From contig NC_014654.1 of assembly GCF_000166415.1 (NCBI RefSeq), positions 2,542,001 through 2,606,000 on the forward strand: a stretch of 64,000 bases of DNA, in the 5' to 3' direction. Below, piece by piece: positions 1 to 64,000 of the stretch. Under the pieces are notes generated by a model. It was not told the origin of the DNA. It did no database searches and saw only the letters and a program-made list of their open reading frames with translations. Position 1 is the stretch's first letter. Each line of letters begins with the position of its first letter. Made by a program: the position numbers and the translations under genes. This DNA is from Halanaerobium hydrogeniformans (GTDB lineage Bacteria; Bacillota; Halanaerobiia; Halanaerobiales; Halanaerobiaceae).

Positions 1-1024
1 TGAAGCGCTGATTATAAAAAGAAAAAGTTAGTCCATTATCAAGTATTCTTTCTTCCTTAACGCAAAGTATATTATCTATACAAATTTCTTCAGGAAGAGT
101 TCTAAAAGCGCAAATGGTGTCTTCAGGTGCTACAGCAAATTTTTCATTAAATTTGATTAAGTAGTCAGCAAAAAACTCATTAGCCTGCTCGATAGTGGAT
201 ATACCTGCTATCTTAAATTCAACAGGCAGTCTGCTTTGGAGAGTATCCCATAATCTTTCAATACGGCCTTTAGCTTGCGGTGAGCGTGCAGGGATCATAG
301 TAATTCCAAGTTCTTTCATGGCTCTTCCAAACTGAGTATCTTTAACAGTTTTACCAGCAAGTTGTTCTTCAATTGTAAGTTTGTCTGCCTTAGGTGAACG
401 GAAGATAGTATGTCTATCGGTATAAATACTGACGGGTATACCATAATTTAAGACCACAGATCTTAAAGTTTCAAAATATCCCTGTCGGCACTCGTTTTTA
501 GTCATGTAAAGGCCCATTATTTTACCGGTAGAATCATCTATGGCACCATGAATGTCATATTTCTCTCCAGTACCAAACCAGTCGTGTGGACTGGCATCAA
601 TTTGGATTAATTGGCCTTCTTTTGCTTTGCGTTTACGACGGTGATGAACTTTCTTTTTGCGATGCTTTTTGGGACTTTTGACACCATTGCTGCTTAAAAT
701 AGTGTGAAGTGCGTTGTAACTAATGGTGATGTTTTCATGTTCTTCTAGTAATTCTTGAAAATGCATGAAGTTAGCACTTTGATACGAGTCTGATTTTTTC
801 AGGGCAACAATTTTACTGACGAAATCCTCAGAAAAAGCATGACTAGGTTTACGACCTTTATTTTTATGAACTAAAAATGATGGACCTTCTTTTTTCACAC
901 CTTTCTTCAAACGAATTATTTGGCGAACACTAAGGTCTAAAGCCTGTGCAGCTTCTGAGTTGGTCATACTTTTATCAATGACCATAGAAATGACATGATA
1001 CCTATTCAATTGTGTTTGGGACAT
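1..1024 (-). CDS. ISNCY (IS1202-like) transposase, 3'-truncated by window edge
   Basis: The frame opens at the ATG at 1024 and stays open to base 1 (about 341 codons), so the C-terminus lies outside the window. The N-terminus is a helix-turn-helix (residues about 5-35, with TNSEAAQALDLSVRQIIRL), followed by a basic linker (KKHRKKKVHHRRKRK). An integrase-like DDE core follows, with D in IDASPHDWFG, D in IYTDRHTIFR and E in KGRIERLWD. This layout is that of ISNCY transposases of the IS1202/ISDol1 type. The gene seems intact as far as it can be seen. The element end lies between this start and the dps promoter. Confidence 0.85.
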   Translation of the reverse strand, partial: MSQTQLNRYHVISMVIDKSMTNSEAAQALDLSVRQIIRLKKGVKKEGPSFLVHKNKGRKPSHAFSEDFVSKIVALKKSDSYQSANFMHFQELLEEHENITISYNALHTILSSNGVKSPKKHRKKKVHHRRKRKAKEGQLIQIDASPHDWFGTGEKYDIHGAIDDSTGKIMGLYMTKNECRQGYFETLRSVVLNYGIPVSIYTDRHTIFRSPKADKLTIEEQLAGKTVKDTQFGRAMKELGITMIPARSPQAKGRIERLWDTLQSRLPVEFKIAGISTIEQANEFFADYLIKFNEKFAVAPEDTICAFRTLPEEICIDNILCVKEERILDNGLTFSFYNQRF

Positions 1025-1046
1025 AAGATAATATTTTTCTCCTCTC

Positions 1047-1102
1047 ATAGTGACATTTTATCAAGATAATTTCACTATGACATTATCACAAGATAATCAC
1101 AA
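1047..1102. repeat. Terminal repeats of the ISNCY element
   Basis: Two imperfect direct copies of a motif of about 23 bp lie between the transposase start and the dps promoter: 1047-1070 and 1074-1097, both containing TGACATT and ending in AAGATAAT. Tandem subterminal repeats of this kind are typical transposase binding sites. Bases 1066-1102 recur in inverted orientation at 53931-53967 with one mismatch, which suggests that the element end falls near 1100. Confidence 0.6.
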
Positions 1103-1118
1103 TAATTTCATTATATCC

Positions 1119-1147
1119 TTGACAAAATACTAAATATATTGTATTAT
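1119..1147 (+). promoter_or_regulatory. Sigma-A promoter of the dps-like gene
   Basis: TTGACA at 1119-1124, a 17-bp spacer and TATTAT at 1142-1147 form a near-consensus vegetative promoter. It begins only about 17 bp beyond the inferred IS end, so the insertion spared the promoter. Confidence 0.75.
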
Positions 1148-1161
1148 ATATATAGAGTTAA

Positions 1162-1176
1162 TAAGAATTATTCTTA
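1162..1176. promoter_or_regulatory. PerR/Fur-like 7-1-7 operator
   Basis: TAAGAAT-T-ATTCTTA is a perfect 7-1-7 inverted repeat, the architecture of PerR and Fur boxes (PerR consensus TTATAAT-N-ATTATAA). It sits about 15 bp downstream of the -10 hexamer, a position that fits repression. Firmicute dps/mrgA genes are classic PerR targets. The site is seen directly, but the identity of the regulator is inferred. Confidence 0.55.
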
Positions 1177-1211
1177 ATAAGTAACAAAGAAAAAATATGG
1201 GGGTAAAAAAA

Positions 1212-1649
1212 ATGAAAAATTATAAGAAAATGCAAACCTACTTATCAAATCTTGCTGTGTTGAATACAAAGCTTCACAATTTACACTGGAATGTTGAAGG
1301 AAAACGTTTTGTACAGGTACATGAATACACAGAAGGTTTATATGATGGTTTCTTTGAAAAATTTGATGAGGTAGCTGAATTAATGAAAATGAAAGGTGAA
1401 ATGCCTTTAGTAAAAATGAGCGACTATGCTGAAAAAGCTACAATTGAAGAATTAGACGCTAAGGTATTTGGATGCCAGGAAGTATTAAAAATTGTTGAAG
1501 CTGACCTAAAAGAAATGAAGAAATTAGCGGTTGAAATCAGAAATGAAGCTGATGAAGACGGAGATTTTGAAGTAGTTGGAGAATTCGAAGAACATGTAGC
1601 TGGCTACAGTAAAGATCTATGGTTTCTTAGATCAATGTTGGTAGACTAA
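1212..1649 (+). CDS. dps: Dps-like ferritin (DNA-protection / iron storage)
   Basis: A four-helix ferritin-like protein of 145 aa. Dps proteins oxidise Fe(II) with peroxide, store Fe(III) in a dodecamer and protect DNA. The N-terminal helix carries the typical LHNLHWNVEG stretch followed by HEYTEGLYDGFFEKFDEVAE, which supplies the His, Asp and Glu ligands of the inter-subunit ferroxidase site. I chose the ATG at 1212 because GGGGG at 1199-1203 lies 8 nt upstream; the ATG at 1197 (five residues longer) has no good ribosome site. The gene stands alone between its own promoter with a PerR-like box and a strong terminator. Whether it binds DNA cannot be told from sequence. Confidence 0.88.
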   Translation: MKNYKKMQTYLSNLAVLNTKLHNLHWNVEGKRFVQVHEYTEGLYDGFFEKFDEVAELMKMKGEMPLVKMSDYAEKATIEELDAKVFGCQEVLKIVEADLKEMKKLAVEIRNEADEDGDFEVVGEFEEHVAGYSKDLWFLRSMLVD

Positions 1650-1701
1650 AAAGATAGTTAATAATTAAACAATAATAACATCCCTTAGTAGTAATTATAT
1701 G

Positions 1702-1740
1702 ATATAGTCCATTCATTAAATTGAATGGACTATATTTTTT
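1702..1740 (+). terminator. Rho-independent terminator of dps
   Basis: The perfect hairpin ATATAGTCCATTCA / TGAATGGACTATAT is followed by a run of T. Confidence 0.85.
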
Positions 1741-1750
1741 TATTTCTAAA

Positions 1751-2066
1751 TTACTTCTCATTAATTGCTTTTTGTAGAATATCAAACTCCATTTCTTTTC
1801 TCGAATAATTCTTTAAATCTATTGCTATTGAAATCACTTCTTTTATACTCCCATTTTCTTTAATAACATTATTGTACCATCTACAATAAATTTTTTGGCC
1901 ATCTTTTTTAATAGCTCTGCTCAATAAATGTTCCGGAAGAGTTTCTGATCTTTGTTCTAATATATTTTTCCAATATCCTCTATCTTTTTTAGTAGGGTAG
2001 TGGTGCATTATAATAGATTGAATTATATCTTTTTTTGTAGTATTTTGATTTTTCTAAATTTGCCAT
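1751..2066 (-). pseudogene. PAS-domain protein, broken by a frame change and deletion
   Basis: A strong ribosome site (AAGGAGAT) precedes an ATG at 2066 that encodes MANLEKSKYYKKRYNSIYYN and then APLPY before a stop at 1989. YNSIYYNAPLPY looks like the start of a PAS domain. The remainder of a PAS/PAC half (LPEHLLSRAIKKDGQKIYCRWYNN, then IKEVISIAIDL) continues in another frame from about 2008 to 1751. The middle of the domain is missing, so a deletion with frame change is more likely than a simple indel. The 85-aa downstream frame has no credible start of its own. I read it as a dead sensory fragment; no output domain remains. Confidence 0.6.
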
Positions 2067-2190
2067 GACTATTATCTCCTTCTTTTTTTCATAAAATTTT
2101 ATTATGTACTATGTTTTTTATGCTATATATTATATTAAATAAAATTGATAAAAAACCTTTGAATTTCCATGAAATTTTTAATGCTGATTA
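2067..2190. other. Intergenic, no gene seen
   Basis: AT-rich stretch between the PAS pseudogene start and the old tRNA terminator. It carries the ribosome site of the pseudogene; nothing else was recognised. Confidence 0.5.
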
Positions 2191-2225
2191 AATAAAAAAC
2201 TCCCAGTTAAAAAATAACCAGGAGT
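2191..2225 (-). terminator. Ancestral terminator of tRNA-Arg, now displaced
   Basis: On the minus strand an 11-bp stem (ACTCCTGGTTA / TAACTGGGAGT, with two G-T wobbles) is followed by a T run. It sits just beyond the attL copy of the tRNA 3' end, so before integration it would have terminated the tRNA transcript. It is now about 10.8 kb away from the tRNA. Confidence 0.7.
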
Positions 2226-2247
2226 ATAATATCATAATATATATTAA

Positions 2248-2305
2248 ATTTTAAATGGCGCGCTCGGAAGGATTCGAACCCTCAGCCTACTGATCCGTAG
2301 TCAGT
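2248..2305 (-). repeat. attL: partial copy of the tRNA-Arg 3' end
   Basis: 58 bp identical to 12994-13051. It contains the T arm, the 3' acceptor strand with CCA and the anticodon arm of tRNA-Arg, then diverges at the D-arm side. It is not a functional tRNA. Confidence 0.9.
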
Positions 2306-2508
2306 TTTCCTGGTTTTTACTTGATTTCATCTATAATTATACTTGCCGATATATAAGGCTTCTCAACGGTTTTTGATTATAGAAACCTATTAAATTTTAT
2401 TTTTTCTCACAAATCATGGCTACGAAATGGCTATTTGGGCTATTTATATCCATCGGTAAAATTGTAAGTTATTTATAAAAAATGGCGGGGAAATGACGGG
2501 GATTTCTA
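2306..2508. other. Left end of the islet with integrase arm-type repeats
   Basis: No gene seen. CATGGCTACGAAATGGCTA at 2415-2433 matches 12909-12927 at 18 of 19 bases in the same orientation. It is built from 11-bp units of the form ATGGCTACRAA, as expected for arm-type binding sites of a tyrosine integrase near an attachment site. Confidence 0.5.
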
Positions 2509-3234
2509 TTAACTATCTAGACTATCCTCAACAATCTGAATCTCTTCATCGGTTAGATCATACAGTTTATATACCATCCTATCTATACCTCTATCAATCT
2601 TATCTATTTCATTTTCCAGATCCTTAATCTCCTGCTGCAGGTCCTTCCACTCTTTAACAACCTTTTTGACTACATGTTCCTTATCATAATCAGGTATTTC
2701 TATTTGCAGTGTTTTCTTTAAAATATTGCCGCTATATTTCTCATCAATTTCAGCAAGCTGCTCATCAGTTAAGTTTTCAAGATAATATTTAAGATATTGT
2801 CTTTTATATCTATTATCCTCTTCAAATTTTAATACTTCATATTTCCCACTGCTAGATTTATCAAGATATATTGTAACAATATTTGTATTTATGTTAATCG
2901 TATAATTTCTTATTTTTCTAGCTCTACCTGAATATATTTCGTTAGTGAAATTTGAATTTTTTATTATATTTTCTAAATTAAAACCTAATTTTGATGTATA
3001 CTTTAAAGTTAACTTACTAAATTTTATATTTTTTAATTTATTAAATCTTTTTTTCTTAGAAACTATTTTCTCGACACCCTTAATGATTTTTTTCTCAAAA
3101 AAACGATCTTCGGCCTCATTTATAGGAAATCTTTTAAGCTCATTAACTTTAAATTGAGGGTATATATCTCTCTGAAACTTGTCAAATGTATATTCAAACC
3201 AAAATGATATGGTGAATTGCAACATGCAATGCAC
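2509..3234 (-). pseudogene. Type IIG restriction-modification enzyme, C-terminal fragment
   Basis: This is the distal part of the gene continued at 4456-7116. Genuine enzyme sequence begins at ISFWFEYTFDKFQRD (about 3210) and covers the target-recognition region (PQFKVNELKRFPI) and a C-terminal coiled-coil segment (EWKDLQQEIKDLENEIDKID). The first eight or so residues of the open frame (GTG at 3234) are read from the end of the IS30 element, and no ribosome site precedes them. Removing the element and one copy of the 15-bp duplication joins this frame to the N-terminal part without a shift, giving one protein of about 1,130 aa. Confidence 0.8.
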
Positions 3235-4455
3235 GCTTTTTTAATCTTTCTTAAAATCACCTGTACCTTCATTACTTCTAGACACTAAAGCTTAATTTCT
3301 CTTTAAATAATTTATCTGAGTTTTCATAGTTAAACATTTTTCTAGGATAAGTATTTATAAAATCCTGAATCTTTTTTATCAGTTTTCTCTTAATACCTTT
3401 AAAACTTGTGCCTTTAGGTAAAAATCTTCTGATAAACTTATTAGCTACTTCATTTGATCCCCTTTGCCAGCTACAGTATGCATCACAATAATACAAACTA
3501 GTTCTAGGTATACTGCTACCTGTATATGATTGTTCTATACCTTCATAATCTGCAAATTCTGAACCGTTGTCTGTAGTAATCGATTTAAATGTTTCCCTAA
3601 AATTAACAACCCCAAATCGTCTTTCTATACGATCAAGTCCTTTTACCACTGACTTTGCTTTTTTGTTTGGTATTTTTTCTATGATTTCCTGCCTAGTTTG
3701 TCTTTCTGTCAGCACTAGTAAGGCAGGTTCATCTTTTTGTTTTAACCCTTCTACTAAGTCCATCTCCCAATGCCCAAATTCCTCCCTGGTATCAGCTCCT
3801 TCAGGCCTATCTCTAATTGTACGACCTTCCTTACGCCTCGTAGTGCTTTCACTTTCTTTTGGTCTGTCTTTCCCAGTTTTATAATTACCATGTGGGAGAT
3901 CGCTTCTGTCTATATTCAAAACACCTTTATCTATGTAATTATAGATTGTTTTCCAGTGTAATTGAATTTCAAATTTATCTGATTCTTCAATGTCTTTTGC
4001 CACTGCTGCAGGAGATCTTAATTCCTTGATTTTTTCTTCTATAAATTCTGCTAACTCTTTATTTTTATCGATTTTTAAATCAGGGCCTTTATTCGAATTA
4101 TTAAATTCATATACTTTCTGTGCTATCTCTGGTACATATTCTTTTCTGGTTGTTCCATCACCATTATCAAGTTCTACCTCACCTTTTTTTATTTCTCGAC
4201 TGATTGTTGTTCTATGGCAGTTTAATTCTTCGCCTATTTCAGTATAATTTTTTTCTTGGACATTATATAAATGTTTAATTAATTTGCGATCATCAAAATT
4301 CAGGTGTTTTCCTTTGCTTCGTTTTGTGTTACAATTACTTTGACACATATTCTGTACCTCCTAATGTTTTTGTCGCTATTAACATTATACAAAAGGTACA
4401 GGTATGTGTCTATTTTTTTATCTAATCACCGCGTGCATTTAATTATACAATTCAA
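3211..4455 (-). mobile_element. IS30-family insertion sequence with 15-bp target duplication
   Basis: The element of about 1,245 bp splits the type IIG gene. The inverted ends begin with TGAATTG at 3213 and at 4454 (complement) and match at 19 of 24 bases, both finishing in AATGCACGC. The 15-bp sequence AAACCAAAATGATAT flanks it directly at 3196-3210 and 4456-4470. Most IS30 elements duplicate 2-4 bp, but some members (IS1630 of Mycoplasma) make long duplications, so 15 bp is unusual yet credible. Confidence 0.8.
3278..4348 (-). CDS. IS30-family transposase
   Basis: A 356-aa DDE transposase that excises and inserts its element. The N-terminal HTH (residues about 14-53: LNFDDRKLIKHL, then NYTEIGEELNCHRTTISREI) is the IS30 hallmark. 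The catalytic core has D in GHWEMDLVEG, D in ITTDNGSEF and E in QRGSNEVANKFIRRF. An AGGAGG ribosome site precedes the ATG at 4348. Length and all three catalytic residues look intact, so the element may still be active. Confidence 0.9.
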   Translation of the reverse strand: MCQSNCNTKRSKGKHLNFDDRKLIKHLYNVQEKNYTEIGEELNCHRTTISREIKKGEVELDNGDGTTRKEYVPEIAQKVYEFNNSNKGPDLKIDKNKELAEFIEEKIKELRSPAAVAKDIEESDKFEIQLHWKTIYNYIDKGVLNIDRSDLPHGNYKTGKDRPKESESTTRRKEGRTIRDRPEGADTREEFGHWEMDLVEGLKQKDEPALLVLTERQTRQEIIEKIPNKKAKSVVKGLDRIERRFGVVNFRETFKSITTDNGSEFADYEGIEQSYTGSSIPRTSLYYCDAYCSWQRGSNEVANKFIRRFLPKGTSFKGIKRKLIKKIQDFINTYPRKMFNYENSDKLFKEKLSFSV

Positions 4456-7116
4456 AAACCAAAATGATATCAATCTTGAATTTAAAATTCCTAATAAATA
4501 AAGAGGATTAATTTCATCTTTAAAATCATAAATGACCATACTATTAATATCATTTAGATAACAATCCTTTATATAAACTGAGTTTATACAATAAGGTGGT
4601 TTTGAAGGGATTTGTCTAACTAAAATTCTTTCTTTAGTAAAATCTATTGAATACCTTGGTTCAGCTAAGAAATCACCATATTTTAAATATTCTCCAGACC
4701 AATCTACAAAATATCTTTTTACGTCTCTTCCTTCTAAATAAGGATAATGTTTTTCTGTTTCTTTATTATTAGAATGAAAAATTCTATTATTCTTAATATT
4801 TTCAGTTTGTTTTGGGGTTCCTTTTCCTACCTGATATGCTTTAAGCCCCGTGGAAACTGTGGCAAACTTAGATAATTTTATAGAGTATTTATTTATCTTA
4901 TTTAAAATCATTTTTATATTTTTCTTTTCAACCATAGAAATATTTATAATATAATCTTCATTAGTTAAAAAGAATTCAGAGTTTTCCTTAATTAGTGTAG
5001 GAAATTCTGAGTTATACTTTCCTACTTCAATTTTTTTTGCTCCTGATTTAGAAAATATACTAATACAACTATCTACATTAGCATCACTAAAAACTTCATC
5101 ATGAGTATTGATTATCTGTATGTTTTTCATTTTTCTCAAAACATATTTTCTAAGTTTTTTAAAACTATTAATAGTTAACCAATTGTTTGGAATGATATAA
5201 CCAAACCATCCTAACTCATTTAATAAATTAAAGCCCTTTTCCATAAAAATCACAAAAGTATTTAATTGATATGTATTTAATTGATAGTTGTCATAATAAT
5301 ATCTTTTTTGTTCATCAGTAAAAGACTGATTTCTTGCAAAAACATAAGGTGGATTACCAACAACAACATCAAATCCACCAGCTGCCATAATAGCTTCAAA
5401 TTCCTCTTCCCATTTAAAAGCTTTATCACCAGCAACTTCCGGATCATCAATAATTGAATTGCCACACTTGATATTATCATCAAGATTAGTTAAAGGTTTT
5501 TGCTTATTAGCAGTTTTTAACCACAAAGATAATTTAGTTATTTCAACAGATTCTTCATTTAAATCTACACCAAAGATATTATTTTTTAAAATATCCCGTT
5601 GCACTGCATCTAGGGCAAAAATACTGCTCTGGCCACCTTTGAGCAAATCTCTCTGTTTATTAAGCCATTTATGCTCTTCTAATAAATAATCAAACGCTTG
5701 ATTCAAAAATGCCCCACTACCACAAGCAGGATCTAATACTTTAATACTTTTAAGTTTTTCCTCATATTTTTCATAAAACTCTAAATGCTGATCAGTATAT
5801 CTAGTTTTCCATCCAGCACTCCCAGCCTCTTCAATATCTGGGAGTTTATAATATCCTAATTCTTCTTTTCTCTCCTCTAAATATCCACCTACAGCATTTT
5901 CGACAATATAACTGGTTATGTATTTTGGGGTATAATATATCCCATCTTTTTTCCTCTTTGACTCATTTTTATCAAACTCATCATCCTGAATATCGGACTT
6001 CAATTTTTCTATATCACTAATTGACTGCTCAAAAATATGACCAAGAATATTAACATCAAGATCACTGTCAAAGTCATAATCGGAGATATCATAAATAGCA
6101 TCAAAAAAATCATTACCAATAAAAAGTCCATCTAGCTCGGCATCATATTCAAATAATCCACCGTTGTAAGCATTAATGTTATATTTAGGATTCCCCTGGT
6201 CAACAGAACGGAAAACACCTCTAATTTGGTCCCATACAGCAGTTTTGCTGGGTGAAAAAGACTCTTTGCCCCTTTGTATCGCTTCATGCAATAAATCATT
6301 TGGTAGCAGGCCCTTATCCTCACAAAAGGCTATAAAAATAATTCTATCCAAAAACTTCTGAGCTTTTTCTAACAGCAGCTCAAATTCAATCTCACTATTA
6401 TGTTCTTTTAAGTGCTCAAATAAGTTTATCCTGATGTTTTTATACAGGTTATAAAATTCAACAGAAATATTTTCTTCTTTCTTGATGGTTTTTTCTGATA
6501 ATTTTAAAGTAACACTTTCTCCAGTTTTAGATATTAAATTATCTTTATTTAAAAGGTAATAAAACTTTTTGAATTCTTCAATATTATCAAGCTCATCCAA
6601 TAAGAAGACTTCATAATATTCTTTGCTACGACCAACTTTATATAATCTAATTTCCATAAAATTAGATACAATTACCCACTGGCATTTATCCAGTTTATTT
6701 GTATAACTGAATGCCTGATCTACTGGAGACTTATAAGTAGATCCTTTTCTTTTCTGATCTTTATCTAATGACACCTGGGGCCCTTTCAATTCAATAACAG
6801 CTTCATGACCTCTTATCTCTTCATTCTCTACTCTTTCAAAATAACCAAGAATCCCGTCAGGGTGTTTAGCATCAATATCAGTAGTAGCTTCAATATCAAG
6901 TGTCCATTCAGCTTCCTGAGGTGTATTTTTATAACCTAAAACATCCTCAAAAATTGCTTTAAGAAAAGCACTTTGCAGCCTCTTTTCATTTAAGCCTTTG
7001 ATTTTACTTAAACTATTCTGCCAACTTGTTATCTTAGCAATTTTCTCCTCTATATCATCAATGGAATAATTTTTTATTCTGCTCTTTAATATTTTCTTAT
7101 TAAATAATCCTGGCAC
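4426..7116 (-). pseudogene. Type IIG restriction-modification enzyme, N-terminal part, interrupted by IS30
   Basis: A single-chain nuclease and adenine-methyltransferase of the Eco57I/type IIG kind. The N-terminal PD-(D/E)XK nuclease shows PD at residues 86-87 (HPDGILGYFE) and ExK at 109-111 (AVIELKG). The methyltransferase has motif I LDPACGSGAF at about residue 460 and motif IV GNPPY at about 586. I start at GTG 7116, which has AAAGGA 8 nt upstream; the longer frame to 7161 starts with TTG and has no ribosome site. True enzyme sequence ends at ISFWF (4456); the last nine residues are read from the IS30 end. The target-recognition part is lost, so specificity and probably activity are gone in this allele. 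The gene is last in a row of three leftward genes. Confidence 0.85.
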
Positions 7117-7244
7117 ATTATCATCCTTTCTGTATAAAATTACCTTAATATAATATTTCAACAGAAAAAAAGAAAGTCCTTTATTATATAATATTAATAA
7201 AAAGACCAGTCAGATTAATGGTTGGTCTCAAGAAAATAAATTTA

Positions 7245-7691
7245 TTATTCTTTTGATAACTGAATCATTTTTGAAATTACTTGTTTTAAATAATCACTAT
7301 AAAATATTTCCTTCAATATTTTTTTAAATTGAGAAAAATCACTTATAGAAATTTTGTTATCTTCCAAACCAATATCATAAGCTATCTCCTCATTTAATAA
7401 TATTATTAATGGATATATAGATATATTATAATGTATTGAAAAAATTCTATAACTATAATTATCTAAATATTTTCCTTTTAACTCATAATTAAAATTAAAA
7501 TCTTTTTTCATAAAATCAGGTTTCGAATTATGTGAGAGTAAATCACCAAGTATATCTCTTTTAGACAAATCACCATAAATAATTCCATTTGTTATTTCCA
7601 TTAGTTTTTCAGACTGTTCTTTTAGAACTTTATTTGGAGCATTATATTCTTCTTTAGGGGAATTTAAATCTTCAGGCCATAAACTTTCCAT
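7245..7691 (-). CDS. Hypothetical protein, 148 aa, between EEP and type IIG genes
   Basis: Not recognised. A soluble, acidic, mostly helical-looking protein with no signal peptide or membrane segment. It starts 11 nt after the upstream EEP gene stop, with a ribosome site (GGAGG) in the gap, so the two are very probably co-transcribed; the type IIG gene follows 128 bp downstream. The residues DYLKQVISKMIQL near the end suggest a C-terminal helix. Position in a restriction islet suggests an accessory or partner role to the EEP protein, but this is inference from context only. Confidence 0.6.
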   Translation of the reverse strand: MESLWPEDLNSPKEEYNAPNKVLKEQSEKLMEITNGIIYGDLSKRDILGDLLSHNSKPDFMKKDFNFNYELKGKYLDNYSYRIFSIHYNISIYPLIILLNEEIAYDIGLEDNKISISDFSQFKKILKEIFYSDYLKQVISKMIQLSKE

Positions 7692-7702
7692 TATTCTCCT
7701 CC

Positions 7703-8503
7703 TTAATTAATACTAAAAAACAAAGGCAAATGGTCACTGATATTTTGATCCGGTCTATTAGACAGCCCTAATAAATTAATATTGCCTATTTTGTTAACAA
7801 TCATAATATTTTCTTCATCAAAGTTTTCAATTAAATTCGGTCTTATTATAACTTGATCAAAAATATTCCAAAAATAATTTATTTCTTTAGAGTTGTTATA
7901 AAAATAAGTTCCAGGTAGATTATCGCTATCACCAAAAAAATTCCACATCGGATTATAAAACATACTATGCTTTCTACCTTTAACTGTTCTTTCATAGGTC
8001 TTTGCAATTCTTTTTGAGGATAAGGAATGCATTCCGGTTGCAGCAATAAGAGGTTCTTCAAATGGATTCATATTAAAATCTCCAACTACTATTGTGTTAT
8101 TATTTGATAGATTATTTTCAGCTTTTTCTAAATCCTTTTTGAAATTAATCATTTCTATAAGATAATCTAATTTGGTCATATGCAACTTGCTTGGGAAATG
8201 GACAGCACCAATATTATGAAATCCTAATTTGTCATGTGGAATTTTCTTTATAGTGTAATAACTAGTTTCTGCAAAATGTTCAATTAACCCTGGTGTATAT
8301 TTAGTTAATATATCTATTCTTTGACACCCAATTTTAGGCACATGATACAAACCAAAATTTTCATTCGTTAATTTTGTTAATAAAGTATTAATATCATCTT
8401 TATACTCAGCTAAAACTACTATGTCGCAGTTCAATTCTATAATTAAGCTTTTTAAATAATTATTAATTTTATTACGATTAGTATTCCAAAATAAATAATT
8501 CAT
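7703..8503 (-). CDS. Endonuclease/exonuclease/phosphatase (EEP) family protein
   Basis: 266 aa of the metal-dependent EEP fold (DNase I / AP-endonuclease / sphingomyelinase superfamily), which cuts phosphodiester or phosphate ester bonds. The signature is visible in order: N-terminal LFWNTNRN (metal-site Asn), VVLAEY (catalytic Glu), VVGDFNMNP (Asp and Asn) and the C-terminal SDHLP (Asp-His pair). All key residues are present, so activity is plausible; the substrate is not predictable. No signal peptide, so cytoplasmic. Ribosome site GAGGAGAT precedes the ATG. An IS3 element lies only about 50 bp upstream and has probably replaced the native promoter region. It is first of three leftward genes with the 148-aa gene and the type IIG gene. 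Confidence 0.75.
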   Translation of the reverse strand: MNYLFWNTNRNKINNYLKSLIIELNCDIVVLAEYKDDINTLLTKLTNENFGLYHVPKIGCQRIDILTKYTPGLIEHFAETSYYTIKKIPHDKLGFHNIGAVHFPSKLHMTKLDYLIEMINFKKDLEKAENNLSNNNTIVVGDFNMNPFEEPLIAATGMHSLSSKRIAKTYERTVKGRKHSMFYNPMWNFFGDSDNLPGTYFYNNSKEINYFWNIFDQVIIRPNLIENFDEENIMIVNKIGNINLLGLSNRPDQNISDHLPLFFSIN

Positions 8504-8618
8504 AAACTAATCTCCTCAAAAGTAATAATTTATTTTCCCATCCCTCTATATAGCCCCCTAACAGAATTGGAGAAAAAGTTTGAAAGTGATATACTCTAAT
8601 TACAAGGGGGAAACACCA

Positions 8619-8930
8619 ATGGCAAACAGAAAATATTCCGATGAAACTAAAGAACAAATTGTAAAAGAATGTCGCGAAATAGGTAACACAGCTCTTGTAG
8701 CAAGACGACATAATATTTCTAAGCATACTGTTTACAGCTGGGTCAAAAAAGCTAAAGAAACAGGATCAGTTAGATCTCTTCCTAAAGATGAAAAAAAGCA
8801 AATGAAAGAGATAGAAAATAGATTAAGTAAAATGAGCGATGAAAATGATAAGCTCAAAAAAATTGTAGCAGAAAAAGAATTAGAATTAGCGATTTTAAGG
8901 GAGTTGAGAGATAAAGTAAACCCCCGATAG
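8619..8930 (+). CDS. IS3-family OrfA (HTH protein)
   Basis: 103 aa: a helix-turn-helix of the HTH_Tnp_1 type (residues about 8-45, with IGNTALVARRHNISKHTVYSWV) and a leucine-zipper-like coiled coil (ENRLSKMSDENDKLKKIVAE). The ATG at 8619 is chosen for the AAGGGGG ribosome site 8 nt upstream; the frame extends 13 codons further without one. The end carries a slippery heptamer for a -1 shift into orfB. Confidence 0.85.
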   Translation: MANRKYSDETKEQIVKECREIGNTALVARRHNISKHTVYSWVKKAKETGSVRSLPKDEKKQMKEIENRLSKMSDENDKLKKIVAEKELELAILRELRDKVNPR

Positions 8931-9886
8931 CCCTCAAAGTTCAGATTGCATCAAAGTGGATAAATAAAGGGTATAAAATCTCTATTGTTTTAGACTTTGT
9001 TGGGCTTAATTCTTCCACTTACTACAGTAATATAAATAGAAAAACTGAGAGTGAAAGTACTAATAGCAGCAATTCCAATAATCCTCAAGGAAGACCTGTC
9101 CCTGGGTATTCTCTAACTGAATCAGGTGAAAAAATATCTGATGAACAGATTAAAGAATGGCTCTTAGAACTGGTTGCAGGAGATGGCTTCCCTTATGGTT
9201 ACAGGAAACTTACAGTCTGTTTAAAAGAAGACTATAACTTGAAAATAAATAAGAAAAAAGTATACAGGTTATGCAAAGAACTGGATATATTAAGATCGCA
9301 AAGAAAAATCAAAAAATTTAGACCTAAAAAGATTGCAAAACAGGAAGAAATTACAGAACCAAATCAACTCTGGCAGATGGATTTAAAATACGGCTACATA
9401 AATGGAACAGATCAGTTCTTTTTCCAGATGTCAGTAATTGATGTCTTTGATAAGACTGTTATAGATTATCACCTGGGACTAAGCTGTAAAGCTAAAGATA
9501 CCTGCAGGGTATTAAAGGCTGCTTTAAATAAAAGAAAGCTGTATAAAGGCATGAATTTGCCTAAAATTAGAACAGATAATGGACCACAATTTGTCTCTAA
9601 ATTATTTGGAGACACCTGTGAAAAACTGGGGGTAGAGCATCAGAGAATTCCAGTTAGAACACCTAATATGAATGCTCATATAGAATCATTTCATTCGGTT
9701 TTAGAAAAAGATTGTTATTCAATTAATGAATTCAGTAGTTTTATTGACGCCTATAAAAAAGTCAGTGAGTATATGAATTATTATAACAACAGATACCGTC
9801 ATGGCAGTCTTAATGATATGCCTCCAGCAAAATTTTATAAACTGGCTAAAGCAGAAAAAATAGTTGCTGAACCAGTACTCGCCTAA
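8921..9886 (+). CDS. IS3-family OrfB transposase (made by -1 frameshift)
   Basis: The frame is open from the slip site to 9886. The rve integrase core carries D in WQMDLKYG, D in IRTDNGPQF and E in AHIESFHSVLEKD. No ATG with a ribosome site lies before the core, so the product is expected only as an OrfAB fusion through A-AAC-CCC at 8918-8924 (frame gtA AAC CCC), six bases before the orfA stop. All catalytic residues are present, so the element may be active. Confidence 0.8.
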   Translation, partial: PPIALKVQIASKWINKGYKISIVLDFVGLNSSTYYSNINRKTESESTNSSNSNNPQGRPVPGYSLTESGEKISDEQIKEWLLELVAGDGFPYGYRKLTVCLKEDYNLKINKKKVYRLCKELDILRSQRKIKKFRPKKIAKQEEITEPNQLWQMDLKYGYINGTDQFFFQMSVIDVFDKTVIDYHLGLSCKAKDTCRVLKAALNKRKLYKGMNLPKIRTDNGPQFVSKLFGDTCEKLGVEHQRIPVRTPNMNAHIESFHSVLEKDCYSINEFSSFIDAYKKVSEYMNYYNNRYRHGSLNDMPPAKFYKLAKAEKIVAEPVLA

Positions 9887-9918
9887 ATCAAAAAATGAGA
9901 AACTAAGAATGAGCGAGC

Positions 9919-10185
9919 TTAACAAACATATTTTCCATATTTAGGGGGTTGAACCGTCCCTTTAATACATTCCTTACAAACAGACTTCCCCTCATACTCA
10001 AAATTATCATCAGCACTACCACAAAAAATACAGGCTGGCTCATACTTTCTTAAAATGATTTTATCTCCCTCAATAAATATTTCCATTGGATCTCCAGAAT
10101 TGATATTTTTAGCCTTCCGCAGCTCTTTGGGTATTACTACACGTCCTAAATTGTCAATTTTTCTTACAATACCTATTGTTTTCGA
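9919..10185 (-). pseudogene. SpoVT/AbrB-type regulator, start codon lost and 3' end cut by IS3
   Basis: The frame reads KTIGIVRKIDNLGRVVIP, then KELRKAKNINSGD and MEIFIEGDKIILRKYEPACIF, then a CxxC...CxxC pair (CIFCG, CKECI). This is the swapped-hairpin AbrB domain plus the short zinc-ribbon-like tail of Firmicute AbrB/SpoVT regulators. The expected start position holds TCG, seven or so bases after AAAGGA, so the start appears mutated (possibly from TTG). The last residues are read from the IS3 end. Before the insertion it probably lay upstream of the EEP gene in the same direction. Confidence 0.65.
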
Positions 10186-10483
10186 TAGCAGATCCTTTTA
10201 TTATCACTCTATATAAATACAATTATACACAACTCTAAAATATCCTGCTAATTTACTATATTTATACAATTAATCTTAAAAACACTTAATATAAAACAAA
10301 AACATTTGAGGCTTTTGTATTATTTGTATAAATAATGTAAATCTTTTTAAATTTTTGCAGGATAATTATTTGTAATCGATAATATATAAGTTAGACATAA
10401 AATTTAATATTTTAATATTAATAGCAAAATATTCGAAAGATTATTACGCAAAAGCTTGAATCTAAGGAGTTTTAATATTCTAT
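10186..10483. other. Intergenic AT-rich stretch, no gene seen
   Basis: About 300 bp of very AT-rich sequence between the AbrB remnant and IS3 element #2. No frame, tRNA or strong hairpin was recognised. Confidence 0.5.
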
Positions 10484-10610
10484 GATTGTCAAGCCTGCCT
10501 CAGATATTTATATCACAGTGATGATTCTGGATCGGGTATAATTAATTAAACAGTTTTTTCTCGGACATGATATAATAAGATAATAACAAACTAAAATGGA
10601 GGAAAATATC

Positions 10611-10883
10611 ATGCCTACAAAATATCCTGAAGAAATCAAAAGAAAAGTTGTTGCTCTGGCCAATAATGGTAAAAATCAAACTGAAATACTCAATGAATAT
10701 GGAATGGCAAGGTCCACACTTCATAAATGGATAAAAGACTATAATAACTCAGGTTCATTCAGCGCTAAAGATAATAGATCTGATAAAGAAAAAGAATTAA
10801 TTAAATTACAAAAAGAAAACAAGCAGTTAAAAATGGAGAATGATATTTTAAAGCAAGCGGCGCTGATAATGGGACGAAAGTAG
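10611..10883 (+). CDS. IS3-family OrfA
   Basis: 90 aa with an N-terminal HTH (YPEEIKRKVVALANNGKN, then ILNEYGMARSTLHKWIK) and a coiled coil (KELIKLQKENKQLKMENDIL). GGAGG lies 8 nt before the ATG at 10611. It ends ALIMGRK-stop, with the orfB frame already open in -1. Confidence 0.85.
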   Translation: MPTKYPEEIKRKVVALANNGKNQTEILNEYGMARSTLHKWIKDYNNSGSFSAKDNRSDKEKELIKLQKENKQLKMENDILKQAALIMGRK

Positions 10884-11722
10884 CAGTTATTAAGGCAAAC
10901 AGGGATAAATACAGTATTAGCGCCATGTGCAGAGCACTCAATATATCAAGGGGTATGATCTATTATACCCCTAAAGAAAAACAGGTTGATGTTGAACTAG
11001 AAAGCGAAGTGATTTCCATTTACAAAGCAAGTAGAAATCACTATGGAACCAGAAAAATCAAAAGAGAATTAGCTAAAAAAGGTTATCAGGTGTCCAAGCG
11101 AAGAATAGGTAAAATAATGAAAAAATATAATCTAGTTTCTACTTATACTAAAAAACAATACAAAGTTCATTCTCCAAGCTGTAATGAAGATAAAATTGCC
11201 AATATTGTAAACAGAGAATTTAACAAAGAAGAAGCTCTAGACGTTGTTGTCAGTGATTTAACCTATGTTAATGTAAAAGGAAAATGGAACTATGTCTGTC
11301 TGATCATAGATCTCTTCAACCGTGAATTTGTTGGTTATGCAGCAGGTAAAAAGAAAAATGCCGAATTAGTAACTGAGGCTTTTAAAAGTATTAAAAGACC
11401 ACTAAATCAAATTAATATTTTACATACTGATAGAGGTAATGAATTCAAAAATAAAGCTATCGATGATATTTTAGTCAGGTTTGATATTGAGCGTTCTTTA
11501 AGCAATAAAGGATGCCCATATGATAATGCAGTGGCAGAAGCAGCCTTTAAAGTAGTTAAGACTGAATTTGCTTATGACAGAATATTTAACAGCTTTGAAG
11601 AGCTGGAATATGAGCTATTTGACTATGTTAACTGGTATAATAACCACAGAATCCACGGGTCGTTAGATTACCTAACACCTGTTGAATATAGATATTTAAT
11701 GTTCGATAAAAAATTGTTGTAA
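10877..11722 (+). CDS. IS3-family OrfB transposase (made by -1 frameshift)
   Basis: The frame is open from before the orfA stop. After an HTH_21-like region (YGTRKIKRELAKKGYQVSKRR), the rve core shows D in VVSDLTYVN, D in LHTDRGNEF and E in DNAVAEAAFKVVKTE, as in IS3-family enzymes. The overlap region reads gga cga aag tag and lacks a canonical heptamer, so the slip mechanism is less clear than in element #1. The ATG at 10925 lies too far inside to be the natural start. Confidence 0.8.
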   Translation, partial: KVAVIKANRDKYSISAMCRALNISRGMIYYTPKEKQVDVELESEVISIYKASRNHYGTRKIKRELAKKGYQVSKRRIGKIMKKYNLVSTYTKKQYKVHSPSCNEDKIANIVNREFNKEEALDVVVSDLTYVNVKGKWNYVCLIIDLFNREFVGYAAGKKKNAELVTEAFKSIKRPLNQINILHTDRGNEFKNKAIDDILVRFDIERSLSNKGCPYDNAVAEAAFKVVKTEFAYDRIFNSFEELEYELFDYVNWYNNHRIHGSLDYLTPVEYRYLMFDKKLL

Positions 11723-11737
11723 AAAGTATTGACAATC

Positions 11738-12660
11738 CACCTCCAACATATTTTGAGACTCTCTGATCATTGTAGTATAACTCAACAGTTATTTGCCCTC
11801 TAATATCACAGTATCTTACTACCGATGTAGAGCCGTAACCAAATAATATTCCTGCATAAGGTGTATTAACTCTAAGACTAGCATTTAAAAATCTTAAATG
11901 GTCTACTCTCGAACCAGCAGTCATATCTGAAGATCCAGACTGACTTATAAAACCATTTAATTGATAACTTCTTTCTTTAATAGGAATTTCTAAATCTTTA
12001 TTTGTAACTTGGTTCATAGTTAAATTTTTAATAGTTCTCATAGATAAATTCCCTCTACTAACACTATATCCATAAACATCACCTGTTTTTTTTCTCATCG
12101 GAATCCAATTTCCATAGTCAGCTAAATGATCATTTTTATGTCTAAATTGATATCCATCTAAATCCATATCCTTAGTTATAAAATAATTAGTTGAAAGACT
12201 ATACCTCATTCTCCACAATTGCTCTAAGGAATTTATATTATTGGAAAAACTGATTAAATTAAGATTTACAGTTAATGTTTGTCCTCCAGAAGGATTAATA
12301 ACTTGCTCGTTAGGATCAACCCCAACATTTCTTGGCCAGATAGTTATATAATGTTCTATTGGTTCAATATATAAAGAATAACTACCATTTTGTTCGTGTA
12401 AAAGATTTCCGACTGTTGCTATAGAATCCCAAATATCGGGAGCATCAATATGAGGAAATCTTTTCCATTGATCAAAAGCATTTACTCTAATCCAATCAAC
12501 CACTAAAGGGTCTCCACCTAAAAATACCGTACCTTGAATAAGAGCACTTTGATGCTGAGTAGAATTAACAGAAGCTCCGTTTTCCATCAATATCAAATTA
12601 ATAGTATTACCTAAATTTGTACCTTCGATTTCACTTCTTAAACCATTTTGATAAATTATT
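11738..12660 (-). pseudogene. Surface-protein fragment, truncated at both ends
   Basis: An open frame of about 300 codons without a credible start (no ribosome site; open back to 12668) whose 3' end is cut by IS3 element #2 after YVGGG. It contains LEQLWRMRYSLSTNYFITKD, GNWIPMR and, near the end, PYAGILFGYGSTSVVRYCDI and KYVGGG, resembling GLUG-type beta-repeats of bacterial surface proteins. It joins the integrase fragment head-on at about 12655-12668, so a rearrangement brought them together. Family assignment is tentative. Confidence 0.5.
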
Positions 12661-12903
12661 CGACCTGATTATGTTACAAGCAAATTCAGGAAATATGCCG
12701 ATTCAGCTGGATTTAATAATACAAGGTTTCATGACTTACGACATACCCATGCAACCTGGCTCTTACAAGAAGGTGTTCATCCTAAAATCGTCCAGGAAAG
12801 ATTGGGGCATTCAAAAATATCTACTACTCTTGATTTATATTCTCATGTAATACCTTCAATGCAAAAAAATGCGGTCCAAAAACTCAAAAAAATAAAAAAG
12901 TAG
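12655..12903 (+). pseudogene. Tyrosine recombinase (integrase), C-terminal remnant
   Basis: 81 codons in frame ending at the TAG at 12901: RFHDLRHTHATWLLQEG, then ERLGHSKISTTLDLYSHV. The box II residues H-x-x-R (HDLRH), the GHS histidine and the catalytic Tyr (DLYSHV) are present; the N-terminus with the first Arg is gone (TAA at 12652). It sits about 90 bp from attR, the normal place for an integrase gene. It shows how the islet entered tRNA-Arg and why it is now fixed. Confidence 0.85.
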
Positions 12904-12908
12904 AGTCG

Positions 12909-12931
12909 CATGGCTACAAAATGGCTACGAA
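12909..12931 (+). repeat. Integrase arm-type repeats at the right end
   Basis: Two tandem 11-bp units, ATGGCTACAAA and ATGGCTACGAA, lie directly after the integrase stop. The same units occur at the left end (2416-2437). Confidence 0.5.
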
Positions 12932-12935
12932 ACAA

Positions 12936-12967
12936 GAAAATCTCCCAAGTGAATTTTCACTGGGAGA
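12936..12967 (-). terminator. Terminator downstream of tRNA-Arg, brought by the islet
   Basis: On the minus strand a stem of TCTCCCA(G)TGAA with TTCA(C)TTGGGAGA is followed by TTTTC. It lies 3' of the intact tRNA and replaces the displaced terminator at 2191-2225. It could also act on the integrase transcript. Confidence 0.65.
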
Positions 12968-12993
12968 TGCTTAAGTTTACTGTTATATCAATG

Positions 12994-13051
12994 ATTTTAA
13001 ATGGCGCGCTCGGAAGGATTCGAACCCTCAGCCTACTGATCCGTAGTCAGT
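12994..13051 (-). repeat. attR: direct repeat overlapping tRNA-Arg
   Basis: 58 bp identical to attL at 2248-2305. It spans from 8 bp beyond the CCA end into the 5' half of the anticodon arm. Confidence 0.9.
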
Positions 13052-13078
13052 CGCTCTATCCAGTTGAGCTACGAGCGC
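13002..13078 (-). tRNA. tRNA-Arg (anticodon ACG)
   Basis: 77 nt with CCA encoded. Acceptor GCGCTCG pairs fully with CGAGCGC. The D arm is GCTC/GAGC, the anticodon stem ACTGA/TCAGT with loop CTACGGA (anticodon ACG), and the T arm has TTCGAAT. The 3' part is the integration target of the islet and its function is restored by the islet sequence. Confidence 0.97.
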
Positions 13079-13163
13079 ATTTAAATTACAACATTAATTA
13101 TTATAACAGTATTTTTTTGTCTAGTCAAGTCTTTTTACAGCAATTTGAGGAGCTTGTTCTTTA

Positions 13164-13658
13164 CTAATTTGTTATTTTAAATTCTTTTTCAATCTCAGCA
13201 AACTCATAATTTACAGACAACAATTCTACTTCTAATATATAGTCCCCTTTTTCAAATTGAGATAAATCAATTTCCTGCTCAAAGTAATGAGTCTCTCCCG
13301 CAGAAATATCTACATATTGAAAAGCTTGAATAAACATTTTATCTTCTGCCCAGGAATAAATTTTAGTTCCGCTTTCATCTTTAACATAAATATTATATTT
13401 ATGGCCTGAACTAAATTCTAGGGTTCGTTCTGAATCACTATTATTGATTATTTCAATTTTTATTTCTAATTTGTCCTGTACTGAATATTCTTTTTCTGCT
13501 AATATTACATTTAAACTCAAATCAGTGGTTTCTTCCATTTTAATTTGATCACCATTTTTTATTGTTGGCCGATTATTAACAAATGAATTTGCAACAGCCA
13601 TTGAAGAGACAAATAATATAATAAAAAGAGTTAATAATAAAAGCTTATTTTTTTTCAT
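13164..13658 (-). CDS. Secreted BsuPI-domain protein
   Basis: 164 aa with a signal peptide (MKKNKLLLLTLFIILFVSSM, cleavage after about AVAN) and one BsuPI domain, an immunoglobulin-like fold first described in the B. subtilis intracellular proteinase inhibitor. Family motifs: a beta strand pair LSLNVILAEKEY...LEIKIEIINNSD, then HKYNIYVKDESGTKIYSWAE and the final strands GDYILEVELLSVNYEF. The signal peptide argues for an envelope role rather than intracellular inhibition. Monocistronic; first chromosomal gene beyond the tRNA. Confidence 0.75.
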   Translation of the reverse strand: MKKNKLLLLTLFIILFVSSMAVANSFVNNRPTIKNGDQIKMEETTDLSLNVILAEKEYSVQDKLEIKIEIINNSDSERTLEFSSGHKYNIYVKDESGTKIYSWAEDKMFIQAFQYVDISAGETHYFEQEIDLSQFEKGDYILEVELLSVNYEFAEIEKEFKITN

Positions 13659-13714
13659 AGTAGCCCCTTTCGAAAATTAATAATTATAAATACAAAATTG
13701 CATTTTACCGAATT

Positions 13715-14131
13715 TCACTCTCCAATAATTTTAACCAGCACTCTTTTACGCCTTTTACCATCAAATTCTCCATAAAAGATCTGCTCCCAGGGACCAAAAT
13801 CCAATTCTCCATCTGTCACAGCAACTACAACTTCTCTACCCATAATCTGTCTTTTAAGATGGGCATCAGCATTATCTTCAAATCCATTATGTGCATACTG
13901 AGAAACAGGTTCATGTGGAGCTAATTCTTCAAGCCATTTTTTATAATCCTGATGGAGGCCACTTTCATCATCATTGATAAAAACACTTGCAGTAATATGC
14001 ATTGCGTTTACAAGACATAAACCTTCTTTAATTCCACTTTCCTGCAAAACTTCTCTAACCTGATTTGTTATATTAATTAATTCCATCCTCTTGTCAGTAT
14101 TAAAATAAAGGTATTTTCTGATTGATTTCAT
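13715..14131 (-). CDS. YjbQ / UPF0047 family protein
   Basis: 138 aa, the family's usual length. Hallmarks are [31 protein letters not shown] and the C-terminal [26 protein letters not shown]. Family members show weak thiamine-phosphate synthase activity but the physiological role is unknown. Leftward, 24 bp after the MgtC-like gene, so possibly in the same transcript. Confidence 0.85.
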
Positions 14132-14155
14132 TCTAGCCCACTCCTTATTTTAAAA

Positions 14156-14581
14156 TTATAATCTTCTTTTAACTGATGGTGCTATTCTTAAACTAATGAA
14201 AATAATCAAAGCTGCTATGATAGAAATATCAAACATTCCATAACCAATTGCAAGTCCTAAACCTGCAACTCCCCAAAGACTGGCAGCAGTGGTTAAACCT
14301 TCTACTTTGTCTTCCTGTTTAATAATAGTACCAGCACCTAAAAAACCAATCCCACTTATAACCTGAGCAGCAAGACGAGCTGGGTCTCCGGTAATACCTA
14401 AGTCAAGATTTACCTTTGAAACCTCGATAGATAAAATCATGATCAAACAGGATATTACAGAAACAATTACGTTTGTTCTTATACCTGCTGCTTTATTTTG
14501 TTTTTCCCTATCATAACCAATTAAAGCTGCAAGTAATCCTGCTAGTATTAGTTTAAAATAGCTCAGCCAATTTAATACCAT
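14156..14581 (-). CDS. MgtC/SapB family membrane protein
   Basis: 141 aa with four predicted membrane segments. The conserved motifs are GYDREKQNKAAGIRTN and the block DPARLAAQVISGIGFLGAG. MgtC proteins modulate growth at low Mg2+ and F-type ATP synthase in other bacteria; this one lacks the C-terminal soluble domain of classic MgtC and is closer to SapB/YhiD. AGGAGG lies upstream of the ATG, within the tail of the GGDEF gene. Confidence 0.85.
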   Translation of the reverse strand: MVLNWLSYFKLILAGLLAALIGYDREKQNKAAGIRTNVIVSVISCLIMILSIEVSKVNLDLGITGDPARLAAQVISGIGFLGAGTIIKQEDKVEGLTTAASLWGVAGLGLAIGYGMFDISIIAALIIFISLRIAPSVKRRL

Positions 14582-14599
14582 AACTAAATACTACCTCCT

Positions 14600-15133
14600 C
14601 TATACTTCTGCATCACGTGCATCCATTGTTGAAGTACCTAAAGCAATACTTAAAGAAAACTCCTTACTGTTATTTATATTTGCCTGATCAAAGCTATTAT
14701 TTAATTGTTCAGCGATTTTATCTACTTGCTCCTGCTCTGTTTTTTTTAAAACTACAGCTAGTTCATCGCCCGCTATTCTAGCAAGAATTTCTCCTTCATT
14801 AAAGTTTTTTTTCAACAGATCAGCTGCTTTTTTTATATATTTATCACCTTGAGTATGACCATGATTTTCATTAATCATTTTTAATTTATTTAACGAAATA
14901 ATTATTACACTAATAGGAAAACTATCTGACTCTTTAAGCCTCTTAACTTCTTCATAAACAAACTTTCTATTATATAATCCTGTTAATTCATCATGATAGC
15001 TTAAATATTTAATTTCTTTAGTTTTAGCTTCTAATTCTGCTTTTAAACCTTTATTTTCTTCAAGTAATCTTTGTAGAGTTTCTTCATTTATTAGATTGTT
15101 TTGCACTTTTCTTCCCACCTTCGCAAAACTCAA
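14600..15133 (-). CDS. GGDEF-domain protein, degenerate and shortened
   Basis: 177 aa: an N-terminal coiled coil (NEETLQRLLEENKGLKAELE) and a GGDEF domain (YLSYHDELTGLYNRKFVYEE...). The active loop reads RIAGDEL instead of RxGGDEF, and no RxxD inhibitory site precedes it. The domain stops after LSIALGTSTM with DARDAEV, so the last helix of a normal domain (about 25 residues) is missing. It may still bind GTP or c-di-GMP, but diguanylate cyclase activity is doubtful. Its stop codon abuts the ribosome site of the MgtC-like gene, which suggests coupling or a deletion that removed its end. Confidence 0.75.
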   Translation of the reverse strand: MSFAKVGRKVQNNLINEETLQRLLEENKGLKAELEAKTKEIKYLSYHDELTGLYNRKFVYEEVKRLKESDSFPISVIIISLNKLKMINENHGHTQGDKYIKKAADLLKKNFNEGEILARIAGDELAVVLKKTEQEQVDKIAEQLNNSFDQANINNSKEFSLSIALGTSTMDARDAEV

Positions 15134-15230
15134 ATATTTAATTTAAAAAACTTGTGATTATTATATAATTCAAGGTAAATTTGTTCTATCCTTCTTATAA
15201 AATGATTCGATTTTGTTTTTGAAAGATAAA

Positions 15231-15890
15231 TTAATTATTTTTTAGAGATTTAAAATTTCCATTTTGAAAAAAACAAGCAACTGCTTTAGCAGTTTTAAAT
15301 TGATAATGAATTTCTTTATGACCATAGGGAAGCATTATAAAGTCAGTTAAAAAATCAGCTTTAACTGAATTTACTTCTATTCTACCATCATTAGCACCTT
15401 TTAACAATTTACCTAAAAAAAGATTACTTTTTGTCCCTGCGATTGCACCGATCTCTATTTCTTCTCCTGAAGATAATTTAATTTCTTCTAAATTATCAGG
15501 AACAATAGAATCTAAAGTTTTAAATATTTTTGTGAAAAAAGGTAAATATTTATTGCTCTTAGCAGCAAGTCTGCTGCCAGAGTTAGGAGTTGCAATTAAA
15601 ACAACCCTTTTAATATAGCTTTTATCTTCAAGCTCAGCTAAGTAATTTCTTAGCACTAATCCACCAGAACTATGAGCTGCTAAATTAATTTTTTCACCTT
15701 TTTTAAGCTTTAATCTTATATTATGCAGTTTATTTTTAAAAATTTTACCTGCTTTCTTGATAGTCTTAAAGGTTAAGGGGAGCTCGACTAAAATAATTTG
15801 ATAGCCAAGTTTCTCTAAATTTTCTTTAAGCACCTGCATATCACTTTTCTTTTTATGATATCCATGCAATAATACAACTTTTTCATTCAT
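15231..15890 (-). CDS. Alpha/beta hydrolase, PGAP1/lipase-like
   Basis: 219 aa. VVLLHGYHKKKSDM carries the oxyanion HG motif, AHSSGG (GxSxG-like) the nucleophile Ser, NDGRI the likely Asp and GHKEIHYQ the likely His. This matches PGAP1-like/lipase hydrolases with esterase activity of unknown substrate. No signal peptide. The ATG at 15890 is preceded by GGGGGAA; the TTG five codons upstream is inside that ribosome site. Confidence 0.75.
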   Translation of the reverse strand: MNEKVVLLHGYHKKKSDMQVLKENLEKLGYQIILVELPLTFKTIKKAGKIFKNKLHNIRLKLKKGEKINLAAHSSGGLVLRNYLAELEDKSYIKRVVLIATPNSGSRLAAKSNKYLPFFTKIFKTLDSIVPDNLEEIKLSSGEEIEIGAIAGTKSNLFLGKLLKGANDGRIEVNSVKADFLTDFIMLPYGHKEIHYQFKTAKAVACFFQNGNFKSLKNN

Positions 15891-15954
15891 GAGATCTTCC
15901 CCCAAAACTTTAAAATTATCAATTTTTTATCAAAATATTCTGTCTTAAATTTAG

Positions 15955-15982
15955 AAAGAAAAGACAGCGGAAAACCGCTGCC
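15955..15982 (-). terminator. Terminator of nifJ
   Basis: GGCAGCGG-TTTT-CCGCTGTC hairpin followed by TTTTC on the minus strand, 33 bp after the nifJ stop. Confidence 0.8.
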
Positions 15983-16014
15983 TTTTCAACTATCTATATT
16001 TTGTTAAAAAGAGT

Positions 16015-19000
16015 TTACTCTTCTTCTTTTTCTGGAGCATAAGCTTCTTCAAGCCTTACATATGATTTATAACGCTCTTCAGCAGCTTCTTCAGCCTTTT
16101 CAAAAAGCACTTCTGCGATTTCTGGGAATGTCTGTTGTAAGGATGAGAAACGAACCTCACTTAACAAGAATTCACGGAAATCTTCTGTAGGCTCTTTAGA
16201 ATCCAGGCTAAATGGATTTTTATTTTCTTCTTTTAGCTCTGGATTGAAGCGGAATAAGTGCCAGTAGCCAGCTTTAACTGCATCTTTTTCCTGGGTTACA
16301 CTACATCCCATACCAGCTTTAAGCCCATGTGAGATACATGGAGAATAAGCGATAATTACAGAAGGGCCATCATATGCTTCAGCTTCAGCAATAGCTTTAA
16401 TAGCCTGATTCATATTAGCACCCAATGAAATCTGAGCTACATAAACATAACCGTAAGTCATAGCCATTTGACCCAGATCTTTTTTCTGTATTTTCTTACC
16501 TGAAGCAGCAAATTTAGCAGCTGCAGCAGTTGGAGTAGCTTTTGATGATTGACCACCTGTATTAGAATAAACTTCTGTATCAAAGATCAAGACATTTACA
16601 TCATCACCAGAAGCTATTACATGGTCTAAACCACCATAACCGATATCATAAGCCCAGCCATCTCCACCAAAGATCCACTGAGATTTTTTCACAATAAATT
16701 CTTTGCGATCAACTATCTCAGCAATAACTTCGTTATCACTATATTTAGCAAGTAATGGCATCATTTCTTTTTTAAGTGCTTTTGTCTTTTCGCCATCCTG
16801 CATATTATCAAGAAACTCTTTCATTAGTTCATTGAGTTTTTCATCAAGGTTAAGCTCAATTGCTTCTTCCATAAGATCTGCGATTTTTGCTCTGATCTGT
16901 TCTGTTGCCAGGTACATACCATAACCAAATTCAGCATTATCCTCAAATAAGGAGTTAGCCCAGGCAGGTCCATGACCTTCGTCATTTGTACTATAAACTG
17001 ACACAGGAGCAGATCCACCCCAGATTGATGAACAACCTGTCGCATTGGCAATTAGCATTCTATCGCCAAATAATTGAGTTACCAGCTTAGCATAAGCTGT
17101 TTCTCCACAACCTGCGCAAGCACCTGAGAACTCAAGTAATGGTTCCTGGAATTGACTACCTTTAATATTAGCAGCAGGCATCAGATCATCTTTAATTGAA
17201 ACTTCATTAATTGCATACTCCCAATTATCTGCTTCTTGTTCTGTCATCTTGGCAAATGACTCCATCTCTAGAGCATTAACAGGACATACGTCTACACAAA
17301 CTCCACAACCAGTACAATCATAAGGGCTAACCTGTATTTTATACTCTAAACCTTCAAGCTGTTTGCCTTTTGCTTCTATAGTTTTGAAACCTTCAGGAGC
17401 ATTTGCAACTTCTTCTTCATCAAGTAAGAAAGGTCTAATTACAGCATGTGGACAAGCTAAAGCACACTGATTACACTGAATACAGATATCATCTTTCCAA
17501 TCAGGAACATCAATAGCTATACCACGTTTTTCATATTTAGAAAGTCCTGGAGGGAAGTGACCATCTTCACGGCCTACAAAAGTACTAACAGGTAGACTGT
17601 CACCTTCCTGTCTATTAACAACTTCTAGAACATCTTTAACAAATGCAGGTACATCTTCTTCCTCTTCAACTTCTTCAATTTCTGCTTGAGCCCATTCTGC
17701 AGGAACATCGATTGAAGTTAAAGCATCAACTGCTCTATCAACAGCTTTATAGTTCATTTCTACAATCTTTTCTCCTTTGTGACCATAGGTATCTTCAATA
17801 GCTTTTTTGAGATAATCTACGGCTTCATCAAATGGAATAATATCAGCTAATTTAAAGAAGGCAGTCTGCATAACCATGTTAATTCTGCCACCTAGACCAA
17901 CTTCTTGAGCAATTTTTACACCATCAATGGTATAAAAATCAATATTATTTTCAGCAATATATCTTTTCATCTCAGCAGGTAGTTTTTCTGTTAACTGATC
18001 TTCAGACCAGGAACAGTTAAGTAAGAATTTACCACCTTCTCTGAGATCAGATACCATATCAAATTTATCAACATATGACTCTTTATGACAGGCAACATAG
18101 TCAGCCTCATCAATTAAGTAAGTAGATTTAATTGGCTCATCACCGAATCTTAGGTGAGATACAGTTACACCACCAGATTTTTTGGAGTCATAAGAGAAAT
18201 ATGCTTGGGCATATTTATCAGTGTTATTACCAATAATCTTAACAGCATTTTTGTTAGCGCCAACCGTTCCATCAGAGCCAAAGCCCCAGAACTTGCAGCG
18301 AACTGTACTTTCTGGAGAAGTATTGATATGTTCTTTAGGCTCAAGATTTGTATGTGTTACATCATCTTCAATACCTAAGGTAAATGCATTTTCCGGATTA
18401 TCTTCTCTAAGATTATCAAATACAGCTTTAATATGAGTAGGTGTAGTATCTTTAGAACTTAAACCGTAACGGCCACCAACAATAACAGGCCTTTTTTCTT
18501 TGTCATAGAATAATGATCTTACATCTTCATAAAGAGGTTCCCCTACTGCACCAGGTTCCTTAGTTCTATCAAGTACAGCAATCTTCTCAGCAGTTTCTGG
18601 AAGAGCCTTCATGAAGTATTTCTCGGAGAAAGGACGATAAAGTCTTACTTTAATTAAACCAACTTTTTCTCCTTTATCAACCAGATATTTAACTGTTTCT
18701 TCAATTGTATCTGTTACTGAACCCATTGCAATAATTACATATTTAGCATCTTCTGCTCCTACATAATTGAATGGATGATATTCTCTGCCTGTTAACTCAG
18801 AAATTTCCTGCATATATTCTTCAACAATATCAGGAACTGCATCATAAAAACGGTTTGCTGCTTCACGAGCCTGGAAGAAAATATCTGGGTTTTGAGCAGT
18901 ACCCATTGTAACAGGATGTTCAGGATTTAATGCTCTATGTCTAAATTCACTGACCTTTCCATAATCAACCAGCTCTGCTAGATCATCATAGTCTAAAACT

Positions 19001-19551
19001 TCTATTTTTTGATACTCATGAGAAGTTCTAAATCCATCAAAGAAATGAACAAATGGTAAACTAGACTTAATCGCAGATAAATGAGCAACACCAGCTAAAT
19101 CCATTACTTCCTGAACACTACCAGAAGCTAACATAGCTGTTCCAGTTTGACGAGCAGCCATTACATCTGAGTGATCACCAAAGATCGAAAGGGCATGGGT
19201 TGCAACTGTACGGGCACTAACATGAAAAACACCAGGTAATAATTCCCCAGCGATTTTATACATATTTGGCAGCATGAGCAATAGCCCCTGTGAAGCTGTA
19301 AATGTACTTGTTAAAGCACCAGCAACCAGTGACCCATGTACAGCACCAGACGCCCCACCTTCTGACTGCATTTCTGTCAACTTAACTTGTTGGCCGAAAA
19401 TGTTTTCACGACCATGAGCACTCCAAGAGTCGACGAGTTCAGCCATCGGAGATGAAGGAGTGATAGGATAGATTGCTGCCACATCTGTAAAAGCATAAGC
19501 TACATGAGCTGCAGCAGTGTTTCCATCCATGGTTTTCATTTGTTTTGCCAT
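16015..19551 (-). CDS. nifJ: Pyruvate:ferredoxin (flavodoxin) oxidoreductase, single chain
   Basis: 1,178 aa, the usual length of homodimeric PFOR. It oxidises pyruvate and CoA to acetyl-CoA, CO2 and reduced ferredoxin, the key fermentative step feeding hydrogenase and acetate formation. In order: pyrimidine-binding domain I (AAHVAYAFTDVAAIYPITPSSPMAE), domain II/III (GRYGLSSKDTTP), a 2x[4Fe-4S] ferredoxin domain (CIQCNQCALACPHAVIRP and CTGCGVCVDVCPVNALEME), then the TPP domain (CAGCGETAYAKL; GGDGWAYDIGYGGLDHV; TEVYSNTGGQSSKATP). Cysteines for three clusters are present. Own promoter and terminator, monocistronic. Confidence 0.97.
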   Translation of the reverse strand: MAKQMKTMDGNTAAAHVAYAFTDVAAIYPITPSSPMAELVDSWSAHGRENIFGQQVKLTEMQSEGGASGAVHGSLVAGALTSTFTASQGLLLMLPNMYKIAGELLPGVFHVSARTVATHALSIFGDHSDVMAARQTGTAMLASGSVQEVMDLAGVAHLSAIKSSLPFVHFFDGFRTSHEYQKIEVLDYDDLAELVDYGKVSEFRHRALNPEHPVTMGTAQNPDIFFQAREAANRFYDAVPDIVEEYMQEISELTGREYHPFNYVGAEDAKYVIIAMGSVTDTIEETVKYLVDKGEKVGLIKVRLYRPFSEKYFMKALPETAEKIAVLDRTKEPGAVGEPLYEDVRSLFYDKEKRPVIVGGRYGLSSKDTTPTHIKAVFDNLREDNPENAFTLGIEDDVTHTNLEPKEHINTSPESTVRCKFWGFGSDGTVGANKNAVKIIGNNTDKYAQAYFSYDSKKSGGVTVSHLRFGDEPIKSTYLIDEADYVACHKESYVDKFDMVSDLREGGKFLLNCSWSEDQLTEKLPAEMKRYIAENNIDFYTIDGVKIAQEVGLGGRINMVMQTAFFKLADIIPFDEAVDYLKKAIEDTYGHKGEKIVEMNYKAVDRAVDALTSIDVPAEWAQAEIEEVEEEEDVPAFVKDVLEVVNRQEGDSLPVSTFVGREDGHFPPGLSKYEKRGIAIDVPDWKDDICIQCNQCALACPHAVIRPFLLDEEEVANAPEGFKTIEAKGKQLEGLEYKIQVSPYDCTGCGVCVDVCPVNALEMESFAKMTEQEADNWEYAINEVSIKDDLMPAANIKGSQFQEPLLEFSGACAGCGETAYAKLVTQLFGDRMLIANATGCSSIWGGSAPVSVYSTNDEGHGPAWANSLFEDNAEFGYGMYLATEQIRAKIADLMEEAIELNLDEKLNELMKEFLDNMQDGEKTKALKKEMMPLLAKYSDNEVIAEIVDRKEFIVKKSQWIFGGDGWAYDIGYGGLDHVIASGDDVNVLIFDTEVYSNTGGQSSKATPTAAAAKFAASGKKIQKKDLGQMAMTYGYVYVAQISLGANMNQAIKAIAEAEAYDGPSVIIAYSPCISHGLKAGMGCSVTQEKDAVKAGYWHLFRFNPELKEENKNPFSLDSKEPTEDFREFLLSEVRFSSLQQTFPEIAEVLFEKAEEAAEERYKSYVRLEEAYAPEKEEE

Positions 19552-19603
19552 TATAATTTTCCCTCCTATTATAAGGTAAATTCTTATTTTTATTTCCTCT
19601 TTA

Positions 19604-19632
19604 AGTATAATACTTTACAAAGGAGCTGTCAA
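19604..19632 (-). promoter_or_regulatory. Sigma-A promoter of nifJ
   Basis: On the minus strand TTGACA (19627-19632), 17 bp, TATACT (19604-19609), about 50 bp upstream of the start codon. Near consensus, as expected for a highly expressed gene. Confidence 0.75.
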
Positions 19633-19710
19633 ATATTTCACAGCTTAATAATGGCAAAATACCTTATTCTAAATTATTAGAATAATTACAATAAAGCACT
19701 AACTCCAAAA

Positions 19711-20331
19711 CTACTCTAGACATTTTTTGGCTTTAATTAAATAAAGTGATTTGTTCAGGTATTCATAACTGGAATTAAGACAATTTTTAGCCAATAAATC
19801 TGTTAATTTATCAGGTAAATAAAAATTAACCGGCTCACCAGCTAATTTTTCGAAAAAGATAATTATTTTTGTGAAAATTGTCTGGGGATTAAAATCTAAA
19901 ATATAGATTTTCCCTCCTGTTTTTAAAACTCGGCTCGCTTCTGATAAAACAACTTCAACCTCTCGAAAATGATGAAGAGCATCAGATATAGTTAAATAAT
20001 CAAAACTATTGTCTGCAAATGGTAAATTCTCTCCATCTGCTAATACCACATCTACATTTTGAGCAAAATCTTTGTTTTCTGCTTTTTTAAGCATTGCTTC
20101 AGAGGGGTCAGCAATTGTAATTTCTACAGCATCCGGAAGATATTTTGCCAGTTCACCGGTTCCTCCACCTAAATCTAATAATTTTTTTAGTTCATTTTCT
20201 GCCTCTGCCTTTAAAATACTCTCTAATTCTTCCTCTTCAATTTTTTCTCCAAGCTCTAAAAGAACTTTATTATGTCCAGAAAGTTTCATCGCCAGATCAA
20301 AAACTGGTGCGATTATAGTAAATAGGTCCAT
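19711..20331 (-). CDS. Class I SAM-dependent methyltransferase
   Basis: 206 aa, Methyltransf_11/UbiE-like. SAM motif I is LLDLGGGTGELAKYLP (residues about 52-67), followed by ITIADPSEAML and VVLADGENLPFADNSFDYLTISDALHHF (post-I and motif II/III). The substrate cannot be inferred; no quinone-synthesis genes lie nearby. It stands alone, leftward, diverging from the secreted protein at 20500. Confidence 0.8.
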   Translation of the reverse strand: MDLFTIIAPVFDLAMKLSGHNKVLLELGEKIEEEELESILKAEAENELKKLLDLGGGTGELAKYLPDAVEITIADPSEAMLKKAENKDFAQNVDVVLADGENLPFADNSFDYLTISDALHHFREVEVVLSEASRVLKTGGKIYILDFNPQTIFTKIIIFFEKLAGEPVNFYLPDKLTDLLAKNCLNSSYEYLNKSLYLIKAKKCLE

Positions 20332-20499
20332 TGTTTCACCCCTTTTAATTTATAAATTTATTATACAATCTTAACTATATTTATTATCATATTCTAAATA
20401 TTTAAATATGTCTGTTAAACTGACTTCATTAATTTTTGCAGGATTTAATTATATAATGGCGAAAATATATTTATAAGCAAAAATAGGGGAGTGTTTATT

Positions 20500-21609
20500 A
20501 TGAAAAAAATTATTTTCTTTTGTCTGATCTTTTTATTATTTTTTACAACTGCTTTAACCGCAGGTCAAAGAATTCCCTTTCCAAATGAAAATTTTAAGCA
20601 AATTACACAAACTGAGTCAGAAGTTTTAATTGCCTGGAATGGAACGGAGCAAATAATCACTGCATCTGAAGAGCTTAAGCTTGAAACAGCCCTTAATGAT
20701 TTTAGCTCAGAAATAAAGCATAGAGTTTCCAGCCTTGATTTAATTAAAAGAGCTGAAGAATATTTAAGAAATAAAAGGCTAGAACAGATTATTGATTTTG
20801 ATCCCCGACTGAACGAAATTGCAGATGTAGTCAGACCTGTTGAAACAACAGAAACAAATGATTATACAGAAGCTGTATTTTATCAATTTGAAACTGATAA
20901 ATTATTTTATCCTCTCAAAACTACTTTTGATAACAACAGAGAACAATTAAATATAATAATTATTTCTGATCAAAATTTACTAAATTTTGAAGGGATTAAA
21001 GAAGAAAGAATTAAAACAACATCAGGCCCTTATTCCATATCTAAATCTGACACTGCCTATATATCTTCAGATATTGCAGAGCTTTTTAAAGATAACGATA
21101 TAAAAATTTACTCCTGGAGCTTTATGAATAAAGAAAAGGAGATTGATTCTGAGTTAATAATAAGCTCTAATATAGAAGAATTATTTGAAAATAGTTTAGA
21201 AATAAATGGGAATAAATTTGTAGATGTATATCCACACCCTGATTATCCCTTTTCTACAGAAAAAGAAGAAATTGACAGTTTAAGTGGGGTTTTGGAAACT
21301 AGAATGGGTAGCAGAACTCATCCCTGGTTTGGTTATACAATTGATGATTTAATTTTACTTAATGCCAAATCTAAAGAACTAATTGGATCTTTTGCAGATG
21401 AAGGAGAATATGTTACAATAAAAGGGTATGAAGATAGGGCTAAACTTTTTATGCGGGAGCCTTTGAGTAGAGAATTTAATTTAATAGATATCGGCCCAGG
21501 CTTTTATGTCACTGAAATTGAAGGCTGGGATTTTTATACTGGACGCTTAGTGCTCAATGATGGGAGTTTAGCAAGATCTAGAAGCAGCTTTTGGATTCCC
21601 CGAAAATAG
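20500..21609 (+). CDS. Secreted protein of unknown function
   Basis: 369 aa with a clear signal peptide (MKKIIFFCLIFLLFFTTALT, cleavage near AGQ). The mature part begins RIPFPNENFKQITQTESEVLIAWNGTEQIITASEE, vaguely like DUF2330-type secreted proteins (early strand, then a conserved YPLKTTFDNNREQLNIII stretch), but I do not recognise the family securely. I start at ATG 20500 after AGGGGAG; the GTG three codons earlier overlaps the ribosome site. It is followed after 24 bp by another secreted protein in the same direction, so they probably form a two-gene transcript. Confidence 0.6.
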   Translation: MKKIIFFCLIFLLFFTTALTAGQRIPFPNENFKQITQTESEVLIAWNGTEQIITASEELKLETALNDFSSEIKHRVSSLDLIKRAEEYLRNKRLEQIIDFDPRLNEIADVVRPVETTETNDYTEAVFYQFETDKLFYPLKTTFDNNREQLNIIIISDQNLLNFEGIKEERIKTTSGPYSISKSDTAYISSDIAELFKDNDIKIYSWSFMNKEKEIDSELIISSNIEELFENSLEINGNKFVDVYPHPDYPFSTEKEEIDSLSGVLETRMGSRTHPWFGYTIDDLILLNAKSKELIGSFADEGEYVTIKGYEDRAKLFMREPLSREFNLIDIGPGFYVTEIEGWDFYTGRLVLNDGSLARSRSSFWIPRK

Positions 21610-21633
21610 AAATCAGGAGGGACTATCTTTTAG

Positions 21634-22119
21634 ATGATTTTAAAATCAATTATGGCTTTATTTTTTATCTTTCTTTCTTTGTTTTTTCCAAAACAAATTG
21701 TGGCTCAAGAAAATAGTTCCCTGTATTTCCATACCAGTATTTATACAACTCACTATACGCCAAGAGATTATCATAATAATCATCAAAATTTAATGGGGAT
21801 AGAATACCACTATCAGGAAAATAAGTTAAAAGGAATTTCACATTTTTTAAACAGCTATAAACAACCGACCTGGTATATTTACTCAGGCAGATATTATCCC
21901 CTTTTTGAAATGGGTGGTTTTGATTTTAATGCCAAACTTACTTATGGAATAATCCATGGCTATGATGATGAAGATGGAGAGCACAGCACCTGGATGCATA
22001 ATATGGGAACCTTCCCCGGCTTTGTCTTTGGTTTTGGAATTGAAAGAGGACCATATAAGTTAGAAATCCATCCTTTCGCAGATGCGGGTCTAATCACTAC
22101 AATTGGTATAGAATTTTAA
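21634..22119 (+). CDS. Small outer-membrane beta-barrel-like protein
   Basis: 161 aa: signal peptide (MILKSIMALFFIFLSLFFPK, cleavage near VAQ), then alternating strands rich in aromatic residues (SLYFHTSIYTTHYTP; NLMGIEYHYQENKLKGISHF; PTWYIYSGRYYPLF) and a C-terminal TTIGIEF ending in Phe, the signal for outer-membrane insertion. The layout resembles small acyl-chain-modifying barrels such as PagP in size, but no catalytic signature is secure. Second gene of a likely two-gene unit, closed by a terminator. Confidence 0.6.
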   Translation: MILKSIMALFFIFLSLFFPKQIVAQENSSLYFHTSIYTTHYTPRDYHNNHQNLMGIEYHYQENKLKGISHFLNSYKQPTWYIYSGRYYPLFEMGGFDFNAKLTYGIIHGYDDEDGEHSTWMHNMGTFPGFVFGFGIERGPYKLEIHPFADAGLITTIGIEF

Positions 22120-22145
22120 AAGCCCTCAAAAAATTGAGGGCTCTT
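22118..22145. terminator. Bidirectional terminator between the barrel gene and ugd
   Basis: GCCCTCAA / TTGAGGGC stem with T runs weakly on both sides, between two convergent genes. Confidence 0.75.
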
Positions 22146-22162
22146 GCAAACTTAATTAAGCT

Positions 22163-23329
22163 TTAGTTGTTATTAAATAAATCTCTTGTATAAACCTTAT
22201 CTTCTACATCTTTAAGTTTATCACTCATTCTGTTGGCGACTATTATATCTGCTTTTTCTTTGAATTTATCAAGATCTTCAATTACTTTCGAGCGATAAAA
22301 CTGATCATCTTCTAGAACCGGTTCATATACAATTACTTCTATCCCCTTAGCCTTAATTCTTTTCATTACACCCTGTACTGATGACTGTCGAAAGTTATCG
22401 GAATCTTTTTTCATGGTCAGCCTATACACACCAACCACTTCTGGCTCCATTTTTATAACCATATCAGCAATATGATCTTTTCTGGTTCTATTAGCATCTA
22501 CTATTGCCTGCATTATATTATTAGGTACATCCTCATAATTAGCTAAAAGTTGTTTGGTATCTTTGGGCAAACAATAACCTCCATAACCAAAAGAAGGGTT
22601 ATTATAATGATCTCCGATTCTAGGATCAAGCCCTACTCCTTCAATAATTTGTCTGCTGTCTAAATTTCTAATCTCAGCATAGGTATCAAGTTCATTGAAA
22701 AAGGAGACTCTCATAGCAAGATATGTATTTGCAAAAAGTTTAATTGCTTCAGCTTCTGTAGAATCCGTATACAGGGTTGGAATATCTTTTTTGATTGCCC
22801 CTTCTTTGAGAAGCTCAGCAAACTTTTCTGCTCTCTCTGATTTTTCACCAATAATAATTCGAGATGGATATAAATTATCATATAGAGCCTTACCTTCCCG
22901 CAAAAATTCAGGAGAAAAAATTATATTTTCTGTATTAAATTTCTTGCGGAGTTCTCTCGTATAACCTACTGGAACTGTAGATTTAATAATCATTACAGCA
23001 TCTTCATTTAAAGAAAGCACATTAGCAACAACAGCCTCAACTGTACGTGTATTAAAATAGTTTTGATCAGGATCATAATTGGTCGGAGTAGCAATTATTA
23101 CGAAATCGGCCTCTCGATATGCTTTAATTGCATCAATGGTTGCAGTTAAATTTAGTTCCTTGTTTTTTAAATAATCTTCTAATTCAGCATCCACAATTGG
23201 AGATTCTTTTCTATTTATCATCTCAACTTTTTCCTCAACTATATCTACCGTTGTTACCTCATGGTTTTGAGCCAAGAGTACTGCATTAGATAAACCTACA
23301 TATCCTGCACCTGAAACAGTTATTTTCAT
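22163..23329 (-). CDS. ugd: UDP-glucose 6-dehydrogenase
   Basis: 388 aa, the short-form length of E. coli Ugd. It oxidises UDP-glucose to UDP-glucuronate with two NAD+. N-terminal Rossmann motif [19 protein letters not shown], central [12 protein letters not shown] region and the catalytic Cys in [15 protein letters not shown] (about residue 253). UDP-glucuronate feeds surface polysaccharide or LPS synthesis, which fits an outer membrane. No polysaccharide cluster accompanies it. Confidence 0.93.
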
Positions 23330-23424
23330 TATATCCGCTCCCTATCATTAAAAATTTAATTGTTTAACCTATTATAATTATTTCACAAATACTATTCTAT
23401 TACAAAATCTTACCATTTTCAAGC

Positions 23425-23460
23425 GCAAAAAAAGCCCTCTCCATTAAAGAAAGGGCTTAG
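23425..23460 (-). terminator. Terminator of the barrel gene at 23486
   Basis: AAGCCCT / AGGGCTT stem on the minus strand followed by seven T, downstream of the 23486-24136 gene. Confidence 0.8.
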
Positions 23461-23485
23461 ATATTTAGTTATTTATTATTAAGTT

Positions 23486-24136
23486 CTAGAATTTAATACC
23501 TAAAGAAATTGTAAATTTAGTATATTTAAAGTCACCTTCCAATACACCATCTTCCACACCATTACCATTTGGAACTTCTTCTCCTTCAAACTCTATTTCT
23601 GTAGAGCCATTATTTACTGTATAAAGCATTTCAAAAACATAGCGTTCTTCAAATTCTATTCCCCCACCTAAAGCATAATAGAGGCCCCCGCTGTTAGACT
23701 GATCAATTATATCTATATTTTCTTCATCGATGCCTATGTCATCAAGAGAAAAAAAATTATATCCTAAGTGTCCCACGAAATAAATTGGGTTGTCTGCCAT
23801 TCGATATTCTCCCAGTAAATATATTGGAGTAAAAGAAAAACTAACATCTGTATCATCTTCATCAATGTCACGATCTAATTGATAGGTGATCCCGGCTCCA
23901 TAAGCAAAATTGTCAGCTGCTGCTAGTCTGTATTCTGCAGTTAAAGAATAACCGCTTTCTACATCTAATGTGTCAGACATTTCTTCCATATTAGAACCAT
24001 CTACTGAAAAGTCTGCATCCATTTCTCCACTCAAATCATAACCCAGCCTAAACACAAAATCTCCCCCAACTTGAGCTGCTGCCACCCCACTGAACACAAT
24101 CAGAGAAATAATTAATAAAAATGCTACCTTTTTCAT
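23486..24136 (-). CDS. Outer-membrane beta-barrel protein (OmpA/OmpW-like barrel)
   Basis: 216 aa: signal peptide (MKKVAFLLIISLIVFSGVAA, AQVGGDF), then amphipathic strands separated by acidic turns (DFVFRLGYDLSGEMDADF; YSLTAEYRLAA; FAYGAGITYQLD; YFVGHLGYNFFSL; YYALGGGIEFEERYVFEMLY) and a final strand KYTKFTISLGIKF ending in Phe. This is the eight-stranded porin-family layout (OMP_b-brl). Very acidic turns fit a halophile. Monocistronic. Confidence 0.8.
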   Translation of the reverse strand: MKKVAFLLIISLIVFSGVAAAQVGGDFVFRLGYDLSGEMDADFSVDGSNMEEMSDTLDVESGYSLTAEYRLAAADNFAYGAGITYQLDRDIDEDDTDVSFSFTPIYLLGEYRMADNPIYFVGHLGYNFFSLDDIGIDEENIDIIDQSNSGGLYYALGGGIEFEERYVFEMLYTVNNGSTEIEFEGEEVPNGNGVEDGVLEGDFKYTKFTISLGIKF

Positions 24137-24365
24137 AAAAAAACTCCTCTCCTAAGGGTACTGTGGATAAAAATAAATATTATAGTATATGCTATTTCGA
24201 CATTCTTTGATAAATACCTTCATAATATTATAAATATTTCAAAAAATTATAAAGAATTTCAAAAAAAATTTGCTTAAAGCAGGAGATTTAAGTTTATCTC
24301 ATAATAATGTATATAAGCTATTTAATTAATTAAACTAAGAAATACAATATAAAGTGAGGTCAAAT

Positions 24366-25646
24366 ATGAATTATCAGACACAAATAAATGCTTTTGTTGA
24401 TTATTTTAGAAATGCAGAAAGCAGTAAAAAAGATCATAAAATTGGAGTAGAGTTTGAGCATTTTGTTGTTCATGCAGATTTAAGTGCTGTAAGTTATTAT
24501 GAAAAACAGGGTATAGAAGATCTATTGAAAGAGATGAGTAAAAAAAATTGGAAAGCTGTTTATGAAGCTGAGCATTTAGTTGCTTTAAATAATAATACTG
24601 CAGCTATTACTATTGAGCCAGGAGGACAGTTAGAAATTAGTATCAATCCTTTTGCTAGGATTGAAGAAATTGAGGATATATATATTTCATTTTTAAAAGA
24701 TATTATTCCTATTTTGAATAGTAGAGATCAAAAACTTTTAGCGATCGGCTATCAACCAAAGGATTCAATTAGAGATATTCCACTGCTGCCTAAAAAGCGC
24801 TATAAATATATGTATAAATATTTTGAAGATAAAGGACAATATGCTCACAATATGATGAAGGGAACTGCTTCTTTACAGCTCAGCATTGATTATGTAAATG
24901 AAAAAGATTATATAAAAAAGATGAGAACCGCCTTCTTTTTAACACCAATAATATATTATCTTTTTGATAACACTCCTTATTTTGAAGGTAAGATTGCAGC
25001 TCAGCCAAGCATGAGAGAAAAAATTTGGAGCAGCTGTGACTCAGATCGTTCTGGAATCATCAATAATGTATTTGAAAAAGAGTTTGCTTATTCTGATTAT
25101 GCAAAATATCTACTTAACATGCCGCCAATCCTGACTCAAAAAGACGGAGAACTAATTTTTACCGGCGACAAATTGTTAAAAGAAGTAATGACTACAGATA
25201 AAAAAGAAGAAATTGAGCATTTTCTTTCAATGGCTTTTCCTGATGTAAGAACTAAAAAGTATATAGAGATTCGTTCAGCAGATGCTCTACCCTATCCTTA
25301 TAATTTCAGCTATATTGCCTTTTTAAAAGGTATATTTTGTCCAAAAGATAATGTAGATCAACTATATAAGCATTCTCTCCAATATAATCAAAAAGAATTT
25401 TTGCAGTTTAAAGAAGATATTATTAATAATAAAGAAAATAAGGAAAGGGATAATTTAATAAAGCACTTAATCTCTTTAGCAGAGAATTCACTACCTGAAG
25501 AAGAGAAAATTTATTTAACTGCACTTAAAAAAATATATAATAAATATGGAAAACTCAAAAATAAAACACTTGCAAATATTAAAGCAGGCAAAGACGATTA
25601 TCTTGACTGGTGTATCCTAACTTCAAACCACTCTTTGAATGATTAG
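24366..25646 (+). CDS. Glutamate-cysteine ligase (GCS2 family)
   Basis: 426 aa. It joins glutamate and cysteine with ATP to gamma-glutamylcysteine, the first step of glutathione synthesis. The family signature is seen at IGVEFEHFVVHAD (substrate and metal site), NTAAITIEPGGQLEISINPF and KYIEIRSADALPYPY. Start at ATG 24366 with GAGG 6 nt upstream; a GTG four codons earlier overlaps that site. No glutathione synthetase gene is nearby, so gamma-glutamylcysteine itself may be the end thiol, as in some halophiles (inference). A terminator follows. Confidence 0.85.
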   Translation: MNYQTQINAFVDYFRNAESSKKDHKIGVEFEHFVVHADLSAVSYYEKQGIEDLLKEMSKKNWKAVYEAEHLVALNNNTAAITIEPGGQLEISINPFARIEEIEDIYISFLKDIIPILNSRDQKLLAIGYQPKDSIRDIPLLPKKRYKYMYKYFEDKGQYAHNMMKGTASLQLSIDYVNEKDYIKKMRTAFFLTPIIYYLFDNTPYFEGKIAAQPSMREKIWSSCDSDRSGIINNVFEKEFAYSDYAKYLLNMPPILTQKDGELIFTGDKLLKEVMTTDKKEEIEHFLSMAFPDVRTKKYIEIRSADALPYPYNFSYIAFLKGIFCPKDNVDQLYKHSLQYNQKEFLQFKEDIINNKENKERDNLIKHLISLAENSLPEEEKIYLTALKKIYNKYGKLKNKTLANIKAGKDDYLDWCILTSNHSLND

Positions 25647-25671
25647 CCAATATACATAGCTGAAAAAAATA

Positions 25672-25700
25672 AGCAGCCTGTTCATTATGGCTGCTTATTA
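25672..25700 (+). terminator. Terminator of the glutamate-cysteine ligase gene
   Basis: AAGCAGCC / GGCTGCTT hairpin followed by ATTAGTTTTC. Confidence 0.75.
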
Positions 25701-25742
25701 GTTTTCTTCTATTAAATTATAATTTTCTACTTAAATTATTCT

Positions 25743-26378
25743 TTAATTAATTACTAATCTCTGGAGATGTTTAAGTTCCAGTTCAAAGATCTCTCCTGCT
25801 GCAGGCCAAACAATCAGTTTTTCCTGGGCAAATTCAGCCTTTATATCTTCTGCATTTTCTCTATTAATTAAATATAATTCTTCATCTTCTAAATATTCTA
25901 TACTTATTATATTGTTAAAATTAATATTTAAAGGGCTACCCAGAGATGTTTTAATGCTAATACTTTCAGTCATTAAATTTGCAAAAAAGAAATCTTTGTT
26001 TTTAGTTGTTATAGATGCCCGCTTATTATTATTAAATCTGCTGCTGGAACGAAATTCTAAAGAATGCACTTCACTACCACTTACTGTTATTACTCCATTT
26101 TGTGTGTCAAATCTTAATTCACTTAATAATTCACCTCTAAAACGATTATTCTCTACAGCTCTTAAAACAATCTTTTCATTTTCTCTAATTATATTATTTA
26201 GATAGGAGCTCTGTATATTGATTTCTGCATAATCTGTTTTAATTCTTAAACTATCATTTAATAATTCGCCTCTATAATTTTCTCCATTCTGAAGCCGAAG
26301 CTGGTCTGCTATAACCGAACTCGAAAAAATTACAAGCAATATAATTAAAATAGTTGAAATTAATATTTTCTTTGTCAT
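25743..26378 (-). CDS. Secreted protein with internal beta repeats, unknown function
   Basis: 211 aa: signal peptide (TKKILISTILIILLVIFSSS, cleavage near VIAD), then three or four repeats with the pattern RLQNGENYRGELLNDSLRIK / LSELRFDTQNGVITVSGSEVHSLEF / IKTSLGSPLNINFNNIISIEY. Each unit couples a short strand pair with an 'inxIxxIxfe' tail, typical of secreted barrel-adjacent repeat proteins seen in diderms. Not assignable to a known function. Followed leftward by no gene; upstream is the holin-like gene. Confidence 0.55.
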   Translation of the reverse strand: MTKKILISTILIILLVIFSSSVIADQLRLQNGENYRGELLNDSLRIKTDYAEINIQSSYLNNIIRENEKIVLRAVENNRFRGELLSELRFDTQNGVITVSGSEVHSLEFRSSSRFNNNKRASITTKNKDFFFANLMTESISIKTSLGSPLNINFNNIISIEYLEDEELYLINRENAEDIKAEFAQEKLIVWPAAGEIFELELKHLQRLVIN

Positions 26379-26424
26379 AATTACGAACCTCCTCTATAGT
26401 TAAATATTCATTTAGATTTATTGT

Positions 26425-26775
26425 TTATTTTTCCATCAAACCATGAAGAAAACTGGAAACCAAACTAATAATAATTGATGCCATAAATGCAGAAAAGAAA
26501 CCACTGACAAAAAAACCAGGTACTAATACTGAAGTTAAAGCTATCATAATAGCATTTATTACAAATAAGAATAGTCCAAAAGTTAAAATGGTAAAAGGAA
26601 TTGTTAAAATTGTAAATATAGGTCTAATAAATCCATTTACAAAACCTAGTACCACAGCCGCAAAAAAGCCAGCCCAAATTCCACTCACGCTAATGCCTGG
26701 CAGTATATAAGCTGCAACTAATAAGGCTATCATTGTTGAAAAAACTTTAGCAAAAAAACTTGAGTATCCTCTCAT
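26425..26775 (-). CDS. Phage-holin-4-superfamily membrane protein
   Basis: 116 aa with four membrane segments. The family core is VNGFIRPIFTILTIPFTILTFGLFLFVINAIMIALTSVLVPGF, diagnostic for this family (YvlD-like). These are chromosomal membrane proteins linked to envelope stress; the holin name does not imply a prophage. Probably transcribed with the repeat protein 47 bp downstream. Confidence 0.88.
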   Translation of the reverse strand: MRGYSSFFAKVFSTMIALLVAAYILPGISVSGIWAGFFAAVVLGFVNGFIRPIFTILTIPFTILTFGLFLFVINAIMIALTSVLVPGFFVSGFFSAFMASIIISLVSSFLHGLMEK

Positions 26776-26886
26776 AATATACCTCCTAATTTTCCAAAAA
26801 CTACTTATATATAAGTTCTTTGACTCCAGGTGTATTCCTTCTTTTCTTTATTATATCATAAATATATATTTTATTTTGAAATATAT

Positions 26887-26915
26887 TTGACAGTTAGAAT
26901 ATGCTGTATTATAAT
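26887..26915 (+). promoter_or_regulatory. Consensus sigma-A promoter of cysK
   Basis: TTGACA (26887-26892), 17 bp, TATAAT (26910-26915): both hexamers match consensus exactly. Confidence 0.85.
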
Positions 26916-26967
26916 AAAGTAAAGTAAAGTACTCAACTTTCATAAAATTTTAAGCAGGAGGCTCACA

Positions 26968-27879
26968 ATGATTCATAAAGATGTTACGAAATTAATTGGT
27001 TATACACCAATGGTTCGCTTAAATAATCTTATTACAGAAGAAAATGCAGAAGTCCTAGTCAAACTTGAATGTTTTAATCCAGGTGGAAGTATCAAAGATA
27101 GAATAGCACTAAATATGATCAATAAAGCAGAACAATCAGGTGAGTTGAAAAAAAATGGGGTAATTGTTGAGCCTACAAGTGGTAACACAGGAATTGGTAT
27201 TGCCATGGTTGGTGCGGCGAGGGGCTATAAAGTAATTTTAACCATGCCGGATTCAATGAGTCTCGAAAGAAGGCAAATGCTAAAAGCTTATGGAGCAGAA
27301 TTAGTTCTTACAGATGCTTCTAAAGGTATGAAAGGTTCTATTGAAAAAGCAGAAGAAATTGCTGCTGAAAAAAATGGAATAGTTCTTTCTCAGTTTACAA
27401 ATGATGCTAACCCAAGTGCCCACCGCGAAACAACAGCTTTAGAAATAATTAGAGACACAGAAGGTAGAATAGATCATTTTGTTGCTGGTGTTGGAACAGG
27501 TGGTACAGTAACGGGTGTTGGAGAAATACTTAAGTCAAGAATCAAAGGCCTGGAGGTAACAGCAGTGGAACCCACAAAATCAGCAGTAATCTCTGGTGAA
27601 AAACCCGGTCCACATAAAATAGCTGGAATCGGAGCAGGTTTCATACCACAGGTTTTAAATACTGATATAATAGATAGAATTGAAAAAGTTAGTAATCAAG
27701 AAGCTTATGAGATGACGAAAAATTTAGCTAAAAAAGAAGGATTGTTTCTGGGTATTTCATCAGGTGCAGCTATAACTGCAGCTCTCCGTCTGGCTAAAGA
27801 ATTAAGTAATGAACAAAGAATTGTTGTAATAGCACCTGATACAGGTGAAAGATATTTGAGTACAGGTGTTTTCAATTAG
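26968..27879 (+). CDS. cysK: Cysteine synthase (O-acetylserine sulfhydrylase)
   Basis: 303 aa, fold-type II PLP enzyme making L-cysteine from O-acetylserine and sulfide. The PLP lysine is in CFNPGGSIKDRIAL (about residue 42), the substrate loop is EPTSGNTGIGIAMVG and the phosphate cradle is GVGTGGTVTGVG. AGGAGG precedes the ATG. Convergent with cysE at 28116, so both steps of cysteine synthesis sit back to back, supplying the ligase at 24366 as well. Confidence 0.95.
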   Translation: MIHKDVTKLIGYTPMVRLNNLITEENAEVLVKLECFNPGGSIKDRIALNMINKAEQSGELKKNGVIVEPTSGNTGIGIAMVGAARGYKVILTMPDSMSLERRQMLKAYGAELVLTDASKGMKGSIEKAEEIAAEKNGIVLSQFTNDANPSAHRETTALEIIRDTEGRIDHFVAGVGTGGTVTGVGEILKSRIKGLEVTAVEPTKSAVISGEKPGPHKIAGIGAGFIPQVLNTDIIDRIEKVSNQEAYEMTKNLAKKEGLFLGISSGAAITAALRLAKELSNEQRIVVIAPDTGERYLSTGVFN

Positions 27880-27919
27880 TTAAATCCGATAATTAAAATA
27901 GAGAATTTCCCCTGTTAAG

Positions 27920-27957
27920 AGCCCCGGAGGCCCCCCAACCTCTAGGGCTATTTTTTT
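27920..27957 (+). terminator. Terminator of cysK
   Basis: AGCCC(C)GGAGG / CCTC(T)AGGGCT hairpin, then a run of T. Confidence 0.8.
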
Positions 27958-28041
27958 ATCTTTTTATAGCTTGTTATAATTATCTAAATATCAAATAATT
28001 AAAACAAATAAATTTTATAAATTTTATACCAACTATTAACA

Positions 28042-28076
28042 AAACCCCTCTTCCATCTTTTGGAAAGGGGTTTTTA
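28042..28076. terminator. Terminator between cysK and cysE, mainly for cysE
   Basis: AACCCCT(C)TTCCA / TGGAA(A)GGGGTT hairpin with T runs on both strands. Confidence 0.75.
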
Positions 28077-28115
28077 TCTTTAAAGTGAATTATAATAATT
28101 TAAAAAGTTAATTAA

Positions 28116-28772
28116 TCAATCTGTTTTGTCAGCAGATTGATTGCCCAATATTTCTTTTTTTAACTTTCTAAACTCTTCTTCTAACTCTAATAACTGATCT
28201 TTAACAGGATCTGGTAAATCTGCATGTTCAAGTTCTCTTTCTGGATGAACACGTTTTCCATCTCTTACTACCACTCGACCAGGAACTCCAACCACAGTTG
28301 CATTTTCTTCTACATCGCTCAGCACAACTGAACCAGCACCAATTTTAACACAGTCATTAATTTTAATTGAACCTAAGACTTTTGCACCAGCACCTACAAC
28401 TACATTATTACCAATAGTAGGGTGTCTTTTGCCCTTTTCTTTTCCTGTACCACCAAGGGTTACTCCCTGGTAAAGAGTAACATTTTCACCAATTTCCGTA
28501 GTTTCTCCAATCACAACACCCATTCCATGGTCAATGAAAAACCCCTTAGCTATCTGGGCACCAGGATGAATTTCAATTCCCGTCAAAAAACGGGCCAGTT
28601 GAGATATAAAACGGGGTAGGATTCTTAAGCCCATTTTATAAAGAACATGAGAAAAGCGATGAAATAAAAGCACATGAAGACCTGAATATGTCAATAAAAC
28701 CTCAAAAATATTATTAGCAGCTGGATCACGTTCAAACACTGCATTTATATCAGCCCTAATAGTATCAAACAT
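28116..28772 (-). CDS. cysE: Serine O-acetyltransferase
   Basis: 218 aa, left-handed parallel beta-helix enzyme forming O-acetylserine from serine and acetyl-CoA. N-terminal helices ([21 protein letters not shown]) and the hexapeptide repeat region follow: [23 protein letters not shown] with the catalytic Asp-His (IDHG), then [21 protein letters not shown]. This is the shorter Firmicute form. GGAGG precedes the ATG, directly behind a perfect palindrome that may be an operator. Confidence 0.95.
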
Positions 28773-28790
28773 AATTTAAACCTCCAGTAA

Positions 28791-28812
28791 AATGATTATT
28801 TTAATAATCATT
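28791..28812. promoter_or_regulatory. 10-2-10 palindrome in the cysE leader
   Basis: AATGATTATT-TT-AATAATCATT is a perfect inverted repeat, located immediately 5' of the cysE ribosome site and about 25 bp downstream of a plausible promoter (TTGTAT, 16 bp, TATAAT on the minus strand). Geometry fits a repressor operator; the regulator is unknown. Confidence 0.4.
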
Positions 28813-28861
28813 AGTTTATCACTCAACTTTATTATATGTTTTATCTAAAAAAATACAAGTG

Positions 28862-29923
28862 TTAATTTTTAACTAAATCTTCTGGTCTATGTCCTTTCAA
28901 AAACCAGAGCCTAGATTGGTTATTGATATCTACTAATAATTGGCCTATTTCTGCAGTAGAACCCTGCTTATCTTTACCTATAATAGAAAATAATTCATCA
29001 CTGATAACACTTTTCTTTAAGCCATTTTGGATTAAAGAAGAAATATAATGAACTAGAGCCCTTGCCTCTTTAGATTCAAGGTCATAGTTTTTCAAAAGAT
29101 ATTTCTGTAGTCTTTTTTGGGCAAAATTAAATATTATTGATCCCTTTTCTATTAATTTATCATAATCAGCCTGGGGAATATCAGCATAATCAAGATCTCG
29201 TGCCATCTGCTCATTATAAATAAATTCAATATCCATTACCTGATCTAAAGCCATAATCCCACCAGCTTCCTGTAATATATTATGATAATTAGAATTTAAA
29301 TATAATACATTATTAAAATGATCTGCTCCAACTTCAATTTTAGTATATTCTGTCAGTTTTTCATATAAAGTGTGAGTCTCCATAACTCCATAAAAGTTGA
29401 GCATTGCCCAGCTTTTTAATAATAAATCCTGGTTTGTTTCAATTTGCTCTTTAATTTTACTATTTTTTAAACTAACTTTTAAAACAGCATAAATTTCATC
29501 GGGAAAAATAAATAAAAGTCCTTCTTCAACTAAAGCAGGATATGCTATGCCATAACTAAATAAAAAAGCACCTAAATCTAATTCTTCTACATTTATTTGT
29601 TCGGCATCAATTACGAACTTTTTTTGCCCAGAGTTAATAACATGATTTAAGAAATGATAATTTGTTTTTGCTAAAAATGGGATAATCTTTGCTAAATACT
29701 CAGGAATTGCATTAGAGAGTTTAACAATTAATTCATCTTTATTGAACTGACTAACACCCTCTATATTAAGATTTTTTCTTATTTCAGTTAAATCTTTTTT
29801 TCTTAGAGTAGCCAATTGATCTTTTAACTTTAAACTATCACTTTTAAAACTAAATATCTTTTCAAAATCATAATCAAATTGTTCCACAAAATCTTCAACA
29901 ATTTCTTCTTCATATTCAGACAT
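28862..29923 (-). CDS. Unknown protein with SAP-like N-terminal segment
   Basis: 353 aa, soluble, very rich in Lys and Glu. Residues about 33-70 (LKDQLATLRKKDLTEIRKNL, then VSQFNKDELIVKLSNAI) look like a SAP/Rho-N-type helix-extended-loop-helix nucleic-acid binding motif. The rest is helical with a conserved-looking tail WFLKGHRPEDLVKN. I do not recognise a characterised family; probably lineage-restricted. It follows purD by 48 bp in the same direction and so may be the last gene of the purine cluster, without evidence of a role in purine synthesis. Confidence 0.55.
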   Translation of the reverse strand: MSEYEEEIVEDFVEQFDYDFEKIFSFKSDSLKLKDQLATLRKKDLTEIRKNLNIEGVSQFNKDELIVKLSNAIPEYLAKIIPFLAKTNYHFLNHVINSGQKKFVIDAEQINVEELDLGAFLFSYGIAYPALVEEGLLFIFPDEIYAVLKVSLKNSKIKEQIETNQDLLLKSWAMLNFYGVMETHTLYEKLTEYTKIEVGADHFNNVLYLNSNYHNILQEAGGIMALDQVMDIEFIYNEQMARDLDYADIPQADYDKLIEKGSIIFNFAQKRLQKYLLKNYDLESKEARALVHYISSLIQNGLKKSVISDELFSIIGKDKQGSTAEIGQLLVDINNQSRLWFLKGHRPEDLVKN

Positions 29924-29971
29924 ATTAGAACTCCTTTTGAGTGATTTTTGTATATTTTAATGGCTAAAAAG

Positions 29972-31264
29972 TTAATTTAATTCTTTTTCGGCGATTTCTG
30001 AAATGCTAAATCCAATATCTGTGCGATAATGCATATCTTCAAATTCAACCTCTTCAATATATTGATAAACTTTATTAATTGTATTTAAAAGTCCATTATC
30101 TACTACAGTTAATCCTAATACACGACCACCATCAGTATAATATTTATCCTCAACGATTTTTGTGCCAGCATGGAAAATTAAAAGATCATCGTGATGTTTT
30201 AAATTATCCAGACCTTTAATCTCATAACCAGTATTAAATGTTAGTGGATAACCTGCAGAAGCTAAGACAACACAAACTGCTACACTACCGCTTACTTTAA
30301 TCTCTTTTTTATATTTTAGTTCCACATTATTTGTCATTTCCATTAATTCTATGATATCTTCTCCTAATCTTGGTAAAATAACCTGAGTTTCAGGATCACC
30401 AAAACGCGCATTATAATCTATTACTGCTGGTCCACTTTCAGTGAGAATCATCCCAATATGCAGTACACCTCGATAGTCAATTCCCTCACTGTTAAGAGCA
30501 TGAAGGGTTGGCCGTAAAATCTCTCTGCAAATTTTGTCCATCAATTCTTCATCGGTGTTAACAGCTGGTGAATAAGCACCCATTCCCCCTGTATTAGGTC
30601 CTTCATCTCCTTCAAAAACAGCTTTGTGATCCCTTGCAGTAGTAATAGGAAGTATTGTCTGTCCATCGGTTAGAGCAAATACCGAAAGTTCTTCTCCTTC
30701 TAAAAAGTCTTCTACTACAATTCGGTCACCAGCATCCCCAAAAGTCTTATCTTCCATAATTCTAGTTACTGCATCCTGTGAATCCTGGAAATTAGAAGCT
30801 ACAATAGATCCTTTACCCTGAGCAAGTCCTTCAGCCTTAATGACAAGAGGGTAATCTGCATTCTTTAAATAATTAAGAGCAGAATCAGGATCAGTAAAAA
30901 CTTCATATTCAGCAGTAGGAATGTTATATTTATTTAAAATATCTTTGGCAAAAACTTTTGATCCTTCAAGCAAAGCAGCCTGTTTTTTAGGACCAAAAAT
31001 CGGTAGAGATTCTTCAACAAAATAATCTACAATCCCTGCAACCAAAGGCTCTTCAGGTCCAACTACTGTCATTCCGATTTCATTTTCCCTGGCAAAATTA
31101 GCCAGGCCTTCTATATCATCTGCTTTTATATCAACCGTTTGAGCTATGTCAGTCATCCCATCATTTCCTGGAGCCACAAAAATTTCATCTACTCGCTCAC
31201 TTCTAAATAGCTTCCAGGCTAGAGCATGCTCTCTGCCGCCATTTCCTACAACCAGTACTTTCAT
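29972..31264 (-). CDS. purD: Phosphoribosylamine-glycine ligase
   Basis: 430 aa, ATP-grasp enzyme, second step of purine synthesis (GAR synthetase). N-terminal MKVLVVGNGGREHALAWKL, the family signature FGDPETQVILPRL, and ATP-grasp residues DRIVVEDFLEGEELSVFAL. 17 bp after purA, so co-transcribed. The reading order purB-purA-purD is not that of a complete pur operon; other pur genes are elsewhere. Confidence 0.95.
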   Translation of the reverse strand: MKVLVVGNGGREHALAWKLFRSERVDEIFVAPGNDGMTDIAQTVDIKADDIEGLANFARENEIGMTVVGPEEPLVAGIVDYFVEESLPIFGPKKQAALLEGSKVFAKDILNKYNIPTAEYEVFTDPDSALNYLKNADYPLVIKAEGLAQGKGSIVASNFQDSQDAVTRIMEDKTFGDAGDRIVVEDFLEGEELSVFALTDGQTILPITTARDHKAVFEGDEGPNTGGMGAYSPAVNTDEELMDKICREILRPTLHALNSEGIDYRGVLHIGMILTESGPAVIDYNARFGDPETQVILPRLGEDIIELMEMTNNVELKYKKEIKVSGSVAVCVVLASAGYPLTFNTGYEIKGLDNLKHHDDLLIFHAGTKIVEDKYYTDGGRVLGLTVVDNGLLNTINKVYQYIEEVEFEDMHYRTDIGFSISEIAEKELN

Positions 31265-31281
31265 AATTCTATCCTCCTTAT

Positions 31282-32556
31282 CTATGGTCTGATTATTGCT
31301 TCTTGTCGCCCTGGCCCTACACTAATTATTTTAGCTGGAACTCCGACCAGTTCTTCTATTCTTTCTATATATTTTTGAGCATTAAGTGGTAGTTCTTGAT
31401 ATTTTCTGCAACCGGATATATCTTCATCCCAGGCAGGCCAGCTTTCGTAAATGGGCTCATAAGGCAGCTCACTTTCTAAATAGGGTGGGAATTCTTCTAC
31501 CTGCTCATTACCATGTTGATAAGCAGTACAAAGTTTAATTTCTTTTAAGCCAGATAGAACATCTATTTTAGTTAATGCTATTTCAGTTAAGCCATTAACT
31601 CTCACAGCATGTTTTAAAATTGGGATATCCAGCCAACCACACCTTCTCGGTCTACCAGTAGTTACTCCATACTCATGCCCCTTATCTCGCAAAAATTCTC
31701 CCCATTGATTTTTTAATTCTGTTGGGAAAGGTCCTTCTCCAACCCTGGTTAAATAAGCCTTGGTAACCCCTATCACATCATCAATTGTAGTTGGACCCAT
31801 ACCGGTACCTGTACATACTCCTCCAGCAGTAGGGTTAGAAGAAGTTACAAATGGATAGGTTCCATAGTCTAGATCCAGTAATGTTCCTTGAGCACCTTCA
31901 AAAAATATCTTCTTATTCTTCTGATGAGCTTTATTCAATAAAAGTGAAGTATTAGTCACATAAGGTCTCAGCTTTTCTATATATGGTTGTAAATTTTTAA
32001 TTATTTCTGTTGCTTTTAACTTTTTCGCTCCATAAACTTTTTTTAAAATCACATTGTGATAGTCAAGAGCTTTCTCTAGCTTTGCTCTTAGTCTTCCTTC
32101 ATCCAGCAGATCAGCAATTCTAATTCCTCTTCTGGCTGTTTTATCGGTATAACAGGGGCCGATTCCTTTACCGGTTGTTCCAATTTTATCGTCACCTTTT
32201 CTTTTTTCTTCTAAAGCATCCAGCATTTTATGATAAGGCATAATTACATGAGCAGTTTCAGAAATATAAAGATTTGCTAGAGAAATATCTCTTTCTTCAA
32301 GTCCTTCCATTTCTTCTACCATAGCCTCAGGATCAATAACTACCCCACCACCTAAGACAGATTTCTTATCTTCATATAATATACCTGAAGGGATAAGATG
32401 AAGCTCAAATTTTTGATCACCTACAATAACAGTATGCCCGGCATTATTACCTCCACCATATCTTACAACTAAGTCAGCTGTTTTAGCCAGCATATCTGTA
32501 ATTTTACCTTTACCTTCATCTCCCCATTGTGCACCCACAACAATTTTATTCGACAT
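31282..32556 (-). CDS. purA: Adenylosuccinate synthase
   Basis: 424 aa. It makes adenylosuccinate from IMP, aspartate and GTP, first committed step to AMP. GAQWGDEGKGKITDML carries the catalytic Asp and P-loop, and GPTTIDDVIGVTKAYLTRVGEGPFPTEL is the C-terminal signature. The ATG at 32556 lies 26 nt after AGGAGG, with an 18-nt hairpin in between (32563-32580); folding it leaves 8 nt, the normal spacing. No upstream alternative start fits: TGA lies in frame just before. Confidence 0.96.
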   Translation of the reverse strand: MSNKIVVGAQWGDEGKGKITDMLAKTADLVVRYGGGNNAGHTVIVGDQKFELHLIPSGILYEDKKSVLGGGVVIDPEAMVEEMEGLEERDISLANLYISETAHVIMPYHKMLDALEEKRKGDDKIGTTGKGIGPCYTDKTARRGIRIADLLDEGRLRAKLEKALDYHNVILKKVYGAKKLKATEIIKNLQPYIEKLRPYVTNTSLLLNKAHQKNKKIFFEGAQGTLLDLDYGTYPFVTSSNPTAGGVCTGTGMGPTTIDDVIGVTKAYLTRVGEGPFPTELKNQWGEFLRDKGHEYGVTTGRPRRCGWLDIPILKHAVRVNGLTEIALTKIDVLSGLKEIKLCTAYQHGNEQVEEFPPYLESELPYEPIYESWPAWDEDISGCRKYQELPLNAQKYIERIEELVGVPAKIISVGPGRQEAIIRP

Positions 32557-32562
32557 CTTTTC

Positions 32563-32580
32563 GCCTGAAAAAATTCAGGC
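32563..32580 (-). promoter_or_regulatory. Hairpin between Shine-Dalgarno and start codon of purA
   Basis: GCCTGAA-TTTT-TTCAGGC on the minus strand: seven perfect base pairs between AGGAGG (32583-32588) and the ATG at 32556. With the hairpin formed the effective spacer is about 8 nt. It could be a structural spacer or a translation control element. Confidence 0.5.
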
Positions 32581-32713
32581 TTCCTCCTCTCATATTTAAG
32601 AGCTAAATTTTAATTTGCTTCTCACTACTTGCTACTTCATTAAAATCTTTTTTAAAACTTTCTATGTCTACTTCTATTTTAACAAAGTTTTCTCTAAAGT
32701 GCATCTTTTTAAT

Positions 32714-34012
32714 CTAATTTAACAGTCCTGTCCTTTTAAATATCTTATCTATATTTTTCAAATAAGCCTGCCAGTCAAAAATATTAGCTAACTCTTCTTC
32801 AGATAAATGGCTTTTTATTTGAGGATCATTAGTAATTAATTCCCTATAATCTTTTTTATCTTCCCAGGCAGTCATTGCATTTCGCTGGGCCAACTCATAG
32901 GCTTCCTCTCTGCGCAGGCCTTTTTCAACCAGGGCCAGCAAAAGTCTCTGTGAAAAGGTTAAGCCCAATGTTTTTTCCAGATTAGACTTCATGTTATCCT
33001 CATTGACAACTAATTCTTCCATCACAGCTTTAAAATTATACAGCATATAGTCTAGCAAAATAGCACTATCCGGCAGAATTACCCTTTCTACCGACGAATG
33101 GGTTAAATCCCTTTCGTGCCAGAGATTAATGTTTTCTAGAGCAGGAACTACATTTCCTCTAACAACCCTTGCTAATCCACTTAAGCGCTCACAAACGATT
33201 GGATTCTTTTTATGTGGCATCGCCGAAGAACCTTTTTGCCCTTTTCGAAAACCTTCTTCTACTTCCAGGATATCTGTTCTCTGAAGATTTCTAATCTCAG
33301 TAGCAAATTTTTCTATAGATGCTGCAGTTAATGCCAGCCTTTCTACAAAATCAGCATGGCGATCCCTTTGTAAAATCTGAGAACTTACCGCTGAATTACT
33401 GAGTCCTAAAATTTCACATACCCTTGTTTCTATTTCAGGCTCAATTGAAGAAAAACTTCCTACCGCACCTGAAATTTGGCCAACAGCCACAAATTCCAGG
33501 AGCTGATTAAATCTTTTTAGCTGTCTTCCTATCTCCTGATACCAGGTCAAAAGTTTAAGTCCCCAGGTTAATGGTTCAGCATGAACTCCATGGGTTCTGC
33601 CCACCATGATTGTATCTTTATCAGCCAGAGCTTTTTCCCCTAAAACCTGATATAATTCTTCTAAATCTTTAATAATCAATTGACAGGCTTCTTTCATTTG
33701 TACTGCCCTAGCAGTATCTTTAATATCAGAAGAAGTCAAACCTTCATGGATAAAACGAGATTCATTGCCTAAAGGTGCAGAAATCGCCTCGATAAAAGCT
33801 ATCATATCATGTCGGGTCTTTTTTTCAATTGCTTTGATTTCTACTAAATCTACAACCGCTTCTTTTTCAATCTTTTCAGCAGCTTCCATTGGAATTTCTC
33901 CCTTTTCAGCCCTCGCCTTTAAAACTGCAATCTCAATGTCCAGCCAGATCTTATACTTATTTTCTTCACTCCAAATTTTTTCCATCTCTTCACGGCCATA
34001 TCGTGCCAGCAT
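32714..34012 (-). CDS. purB: Adenylosuccinate lyase
   Basis: 432 aa, fumarase/aspartase superfamily. It splits SAICAR and adenylosuccinate, releasing fumarate. Signature loop SSAMPHKKNPIVCERLSGLARV (catalytic Ser) and TSSDIKDTARAVQ, VGRTHGVHAEPL (His). GAGGGGAAG precedes the ATG. First gene of the leftward purine set; a 157-bp gap separates it from purA, so they may be one transcript. Confidence 0.96.
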   Translation of the reverse strand: MLARYGREEMEKIWSEENKYKIWLDIEIAVLKARAEKGEIPMEAAEKIEKEAVVDLVEIKAIEKKTRHDMIAFIEAISAPLGNESRFIHEGLTSSDIKDTARAVQMKEACQLIIKDLEELYQVLGEKALADKDTIMVGRTHGVHAEPLTWGLKLLTWYQEIGRQLKRFNQLLEFVAVGQISGAVGSFSSIEPEIETRVCEILGLSNSAVSSQILQRDRHADFVERLALTAASIEKFATEIRNLQRTDILEVEEGFRKGQKGSSAMPHKKNPIVCERLSGLARVVRGNVVPALENINLWHERDLTHSSVERVILPDSAILLDYMLYNFKAVMEELVVNEDNMKSNLEKTLGLTFSQRLLLALVEKGLRREEAYELAQRNAMTAWEDKKDYRELITNDPQIKSHLSEEELANIFDWQAYLKNIDKIFKRTGLLN

Positions 34013-34298
34013 AAAAATCTTCCCCTCTTCTCGCTTCTTTAATTATATTTTCAAAATCTAAAAAAAAAATAAATAACTCCCATATTTGAACATTAAACCC
34101 CTTAAAAGACAACTATGTTAAATTAAAAATAATAAAGCCACTTTTTCAGTTTAATATTAGCAGATGCAGTAGTTAGTGTCAAGAATGATAGCTGATTAGA
34201 ATATTATTTATTTTAATTAGAATTTTTGCTTAAAAAAAGCATAATATCTGATATAATAAAAATAAGTGTTTTAAAAAGTCATTAATACGGGTGATAAA

Positions 34299-35417
34299 AT
34301 GGAAGAAAACTTTTATAAAAATAATATAGATTTAAGTGAAAGACAAAGTCGGCAAACAGTTACTATTGCTGATACTTTGCTAGAAAAAGGGCTATTGCGT
34401 AATTACACTGGTGATGAATGTAAAATACTGCTTTATCTTTTTACTCACCGCAGAAAAGAAAACATTGTAGAAATAGAAATACCACTGGCAGCTGCTGCCC
34501 TGGGGCTGGAGATAAAAAAATTAAAAAAGTCTCTGCATTCTTTAAACAATAAAGGAGTTTTAAAATCAAAGCAAAACAAAAGTTCAGAAGTTCTAAATTA
34601 TAAATTAGAACTTAATAATTTGATGACTGAACTCACAGATGAAGAAGAGTTAGAAAATTACGAAGAAGTTTCAGCTAAAGAACTCCGGAGAAGGGTTATT
34701 AAATCACAGGCACTTTCTAAATCAGAAATTGCAGCAGCTTTAATTTCATTTTTGCCTCCTGACAACAGGAATATCCACAGGCGAGAAGAAATCAAAGGCT
34801 GGCTCGATGATTTTGAATTAAAAATGTTAAAAGAATTAATCAGGAGAGTAGATAAGTGGCTGCAAAGAGAAGGTGGCGGAGATTATATGGTCGGTAGTTT
34901 TTCTTACCTGCGCAAAATAGTTCAGAGCTGGTATGAAGAAGAAATAACAAACTATGAAAAACTTCAGCAGCAGGATAAGCTCTATAGAGAAACTAGAGAG
35001 CTGGCAAAAGCATACGGTATTAATGCTTTTTCTTCAAATACCGCTCAGCTTAAGACTTTTCAAAATTGGTTAAGTGGACATCAGGCTTTAAGTAAAGAGC
35101 TTGCTTTAGCTGCAATTCGCGAAGCCGTCCGTCGCAAAAGGGATGGACAGCCTTCATTAAAATATATTGAAGATAACTTTATCAATCCGATCAAGGAACT
35201 GAAGATCAACAACCTGGCCGATTTTAAGCGCTGGTTGCAAAAAGAAATGGATAATAATTCTTTAAAAGCTGATCAAAGAGAAAAAAATACTGCAGATCAA
35301 ACTGAGGCAGAACAGAAAAAAGACAAAAACAAAAAAAGTAAAGAGCAAAGCAAAAATAATCAGGATGATTATAAATGGAAAGATTTTTTCATAGATTTTG
35401 ATAAATACAAAGAATAA
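34299..35417 (+). CDS. DnaD-like replication initiation protein
   Basis: 372 aa: an N-terminal winged-helix region (LLEKGLLRNYTGDECKILLYL...LAAAALGLEIKKLKKSLHSL), a middle helical region (residues about 150-300, ELKMLKELIRRVDKWL...YLRKIVQSWYEEE) and a Lys/Glu-rich tail. DnaD-type proteins open the origin and recruit the helicase loader in Firmicutes. Assignment rests on the winged helix plus position: it heads an operon with a DnaC/DnaI-like loader 15 bp downstream and the DnaB helicase. Similarity to DnaD cannot be measured here. Confidence 0.65.
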   Translation: MEENFYKNNIDLSERQSRQTVTIADTLLEKGLLRNYTGDECKILLYLFTHRRKENIVEIEIPLAAAALGLEIKKLKKSLHSLNNKGVLKSKQNKSSEVLNYKLELNNLMTELTDEEELENYEEVSAKELRRRVIKSQALSKSEIAAALISFLPPDNRNIHRREEIKGWLDDFELKMLKELIRRVDKWLQREGGGDYMVGSFSYLRKIVQSWYEEEITNYEKLQQQDKLYRETRELAKAYGINAFSSNTAQLKTFQNWLSGHQALSKELALAAIREAVRRKRDGQPSLKYIEDNFINPIKELKINNLADFKRWLQKEMDNNSLKADQREKNTADQTEAEQKKDKNKKSKEQSKNNQDDYKWKDFFIDFDKYKE

Positions 35418-35432
35418 AAAGGGGGAAAAATA

Positions 35433-36455
35433 ATGCCATTTAATTTTAAGGCAGAAAAATATCAGGGGAAAGCACGAGAAAAATATCTTGAAGCAGAAAA
35501 GAGAATAAAAAAAATTCATTCAGAATACCCTGATATAAAACAGGCTTACGAATGCCTAAACTCCCTTAAACGCGAATATTCTATGCTTAAAGTGGGATTT
35601 TTTAAACACAGTGAAGAAGAAAAAAGATCTTTAAATAAATTAAAATCTGAAATTGAGCAGTTAGAAAAACACTATAATTCTTTACTAAAAAAACATAATG
35701 TTGACCCTGATTATAGAGAAGCTAAATTTGACTGCGAAAAATGTCATGATACAGGACGAATTTATAGAAATAATCAGTATTTAATTTGTAGTTGTGCAAA
35801 AAATGATTTAAGAAAAAAGAAACAGAAAAATGGCAACCTACCCACTCATTTGAGAAATGCCAATTTTAATAAAGCTAACCTTAATTACTATGAAACAGAT
35901 AAAATAACAGATAGTGGTATGAACTACCGCGAAAATGCTCAAAAAATATATAGTATGGCATCTTCTTTTGTGCAGAGATTTAATTCAGATAAATTTAATC
36001 GAGGTATGATAATAGAAGGGCCTATAGGGAGTGGTAAATCTTATCTTTTAGGCTGTATAGCTAATGCTTTGATCGACAGAGGAATTCACTTTCGTTATAT
36101 AGTCTATTCTGACCTGCTGCAAAAAATCAGGAGCAGTTATAATCAGGAAAATCCAACAACCGATGAAAAGCAAATTTTAAGTACTGTTCAACAAATACCA
36201 GTACTCTTAATTGACGACCTTGGTACAGAAAAGGCTAGCGAATTTGCTGCTTCAACTCTTTACCAGATTATAGACAAAAGATATAGGGATGAGAAAGCGA
36301 TAATTTTAACAACTAATTATTCAGTCAGAAATTTAAAAAATAGATTTCCAGTTATGGGTGAAAGAATCTTTCAGCGCTTACTAGAGATGAATAAATATGT
36401 AGAGTTAGCTGGGAATGTTAGAGTTAAAAAAATTGAAGAACAACAGGAGGCCTAA
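35433..36455 (+). CDS. DnaC/DnaI-like helicase loader (AAA+ ATPase)
   Basis: 340 aa. The N-terminal part is coiled coil (residues 15-90) followed by a four-Cys zinc site (CEKCHDTGRIYRNNQYLICSC, with Cys pairs at 103/106 and 122/124). The AAA+ domain has Walker A EGPIGSGKSYLLG, Walker B VLLIDDLGTE and sensor TTNYS. The zinc domain plus AAA+ is the DnaI architecture, loading DnaB onto origin DNA. The GGGGG ribosome site is close before the ATG; the stop is 2 bp before dnaB. Confidence 0.88.
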   Translation: MPFNFKAEKYQGKAREKYLEAEKRIKKIHSEYPDIKQAYECLNSLKREYSMLKVGFFKHSEEEKRSLNKLKSEIEQLEKHYNSLLKKHNVDPDYREAKFDCEKCHDTGRIYRNNQYLICSCAKNDLRKKKQKNGNLPTHLRNANFNKANLNYYETDKITDSGMNYRENAQKIYSMASSFVQRFNSDKFNRGMIIEGPIGSGKSYLLGCIANALIDRGIHFRYIVYSDLLQKIRSSYNQENPTTDEKQILSTVQQIPVLLIDDLGTEKASEFAASTLYQIIDKRYRDEKAIILTTNYSVRNLKNRFPVMGERIFQRLLEMNKYVELAGNVRVKKIEEQQEA

Positions 36456-36457
36456 AA

Positions 36458-37846
36458 ATGTCAGCTGATATAAGAAGTATTAAAGCACAGGAAGAAGACC
36501 GCTACAGCAAAAAAGAATATCAATTACTAGGCATCCTGCTGCAATATCCAGATAAAATTGATGAAGTTGCCGATGTTCTAGAAACCAAACACTTTCTAGA
36601 TCCCCAGGCCCAAATAATATTTGATCTGCTCTTAAAACAGTACCAGCAGGATAACAAGATTTCAAGAACTAAGCTATTAATTGATCTTCAGGGCCAGAAT
36701 GCAGTTGCCAAGCCAGAAGAAATAATAGAAAGATTAACTTCCGGTTTTAATACTGTAGATGAACTCAGCCCAACCATAGATCTAATCAAAAAAGATTATC
36801 AGCGTTCTTTATTAAATAGGGCTTCATCCAAAATAAAGGAACTAACCCAGGCAGATGATCTTTCCATCGATGATTATCAGGCAAAAGCCCAGGAGATAAT
36901 TTTCCAGGCAACAAGTGAAAGTAATGATTTACAAAAACATATTTACAATATGGAAGAAGCTTTAATGGAATCATTTTCAAATTATATGGACCGTAAACAT
37001 AAAAAAGCAGATGTAGGTTTAAGAAGTGGGTTTATTTCACTTGATAATTTGATTGGAGGTTTTAAAAGAGGCCATTTAAATGTAATAGCTGCTTCTACTT
37101 CAATGGGTAAAACAGCTTTTGCAATTAATATCGCTAAAAATGTATTAAAAAGAAATGCCAAAGTAGCTATTATTTCACTTGAGATGGATGCTACAGAAGT
37201 AATGGACAGAATGATTATTCAGGAAGCTCAAGTTAATGGTTGGAAGTATACCCAGGGAGAAACTAATGACCAGGAAGACAAAAGGATTTCTAAAGCCCTC
37301 GATAATTTACACGAACTGCCTTTAATGATTTCTGATGAACGTGGGTTAAATACTGCACAGATCAGGGCCAGACTTCGCAAATTTAAGGCCCAGTTAGATG
37401 GAATCGACCTTGCAGTTATAGATTATTTGCAGATGATACAGCTGCCAGATGAACATGCTCAAAATACAGCTAGAGCAGTAGGGCAAATAGTATTACAGCT
37501 GAGAAACTTGGCTTCAGAACTTGATATCCCGGTAATTTTAATCTCACAGATCAGTCGTAGTTTCACCAGCCGGACAGATAAAAGACCAGTGCTTTCAGAT
37601 CTTAGAGACTCTGGAAATATTGAGGAGGTTGCAGATGGGGTAATCTTTTTATACCGTCATGCTCACACATCTGCTAAAGCCCGCGAAGAAGCAGAGGCTG
37701 AAGGAACCGAAAATGATACAGATGTTATTATAGCCAAACAGCGTACAGGTCAAACTGGTTCTATAAAATTATATTTCGAAGAAGAATTTATTCGTTTTGT
37801 TGATCCAGAAAACTTATCACTAGAAGGAACGATGCCCCATGGCTAA
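36458..37846 (+). CDS. dnaB: Replicative DNA helicase
   Basis: 462 aa, hexameric RecA-like 5'-3' helicase. N-terminal helical collar (KEYQLLGILLQYPDKIDEV), linker, then DnaB core with Walker A AASTSMGKTAFAIN, H1a IISLEMDATEV, Walker B LAVIDYLQMIQ and arginine-finger/H4 region SDLRDSGNIEEVADGVIFLYR. Coupled to the loader gene. A companion to the DnaD-like gene: this is a helicase-loading operon. Confidence 0.95.
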   Translation: MSADIRSIKAQEEDRYSKKEYQLLGILLQYPDKIDEVADVLETKHFLDPQAQIIFDLLLKQYQQDNKISRTKLLIDLQGQNAVAKPEEIIERLTSGFNTVDELSPTIDLIKKDYQRSLLNRASSKIKELTQADDLSIDDYQAKAQEIIFQATSESNDLQKHIYNMEEALMESFSNYMDRKHKKADVGLRSGFISLDNLIGGFKRGHLNVIAASTSMGKTAFAINIAKNVLKRNAKVAIISLEMDATEVMDRMIIQEAQVNGWKYTQGETNDQEDKRISKALDNLHELPLMISDERGLNTAQIRARLRKFKAQLDGIDLAVIDYLQMIQLPDEHAQNTARAVGQIVLQLRNLASELDIPVILISQISRSFTSRTDKRPVLSDLRDSGNIEEVADGVIFLYRHAHTSAKAREEAEAEGTENDTDVIIAKQRTGQTGSIKLYFEEEFIRFVDPENLSLEGTMPHG

Positions 37847-38033
37847 TTGTGACAGCCTTGATTTAAAGCTAATACTTTCTTTTGCTCAATCATATAAAGA
37901 GCTTTATCAAAGAGGAGAGATTAACAAAGAACAATTAAGACAGGTTTTAGAGTTAATTGATAACTATCAAAATTTTAATCCAGCGGATTTCAAAGCTGAA
38001 TTAGAAAATATTTTTCCAAACAGTAGCTTTTAA
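37839..38033 (+). CDS. Small protein of the helicase operon, unknown
   Basis: 64 aa, overlapping the dnaB end by 8 nt (translational coupling). Helical and acidic: SLDLKLILSFAQSYKELYQR, then EQLRQVLELIDNYQ. No family recognised. Closed by the terminator at 38061. A replication role is inferred only from position. Confidence 0.6.
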   Translation: MANCDSLDLKLILSFAQSYKELYQRGEINKEQLRQVLELIDNYQNFNPADFKAELENIFPNSSF

Positions 38034-38060
38034 AGATAAATACTTAATCCAAACAAAAAC

Positions 38061-38107
38061 TCCCCACTTTTGCCGAGAATAAAGCTTAGCAAAAAGGGGG
38101 ATTTTTT
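38061..38107 (+). terminator. Terminator of the helicase operon
   Basis: TCCCC(AC)TTTTGC / GCAAAAAGGGGGA hairpin with six T after it. Confidence 0.85.
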
Positions 38108-38120
38108 ATATAAATACATT

Positions 38121-38390
38121 TTAAATATCATAAGTCTTATCATCTTTATTATTGTTGTTTCCTTCATTGTATGGTTCAGATTCTGCCTCAAAATTAACGT
38201 CTATATGACCTGGTCTTTCTGGAATAATGGCCCAGGCAACTATATAAGCAATAAGTCCAGCACCAGATACAAATATTAAAATTACAGCAATCAATCTAAT
38301 CAAGGTAGAATCAAGCCCAAAATATTCTCCTATACCTCCACAAACCCCTCCAATCTTTTTATCTTCTTTTGAACGATATAATTTTTTCAT
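38121..38390 (-). CDS. PspC-domain membrane protein
   Basis: 89 aa: PspC core [40 protein letters not shown], one strong membrane segment and [10 protein letters not shown]. PspC-type proteins sense or modulate envelope stress. ATG at 38390 with GAGGTGAT upstream; the GTG three codons earlier is within it. Isolated gene, tail acidic and Asn-rich. Confidence 0.88.
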
Positions 38391-38566
38391 TTTGATCACC
38401 TCTTTTTAAAATTTATAATTAAAATTAAATTCTATAGTTGATATTTTAATTTGCAGTATCACTTTATATAGTATATTATAAAAGTATAGTTAAACACTAT
38501 GTTTTATAGTAGTAAGTATTAATTGCTTCTTAAAAACTTAATTCCACTAATTAAGGAGGTTTTAGA

Positions 38567-39022
38567 GTGAAAAAATTGCCTAAAACACTCAAATTAATCT
38601 TAATCTTTGCTCTAGTCCAGCTAATCCTTCACACAATCGGAGAATACACAATCTGTGGTATATTTTATTCCATGGAAGGACAGGGAATACTAGAACACCA
38701 GCTTTTAATGTTTTCTGCAATAACAGGTGATGTCTTTATTGGGCTTGGATTATTTGTCCTATTGGCCTTTGTCAATAAAAGAAGTGACTGGTTTTTAGAT
38801 AAATGGCAGCGAAAAGATATAGTAATCTATTTACTCTATTCAATTTTAATCGCTTTTTATTTTGAAATTCATGCCCTACACACTGGACGCTGGGGATATC
38901 AAGCTAACATGCCTTTAGTACCTGGTACACCAATCGGTCTGGTTCCTGTAGTTCATTTATTAATAATTTTACCACTTTCTTTAATAATAACCAAGAAAAT
39001 TTATCAAAGCAAATTTGCTTAA
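38567..39022 (+). CDS. Four-helix membrane protein, unknown function
   Basis: 151 aa with four predicted membrane segments (LKLILIFALVQLILHTIGEY; LLMFSAITGDVFIGLGLFVL; IVIYLLYSILIAFYFEIHAL; PVVHLLIILPLSLIITKKIY). Polar residues His, Glu and Asp lie within the segments (HTIGEYTICG, FEIHALHTGRW), which may form a metal or substrate site. Family not recognised. AAGGAGG before the GTG start. Monocistronic with its own terminator. Confidence 0.6.
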   Translation: MKKLPKTLKLILIFALVQLILHTIGEYTICGIFYSMEGQGILEHQLLMFSAITGDVFIGLGLFVLLAFVNKRSDWFLDKWQRKDIVIYLLYSILIAFYFEIHALHTGRWGYQANMPLVPGTPIGLVPVVHLLIILPLSLIITKKIYQSKFA

Positions 39023-39031
39023 CTTTAATTT

Positions 39032-39065
39032 CCAGCCTTAAAATTAATTTTGGGGCTGGTTTTTA
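39032..39065 (+). terminator. Terminator of the four-helix membrane protein gene
   Basis: CCAGCC / GGCTGG hairpin followed by TTTTT. Confidence 0.75.
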
Positions 39066-39083
39066 ATTTCATCATGTAATATT

Positions 39084-40198
39084 TTAAAAAGTATAACTTA
39101 AAGTCACTTCTAAAGATTTTCCTCCCTCAGCAAGCAGCTCATCTTCCCTACCATAAGGAATGGTCCCCCTCAGTTCTAATAATAGATCACTGCTAAATAG
39201 ATAAGAATAATTAGGAATAATCAAAGTACTACCATCACCTAAATAACTTACTGTCATAATTCCAATTGAAGAAAAATCATCAGGCTCAAAAGAAATACTC
39301 GTATTAAATAGCTCTACTTTATTAGAAGTGCTATTCCCATTCAGAAAAGCATTATCACCTTCTCTAATCGGATCAAAAAAGCTGAAATCTTTAATCTCAC
39401 CTTTAATACCACTTATTCTTAAATATTCTCCCTGCAGCCGGATTCTCCTCCCATCAAGCATTGAATAACTGTAATCGGAGCCGATTTGATAAATATTATA
39501 ATCTATTTCATCATTTTGCCAATTGGCCAGTGAAGAGTAAACCCCAAGTGGACCCAGATCACCCTTGGCAGTCAAAGCAAAACGTTCAAGATCTCCATCT
39601 TCTCCATCTGAAGGTTCTTTAACATAGTTAGCTGTTAAATCATAACCCTGCAGATTAGTCCTTCCCCTTAATGCCCATTTATTATCTTCTTTATCTGTAT
39701 CAGAAACAACAAAGGTTAATGCACTTCCCCAGCCAATTGGATAATATAATTCTATTCCATCTACAAATTTAGCCCTACTTTCTTCATCAAGAGCTTCAGC
39801 TCCTATAGTGTAATCAGCTGGATTTATCAAAGAACCAAAAGACCAGGAAACCGGTTGACGACCAAATTTAGCTGTAAAAGGGCCTAAATCTTTTCGCAGA
39901 TAAAGTTTTTTAAACCAGATTTCTGCCTCATCCCCATCAACCACAATAACTGCTCTATTTTGCAGGTCCACAGCTGCATCATATGGTAATAGTAATTCTA
40001 ATTCTAGCTCAGTTCTAAAATCGCTCTCTAAAGAAGAATCTTGATATATTAAATTACTGATAAAACTAGCTTTACCACCAAGATCAACTGCAGAAACAGC
40101 TTGCGGCCAGAAAAAGAAAATATTCGTTAAAAAACCATTAATATAACTGCTCCATAAGCTGAGCCAAACGTTTTATTTTTGATTTTTGCTTTTTTCAT
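39084..40198 (-). pseudogene. Outer-membrane beta-barrel protein, frameshifted in the signal peptide
   Basis: The ATG at 40198, with a good ribosome site (AAAAGGGAG), opens MKKAKIKNKTFGSAYGAVIL MVF and stops at the TAA after a run of six T (40129-40134, A on the + strand). One extra T restores one frame through FLTNIFFFWPQAVSAVDLGG, a proper signal-peptide end, into a barrel of about 370 aa. Without it only frames with no ribosome site remain (a GTG at 39971). The barrel repeats strand-rich units (ELYYPIGWGSALTFVVSD; LQGEYLRISGIKGE) and ends VTLSYTF, the aromatic C-terminal signal. It resembles long-chain or alginate-export-type barrels. Last gene of the Lol-like operon; may be phase variable or a sequencing error. 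Confidence 0.65.
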
Positions 40199-40355
40199 AT
40201 CAAAACACTCCCTTTTCCTAAATCAACCTTTTAGCTACTCAATTTATCGTTTTTTTATAAACTTGATCCTTGACCCACCTTGGAGCAAGCAAACAATGTT
40301 TGCGAGCAGACTTTAGCTTCTATAACTCAAATTTAATGCAAATATACTTAAACTA

Positions 40356-41198
40356 TTAACGCAAACGCTGCAGGGTAAATATTCCTTCAGGAAGCTCAGC
40401 ATCAAATACTATTTCCTTTAAAATAAATTCTGTGCTGGTATTTTGACGCAGCTTATTTTCCATAATAGAATGAACCGGATACCAGCGATCATCAATTTCA
40501 GCCATTTCTATCAATGTAAGTTCTTTTAACAATCTACCGCTTTCAGTATAAAGCTCTTCTTTTAAGCCGACAAATCTTTCTTTATCAATCCAAACAACCC
40601 TTCTATAATAACTTACTTCTTTACCAGGAACTTTAACCCCTTCAAGTTTATATGCAGGTCTACCCTGATAATCCTCCACAGCTAATAATTCAAAATCATA
40701 AAGATCGGTTAGTTTATCAGATTCAAGCATATCTTGATAGGAAAAGTCGCTGCCCATCATCCCCTGTTCTAACATATGACCTGATATTTTTACCAGATCT
40801 TCTGCTTCAGGAAAGAACATCCAGAGGTCATCACCTCGTTTTAAAAATTTGGTTCCACGGTCACGGGGATTAGTAAACTCAGCCAGAGCATTTGTCTGAT
40901 CCTGCCAGACCCTCATTTCTTTAATCTGTTCTCTCCCACCACTTTTAATAATCATTTGGGCTTCCAAATAAGCTGTAATTATATACTCATTATCATCTCT
41001 TTTATTTATTATTTCGTCAGCACTTAACTCTACTTCATTTTGAGCATTATCTTCATCAATATTCACATTTGCGAGCTCTGTTTCTTCTCCATTGATATTT
41101 TCTGCTGAAATTTGAGCAGCTGGAAAGAAGAAAACCAGACTGAGCATTATCACAATTGCTGCTTTTAAAATTTTATCACTATTTAAAAATATTTTCAT
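40356..41198 (-). CDS. Outer-membrane lipoprotein-sorting (LolA-like) protein
   Basis: 280 aa: signal peptide (ILKAAIVIMLSLVFFFPAA, QISAEN) and a LolA/LppX-type beta fold. The family pattern is seen as IITAYLEAQMIIKSGGREQIKEM, ALAEFTNPRDRGTKFLKRGDDLWMFFPEAEDLVKISG, SGHMLEQGMMGSDFSYQDML and YKLEGVKVPGKEVSYYRRVVWID. It matches the family annotated 'outer membrane lipoprotein-sorting protein', thought to carry lipids or lipoproteins across the periplasm. 40 bp after the second permease, so in one operon with the ABC transporter. Confidence 0.85.
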   Translation of the reverse strand: MKIFLNSDKILKAAIVIMLSLVFFFPAAQISAENINGEETELANVNIDEDNAQNEVELSADEIINKRDDNEYIITAYLEAQMIIKSGGREQIKEMRVWQDQTNALAEFTNPRDRGTKFLKRGDDLWMFFPEAEDLVKISGHMLEQGMMGSDFSYQDMLESDKLTDLYDFELLAVEDYQGRPAYKLEGVKVPGKEVSYYRRVVWIDKERFVGLKEELYTESGRLLKELTLIEMAEIDDRWYPVHSIMENKLRQNTSTEFILKEIVFDAELPEGIFTLQRLR

Positions 41199-41238
41199 TT
41201 AAATCAGCTCCTTAGCAATAAATGAGACTACTAATATA

Positions 41239-42489
41239 TTAAATATCTCTTAAGGCCTCTGTGGGGTCCATATTTGCAGCCCTATAAGCAGGTATAATCG
41301 CTGTCAGGGTTGTAATAATAATTCCCAGACTGAAACCAAAAATTAAATGCTCTATTCTAAAGTTAGGATAAATTATAGTTGTCATTAAAACATCCATATC
41401 TTCAATTGCAGTTCCATAATCAATTCCTATATCAGACAAAAAATAAGTTAAAGTTCCTCCTGCAATCGAACCAAAAAAGCTTCCTATAACTGCCATAGCT
41501 CCACCTTCAAAAATAAACAACTTTAAAATATCCTTTTTCTTAAGTCCCAGAGCACTCATCATTCCAATTTCTTGAGTGCGTTCATTAACTATCATAACCA
41601 TGGTATTAATTACAACAATAGAGGCAAGTAAAAGCAGAAAAACATATATGAAATTATAAATTCTTTCTCCCACCTGTAATAATTGAATAAAAGAACTACC
41701 TTCTCGCCACTCTTGGGCCAGATAACGGTCTCCTTCATTTTCAGATAGGTAATTTTGAACTGCCGGCAGATAATTAATAGCTTTATCTCTATCATCTGTG
41801 ACCAATAAAAGCTCTGTACTTTCATCTTCTAAATAAAGTAAATGTCTTGCAGTATCAATTGGCATAAATACTAATTCTTTATTTAACAAAGGCAGATTAC
41901 TTTCGATTCGACCAACTATATCGAAGGTTGCTCCCTGAAAAGAGCTGTAAGCAGTGTTAAAAACCATTGTTACCCTCTCACCGACATTCTTATCAATCCG
42001 TCTTAATAATTCTGTCCCCATTATAACTTCTCGATTACCATCACTGACCATTCTTCCCTCTACTAGCTCCCGTTCTAGATTAGTAAATTCTAATTCTTTT
42101 TGGCCATCAACTCCCCAGGCCATCATCCGTACAAGTTCTTCTTCTGTGCTCACAGCTGCACCAAATTTAACCCTTGGTATGACCATTTCAATTCCTTCTA
42201 ATTCAAGGAGCTCTCTTTCCATTTGACTTAAAGTTTTATCAGCAATACCATCAACTGTATAGGCTAAGGATAAAAGTCTTTGTTTTTGCTCATATTCTTG
42301 GTCCATAATTTTAATATGGCCTGTATCATAGTGAATATAAAGAGAATAACTTGATTCTATCATCCCATCGATTAATCCTCTTGCAAAAACAATTACTATC
42401 ACCGCAAAGGCAATGGCTAAAATCGAGACAAAAGTCCTCAACTTATTGCGAAACATATTTTTTAATGCTATAGTTATTAAGAATTTCAT
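41239..42489 (-). CDS. ABC transporter permease, FtsX/LolE-type (2)
   Basis: 416 aa in MacB-core plus FtsX layout: first segment (LRTFVSILAIAFAVIVIVFARG), a large periplasmic domain (about residues 45-270) and three C-terminal segments (YNFIYVFLLLLASIVVINTMV; GGAMAVIGSFFGSIAGGTL; FGFSLGIIITTLTAIIPAY). The coupling loop has the ERTQEIGMMSALGLKKKDI motif. Works as heterodimer with the permease next to it, powered by the LolD-like ATPase. Confidence 0.88.
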   Translation of the reverse strand: MKFLITIALKNMFRNKLRTFVSILAIAFAVIVIVFARGLIDGMIESSYSLYIHYDTGHIKIMDQEYEQKQRLLSLAYTVDGIADKTLSQMERELLELEGIEMVIPRVKFGAAVSTEEELVRMMAWGVDGQKELEFTNLERELVEGRMVSDGNREVIMGTELLRRIDKNVGERVTMVFNTAYSSFQGATFDIVGRIESNLPLLNKELVFMPIDTARHLLYLEDESTELLLVTDDRDKAINYLPAVQNYLSENEGDRYLAQEWREGSSFIQLLQVGERIYNFIYVFLLLLASIVVINTMVMIVNERTQEIGMMSALGLKKKDILKLFIFEGGAMAVIGSFFGSIAGGTLTYFLSDIGIDYGTAIEDMDVLMTTIIYPNFRIEHLIFGFSLGIIITTLTAIIPAYRAANMDPTEALRDI

Positions 42490-42501
42490 CAGCTAACCTC
42501 C

Positions 42502-43737
42502 TTAGCGGTGATAAATAGCCTTGATAGGATCTTTACGAGCAGCCCATAAAGCAGGTAAAATACTTGCTAAAATTGAGACGAATAAACCATAAGCAAAAAC
42601 AAAAATAAAAGAGCCAATACTCCAACCCGCATATATTGTTCCGGTAACTGGAAAACCATAGGTAATATCTCCACCACCAGCTAGAGTACTCATATCTATG
42701 CCATATTGATTGAAAACATAAAGGCCAATAGCCCCCATAATCAGGCCCATTATTCCACCTATTAAACCAATTCCGGCAGCTTCTCCCATAAAAATATATA
42801 CTATTTCTTTTTCCCGCATGCCCATTGCCTTCATCATTCCCAATTCTTCCATCCTTTCAAGGGCTGAAAGAATTACTGTATTCACTATTCCTACTGCAGC
42901 AATTGTTAAAATTATTGCTAAAATAACCTGAGTTTCAATCTGCTGTAATTCCAACATGTAGATTAAATTTTCAGAAGTACTGCGCCATGAATAGGCTGCA
43001 AGAGGGTAATTTAGTTCTGAGTTCAGCTCTTCAGCAGCAGTGATCCCAAGTTGACGGTCTTCCATCCTTAAAACATAATGACTGATTTTATCACCAACAT
43101 TTAAAGATTCTTGAGCTGTAGAAAGAGGTATAAATACAGAGCTATCATTTAAACTTGGATGAGGAGTATTAAAAAGTCCAACTATTTGTCCATCAATGGT
43201 GTTAAAAGTCTGTTCTTCTGTTCTAATTAACATAATTCCATAATCACCAATTTCAAAATCCATCAACTCTGCTAGTTTTGCCCCCATTATAATTTCACGA
43301 CTCCCAGCGTTTGGCATTCTACCCTGGATAAGATGTTTTTCCAGCTCAAACACCTCTGGATCACTTGCCGGATCAATTCCTACTCCTTTAACAGGTAATT
43401 CATCAATACCATTATTAAGATTTACTGAAAAATCAAGCCTTTTGGTATAAGCATTTAAACCTGCTGTTGCTTTTATTTTATTTTCAATTTCACCATCAGG
43501 AGTAATCAAATTTTTTAGGGGCAGTTCATCTCTATCTGCAAAATAATTTTGATCAGTAATCTGAAGGTGACCACTTTCTAAATTTATTATATTAGAAAAA
43601 GATATTTCGGTTAATCCCATCATTAAACCTTCTATCAAAATATAGATTAAAATAGCAAAGGCTATAATTAAAGCAGTAATTAAAACTCTCCGTTTATGTC
43701 TGCTTAAATTTCTAATGACCAGCTTTGGGAGAAACAT
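42502..43737 (-). CDS. ABC transporter permease, FtsX/LolC-type (1)
   Basis: 411 aa, same four-segment layout as its neighbour (KRRVLITALIIAFAILIYIL; VILAIILTIAAVGIVNTVIL; IGLIGGIMGLIMGAIGLYVF; FVFAYGLFVSILASILPAL), coupling loop ERMEELGMMKAMGMREKEI. I use ATG 43737, which follows the ATPase stop by one base and has GAGGAGGG upstream; the longer frame to 43773 overlaps the ATPase gene. A 12-bp gap leads to the second permease. Confidence 0.88.
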   Translation of the reverse strand: MFLPKLVIRNLSRHKRRVLITALIIAFAILIYILIEGLMMGLTEISFSNIINLESGHLQITDQNYFADRDELPLKNLITPDGEIENKIKATAGLNAYTKRLDFSVNLNNGIDELPVKGVGIDPASDPEVFELEKHLIQGRMPNAGSREIIMGAKLAELMDFEIGDYGIMLIRTEEQTFNTIDGQIVGLFNTPHPSLNDSSVFIPLSTAQESLNVGDKISHYVLRMEDRQLGITAAEELNSELNYPLAAYSWRSTSENLIYMLELQQIETQVILAIILTIAAVGIVNTVILSALERMEELGMMKAMGMREKEIVYIFMGEAAGIGLIGGIMGLIMGAIGLYVFNQYGIDMSTLAGGGDITYGFPVTGTIYAGWSIGSFIFVFAYGLFVSILASILPALWAARKDPIKAIYHR

Positions 43738-43738
43738 T

Positions 43739-44428
43739 TTAATCCCTCCTCTGATCTTTAGTGATCTTACCATCTTTTATTTCTACCAATCTTTTGGCAT
43801 ATTCCATAACCTGAGGATCATGAGTAGAAAAAATAAAGGTAGTATTTAATTCTTTATTCATTTTTTTCATTATCTCAAGCACCTCTTCACTGGTTTCAGA
43901 ATCCAGGTTGGCAGTTGGCTCATCTGCTAGAACCAATTTTGGTTCTTTGATTAAAGCTCTGGCGATCGCTACCCTCTGTTTTTGTCCACCTGATAATTCA
44001 TTTGGCTTTCTATAAGCCATATCTGCCAGGCCAACCTCATCTAAAATATGCATTACTTTTTCGCGGCGCTCTTTTTTCGTATGTTTATCGATCAATCGTA
44101 TCGCAAATTCTACATTTTCAAAAGCAGTTAAAACCGGAATAAGGTTATAGCTTTGAAAGATAAACCCTAGATTATAGCGTCTTATATCAGCTAACTCGTT
44201 TCTATTTAGCTGATTAATGGAATTACCGGCAAAGATAATCTCTCCCGAAGTAGACTTATCCAGACAGCCGATCATATTAAGCAGGGTTGTTTTTCCTGAA
44301 CCAGAAGGACCAAAAATAGTTGTAAACTCTCCAGACTCTATTTCCATATCTATTCCCCTTAAAGCCGGGACGGCAATTTTACCCTGCTGATATATTTTTT
44401 CTAATTCAATTAATTTAACCAGAGCCAT
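43739..44428 (-). CDS. ABC transporter ATP-binding protein, LolD/MacB-like
   Basis: 229 aa. Walker A FGPSGSGKTTLLN, Q-loop IFQSYNLIP, signature LSGGQKQRVAIARAL, Walker B LVLADEPTANLD and the H-loop TFIFSTHDP are complete. Size and sequence type are LolD/MacB/FtsE. First intact gene of the operon, driven by the promoter at 44693. Likely role: extraction of lipoprotein or lipid from the inner membrane, with the two permeases and the LolA-like protein. Confidence 0.9.
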   Translation of the reverse strand: MALVKLIELEKIYQQGKIAVPALRGIDMEIESGEFTTIFGPSGSGKTTLLNMIGCLDKSTSGEIIFAGNSINQLNRNELADIRRYNLGFIFQSYNLIPVLTAFENVEFAIRLIDKHTKKERREKVMHILDEVGLADMAYRKPNELSGGQKQRVAIARALIKEPKLVLADEPTANLDSETSEEVLEIMKKMNKELNTTFIFSTHDPQVMEYAKRLVEIKDGKITKDQRRD

Positions 44429-44471
44429 TTTTAAACACCCCTTAGCTATTTTTTGCTATTCTATTTTCTCA

Positions 44472-44636
44472 TCAGTAGCTTTTTTTATAAAAACTTCCCT
44501 TAGATATATCTCCATTTTCAATAATTCTATTTGTGCTGCTTTTTAAATATGGATAAGCAGCAAACTCCTCCATTTCAGCCTGCAGAATTCTCTCCCTCTT
44601 TTTTGAAGGTCGATCAAAAAAAGTTTGTTTTGGCAC
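44472..44636 (-). pseudogene. TetR-family regulator, N-terminal remnant
   Basis: 54 codons from GTG at 44636 (AGAGGTGAT upstream): MPKQTFFDRPSKKRERILQAEMEEFAAYPY, then KSSTNRIIENGDISKGSFYKKSY and a stop. This is the TetR DNA-binding helix-turn-helix, cut just where the third helix is followed by a tail (SFYQYFEDK in relatives). The ligand-binding domain is missing, and the next sequence is the ABC ribosome site. A deletion is likely. The fragment lies between the operators and the ABC operon. Confidence 0.75.
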
Positions 44637-44661
44637 CTCTATCACCTCTATTTATATTGTA

Positions 44662-44691
44662 TGACTATTAAGTCACATGACTTTGTAGTCA
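44662..44691. promoter_or_regulatory. Tandem TetR-type operators
   Basis: TGACTATTAAGTCA (44662-44675) and TGACTTTGTAGTCA (44678-44691): two perfect TGACT-N4-AGTCA palindromes 2 bp apart, just downstream of the -10 of the promoter that drives the TetR remnant and the ABC operon. Typical autorepressor geometry. Confidence 0.7.
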
Positions 44692-44692
44692 C

Positions 44693-44721
44693 ATTATATT
44701 ATAGTTATTTGTAATTGTCAA
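44693..44721 (-). promoter_or_regulatory. Consensus promoter of the TetR-Lol-like operon
   Basis: On the minus strand TTGACA (44716-44721), 17 bp, TATAAT (44693-44698): exact consensus. With the repressor truncated it would be expected to be permanently on unless another TetR protein binds. Confidence 0.8.
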
Positions 44722-44746
44722 TAAAATTTTTTGAAAATTATTAAAG

Positions 44747-44775
44747 TTGTTTTTCAAACATATGTATGTTAAAAT
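44747..44775 (+). promoter_or_regulatory. Promoter of the YolD-like gene with LexA-like box
   Basis: TTGTTT (44747-44752), 17 bp, TAAAAT (44770-44775). Between them CAAACATATGTATG (44755-44768) matches the Firmicute LexA box (CGAACATATGTTCG) at 11 of 14 positions, placed to block RNA polymerase. Confidence 0.4.
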
Positions 44776-44814
44776 TTAAGTATCACTAATCATATTATAC
44801 GCGGGGGAATTAAA

Positions 44815-45153
44815 ATGAACTTTAAAGACAGAGGTAACAAAAAATGGACATCTTTAATGCTGGTTGAACACAGAAAAAGACTTAAAGAATTGAAAGAAAA
44901 CGAGGAGAAAGCAGAAAAACCAGAATTAGATGAGCAAGAGAAAGCAGATATCAACTATAAGTTGCTTAGAGCCTTAAAAGAAAAAATTCAGCTTGAAATT
45001 ATATATTGTGAGGATAAAATATTGAAAAAAACTAGAGGTTATTTAGAAGCCATTAATTCAAAAGAAAAATATATTTTGCTCAGTAAAAATAAAAAAAGTA
45101 AGAAAACAGAAAAAATACTTATGAAAAATCTCATTGAGTTGAAAATATTGTAA
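44815..45153 (+). CDS. YolD-like protein
   Basis: 112 aa. N-terminal FKDRGNKKWTSLMLVEHRKRL is the YolD-like (PF08863) start, followed by a Lys/Glu-rich linker and the beta-strand half (IQLEIIYCEDKILKKTRGYL...YILLSK). YolD proteins are usually next to Y-family polymerases (UvrX/ImuB type) and SOS-controlled; here no polymerase follows. GGGGG precedes the ATG. Confidence 0.7.
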   Translation: MNFKDRGNKKWTSLMLVEHRKRLKELKENEEKAEKPELDEQEKADINYKLLRALKEKIQLEIIYCEDKILKKTRGYLEAINSKEKYILLSKNKKSKKTEKILMKNLIELKIL

Positions 45154-45187
45154 ATAAATTTTTTAGAGTTTTAAAATAAGTTTAACA

Positions 45188-45228
45188 AAAACAAAAAACC
45201 CACTGAAAATCTTGACAGCTCCAGCAGG
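45188..45228 (-). terminator. Terminator of the oxidoreductase gene at 45253
   Basis: CCTGCTG / CAGTGGG stem (with wobbles) followed by TTTTTTGTTTTT on the minus strand. Confidence 0.55.
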
Positions 45229-45252
45229 CTAATTAAAGTTAATTTAATTTCA

Positions 45253-46233
45253 CTATAAATAATAGTCGGCTATAATCTTATCCATAACCTTAGTTGTTCT
45301 AGCAGCTGTTTTACCTGTAGAAGGTGATTCACCTTCTCCTAAAAGGCTTGCTACTACTTTTTCTAATAAGGGCTTTTGTACATGTTCTGGATAAGATATG
45401 TTAATTTCCGTTTTTCCTTTTTGGTTTTCTAAAATAATTGCTTTTTCATTAAATGAAGAAAAAACAATTCTACCCTGATTACCTATAATTTCATTTTCAT
45501 CAATCTCATGATAACCAGCAAAAGTCCAGTTTCCTGCGGCTTGAACTCCATTAGCAAATCTGAAAATAGCACTAACATTATCTTCTGCTTGATAATAACC
45601 AGCTTGATTCATGGCAAAACCAGCTGTTTTTTCTACGGGCCCAAAATAATAATCAAAAAGATCTAAGGTATGGGAAGCTAAATCTAAAAACTTGCCTCCC
45701 CCTGCTATATCAGGTATAACCCTCCATGGTACTGAATCAGGCTTTAATTCTTCTTTTGCAACCGGTTGAGAAAGTCGAATATTTAAAGTACGCAGTTCAC
45801 CAATTGCTCCAGCATCCAGTAATTCTTTAATTTTTAAAAAACGAGGCATTGCCCTTCGATAATATGCTACATGTAACTGAACACCATTAACTTTAGCAGA
45901 TTCTATCATTTCTTGTGCTTCCTCAAAATTCAAAGCCATCGGTTTTTCAACATAAATTGGCAAACCTGCCTCTGCTGCCATCATAGTGTGTTTTTTATGA
46001 GTAGAAGGTGGAGTAGCTATGTAAACTGCATTTACTTTAGGATCATTAATTAAATCTTCTGCTTTGTCATACCAGCTTGCAACATTATGCCTTACTGCAT
46101 AATCTTCTGCTAAATGGGCAGTTCTCCGCATAACAGCAACAAGAGAAGAATCTTTTATCTTCTTTAAAGCTGGCCCGCTTTTCTGTTCAGTCACATCTCC
46201 ACAACCAATAATCCCCCAGCGTACTTCTTCCAT
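45253..46233 (-). CDS. Gfo/Idh/MocA family oxidoreductase
   Basis: 326 aa. NAD(P)-binding Rossmann motif GIIGCGDVTEQKSGPAL, the family EKP motif in IYVEKPMALNFEEAQ (catalytic Lys), and HTLDLFDYYFGPV with the His. Oxidises or reduces sugar or inositol-type substrates; which one is not readable here. It ends the leftward set with LacI, transporter and hexuronate genes, so a sugar-acid role is likely. It is isolated from the Usp gene by a terminator. Confidence 0.85.
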   Translation of the reverse strand: MEEVRWGIIGCGDVTEQKSGPALKKIKDSSLVAVMRRTAHLAEDYAVRHNVASWYDKAEDLINDPKVNAVYIATPPSTHKKHTMMAAEAGLPIYVEKPMALNFEEAQEMIESAKVNGVQLHVAYYRRAMPRFLKIKELLDAGAIGELRTLNIRLSQPVAKEELKPDSVPWRVIPDIAGGGKFLDLASHTLDLFDYYFGPVEKTAGFAMNQAGYYQAEDNVSAIFRFANGVQAAGNWTFAGYHEIDENEIIGNQGRIVFSSFNEKAIILENQKGKTEINISYPEHVQKPLLEKVVASLLGEGESPSTGKTAARTTKVMDKIIADYYL

Positions 46234-46302
46234 TTAAAATCCTCCTCGTATAATATTTGTTACGTCAAATCTAATAGTTTTTAAAAGTTGTTTGATATTC
46301 TT

Positions 46303-46337
46303 AAAAAACCAGCCCCCTTATCTGGAAGCTGGTTTTT
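46303..46337. terminator. Terminator between Usp and Gfo/Idh genes
   Basis: AACCAGC / GCTGGTT hairpin with T or A runs on both sides, so it may stop either strand; it lies after the Usp gene in its direction. Confidence 0.75.
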
Positions 46338-46348
46338 AAATTCGTTAT

Positions 46349-46810
46349 TTATTTAACAATTAAAACAGAAATATTTGCATGCCTGACAACTTTATCACTT
46401 ATACTCCCAAGTAAAAATCTTTTAACTTTGCCCTGCCCTTTATCAGCTAGTACTATCAGATCAAACCCATTTTCTTCTGCATAATCACAAACAACATCTG
46501 CTGGATCTCCATAAAGAACTTCTTTGTTTATTTCGATACCTTTTTTATCAAAGAAAACTGCAGCCTCTTCAACAATCTTTTCTTTCTCGTTTCTTATTCT
46601 TTCTTCTTTTTGGTCCATGATTTCTGCTAAAGTCTCAGCAGAAAGATAGGAGGCCACCTCATTAAATTGATCAGTCGGGGGTTTAGCAGTTTCAGTATGA
46701 ACATGAATCAGGGTTACTTCAGAGTCCAGAGAAAGAGCCAGTTCTGCTGCCTTTTCTGCTGCCCTTTTGGAACTATCAGAACCATCAACAGCTACTAAAA
46801 TTTTGTTCAT
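46349..46810 (-). CDS. Universal stress protein (UspA family)
   Basis: 153 aa. KILVAVDGSDSSKRAAEKAAEL start and the ATP-binding tail DLIVLADKGQGKVKRFLLGSISDKVVRHANISVLIVK, with the G-x2-G-x9-G(S/T) pattern (GQGKVKRFLLGSIS). Likely binds ATP. ATG at 46810 after GGAGG; an ATG-like TTG a codon earlier is not needed. Between LacI regulator and oxidoreductase; stress or nutrient role. Confidence 0.9.
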   Translation of the reverse strand: MNKILVAVDGSDSSKRAAEKAAELALSLDSEVTLIHVHTETAKPPTDQFNEVASYLSAETLAEIMDQKEERIRNEKEKIVEEAAVFFDKKGIEINKEVLYGDPADVVCDYAEENGFDLIVLADKGQGKVKRFLLGSISDKVVRHANISVLIVK

Positions 46811-46921
46811 CAAAAATACCTCCTTCTACAATTATTTATCTTTAAAGATGCTTATACTTTATAATTCTATAATTTTAGAAAAAGACCTTTTTAATTAAGC
46901 TTTAATTTAACAAAATCTTAT

Positions 46922-47941
46922 TTATCTTAATCTAGAAGTAGAACCACGTTTTATCAAATTAACATCTAGAGTGATATTTTTCTTTGAATATTTTTCATTA
47001 TCTAAGTTTTCAATTCTATCCATTAAAATTGAAGCTGTGATTTCACCAATTTCTTTTATAGGGCGGCTGATTGTTGTTAGTGGTGGATCAGCATAACGAG
47101 AAAAATTCACATCATCAAAACCAATAACCCCAAATTGTCCAGGTACATTAAGTTGTCTGTCCTTTAATTCTTTCATTATTCCAAAAGCTGCTGAATCATT
47201 AGCAGCAAAAATACCAACTCTTCTGTCTTTAAGCTCAAAACCAGCTAGAAAATCAGAAATTTTTTGGACTCCACTTTCTTCTCTAAAAGAACCCTCTAAA
47301 ATTTTATAATCCTGAGAAGAAATATTATTATCTTTAAGTGCATCAGAAAAACCCTTGCTTCTGTCTAAAGCAGTAGCTACTTTTTTAGGCCCTGCAATAT
47401 GGAGAAAATAATCATAATTATAGTCAACTAAATGGGCAGTGGCCTGATAAGCTCCATCATAATCATTTATTCTAATTTTGTCAATTAAATCAGATTCTAT
47501 TTCTCTATCCAGCACCACCATTGGTATACCCTTTTTGGTGAGTTTATCAATATATTTTTCATCTAAGGCAGTAGAAGCTAAAATAAAACCATCAACTTGT
47601 TTTTGCATTAGATAACGCAGATAATTTTCTTCTCGCTTTTTATCCCATTCAGTATTACCAACAATAGTATAATATCCTTTTTGATTTAAAGTTTTTTCAA
47701 TACTTTTTACAAGACTAGCATAATACATATTAGCAATATCTGCAATCAAAATACCCACAGAATTTGTATTTTTAGTTACTAGTCCTCTAGCTAAACCATT
47801 TGGAATATAGTCAAGCTCTTCCACTGCCGCTAATACAGCTCTTTCCTTTTCTTTAGAAACATTAGCATTTTGATTCATAACCCTAGAAACAGTAGAAATT
47901 GAAACATTTGCCTTTGCTGCTACATCATTAATTGAAACCAT
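46922..47941 (-). CDS. LacI-family transcriptional regulator
   Basis: 339 aa. N-terminal LacI HTH SINDVAAKANVSISTVSRVMN and hinge PNGLARGLVTKNT, then a periplasmic-binding-like domain (VGILIADIANMYYASLVKSIE; FAANDSAAFGIMKEL; VIGFDDVNFSRYADPPLTTI). Probable regulator of the uxuA set; the operator at 51154 has the LacI/CcpA pattern. Located 53 bp after the transporter gene in the same direction. Confidence 0.9.
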   Translation of the reverse strand: MVSINDVAAKANVSISTVSRVMNQNANVSKEKERAVLAAVEELDYIPNGLARGLVTKNTNSVGILIADIANMYYASLVKSIEKTLNQKGYYTIVGNTEWDKKREENYLRYLMQKQVDGFILASTALDEKYIDKLTKKGIPMVVLDREIESDLIDKIRINDYDGAYQATAHLVDYNYDYFLHIAGPKKVATALDRSKGFSDALKDNNISSQDYKILEGSFREESGVQKISDFLAGFELKDRRVGIFAANDSAAFGIMKELKDRQLNVPGQFGVIGFDDVNFSRYADPPLTTISRPIKEIGEITASILMDRIENLDNEKYSKKNITLDVNLIKRGSTSRLR

Positions 47942-47994
47942 TTGATCCCCTTCTTAAAATTAATTTGATTTGAACTAACTGTTAGATCTAGAAT

Positions 47995-48921
47995 TTAAAC
48001 TGTTAAATATACAAAAATCGGCAGAGTTAAGCCCATAAATAAAATTGTTGCAAAGATAGCTTCTGAAGCAAAATTACTTGGTCTGCCATATTTTTGCAAA
48101 ATCACTGAAGAACTAGCAAAAACAGGCATTGCAGATAAAATAGTTATTACTCCTCTTAAAAGGGGTCCTAAAGAAAAAATTCCCAGACTAAAATAAACAA
48201 CACCTGGTAAAAAGATTAGCCTTAAAAAAGAAAGTAAATAGATTTTTTTATTTCCCAATACTGATTTAAAGTCGCTTTTCCCGAGTTGTAAACCAATAAA
48301 GATCATAGCAAGGGGGACTGTAATAACTCCAATACTATTAGTTGTATTAAGAATGACCTGAGGAAGTTCAATACCTAAAAGTACAATTACCAGTCCAATT
48401 AAAAGAGCGATAATAGGTGGTGAGAACATATTTCCCAGGAAATTGCTGTTTTCTTTTTCTTTTTTTTCTTTTAACATTGAAACTCCCAAAGTCCATAAAA
48501 TTATTTGCATTCCAAAATCATAAAGAATAGCTAAAATTAAACCCTGGCTGCCAAAAAGAGCCAGACAAATTGGGGCTCCTACAAAAATATTATTGCTAAA
48601 TGCTGTTATAAAAGTGAACTCTTCTCTTTCTTTTTTTGAATAGCTAAGCTTTTTGCCGATAAAAATTACAGCTGCTATTGTTATCAAAGTAATTACTATC
48701 GCAGCAGCGGGTACAATCAAATATTCTCTTAGCATATTTAAATCAAAATCTATAATTATATTTGTAAAAATTAAAGCTGGAAAGGCAATATCAATTGTCA
48801 GTTCTGCTATTCCTTTTTCTGCTGACTGATTGATTTTATTAAAACGGTTCAAATAAAATCCAAGGCTAATTAAAACCCCCATTAAAAATAATTGTTCTAA
48901 GACCGAAAAAATTCCCGTCAT
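47995..48921 (-). CDS. AEC family transporter (auxin efflux carrier type)
   Basis: 308 aa with about ten membrane segments (e.g. LFLMGVLISLGFYLNRF; AELTIDIAFPALIFTNIII; IITLITIAAVIFIGKKL; FLRLIFLPGVVYFSLGIF). The AEC motif is seen in 'AELTIDIAFPALIFTNI' and 'TAFSNNIFVGAPICLALFG'. In this context it may carry hexuronate or a mannonate-related acid. Confidence 0.85.
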   Translation of the reverse strand: MTGIFSVLEQLFLMGVLISLGFYLNRFNKINQSAEKGIAELTIDIAFPALIFTNIIIDFDLNMLREYLIVPAAAIVITLITIAAVIFIGKKLSYSKKEREEFTFITAFSNNIFVGAPICLALFGSQGLILAILYDFGMQIILWTLGVSMLKEKKEKENSNFLGNMFSPPIIALLIGLVIVLLGIELPQVILNTTNSIGVITVPLAMIFIGLQLGKSDFKSVLGNKKIYLLSFLRLIFLPGVVYFSLGIFSLGPLLRGVITILSAMPVFASSSVILQKYGRPSNFASEAIFATILFMGLTLPIFVYLTV

Positions 48922-49044
48922 CTCTATAGAGCCTCCTATTAAATTTACTGTTTTAACTATTATGACTTTGGCTGTTTAAATGATTAATATAAATAGTATA
49001 TTAATTTGCTCAATATTGCAAGAAAAAATAATTATGGTTGGGAA

Positions 49045-49073
49045 GCTCATCTATAATAAGATGAGCCCCCATT
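49045..49073. terminator. Intercistronic hairpin before the SDR gene end
   Basis: GCTCATCT / AGATGAGC with a 7-nt loop between the SDR and AEC genes. On the minus strand no T run follows (TTCCCAACC), so it may attenuate or stabilise rather than stop transcription. Confidence 0.4.
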
Positions 49074-49103
49074 TTAATTTATTAATTCTCTATCTTTTAT
49101 AGT

Positions 49104-49961
49104 CTAAACTCCAGAATATGCCGAAAATCCACCATCAATAGGAATAACTGTTCCGGTTACAAATCCTGATGCCTTTGGGCTTACCAGCCAGAATAAAGTG
49201 CCTAATAGTTCTTCTGCTTCACCAAAGCGGTCCATTGGAGTTTGTCCCAGAATTTTTTTCGCTCTAGCACTATAATCTCCATCTTCATCTCTCAATAAAG
49301 CCTGGTTTTGTTCTGTTTCGAAAAAACCAGGTGCCAGGGCGTTAACCCTTACTCCTACTTTTGAAAGATGGACAGCTAACCATTGAGTAAAGTTTGATAC
49401 TGCAGCTTTAGCTCCACTATAAGCTGGAATTCTTGTTAATGGTGTAAACGCATTCATTGAAGATACATTAATAATTGTAGAATTTTCTTTTTTAGCCATA
49501 TCTTGAGAAAAAACCTGTGAGGTTAATAATGCTCCTAAGAAATTCAAGTTAAAGACAAACTGAATTCCACCTGCATCAAGATCAAAAAAAGTAGTAATAT
49601 CTTCTTCTACTCCTTCAAGATCAGCTGGTTCTAAATAATCTTTAGTAGTAGTTCCACTGGGGTGATTTCCACCAGCACCATTTATTAAAATATCACAACT
49701 GCCAAGTTTTTCTCTAACAGTTTTCCTTGCTTCTTCCAAGCTTTCTTTTTCAAGGATATTTGTTTTAATCACTAGTGCTGTTCCACCAGCTTTTGTAATT
49801 TTTGCAGCAACTTTTTCAGCACCTTCTAAATTTATATCTAAAATAGCCACAGATGCCCCTGCTTCAGCAAGTGCCTCAGAAAAGGTACTGCAAAGAACTC
49901 CTGCTCCACCAGTAACAACAGCAACTTTTTTTGACAAATCTAACTCAAATGGTAATTCCAT
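49104..49961 (-). CDS. SDR family D-mannonate (fructuronate) oxidoreductase
   Basis: 285 aa short-chain dehydrogenase. TGGAGVLCSTFSEALAEAGA is the cofactor Gly motif, NGAGGNHPSG the conserved NAG region, and catalytic S-Y-K appear as INVSSMNAFTPLTRIPAYSGAKAA. Its size and the insertion region (DYLEPADLEGVEED) match YjmF/SDR-type fructuronate reductases. Paired with uxuA it would form the two-step fructuronate to 2-keto-3-deoxygluconate route. Confidence 0.85.
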   Translation of the reverse strand: MELPFELDLSKKVAVVTGGAGVLCSTFSEALAEAGASVAILDINLEGAEKVAAKITKAGGTALVIKTNILEKESLEEARKTVREKLGSCDILINGAGGNHPSGTTTKDYLEPADLEGVEEDITTFFDLDAGGIQFVFNLNFLGALLTSQVFSQDMAKKENSTIINVSSMNAFTPLTRIPAYSGAKAAVSNFTQWLAVHLSKVGVRVNALAPGFFETEQNQALLRDEDGDYSARAKKILGQTPMDRFGEAEELLGTLFWLVSPKASGFVTGTVIPIDGGFSAYSGV

Positions 49962-50080
49962 AAATTTTACCTCCTAAAATTTTACTTTCATTAATAATTT
50001 TATTTGCTATAAAAAAGAGCAGACACTTATTAAAATTTGATTTATAAATGCCTGCTTTTATTTCTAAACGAATAAAGACA

Positions 50081-51121
50081 TTATTTCTTTGATTTTTTTA
50101 TTGCTTCCCAGAGTCCATTCAGATAAGTAGCTCCTAAAGCGCGATCATATAAACCATAACCAGGTTTACCGGTCTCTCCCCAGATCATTCTGCCATGATC
50201 GGGACGAAGCGGTCCTTCAAAACCAACATCATGATATGCTTTCATAATTTCATACATATCAAGTGATCCTTTTTCACTCAAATGAGCTGACTCCTCAAAA
50301 CTATTTTCACCTGTTAGCTTAATATTTCTAACATGGGCGAAGTGAATTCTACTACCAAACTCTCTAATAAGTTCAGGAACATCATTATCCGGGTTTACCC
50401 CTAGTGAACCGGAACAAAGCGCTAAACCATTAGCAGGACTATCATATAAATCTAAAAATCTCCGTAAATTTTCTTGACCAACAATTATTCTAGGAAGACC
50501 AAAAATAGACCATGGTGGATCATCTGGGTGGATTGCCATTTTAATATTTTCTTCTTCTGCAACAGGAATTATTTGATCTAAAAAGTATTTTAGATTCTCC
50601 CAAAGTTTTTCTTCATTAATTTCATGATATGCTGACATTAAGTTGTTTAATTCTTCAGTATCATAACTAGTGTCCCAGCCTGGTAGATCGAGTTCTCCAC
50701 TTAAAGGGTCCATTTTTTCAACTTCTTCTTCATTATAAATAAGTGCTTGAGAACCATCTTCTAATTCATAGTCTAATTCAGAGCGTGTCCAGTCAAACAC
50801 AGGCATAAAGTTATAAGTTACTACCTCTATTCCTGCTTTAGCAAGATTTTTAAGTGTCTTTTTATAATTTTCTATATACAGATCTCTCGGCTCAATCCCC
50901 AATTTAATTTCTTCAGGAACAGGTACACTCTCTATTGCAGATATTTCTAACCCCTCTGCTTCCACCTTATTTTTTAAATTTACAATTTTTTCGTAGGGCC
51001 ATTCCTCTCCAGCGGGTATATCATAAATTGCAGTCACAATCCCTACCATACCAGGTATTTGTCTGATTTTTTCCAAAGTTACTGGATCATCATCTCCATA
51101 CCAACGAAAAGATAATTTCAT
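50081..51121 (-). CDS. uxuA: Mannonate dehydratase
   Basis: 346 aa. It dehydrates D-mannonate to 2-keto-3-deoxygluconate. Typical start [51 protein letters not shown] (metal-binding region), [22 protein letters not shown] and [13 protein letters not shown]. Motif set diagnostic. First gene of the hexuronate set; operator lies about 33 bp upstream of its ATG. Confidence 0.95.
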
Positions 51122-51153
51122 TAAATCACTCCTTTTTTAATGTTATTTGCTTT

Positions 51154-51169
51154 TTGAAAGCGTTTTCAA
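51154..51169. promoter_or_regulatory. LacI/CcpA-type operator upstream of uxuA
   Basis: TTGAAAGCGTTTTCAA: 16-bp palindrome with one mismatch, matching cre (TGWAARCGYTWNCW) and LacI-family sites. Binding could be by CcpA (catabolite repression) or by the LacI regulator encoded at 46922. Confidence 0.6.
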
Positions 51170-51278
51170 GACTTGTAAAAAATTTTTTTCTCTATATAAT
51201 TTTAGTTCTTCATTTAAATTAAAATTCCTGCTTCTTTATTGATCTCAACAACAAATTATACTTTTTAGCAACAAATTA

Positions 51279-51323
51279 TATAAAAGCAGCCTCAAAAGAC
51301 ATAGTTCCTCTTCAAGACTGCTT
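51279..51323 (-). terminator. Terminator after rplI
   Basis: AAGCAG / CTGCTT long stem with AGTCT/AGGCT extension, followed by TTTTAT on the minus strand, just after the rplI stop. Confidence 0.6.
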
Positions 51324-51332
51324 ATTATGAAT

Positions 51333-51776
51333 TTACTTTTCTTCTAATTTAACATTTAGTTCAGCTGTTATATCATCATAGAGTTTAACCTCAACCTTAT
51401 GCATACCTAATGTTTTTATAGAATCAGTTAGCTCTACCTTTCTTTTATCAATATCATAACCTTTTTCTGCAGCAGCTTCTGCAATATCTTTAGTGTTCAC
51501 AGAGCCAAACAGCCTGCCACTTTCTCCGGCTTTAACCTTTAAAACAAACTTTTCTGCTTCTAATTTAGCTTTAAGCTTTTTTGCCTCTTCTTTTTTTTCG
51601 CTTTCTATTCTCTCTTTTTTTGCTTCTTTTTCTCTAATTTCCTTAATTTTTCCTTTAGTCGCCTCTACAGCTAAACCCCTTGGAAATAAATAATTTCTTG
51701 CATATCCATCTGCAACATCTACCACATCACCTTGTGAACCAAGTTTCTTTACATCTTCAGTTAAAACTACTTTCAT
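51333..51776 (-). CDS. rplI: 50S ribosomal protein L9
   Basis: 147 aa, the standard length. N-terminal MKVVLTEDVKKLGSQGDVVDVADGYARNYLFPRGLAVEAT is diagnostic, followed by a long connecting helix rich in Lys/Glu and the C-terminal RNA-binding domain (VKAGESGRLFGSVNTKDIA). AGGAGG precedes the ATG. Follows DUF2232 and rpsR in the same direction. Confidence 0.97.
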   Translation of the reverse strand: MKVVLTEDVKKLGSQGDVVDVADGYARNYLFPRGLAVEATKGKIKEIREKEAKKERIESEKKEEAKKLKAKLEAEKFVLKVKAGESGRLFGSVNTKDIAEAAAEKGYDIDKRKVELTDSIKTLGMHKVEVKLYDDITAELNVKLEEK

Positions 51777-51805
51777 TCTTTATACCTCCTTTGAGTTATA
51801 AAATC

Positions 51806-52687
51806 TTACCCTGGTTGACTGCTTTGATTGCGAAGATTAAACCACAGATCAATTAAACCGAGTAAAATTAATACCATAAATATTGGTGGGAAAACAAAAA
51901 TCAAAAATATTATAAAAGTTTTGAGTAACAATGAACTATTTCTAGATGATAAAAAATACATCAAAACTCCAAATCCCTGCACAAAAGCCAGAAAAAATAA
52001 GTAGACATGTAAATTTAAAAATATCAGATTTGAACGCATCAAAATAGAAATTACAATTAAAATGGACATCGGCCATCGTGGTAAATACCAACTGCTAACC
52101 GTTTTATATAAATCAATATTTAAGCCTCTTCTGCGTAAATACCAGGCTGATAAATAATAATTAAAAATCCCGGTTACAGTTGCTGTAACAGCCAGTAAAG
52201 ATGGGAAAATCATTCTTATGTATATCATCTGTGCTCTGATTAGTTGTTCTAAATTTTGATCTTGCAGCTCAGCACCTAAAGTGTTAATAGCTTCTTGGAT
52301 TAAATTTTCATAATTTAGAGCAACCATGTTGGCTGAAATATAAACAACTAAGGCCTGTGAAATCATAACTGCTATTACAGAAATAATCAGGGTTTTTAAA
52401 GGTGAAAGATCTTCTTTAATAACATTTCCAATTATAAAACCAACCATCCCAAACCCAATTACAGTTATTAAACCCATAAAAGCTCCAAAAAAGATCCCAT
52501 TTAATAGTGCTGCTGCAGCTATCACTAAAATTACACGGGGAGTTTCTGCCTTTTGAACAAGATAAACTATCGGCACCGGCCAAAGCAGCATAACTGCTAA
52601 AGACAGAAAGGGAAACAGATAATTTATGGCAGTTAAAATTACTATATATGCTAAAACTCTTATACTGTCCTTATACTCTTTTATCAT
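51806..52687 (-). CDS. DUF2232 family membrane protein (YybS-like)
   Basis: 293 aa with eight or so membrane segments (VLAYIVILTAINYLFPFLSL; LAVMLLWPVPIVYLVQKAE; LLNGIFFGAFMGLITVIGFG...). Position between rpsR and rplI equals that of yybS in B. subtilis. Function unknown; possibly a transporter component. Confidence 0.8.
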   Translation of the reverse strand: MIKEYKDSIRVLAYIVILTAINYLFPFLSLAVMLLWPVPIVYLVQKAETPRVILVIAAAALLNGIFFGAFMGLITVIGFGMVGFIIGNVIKEDLSPLKTLIISVIAVMISQALVVYISANMVALNYENLIQEAINTLGAELQDQNLEQLIRAQMIYIRMIFPSLLAVTATVTGIFNYYLSAWYLRRRGLNIDLYKTVSSWYLPRWPMSILIVISILMRSNLIFLNLHVYLFFLAFVQGFGVLMYFLSSRNSSLLLKTFIIFLIFVFPPIFMVLILLGLIDLWFNLRNQSSQPG

Positions 52688-52720
52688 AGATTATATCACC
52701 TCTTATGCTGGCCAGCAATG

Positions 52721-52762
52721 ATTAAAAAAAGGAGGCTCCAGCATAGACTTTGCCCCCTTTTC
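52721..52762 (-). terminator. Terminator after rpsR
   Basis: AAAGG(G)GGC / GCC(T)CCTTT stem, then seven T on the minus strand. Confidence 0.75.
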
Positions 52763-52771
52763 ATTAAATAC

Positions 52772-52984
52772 TTATTCTTTTACATAAGGCAGTAAAGCAA
52801 TTGCACGTGCTCTTTTTACTGCTATGGTAATATCACGTTGATGCTTTGAACAGTTACCAGTTGTTCTGCGCGGCATGATTTTGCCACGATCTGTCAGATA
52901 TCTTTTTAAAGTTCTCAGATCTTTATAATCTATAGTTTTATCACTACCACAAAAATGGCATGATTTATTACGACCTCTAGGCAT
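52772..52984 (-). CDS. rpsR: 30S ribosomal protein S18
   Basis: 70 aa. [42 protein letters not shown] retains a Cys-rich zinc-type N-terminus (C10, C13) seen in Firmicute S18. 28 bp after ssb, in the order rpsF-ssb-rpsR. Confidence 0.97.
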
Positions 52985-53012
52985 TTATTTTACCTCCTTT
53001 GTAAATCTAAAC

Positions 53013-53489
53013 TTAAAATGGAACATCAAAATCATCCTCATCAAAATTGTCATCAAATTGAGCATCAAAGTCATCATCTTGCGAAGCTTTTTTATTACTC
53101 GCAGCTTTTTGATTGCTGTCTTGATTCTGATTATTTTGAGGCTGAGCTTGTCCACGATTTGTATTCTGGTTTTTCCCAAAATCTAGAAAACGAACATTAT
53201 CTGCATTAACTTCAGGATTAATATAGGTTCGATTATTATTTTCACTTTTACGTATTTGCAGTGATCCATCAACGCCAACCAATCTACCTTTACCAAGATG
53301 ACGGGCACAGTTTTCCGCTAAACCCCGCCAGGTAACTATGTTAATAAAATCAACATCTCTATCTCCCTGGCGATTAGTGTAATTTCTTTCTACTGCCAGC
53401 GTAAAATTACAAACTGGAGTCCCATTGCTTGTATAACGGAGTTCTGGATCTCTTGTCAGGCGGCCGATCAAAACTATTCTATTTAACAA
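53013..53489 (-). CDS. ssb: Single-strand DNA-binding protein
   Basis: 158 aa. OB fold MLNRIVLIGRLTRDPELRYT with GTPVCNFTLAVER; a Gln/Asn linker (NTNRGQAQPQNNQNQ) and the acidic tail ending DDFDVPF, the partner-binding tip. Between rpsF and rpsR as in most Firmicutes. Confidence 0.96.
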   Translation of the reverse strand: MLNRIVLIGRLTRDPELRYTSNGTPVCNFTLAVERNYTNRQGDRDVDFINIVTWRGLAENCARHLGKGRLVGVDGSLQIRKSENNNRTYINPEVNADNVRFLDFGKNQNTNRGQAQPQNNQNQDSNQKAASNKKASQDDDFDAQFDDNFDEDDFDVPF

Positions 53490-53513
53490 AACAATTCACC
53501 ACCTAAATATATA

Positions 53514-53813
53514 TTAAGATTCTTTTTTTACTACTAAATAACGAATAACACCATCCATAATCTTAAAAATTCTTTCCAATTCTTTTACAACAGAAGTTTT
53601 AGCATTCATTTCTAAAATTGTATAATCACCGGAACGGTAATCTTTAATCTCATATGCAAGCTGCCTCTTACCCCAGGCATCTACTTCTGTAATTTCTCCA
53701 TCATGATCGAGAATAGTATTTTTTACCCTTGTTAAAATCTGTTCTTTTTCTTCATCTTCAAGATCAGGTTTAAGTACAAAAGTTGTTTCATAAGTTCTTG
53801 TTTTCAATTCCAT
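53514..53813 (-). CDS. rpsF: 30S ribosomal protein S6
   Basis: 99 aa. YETTFVLKPDLEDEEKEQIL, then AWGKRQLAYEIKDYRSGDYTILEM with the family WGKRRLAY signature. Strong AGGTGA ribosome site. First gene of rpsF-ssb-rpsR, with a leader that may be autoregulated. Confidence 0.97.
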   Translation of the reverse strand: MELKTRTYETTFVLKPDLEDEEKEQILTRVKNTILDHDGEITEVDAWGKRQLAYEIKDYRSGDYTILEMNAKTSVVKELERIFKIMDGVIRYLVVKKES

Positions 53814-53873
53814 TAATCATTCACCTCCCCCACACGGACTAATGGCCCTGCTGCTAGCAGAGCATGGATTTTT
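53814..53873 (-). promoter_or_regulatory. Possible S6:S18 leader element of rpsF
   Basis: The leader contains CTGCTAGCAG and GGGCCATTAGTCCGTGTGG with a CCG trinucleotide. The known S6:S18-binding motif has a stem with a conserved CCG bulge like rRNA helix 22. Not folded formally. Confidence 0.35.
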
Positions 53874-53930
53874 AACCAATCTAAATTATAGCATTTATTT
53901 GCTCAAGTTGCAAGTGCAATTACACAATTT

Positions 53931-53967
53931 TTGTGATTATCTTGTGATAATGTCATAGTAAAATTAT
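53931..53967 (-). repeat. Solo copy of the ISNCY element end
   Basis: 37 bp matching the complement of 1066-1102 with one mismatch (29 of them exact), in an intergenic region with no transposase gene. Likely a relic of a lost or excised copy. Confidence 0.55.
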
Positions 53968-53972
53968 TAATT

Positions 53973-54479
53973 TTAATTAAATAATTTAAAGACAATACTG
54001 TTTACTAATACTGCTAAAATTAAACCCCCAAAGATATCAGAAGGATAGTGAACTCCCACCATTACCCTCGATACTGCTGTAATTACTGCTAAACCAAGCA
54101 TTACTTTACCAAAAGTTGGATAAATATTATAAATTGCTATTGCAATCACAAAGGCACTACTGCTGTGCATGCTGGGAAAAGATGCACTTGCAGTATGTTC
54201 TATTAAACTTTCGATTTCTAAACTCACAAAAGGTCTTGGCCTTATATAAAGATAATTTATTAATCTAACAATAATATAAGTAGATGCAGGTCCAATAATG
54301 AAGGGTATTATTTTACTATTAAGATTATATAATAAATAAGCCATTATCAAAAAATATATACCTGCAAATAAATTCGATGAATAATTTGTAATTATAATTA
54401 CAGCTCTACCAATAGATTCATTTTCGGCTGCTAAATTAAATAATTTAAAAAAGAAAAATTGATCTAAGGTTTTTAACAT
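53973..54479 (-). CDS. PAP2-family phosphatase
   Basis: 168 aa with four or five membrane segments. The PAP2 triad appears as YIRPRPF, PSMHSSSAF and SRVMVGVHYPSDIFGG. Probably dephosphorylates a lipid phosphate (undecaprenyl-PP or phosphatidate). Between rpsF and ychF, leftward, own leader. Confidence 0.85.
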   Translation of the reverse strand: MLKTLDQFFFFKLFNLAAENESIGRAVIIITNYSSNLFAGIYFLIMAYLLYNLNSKIIPFIIGPASTYIIVRLINYLYIRPRPFVSLEIESLIEHTASASFPSMHSSSAFVIAIAIYNIYPTFGKVMLGLAVITAVSRVMVGVHYPSDIFGGLILAVLVNSIVFKLFN

Positions 54480-54533
54480 AATATATATCCTTTACATTTA
54501 ATATTTTTAAATATCTAGAAAATAATTTTAAAA

Positions 54534-55625
54534 TCAAACATTAAAGCGGAAATGACAGACGTCTCCATCTTGAATAATATAATCTTTACCTTCTAATCTC
54601 AAAAGTCCTTCCTCCCTAGCTGCCGCCATACTCCTCACTCTTTTTAAATCTTTAAAACTTACAATCTCAGCTCTGATAAATCCTTTTTGCATATCAGAAT
54701 GAATTTTACCTGCGGCTTCTGGTGCAGTTGAACCTTTTTCAACCGTCCAGGCACGACATTCCTGTTCTCCAGCGGTTAAAAAAGTGATTAAATTCAAAAG
54801 ATCATAGCCTGCTTTAATTACCCTATCTAAACCTGATTCATTTAAGCCCAGTTCTTCTAAAAACATTTCTTTTTCATCTTCGTCAAGTTCAGCGATATCT
54901 GCTTCAATTTTAGCACTTATCTCTACAACTTTGGCTCCATCTTTTACTGCATGCTCTTTAACTGCTTGAACTAGCTTATTATCTCCACTGTCTATTTCAT
55001 CTTCATTGACATTAGCAAGATAGATAATTGGCTTGGCACTTAAAAGCTGTAATTCTTTAACCAATCTTTTTGCAGTTTTATCAAGTTCTAATTGCCTGAT
55101 GTTTTTGCCTTCTTCCAAGGCATTAATTAACTTTTCTAAAACCTCTTCTTCTTTTAAATGAATTTTATCACCACTTTTTGCCTGTTTTTGTGTTTTTTCC
55201 AGGCGCTTTTCTACAGCAGCTAGATCAGCCATCATTAATTCTGTATTAATAATATCTATATCTCTATCAGGTGATATCATCCCATCAACATGAGAAATAT
55301 TTTTATCATCAAAACATCTTACCACCTGGGCAATAGCATCAACTTCTCTAATATGGGCTAAAAACTTATTTCCTAATCCTTCTCCCCGACTAGCTCCCTC
55401 AACAAGTCCTGCAATATCAACGAATTCTATCACAGTTGGCGTCTTTTTCTTAGGTTGATAAACTTCTGCTAACCAATCAAGCCTTGTGTCCGGTACAGGT
55501 ACTACTCCAATATTTGGATCAATAGTACAAAAAGGATAATTTTCTGCATCAGCACCAGCCTCAGTTAAAGCATTAAAAAGGGTGGATTTACCCACATTTG
55601 GCAGACCAACAATTCCTATTTTCAT
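54534..55625 (-). CDS. ychF: Redox-regulated ATPase YchF (Obg family)
   Basis: 363 aa. GLPNVGKSTLFNALT (P-loop), the NxxE-type ATP specificity (YLANVNEDE) and the C-terminal TGS domain with FLTAGEQECRAWTVEKGSTAPEAAGKIH and VCHFRFNV. Conserved neighbour of DUF951 and rpsF in Firmicutes. Binds the ribosome and ATP rather than GTP. Confidence 0.97.
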   Translation of the reverse strand: MKIGIVGLPNVGKSTLFNALTEAGADAENYPFCTIDPNIGVVPVPDTRLDWLAEVYQPKKKTPTVIEFVDIAGLVEGASRGEGLGNKFLAHIREVDAIAQVVRCFDDKNISHVDGMISPDRDIDIINTELMMADLAAVEKRLEKTQKQAKSGDKIHLKEEEVLEKLINALEEGKNIRQLELDKTAKRLVKELQLLSAKPIIYLANVNEDEIDSGDNKLVQAVKEHAVKDGAKVVEISAKIEADIAELDEDEKEMFLEELGLNESGLDRVIKAGYDLLNLITFLTAGEQECRAWTVEKGSTAPEAAGKIHSDMQKGFIRAEIVSFKDLKRVRSMAAAREEGLLRLEGKDYIIQDGDVCHFRFNV

Positions 55626-55677
55626 TCAATAATCTTCCTTCCTATCTAAATAAATAATTATATCAGTTATATTTTTA

Positions 55678-55863
55678 CTATAATTTCTTTTTAAAACTTT
55701 TTTCGAATTTACTACGGGGCAGCATTATTATCCTATCACACTTTTGGCATTTTAACTTGAAATCCATACCAACTCTTAAAATTTTCCAAACATCACCACC
55801 ACAGGGGTGAGATTTTTTAAATTTCACCTTATCTCCAACTTCAAATTCTTCTGGCAATTTCAA
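55678..55863 (-). CDS. DUF951 family protein
   Basis: 61 aa: FEVGDKVKFKKSHPCGGDVWKILRVGMDFKLKCQKCDRIIML with the HPCGG motif and a CxxC zinc-type pair. Same position as in other Firmicutes, next to ychF. Function unknown. Confidence 0.92.
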   Translation of the reverse strand: MKLPEEFEVGDKVKFKKSHPCGGDVWKILRVGMDFKLKCQKCDRIIMLPRSKFEKSFKKKL

Positions 55864-55922
55864 TCCCTCCTGTCATGATTTAAATTATTTCAACTTTATT
55901 TATTAGTTCAAGTTGAATTTAA

Positions 55923-56471
55923 TTATATTAAAAAAATAATACCCAAAGCAACTGCCAAAGCTAAAAACAAAATAAAAATACAGCCTGGATCTTTATAAAA
56001 GGCTTTATCTGGATCATATTTGTAATTAAAGCTGCCTTTTTTGCGAGCTTTTTTAAGATATTTTACTGATTGAGAATAATCCCCCTCTTCCCGATAAATT
56101 ACTCCCAGATTATTATAGGCTGGACCATAATCAGGATTAATATCTAGTGCTTTTTTATATAATTCTTTTGCCCGACTTTTTTGCCCTTCTTTTTTTGCCA
56201 AACTACCGAGATTAGTTAAAGCTGGAGGAAAATCTCTATCTATTTCTATAATTTCTTTTAATCTGTTTTCAGCTTTTTCATATTCTTTAGCATAAATATG
56301 CAAAATCGCCCTTTTGTTTAAAGCGGGCACAAAATCAGGTTTTTCGTCTAAAAAAATTTCTAATTTATTTATAGCTTTTTTATAATTATTTTTTTCAATA
56401 AGGTCAACAATTATTTGGTATTGCTGCAACTCTTTTTCAGTCAGTTTTTTTATATAATCTGATTCCCTCAT
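55923..56471 (-). CDS. TPR-repeat protein with C-terminal membrane anchor
   Basis: 182 aa with three tetratricopeptide repeats (DFVPALNKRAILHIYAKEYE; FPPALTNLGSLAKKEGQKSR; YGPAYNNLGVIYREEGDYSQ) and a C-terminal anchor (CIFILFLALAVALGIIFLI). Protein-protein scaffold facing the cytoplasm. Start at ATG 56471 with GGGTG upstream; GTG 56483 is possible too. Confidence 0.8.
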   Translation of the reverse strand: MRESDYIKKLTEKELQQYQIIVDLIEKNNYKKAINKLEIFLDEKPDFVPALNKRAILHIYAKEYEKAENRLKEIIEIDRDFPPALTNLGSLAKKEGQKSRAKELYKKALDINPDYGPAYNNLGVIYREEGDYSQSVKYLKKARKKGSFNYKYDPDKAFYKDPGCIFILFLALAVALGIIFLI

Positions 56472-56533
56472 GTTTTCACCCACTTTTTCTTAACTTCAAT
56501 AAAGTATTATATCACATAAAGAAGTCAAACTGC

Positions 56534-56564
56534 AAAAATGGCCCCAATAAAATAGGGCCATTTT
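56534..56564. terminator. Terminator between the gcv operon and the TPR gene
   Basis: AAAATGGCCC / GGGCCATTTT hairpin; T runs on both strands. Stops the gcv operon. Confidence 0.8.
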
Positions 56565-56594
56565 CGTGAATTTCAAGTATAAGTGGTTATTTGA

Positions 56595-58028
56595 CTACCA
56601 ACTGAGATCAGGATTTCTGGCAGCTTGTGTCTCATCAAGTCTGCGCACCGAAGTATTATGCGGTGCATTTTTAACTAATTCTGGATCTTCTTTTATTTCC
56701 CGGGAAATAGTCAGTAATGTTTCTACAAAACGATTTAAAGTATCAATGTTTTCAGTTTCAGTTGGTTCAATCATTAGTGCTTCTTTAACTACTAATGGGA
56801 AATATATTGTTGGAGCATATTGATCATAATCTAATAATCTTTTAGCTATATTAAGTGTTGAAACTCCTTGCTCTTTTTGCCTGCTGCCTGATAAAACAAA
56901 TTCATGCAAACTGTCTGCAGCATAAGGAAGTTCAAATTCGTCTTTTAATTTTGCTTTTAAATAATTGGCATTTAAAACTGCATTTTCTGTTGTCTTTTTT
57001 AACCCAGAGCCTCCAACTGTTTTTATATATGCCCAGGCCCTTAACATTACACCATAATTACCATAAAAACTTTGAACTTTAGTGATTGAGCTTTCACGGT
57101 CATGATCCCAATAATATTTATCTTTAGCTTTTTTCAAAAGAGGTTTTGGTAAATAAGGAGCCAGAAAATCCTTAACTCCCACTGGACCGGAACCGGGTCC
57201 ACCTCCTCCATGAGGTGTAGAAAATGTTTTATGAAGATTAAAATGCATTAAGTCAAAATCCATATCACCTGGCTTAGCATACCCCATTATGGCATTCATA
57301 TTCGCTCCATCATAATAGACTAAACCACCCACATCATGGACAATTTCAGTTATTTTCAAAATATCTTCTTCGAAAATCCCTAGAGTGTTAGGGTTTGTCA
57401 GCATTAATGCAGCTGTGTTTTCGTCAACTGCAGCTTTTAAAGCATCTAAATCTACCATTCCTCTTTTGTTAGAAGCTATTTCTATCACATTATAGCCAGC
57501 CATTTTAGCTGTTGCAGGATTTGTTCCATGAGCTGAGTCAGGAACAATTACATTTTTTCTATTTTCATCTCTTTCTTCAAAATAATGGCGTACGATCATC
57601 AAAGAGGTAAACTCTCCGTGAGCTCCAGAAGCAGGTTGCAAAGTTATTTCATCCATCCCACTTATTTCTGCTAAATCAAGTTTTAAATCATATAGGATTT
57701 CCAATGATCCCTGAACTTGATCCTCATCCTGATAAGGGTGTAAATAACTGAGACCAGGAATTCTTGCAATTTCTTCATTGCGTTTTGGGTTATATTTCAT
57801 TGTACAAGAACCAAGGGGATAAATCCCTGAATCAACTCCATAATTTAGTTCACTTAAAGCGGTATAGTGTCTAACTACATCTACTTCACTTACCTCAGGT
57901 AAATCTAAGTCTTCCCGCAGATAACCGTTAAGTTCTGTCTTGAAATCTCTTTCTTTAACATCTAATTCAGGTAATGAATAGGCTGTTCTACCGGGGCTGC
58001 TATAATCTTTAATTAGTTTTTCCTTCAC
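56595..58028 (-). CDS. gcvPB: Glycine dehydrogenase (decarboxylating) subunit 2
   Basis: 477 aa. PLP-binding subunit of the two-subunit P-protein: [21 protein letters not shown] contains the PLP Lys. It decarboxylates glycine and transfers methylamine to the lipoyl arm of H-protein. Abuts gcvPA with no gap. Full operon gcvT-gcvH-gcvPA-gcvPB. Confidence 0.96.
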
Positions 58029-59366
58029 TTAAAGCACCTCCAGTTTTTCCACAAAGTTATCCATATCTGCTTTAGTTATCTTTTCAGTTACACAGACAAG
58101 TAGACCTTCTCTACCGGCTTTTTTTAACTCATAACCAGCAATTATATCTTTTTCTAAAAGTTTTTCCTTGATTTTCTCAATGTTTTTAGAACTTTTTACT
58201 ACAAATTCATGGAAAAAATTATCTTTATTGCTAACTTCAAAATCTGCCAGCTCATCTATTTTCTCGGCAAGATAATGTGCCTTATGATATGACTGTTCAG
58301 CAACCTCTGCTAATCCCTTTTTTCCCATTGTAGCCAGATAGATAGTAGCCATTAAAGCATTCAAAGCTTCATTTGTACAAATATTAGATGTTGCTTTTCC
58401 TCTTCTTATATGTTGTTCTCGAGTTTGTAATGTTAAAACAAAACCTTCTTTACCATCTACATCAGTAGTTTTCCCAACGATTCTACCAGGTAGCTGTCTC
58501 AACATCTTCCTATCACCTCTACAGGCCATAAAGCCAAGATAAGGACCTCCATAATTTAGGCCATTACCAAGACCCTGGCCTTCACCTACAACTATGTCTG
58601 CTCCGAATTCGGCAGGAGCTTTAAGTACACCAAGCAAAACAGGGTTAGCAATAACTACCAGAATCAATTTTTTGTATTCCGCTTTTATCCTAGCAATTTC
58701 TTCCATTTTTTCTATAGAACCCAAAAAATTAGGATATTGTACTACTAAAACCCCTGTATCTTTATCTATATTTTCTTTTATTAATTCAGGATCCATTATT
58801 TCTGAATCACTTTTGGGTTCTATAAATTCAAGTTGATGACCTTTACCATAACATTGAATTACCTCTTTATATGCAGGATGAATAGTATCTGTTAAAAGAA
58901 CTTTTTTCTTTCTAGAAATCCTGGCCCCCATCGTTACTGCTTCAGCAGCTGCAGAACCCCCATCAAGCATTGACGCATTAGCAATATCCATGCCTGTTAA
59001 CTCAGCGATCATGCTTTGATATTCATACATTGCTTCCAGAGTTCCCTGGCTGAGCTCAGCCTGATAAGGAGTATAAGCTGTATAAAATTCTGAACGAGAG
59101 ATAAGAGCATCGATAACAGAAGGAACATAATGATCATAAGCACCAGCACCAAGAAAAGATGTCATTTCTTCCAAACATTTATTTTTAGCAGCAGCTTTTT
59201 TAGCTAAATCCATTAATTCTAACTCCGAGATTCCAGAATCTACATCTAAATCACAATCTAAAGATATTTCTTTAGGAATCATTTTAAAAAGATCTTCAAC
59301 TGCCTCAATCCCAATTTCTTTAAGCATTTCATTCCGTTCTGCTGTAGTATTTGAAATATAATCCAT
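58029..59366 (-). CDS. gcvPA: Glycine dehydrogenase (decarboxylating) subunit 1
   Basis: 445 aa. N-terminal YISNTTAERNEMLKEIGI, EMTSFLGAGAYDHYVPSVIDAL and GEGQGLGNGLNYGGPYLGFMACR are the P1 signatures. Partners with gcvPB to form the P-protein. Two bases after gcvH. Confidence 0.96.
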   Translation of the reverse strand: MDYISNTTAERNEMLKEIGIEAVEDLFKMIPKEISLDCDLDVDSGISELELMDLAKKAAAKNKCLEEMTSFLGAGAYDHYVPSVIDALISRSEFYTAYTPYQAELSQGTLEAMYEYQSMIAELTGMDIANASMLDGGSAAAEAVTMGARISRKKKVLLTDTIHPAYKEVIQCYGKGHQLEFIEPKSDSEIMDPELIKENIDKDTGVLVVQYPNFLGSIEKMEEIARIKAEYKKLILVVIANPVLLGVLKAPAEFGADIVVGEGQGLGNGLNYGGPYLGFMACRGDRKMLRQLPGRIVGKTTDVDGKEGFVLTLQTREQHIRRGKATSNICTNEALNALMATIYLATMGKKGLAEVAEQSYHKAHYLAEKIDELADFEVSNKDNFFHEFVVKSSKNIEKIKEKLLEKDIIAGYELKKAGREGLLVCVTEKITKADMDNFVEKLEVL

Positions 59367-59368
59367 TT

Positions 59369-59752
59369 TTATGCCTCCTCGAGAAAATCAGCATACTCCT
59401 CAGCAGATAATAATTCATCAAGCTCAGAAAGATCTTCTGCCTCTACCTTAATTAACCAGCCTTCACCATAAGGGTCATCATTGATCAGTTCTGGTTGATC
59501 GAATAATGTTTCATTAATTTCTATAACCTTAGCACTAACCGGTATAAATGTATCTGAAACAGCCTTTACAGATTCAAGCACTCCAAAAGTATCACCACTT
59601 TCAAATTCCTCACCAACTTCAGGTAATTCAACAAAAACGATATCTCCCAATTCTTCCTGAGCAAAGTCAGAAACCCCAATAATTAGAAGTCCATCTTCTT
59701 TTCTAACCCATTCATGCTCCTCAGAATACAACAAACCTTCTTTTACACTCAT
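59369..59752 (-). CDS. gcvH: Glycine cleavage H-protein
   Basis: 127 aa. EGLLYSEEHEWVRKEDG start and the lipoyl-Lys site in FGVLESVKAVSDTF. ATG at 59752 with AAGGAGG upstream; the longer frame to 59824 lacks this. Carries the aminomethyl group between P-, T- and L-proteins; no L-protein gene is in the operon. Confidence 0.96.
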   Translation of the reverse strand: MSVKEGLLYSEEHEWVRKEDGLLIIGVSDFAQEELGDIVFVELPEVGEEFESGDTFGVLESVKAVSDTFIPVSAKVIEINETLFDQPELINDDPYGEGWLIKVEAEDLSELDELLSAEEYADFLEEA

Positions 59753-59851
59753 TCTTATTCCTCCTTTTAGTTTTGCTGACTTAATCTTAGCTAAAGCATA
59801 AAAAAATTTATTAATATTTGCCAATTCAAACCCTAAATAAATGTTTTGTAA

Positions 59852-60925
59852 TTAGACAAAAGGTAGTTCTACTATTTCTGCATCTATAAATCTTTTCCTT
59901 ACTTTTATTCCAACCTTATTGCCAGGCTCAATATAATCGCTTTTTATATATCCCATAGCAATTCCCTTTTTCAACAAAGGAGAATAACTCCCACTGCTCA
60001 CTTCTCCAATTTCTTGATCTTCACAGTAGATTTTATGTCCTTTTCGAGCAACCCCGCGTCCCTGAATCATAAATCCTGTCCGTTCTCTTTTAATACCTTT
60101 TCTTTTTAATTCTTTGAGCTTTTCTTTTCCTATAAAATCACCTTTATCAAGTTTAACTACCCAACCCAACTTAGCTTGGTATGGATCAATATTTTCATCT
60201 ATATCATTGCCATAAAGAGGGAATCCCTTTTCAAGCCTAAGGGTATCACGCGCTCCTAATCCAGCAGGGAGTATTTCAAACTTTTTACCTGCTTTTATTA
60301 TATCATGCCAGATTTTTTCTGCATATTCTGCTTTAAAATATAGTTCGTAGCCCAGTTCTCCAGTATAACCGGTCCTAGAAATAATCATATCTTTTCCAGC
60401 GACCTTACCTTCTTTAAATCGATAATAATTAATCTCTTGAAGATTAAGATCGGTTAATTTAGTTAAAACCTTTTGCGAGTCTGGACCCTGCAGAGCGAGC
60501 ATTGCATAGTGCTCAGTTCTATTCTCTATCTGAGCATCGTTATCTAAGTGTTCTTTAATCCAATCAAAATCTTTCTCCGTGTTAGAAGCATTTACTACCA
60601 GCAAAAACTTGTTTTTTTGCAACTTATAAACCACCAAATCATCAATAATACCACCGTTTTCATTGCAGATAAGTGTATAAAGAACTTTACCCTTATCAAG
60701 CAGTTGAGCATCATTTGTTATAATTCTTTGAAGTGATTTTTCAGCTCCACCACCCGTGAGCAGCAGTTCTCCCATGTGTGAAATATCAAAAAGGCCACAT
60801 CTCTTTCTGACAGCAAGGTGTTCTTCAATAATTCCACTATACTCAACAGGCATTTCCCAACCACCGAAATCAGTCATTTTTGCTCCAGATTCTTTGTGAA
60901 TTGCATTCAGTGGAGTTTCCTTCAT
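59852..60925 (-). CDS. gcvT: Glycine cleavage T-protein (aminomethyltransferase)
   Basis: 357 aa. KETPLNAIHKESGAKMTDFGGWEMPVEYSG start, GLFDISHMGELLLTGG and SRTGYTGELGYELY motifs. Transfers the C1 unit from H-protein to THF. ATG 60925 with GGAGGT upstream; the longer frame is not supported. First gene of the operon, under the riboswitch. Confidence 0.96.
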   Translation of the reverse strand: MKETPLNAIHKESGAKMTDFGGWEMPVEYSGIIEEHLAVRKRCGLFDISHMGELLLTGGGAEKSLQRIITNDAQLLDKGKVLYTLICNENGGIIDDLVVYKLQKNKFLLVVNASNTEKDFDWIKEHLDNDAQIENRTEHYAMLALQGPDSQKVLTKLTDLNLQEINYYRFKEGKVAGKDMIISRTGYTGELGYELYFKAEYAEKIWHDIIKAGKKFEILPAGLGARDTLRLEKGFPLYGNDIDENIDPYQAKLGWVVKLDKGDFIGKEKLKELKRKGIKRERTGFMIQGRGVARKGHKIYCEDQEIGEVSSGSYSPLLKKGIAMGYIKSDYIEPGNKVGIKVRKRFIDAEIVELPFV

Positions 60926-61000
60926 ATTACTACCTCCTCTTGACATCCTGTTCCTAAATTTTAAAATTTTAATAAAGAAAATACTTATAACTTATCTAAA

Positions 61001-61041
61001 AAATTAAAAACAGGGAGCCAGACTAAAGCTGACTCCCTGTT
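61001..61041 (-). terminator. Riboswitch-controlled terminator of the gcv operon
   Basis: AACAGGGAG(T/C)CAG / CTGGCTCCCTGTT stem with a T-rich tail on the minus strand, between aptamer and gcvT. Confidence 0.8.
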
Positions 61042-61062
61042 CATTATATTCTCCTGTTAAAT

Positions 61063-61175
61063 GTTCAGAGTTCCGTCCAGCTGGATTCTATTTGCCTGAG
61101 AGTTTCAGTTCCCCTTGCTCCTTCGGCGCCCTTTTTAGGGTCTCTCACCCAGCCTTCAACCGCTGTATTCTATTT
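61063..61175 (-). ncRNA. Glycine riboswitch (single aptamer)
   Basis: Minus strand: GGCTGGGTGAGAGACCC, GGGCGCCGAAGGAGCAA, AACTCTCAGGCAAATAGAA and GGACGGAACTCTG, the core of the gcvT RNA motif. Only one aptamer core is visible, followed by the terminator: an ON switch when glycine is high is expected, coupling glycine cleavage to glycine level. Confidence 0.92.
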
Positions 61176-61181
61176 GTTTTT

Positions 61182-61210
61182 ATTATATCTTATTTTTTTT
61201 TGTAATGCAA
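61182..61210 (-). promoter_or_regulatory. Promoter of the gcv operon
   Basis: On the minus strand TTGCAT (61205-61210), 16 bp, TATAAT (61182-61187), directly upstream of the riboswitch. Confidence 0.7.
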
Positions 61211-61218
61211 AAACAATT

Positions 61219-61911
61219 TTAAAAAACGATCGAACTTAAAATCACTGCAACAGCAAGTGCTGGAAGTAAATTACCAGTTTTGATATTTTCTGTTTTAGCT
61301 AACATATTCAAGCCAATAGCAACAATCAACAAGCCCCCTGTTGCGGTCATAATTCTAATCATATCTGCTGTTAAAAAACCTTCCGCCCAGGATGCAAAAA
61401 TAGTTATACTACCCTGATAAATTAAGATTGGTATCGCTGAAAAAGCCACTCCAATCCCTGAGCTGGCGGCAAAAGCTATTGCTGTTACTCCATCTAACAA
61501 AGATTTAGTGAAAAGTATGCTGGGATCATTATTTAAACCATCCTGTATAGATCCCATTATAGCCATGGCTCCTACACAATAGATTAGGCTTGCCTGTACA
61601 AAGCCCTGCACAAAAAGAGCATCTTTTGCTGCAAAGCGTTCTTTTAAAGTGTTACCAAAATCATTGAGTCTTTTCTCTATTTCTAAGAGTTCTCCGATAA
61701 CTGCTCCAATAACCAGGCTGAAAATGACAAGAATAATGTCAGGAGATTTTTCAATACTTAAAGCCATTTGAAAACCAATTAAAATGACAGCTAAACTAAT
61801 TCCCTGGATTAAGGTTTTTTGAATTTTATCTGGAAACTTACCTCTGAAAATAACACCTAATGTACTGCCCGCTAAAACAGACAATACATTAACTAATGTT
61901 CCAATCATCAA
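61219..61911 (-). CDS. DUF554 family membrane protein
   Basis: 230 aa with six or more membrane segments (MIGTLVNVLSVLAGSTLGVI; ISLAVILIGFQMALSIEKSP; ...). YdfK/DUF554 motif IYCVGAMAIMGSIQDGLNND and FTKSLLDGVTAIAFAASSGIGVAFSAIPIL. Putative transporter, function unknown. Just downstream of parS/parB. Confidence 0.9.
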   Translation of the reverse strand: MMIGTLVNVLSVLAGSTLGVIFRGKFPDKIQKTLIQGISLAVILIGFQMALSIEKSPDIILVIFSLVIGAVIGELLEIEKRLNDFGNTLKERFAAKDALFVQGFVQASLIYCVGAMAIMGSIQDGLNNDPSILFTKSLLDGVTAIAFAASSGIGVAFSAIPILIYQGSITIFASWAEGFLTADMIRIMTATGGLLIVAIGLNMLAKTENIKTGNLLPALAVAVILSSIVF

Positions 61912-61937
61912 ACCACCTGTCTATTCTATTATTTGAG

Positions 61938-61953
61938 TGTTTCACGTGAAACA
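61938..61953. promoter_or_regulatory. parS centromere site
   Basis: TGTTTCACGTGAAACA, a perfect 16-bp palindrome identical to the consensus parS bound by ParB (Spo0J), just after the parB stop. Confidence 0.97.
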
Positions 61954-61955
61954 TT

Positions 61956-62801
61956 TTAATTTAACTTTGCAATGATTTCTTCTAACTTTTCTAGGCTTTC
62001 GATTTCTATGGTTAATAATTTGTTCTTTTTGCGTGATTTTATTTTAACATTGCTGCCAAGGCTTGCTGCTATTTTTTCTACAGCTGCAACCCACTCTTTA
62101 GGTAGTTCTTTTGTTTTAGATTTGTTTTTGTTTTTATGAGTAGGATTTTTTAGTTCTTCGACAAATTCTTCTGTTGCACGAACTGTTAAATCCTTAATAA
62201 TTATATTTTCACAGGCAGGACCCTGAGCTTCTATATCTAAACCCAGCAGTGCTCTTGCATGCCCAACAGTAATTGTTCCTCTTTCTAAATGTTTAAGAAC
62301 TTTATCGCTTAACTTAAGCAATCTTATCATATTTGAAACAGTAGATCTATTTTTACCAACTCTCTGGGCAAGTTCTTCCTGGGTTATATCAAAATTATCA
62401 AGCATTTTTTTATAAGCTCTTGCCTCTTCGATAGGATTTAAATCCTCCCGCTGAAGATTTTCTATTAAAGCAATTTCAAGCATCTCCTGATCATCAAAAC
62501 TTCTTATCACAGCTGGTATCTTAGCTAAGTCAAGTATTTTTGAAGCACGCCAGCGCCTTTCCCCAGCTACTATTTGATACTTTTCAGCTTTAATTTTCCT
62601 CAGGGTTATTGGCTGAATCAATCCCTTTTCTTTAATAGAAGAAGCTAATTCTTTTAATGCTTCCTCATCAAAGTTTCGGCGGGGTTGAAATGGATTAGCT
62701 TCAATTTGATCAATGAACACTTCTTCAACCCTGCTTTGATCTATGTTATCGTCATTATTTATTAATGCACTTAAACCCTTACCTAGTCTTTTTTTACTCA
62801 C
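61956..62801 (-). CDS. parB: Chromosome partitioning protein ParB (Spo0J)
   Basis: 281 aa. The CTP-binding ParB/Srx domain (VFIDQIEANPFQPRRNFDEEALKELASSI, IVAGERRWRASKI), HTH (TQEELAQRVGKNRSTVSNMIRLL) and a C-terminal dimerisation domain. Loads on parS and spreads; helps SMC loading. Overlaps parA end by 8 nt. Confidence 0.97.
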   Translation of the reverse strand: MSKKRLGKGLSALINNDDNIDQSRVEEVFIDQIEANPFQPRRNFDEEALKELASSIKEKGLIQPITLRKIKAEKYQIVAGERRWRASKILDLAKIPAVIRSFDDQEMLEIALIENLQREDLNPIEEARAYKKMLDNFDITQEELAQRVGKNRSTVSNMIRLLKLSDKVLKHLERGTITVGHARALLGLDIEAQGPACENIIIKDLTVRATEEFVEELKNPTHKNKNKSKTKELPKEWVAAVEKIAASLGSNVKIKSRKKNKLLTIEIESLEKLEEIIAKLN

Positions 62802-63555
62802 TTGAAATCACTTCCTCTGCCAGTTTTCTGTAAGCCTTTGCTCCCTTAGAATTACTACTGTAATCAAGAATAGTTTGCCCAAAACTCGGAGCTTCACTTA
62901 ATCTAACATTGCGCGGTATGATAGTTTTAAATAGAAGTTCAGAAAAATAATCTTTTACTTCTTCGATAACCTGTTGAGATAAATTGGTTCTGGCATCATA
63001 CATTGTCATTAAAACACCCTCAATCCTTAAATCAGGATTAAGATTTTTACGTACAAGTTCAATGGTATTCATTAGCTGTCCTAAACCTTCTAACGCATAG
63101 TATTCACATTGAATTGGTACCATTACACTATCTGCAGCGGTTAAAGCATTTAAAGTTAAAAGGCCTAATGAAGGAGGACAGTCAATAATAACATAATCAT
63201 AATGGTCGGATATTTCAAGCAAAGACTTTTTTAACCTGCTTTCACGAGATATAATAGAAACCAATTCTATTTCCGCTCCAGCAAGTTCTATATTAGCAGG
63301 TATTAAATCTAAATTTTTACTGGCTGATTTAACTATTGCTTTAGAGGCTGGCTCAGATTCGATCAAAAGATCATAAATAGTATGCTCTGCTTCAGATTTT
63401 TCTATACCCAGCCCACTGGTGGCGTTTCCCTGTGGATCAATATCTATAATTAGTACTTTAAGCCCGTTTTCTGCCAGTCCAGCCCCAAGATTGACCGCTG
63501 TTGTGCTTTTGCCAACCCCACCTTTTTGGTTGACAATAGCTATTTTTTTCCCCAT
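62794..63555 (-). CDS. parA: Chromosome partitioning ATPase ParA (Soj)
   Basis: 253 aa. Deviant Walker A KGGVGKSTTAVNLGAG, DPQGNATSGLG, Walker B YVIIDCPPSLGLLTLN. ParA ATPase on the nucleoid; also regulates DnaA. Between noc and parB as in Firmicute origin regions. Confidence 0.97.
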   Translation of the reverse strand: MGKKIAIVNQKGGVGKSTTAVNLGAGLAENGLKVLIIDIDPQGNATSGLGIEKSEAEHTIYDLLIESEPASKAIVKSASKNLDLIPANIELAGAEIELVSIISRESRLKKSLLEISDHYDYVIIDCPPSLGLLTLNALTAADSVMVPIQCEYYALEGLGQLMNTIELVRKNLNPDLRIEGVLMTMYDARTNLSQQVIEEVKDYFSELLFKTIIPRNVRLSEAPSFGQTILDYSSNSKGAKAYRKLAEEVISSE

Positions 63556-63587
63556 AATTCCACCTCTTTAACTTTTGGATTTGCTTT

Positions 63588-64000
63588 TTATTTTTTTGCA
63601 AGTTTAATTTTATATTCTATATAATCATCATTATAATTATAGTTGCGATCCATCTCGACCTCGATGCCGGAACTTTTTATTTCTTTAAGTGTTTTTTCTA
63701 AAGAATTAGCAAATAATCTCAAATCATCAGAAAGATGTTTAATATTTTTCTTTTTTTCTTTTTTTGGTTTGAGAGCAGCTTTAATTAAGTTTTCGCTTTC
63801 CCTCACCGTCAGATCTTTATCTATTACCTCATTTAATATTTCTAACTGAAGTTCAACTGAATTTGTTTTTAAAAGGGCTCTACCATGTCTTTCACTTAAA
63901 TTGTTTTCTATTAAAATTTCTTGAATTTTGTCATCAAGCTGTAAAAGACGCAGCTTATTAGCTATGGTTGACTGTCCCTTAGATAAGCGCTCTGCCAGCT
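63588..64000 (-). CDS. noc: Nucleoid occlusion protein Noc (ParB-like), 5'-truncated by window edge
   Basis: The frame is open to the right edge; the visible part has the ParB HTH (LAERLSKGQSTIANKLRLLQL), ILIENNLSERHGRALLKTNS and a Lys-rich C-terminal domain. Located directly before parA, so it is Noc rather than a second ParB. Binds Noc-binding sites and blocks division over the nucleoid. The N-terminus lies beyond base 64000. Confidence 0.88.
   Translation of the reverse strand, partial: LAERLSKGQSTIANKLRLLQLDDKIQEILIENNLSERHGRALLKTNSVELQLEILNEVIDKDLTVRESENLIKAALKPKKEKKKNIKHLSDDLRLFANSLEKTLKEIKSSGIEVEMDRNYNYNDDYIEYKIKLAKK

Follow-up and report, generated by a model that had tools for sequence, protein, structure and literature searches.

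A conserved EEP-fold enzyme and its small partner form a mobile two-gene cassette, possibly of the toxin/antidote type

Introduction

Two adjacent genes of Halanaerobium hydrogeniformans, encoding an EEP-fold enzyme and a 148-aa protein, lie close to a type IIG restriction-modification gene, and an earlier note on this DNA had proposed them as a candidate defence system. The locus raises the question of whether the two genes belong together and what such a pair may do for its carriers. The second gene of the cassette has no family name, though the cassette spans many phyla and 3-kb Klebsiella plasmids. If the toxin/antidote reading discussed below is true, the bacterial repertoire of toxin-antidote and anti-phage modules would gain an effector of the EEP type and, with it, an RWD-like antidote. 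The pair is small and easily tested in E. coli. The stretch of DNA analysed here, referred to as the window, comprises 64,000 nucleotides (bases 2542001-2606000 of a 2,613,117-base single-contig genome).

The gene pair and its islet

The EEP-fold (DNase I/ExoIII-like) enzyme, the putative effector of the pair, is a protein of 266 aa with all catalytic residues present, encoded at positions 7703-8503 of the minus strand. After a gap of 11 nt follows the gene of the 148-aa partner (7245-7691, minus strand), a putative antidote or regulator with a conserved LW(P/G) N-terminus, a YP turn and a predicted alpha-beta4-alpha2 (RWD-like) structure. The intact EEP-fold gene and its tight coupling to the 148-aa gene had been claimed before, and the coordinates, lengths and gap proved to be exact. 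Strong-looking ribosome-binding sequences were found upstream of both the EEP gene (GAGGAGAT) and the partner gene (GGAGGAGA). On the 3′ side of the pair, a terminator-like hairpin with a U-run was read by eye at about 7197-7229 of the minus strand (fold z -2.3); it was absent from the output of a consensus terminator scan. Since this hairpin and U-run separate the pair from the type IIG gene, the pair is probably a transcription unit of its own, distinct from that of IIG.

The pair resides in a decayed element of about 10.7 kb integrated at a tRNA-Arg gene (window 2248-13051). A 58-bp direct repeat is present as an att-like copy corresponding to the tRNA-Arg 3′ end (2248-2305) and as a second copy (12994-13051) that overlaps the 3′ end of tRNA-Arg(acg) (13002-13078, minus strand), and the C-terminal remnant of a tyrosine integrase adjoins the tRNA (12655-12903, plus strand; Phage_integrase, 1.8e-15). 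The repeat and the integrase remnant bear out the mobile islet described in the earlier note. Besides the pair, the element contains the type IIG gene, an AbrB/MazE-type remnant and insertion-sequence genes.

The type IIG gene, a neighbour outside the module, is interrupted. Its N-terminal part (4426-7161, minus strand) and its C-terminal part, assigned by position and a shared SFWF junction (2509-3234, minus strand), are separated by an IS30-type insertion (3196-4470, minus strand; transposase 3278-4348) with 24-nt inverted repeats (3213-3236/4431-4454). The insertion is flanked by a 15-bp direct repeat (3196-3210/4456-4470), which exceeds the length expected for IS30. The possibility that pair and type IIG gene form one module was rejected on account of this interruption and of the terminator-like hairpin between them; IIG is not a recurrent neighbour of the pair in its relatives, and the proposed link was abandoned.

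Directly upstream of the EEP gene are IS3-type transposase ORFs (8580-9886, plus strand; 8580-8930 and 9239-9886), and beyond them lies the AbrB/MazE-type DNA-binding remnant (9919-10197, minus strand), which has no ATG, GTG or TTG start. The remnant had been described as sitting upstream in the same direction; the IS3-type genes intervene between it and the EEP gene. A second IS3-like transposase gene pair, apparently belonging to a different element from that at 8580-9886, was seen at 10596-11722 (plus strand), and a long open frame of 322-346 aa without a Pfam match (11628-12668, minus strand) overlaps transposase and integrase remnants.

The EEP enzyme and its relation to known nucleases

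The window EEP matched Pfam Exo_endo_phos with a value of 3.2e-5, narrowly under the cut-off. Its AlphaFold model (pLDDT 96.3) matched ExoIII, DNase I and Tdp2 (Foldseek E down to 3e-11), with nocturnin also among the matches, and on this predicted structure the window enzyme has the EEP fold. DNase I, sphingomyelinase, TRAS1, Tdp2 and ExoIII all gave similar Z values of 18.6-19.9, so that the fold does not reveal the substrate. The DNase I/DNase1L3 and LINE-type endonuclease domains are like the window EEP in fold (Z 19-20) but show about 15% identity to it, and the window enzyme differs from them in being bacterial and part of a two-gene operon. A PDB sequence-profile search with the EEP favoured ExoIII/Mth0212.

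Residues N7, E33, H102, D142, N144, D216, S256, D257 and H258 were invariant in 81 EEP relatives, and the catalytic set N-E-D-x-N-D-(S)DH was kept in every one of them. At the position of the ExoIII catalytic Tyr (Tyr109 type), all 81 pair EEPs have His, whereas 12 of 12 ExoIII sequences have Tyr; this is presumably the DNase I pattern, with a His134-like residue. The window EEP has in common with the ExoIII/APE-type AP endonucleases (xth, TIGR00633) the EEP fold and the N-E-D-N-D-H catalytic set, but it reached 18.8 bits against TIGR00633, for which the cut-off is 99, and the pair EEPs are further set apart by their obligate small partner. In the tree, pair EEPs and 15 ExoIII sequences fell on opposite sides of a branch with SH-aLRT 100, a separate clade that upholds the distinction from housekeeping AP endonucleases on which the original proposal depended. 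An ExoIII-family match was present in 27 of 36 pair-bearing genomes, with 25 over the cut-off. The unannotated family phrog_24714 matched EEPs of both clades described below (E 1.9e-10 for the window protein and 3.8e-28 for that of locus L102).

The partner protein

The 148-aa partner of the window had no matches in Pfam or NCBIfam and none among the PHROGs, and across 81 partner sequences Pfam gave nothing but isolated weak matches attributable to chance. Its assignment to a known family was rejected, Pfam having no family for it and PDB no convincing sequence match; nor did the partner resemble any known antitoxin. The structural model is confident (pLDDT 90.6) and shows a main order of one helix, four strands and two helices, with a near-invariant YP turn (Y93, P94). 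Its best structural matches were RWD-like Mediator and kinetochore domains and actin-capping protein, with Z up to 7.8 and a best Foldseek E of 0.17. The RWD-like domains of the Mediator Med17 C-terminus, Csm1 and Spc24/25 have the same alpha-beta4-alpha2 order and conserved YP turn, but the partner stays below Z 8 and has no sequence match to them, and the arrangement may merely be a common one. The likeness to RWD-like domains is suggestive only.

Conservation of the pair

When viral contigs were searched with the window EEP, six relatives came up, and directly behind each of them lies a small gene whose product begins with LW or FW. An EEP profile search of one-genome-per-species contigs of 84,980 species yielded 274 relatives, of which 80 were kept, and a profile search of viral contigs yielded 14 loci. 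The 95 loci collected by EEP alone come from about 14 phyla and from viral contigs, with a few near-duplicates among them. In 86 of these 95 loci the partner profile matched immediately behind the EEP; in this group, clade A, the EEP gene comes first and the gaps are mostly of -4 to +25 nt. The nine loci without a partner match are accounted for as follows: the contig ends inside the partner, part of which is still visible, in L050, L060 and L075; less than 135 nt are left behind the EEP in L029 and L066; the EEP is broken and no intact partner is present in L015, L057 and L073; and the partner is present in diverged form in L102. Every uninterrupted EEP gene with assessable downstream sequence among the 95 relatives directly precedes a homologue of the 148-aa gene, and the pairing is far beyond chance. 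The two-gene module and the co-occurrence of its members held up on this larger set, with partners lacking an EEP encountered only as degraded or isolated exceptions. Apparent N-terminal fusions of the EEP in L074, L079 and L086 were read as spurious GC-rich extensions of the open reading frame, and a search of viral contigs with the single partner protein gave no match.

The distances among EEPs and among partners were correlated (r 0.76), a value as high being reached in 0 of 999 permutations. In both genes dS was well above dN, a pattern that indicates purifying selection on EEP and partner. Among 398 genomes of its own phylum, a partner or full-length pair EEP was present in the window's genome alone, and a partner match was absent from 100 relatives, genus-mates included. 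The window EEP is closest to that of a Syntrophorhabdus bin (56%), followed by those of Clostridiaceae and Heliobacterium. Horizontal spread of the pair accounts for this most simply.

A second clade on phages and small plasmids

More distant EEPs, designated clade B, are followed directly by a small gene with the same obligate adjacency as in clade A. The profiles of the two clades are homologous both for the EEP (probability 99.9, E 9e-32) and for the partner (probability 92.5, E 5e-7). The clade B pair is nearly the sole cargo of 3-3.5-kb plasmids of Klebsiella, Edwardsiella and E. coli; 20 Klebsiella records carry it, and on a 3.5-kb ColRNAI Klebsiella plasmid the annotation comprises, besides the pair, Rop and a replication protein alone. 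The E. coli representative is pEC904 (3.07 kb), whose pair was absent from 5,426 E. coli genomes searched by megablast and blastn. Clade B pairs were also found on a 5.2-kb uncultured plasmid, on Photobacterium pdp3 and in a filamentous Vibrio phage. In filamentous and tailless prophages of marine Vibrio, genes for defence and for toxin-antitoxin systems are enriched at a variable accessory locus (PMC11630473).

On two Acinetobacter plasmids an AbiD gene lies directly upstream of the pair (L106:3234-5536 and L181:4841-7239), and the AbiD, EEP and partner genes possibly form a three-gene operon there. In Acinetobacter prophages the pair directly follows the integrase; the order at L183:5869-8306 is integrase, EEP, partner and a FRG-domain protein.

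Known defence systems and chromosomal neighbourhood

Members of the pair from either clade had no named-system match in PADLOC-DB 2.0.0; with NCBIfam equally silent, the earlier failure to match the pair to a named system was reproduced. Searches of an incomplete literature library found no paper describing the pair, and exonucleases are not mentioned in the main text of DefensePredictor. The predicted inactivated EEP domains of ARMADA II occur in YprA helicases, an arrangement unlike the pair (PMC12458937). The pair appears to be unnamed so far.

The defence-island setting suggested for the pair found little support among its relatives. Chromosomal copies appear to lie mostly outside such islands: as a raw count, only a handful of 126 immediate chromosomal neighbours matched PADLOC at 1e-5, and the Pfam matches of these neighbours were mostly housekeeping. 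The gene upstream of the pair was co-directional in 65 of 76 chromosomal loci (L009-L088) and often less than 100 nt away, so that many copies probably use a host transcript. Some copies are lineage-stable, beside recA in Chitinophaga and beside gnd/zwf in Methylovulum. Recurrent neighbours (gnd/zwf, glyQ, recA) were considered as clues to a pathway and rejected, being lineage-local. The pair was seen between gnd and zwf in L020 and L026, and between glyQ and a methionyl-tRNA synthetase-like gene in L039 and L040.

Possible function of the pair

Loci with a damaged or missing gene bear on the dependence between the two proteins. In L057 (6001-6756) residues 1-217 of the EEP run directly into C-terminal partner sequence through an in-frame deletion, the EEP of L015 is truncated and adjoins a transposase gene, and that of L073 has an internal stop; the partner, for its part, persists beside an EEP remnant in L170 and L172 and without an EEP in L168. 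Because EEPs lacking an intact partner are broken and partners survive without an EEP, this pattern of loss points to toxin/antidote dependence, an asymmetry that comes from few cases, in which some broken genes may be assembly errors.

The explanation that we favour, as a serious possibility falling a little short of probable, is that the pair is a mobile two-gene effector/antidote-like nuclease module acting in toxin/antidote fashion or by abortive infection. The EEP would be a metal-dependent phosphodiesterase that most likely cuts DNA and does harm if unrestrained. The small RWD-like protein, translated directly after it, would bind the EEP and hold it inactive, and may also sense a trigger. 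Once a phage infects the cell or the element is lost, this restraint would fail, and the freed EEP would act on nucleic acid and either stop the phage or kill the cell (abortive infection or plasmid addiction). From the features of the pair we infer its direct EEP-partner binding, EEP toxicity, DNA substrate and anti-phage role; for the last of these, the carriage by phages and minimal plasmids, the two AbiD-EEP-partner arrays and the asymmetric dependence on the partner all argue.

The pair is patchily distributed, travels on prophages and makes up the main cargo of minimal plasmids, which would suit an addiction or anti-phage module. As in type II toxin-antitoxin and abortive-infection modules, two small genes are tightly linked and carried by mobile elements, and the EEP effector is not kept intact without its partner, with few informative exceptions; a gene order with the toxin first is known, for example, from HigBA. 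The pair differs from those modules in that no PADLOC model matches either the EEP effector or the RWD-like partner, and in that toxicity is putative. More tentatively, the two clades may represent an unnamed family of mobile toxin/antidote-type anti-phage modules, in which a DNase I-like EEP nuclease is checked by an RWD-like protein; its members would occur in many phyla of bacteria, in an archaeal bin, in phages both tailed and filamentous, and on minimal plasmids. Against the toxin/antidote or abortive-infection explanation stand the chromosomal copies, which do not appear concentrated in defence islands and in some lineages sit stably beside housekeeping genes. Moreover, an enzyme needing an activating subunit would yield much the same pairing.

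Such an enzyme could be an obligate two-subunit anti-phage nuclease, whose partner activates it or recognises the target while the complex itself cleaves invading or modified DNA. Strict pairing, correlated evolution, the DNase I/ExoIII-like fold and the carriage by phages and plasmids would all suit it, but partner genes that outlive the EEP are unexpected for an activator and no gene for self/non-self marking co-occurs consistently, which leaves this alternative unlikely.

It is rather more doubtful that the two genes serve DNA repair or the processing of DNA ends, the EEP being an ExoIII/Tdp2-like accessory enzyme aided by a small cofactor, to the benefit of phages, plasmids and some hosts. 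The similarity of the fold to ExoIII and Tdp2 agrees with a repair role, as do the copies that stay beside recA or other housekeeping genes throughout a lineage; such a role is opposed by the ExoIII-family matches already present in most pair-bearing genomes, by the His in place of the catalytic Tyr and by the very patchy distribution.

We consider it improbable that the EEP is a partner-regulated phosphatase or phosphodiesterase for a small molecule (a signal nucleotide, NADPH, a lipid or a sugar phosphate) in defence, counter-defence or metabolism. As structural matches, sphingomyelinase, mannosyl-6-phosphatase, PDE12 and DNase I differ from one another by no more than about 1 Z unit, and nocturnin is a Foldseek match as well, but the profile search of PDB sequences favours ExoIII/Mth0212 and no signal-making gene is consistently nearby.

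Finally, that the two genes are mere neighbours without joint function, swept together by the decaying tRNA-Arg island, could be suspected from the position of the window pair in a decayed element among insertion sequences, but this reading has almost no probability left and is refuted by the pairing conserved across many phyla, phages and plasmids.
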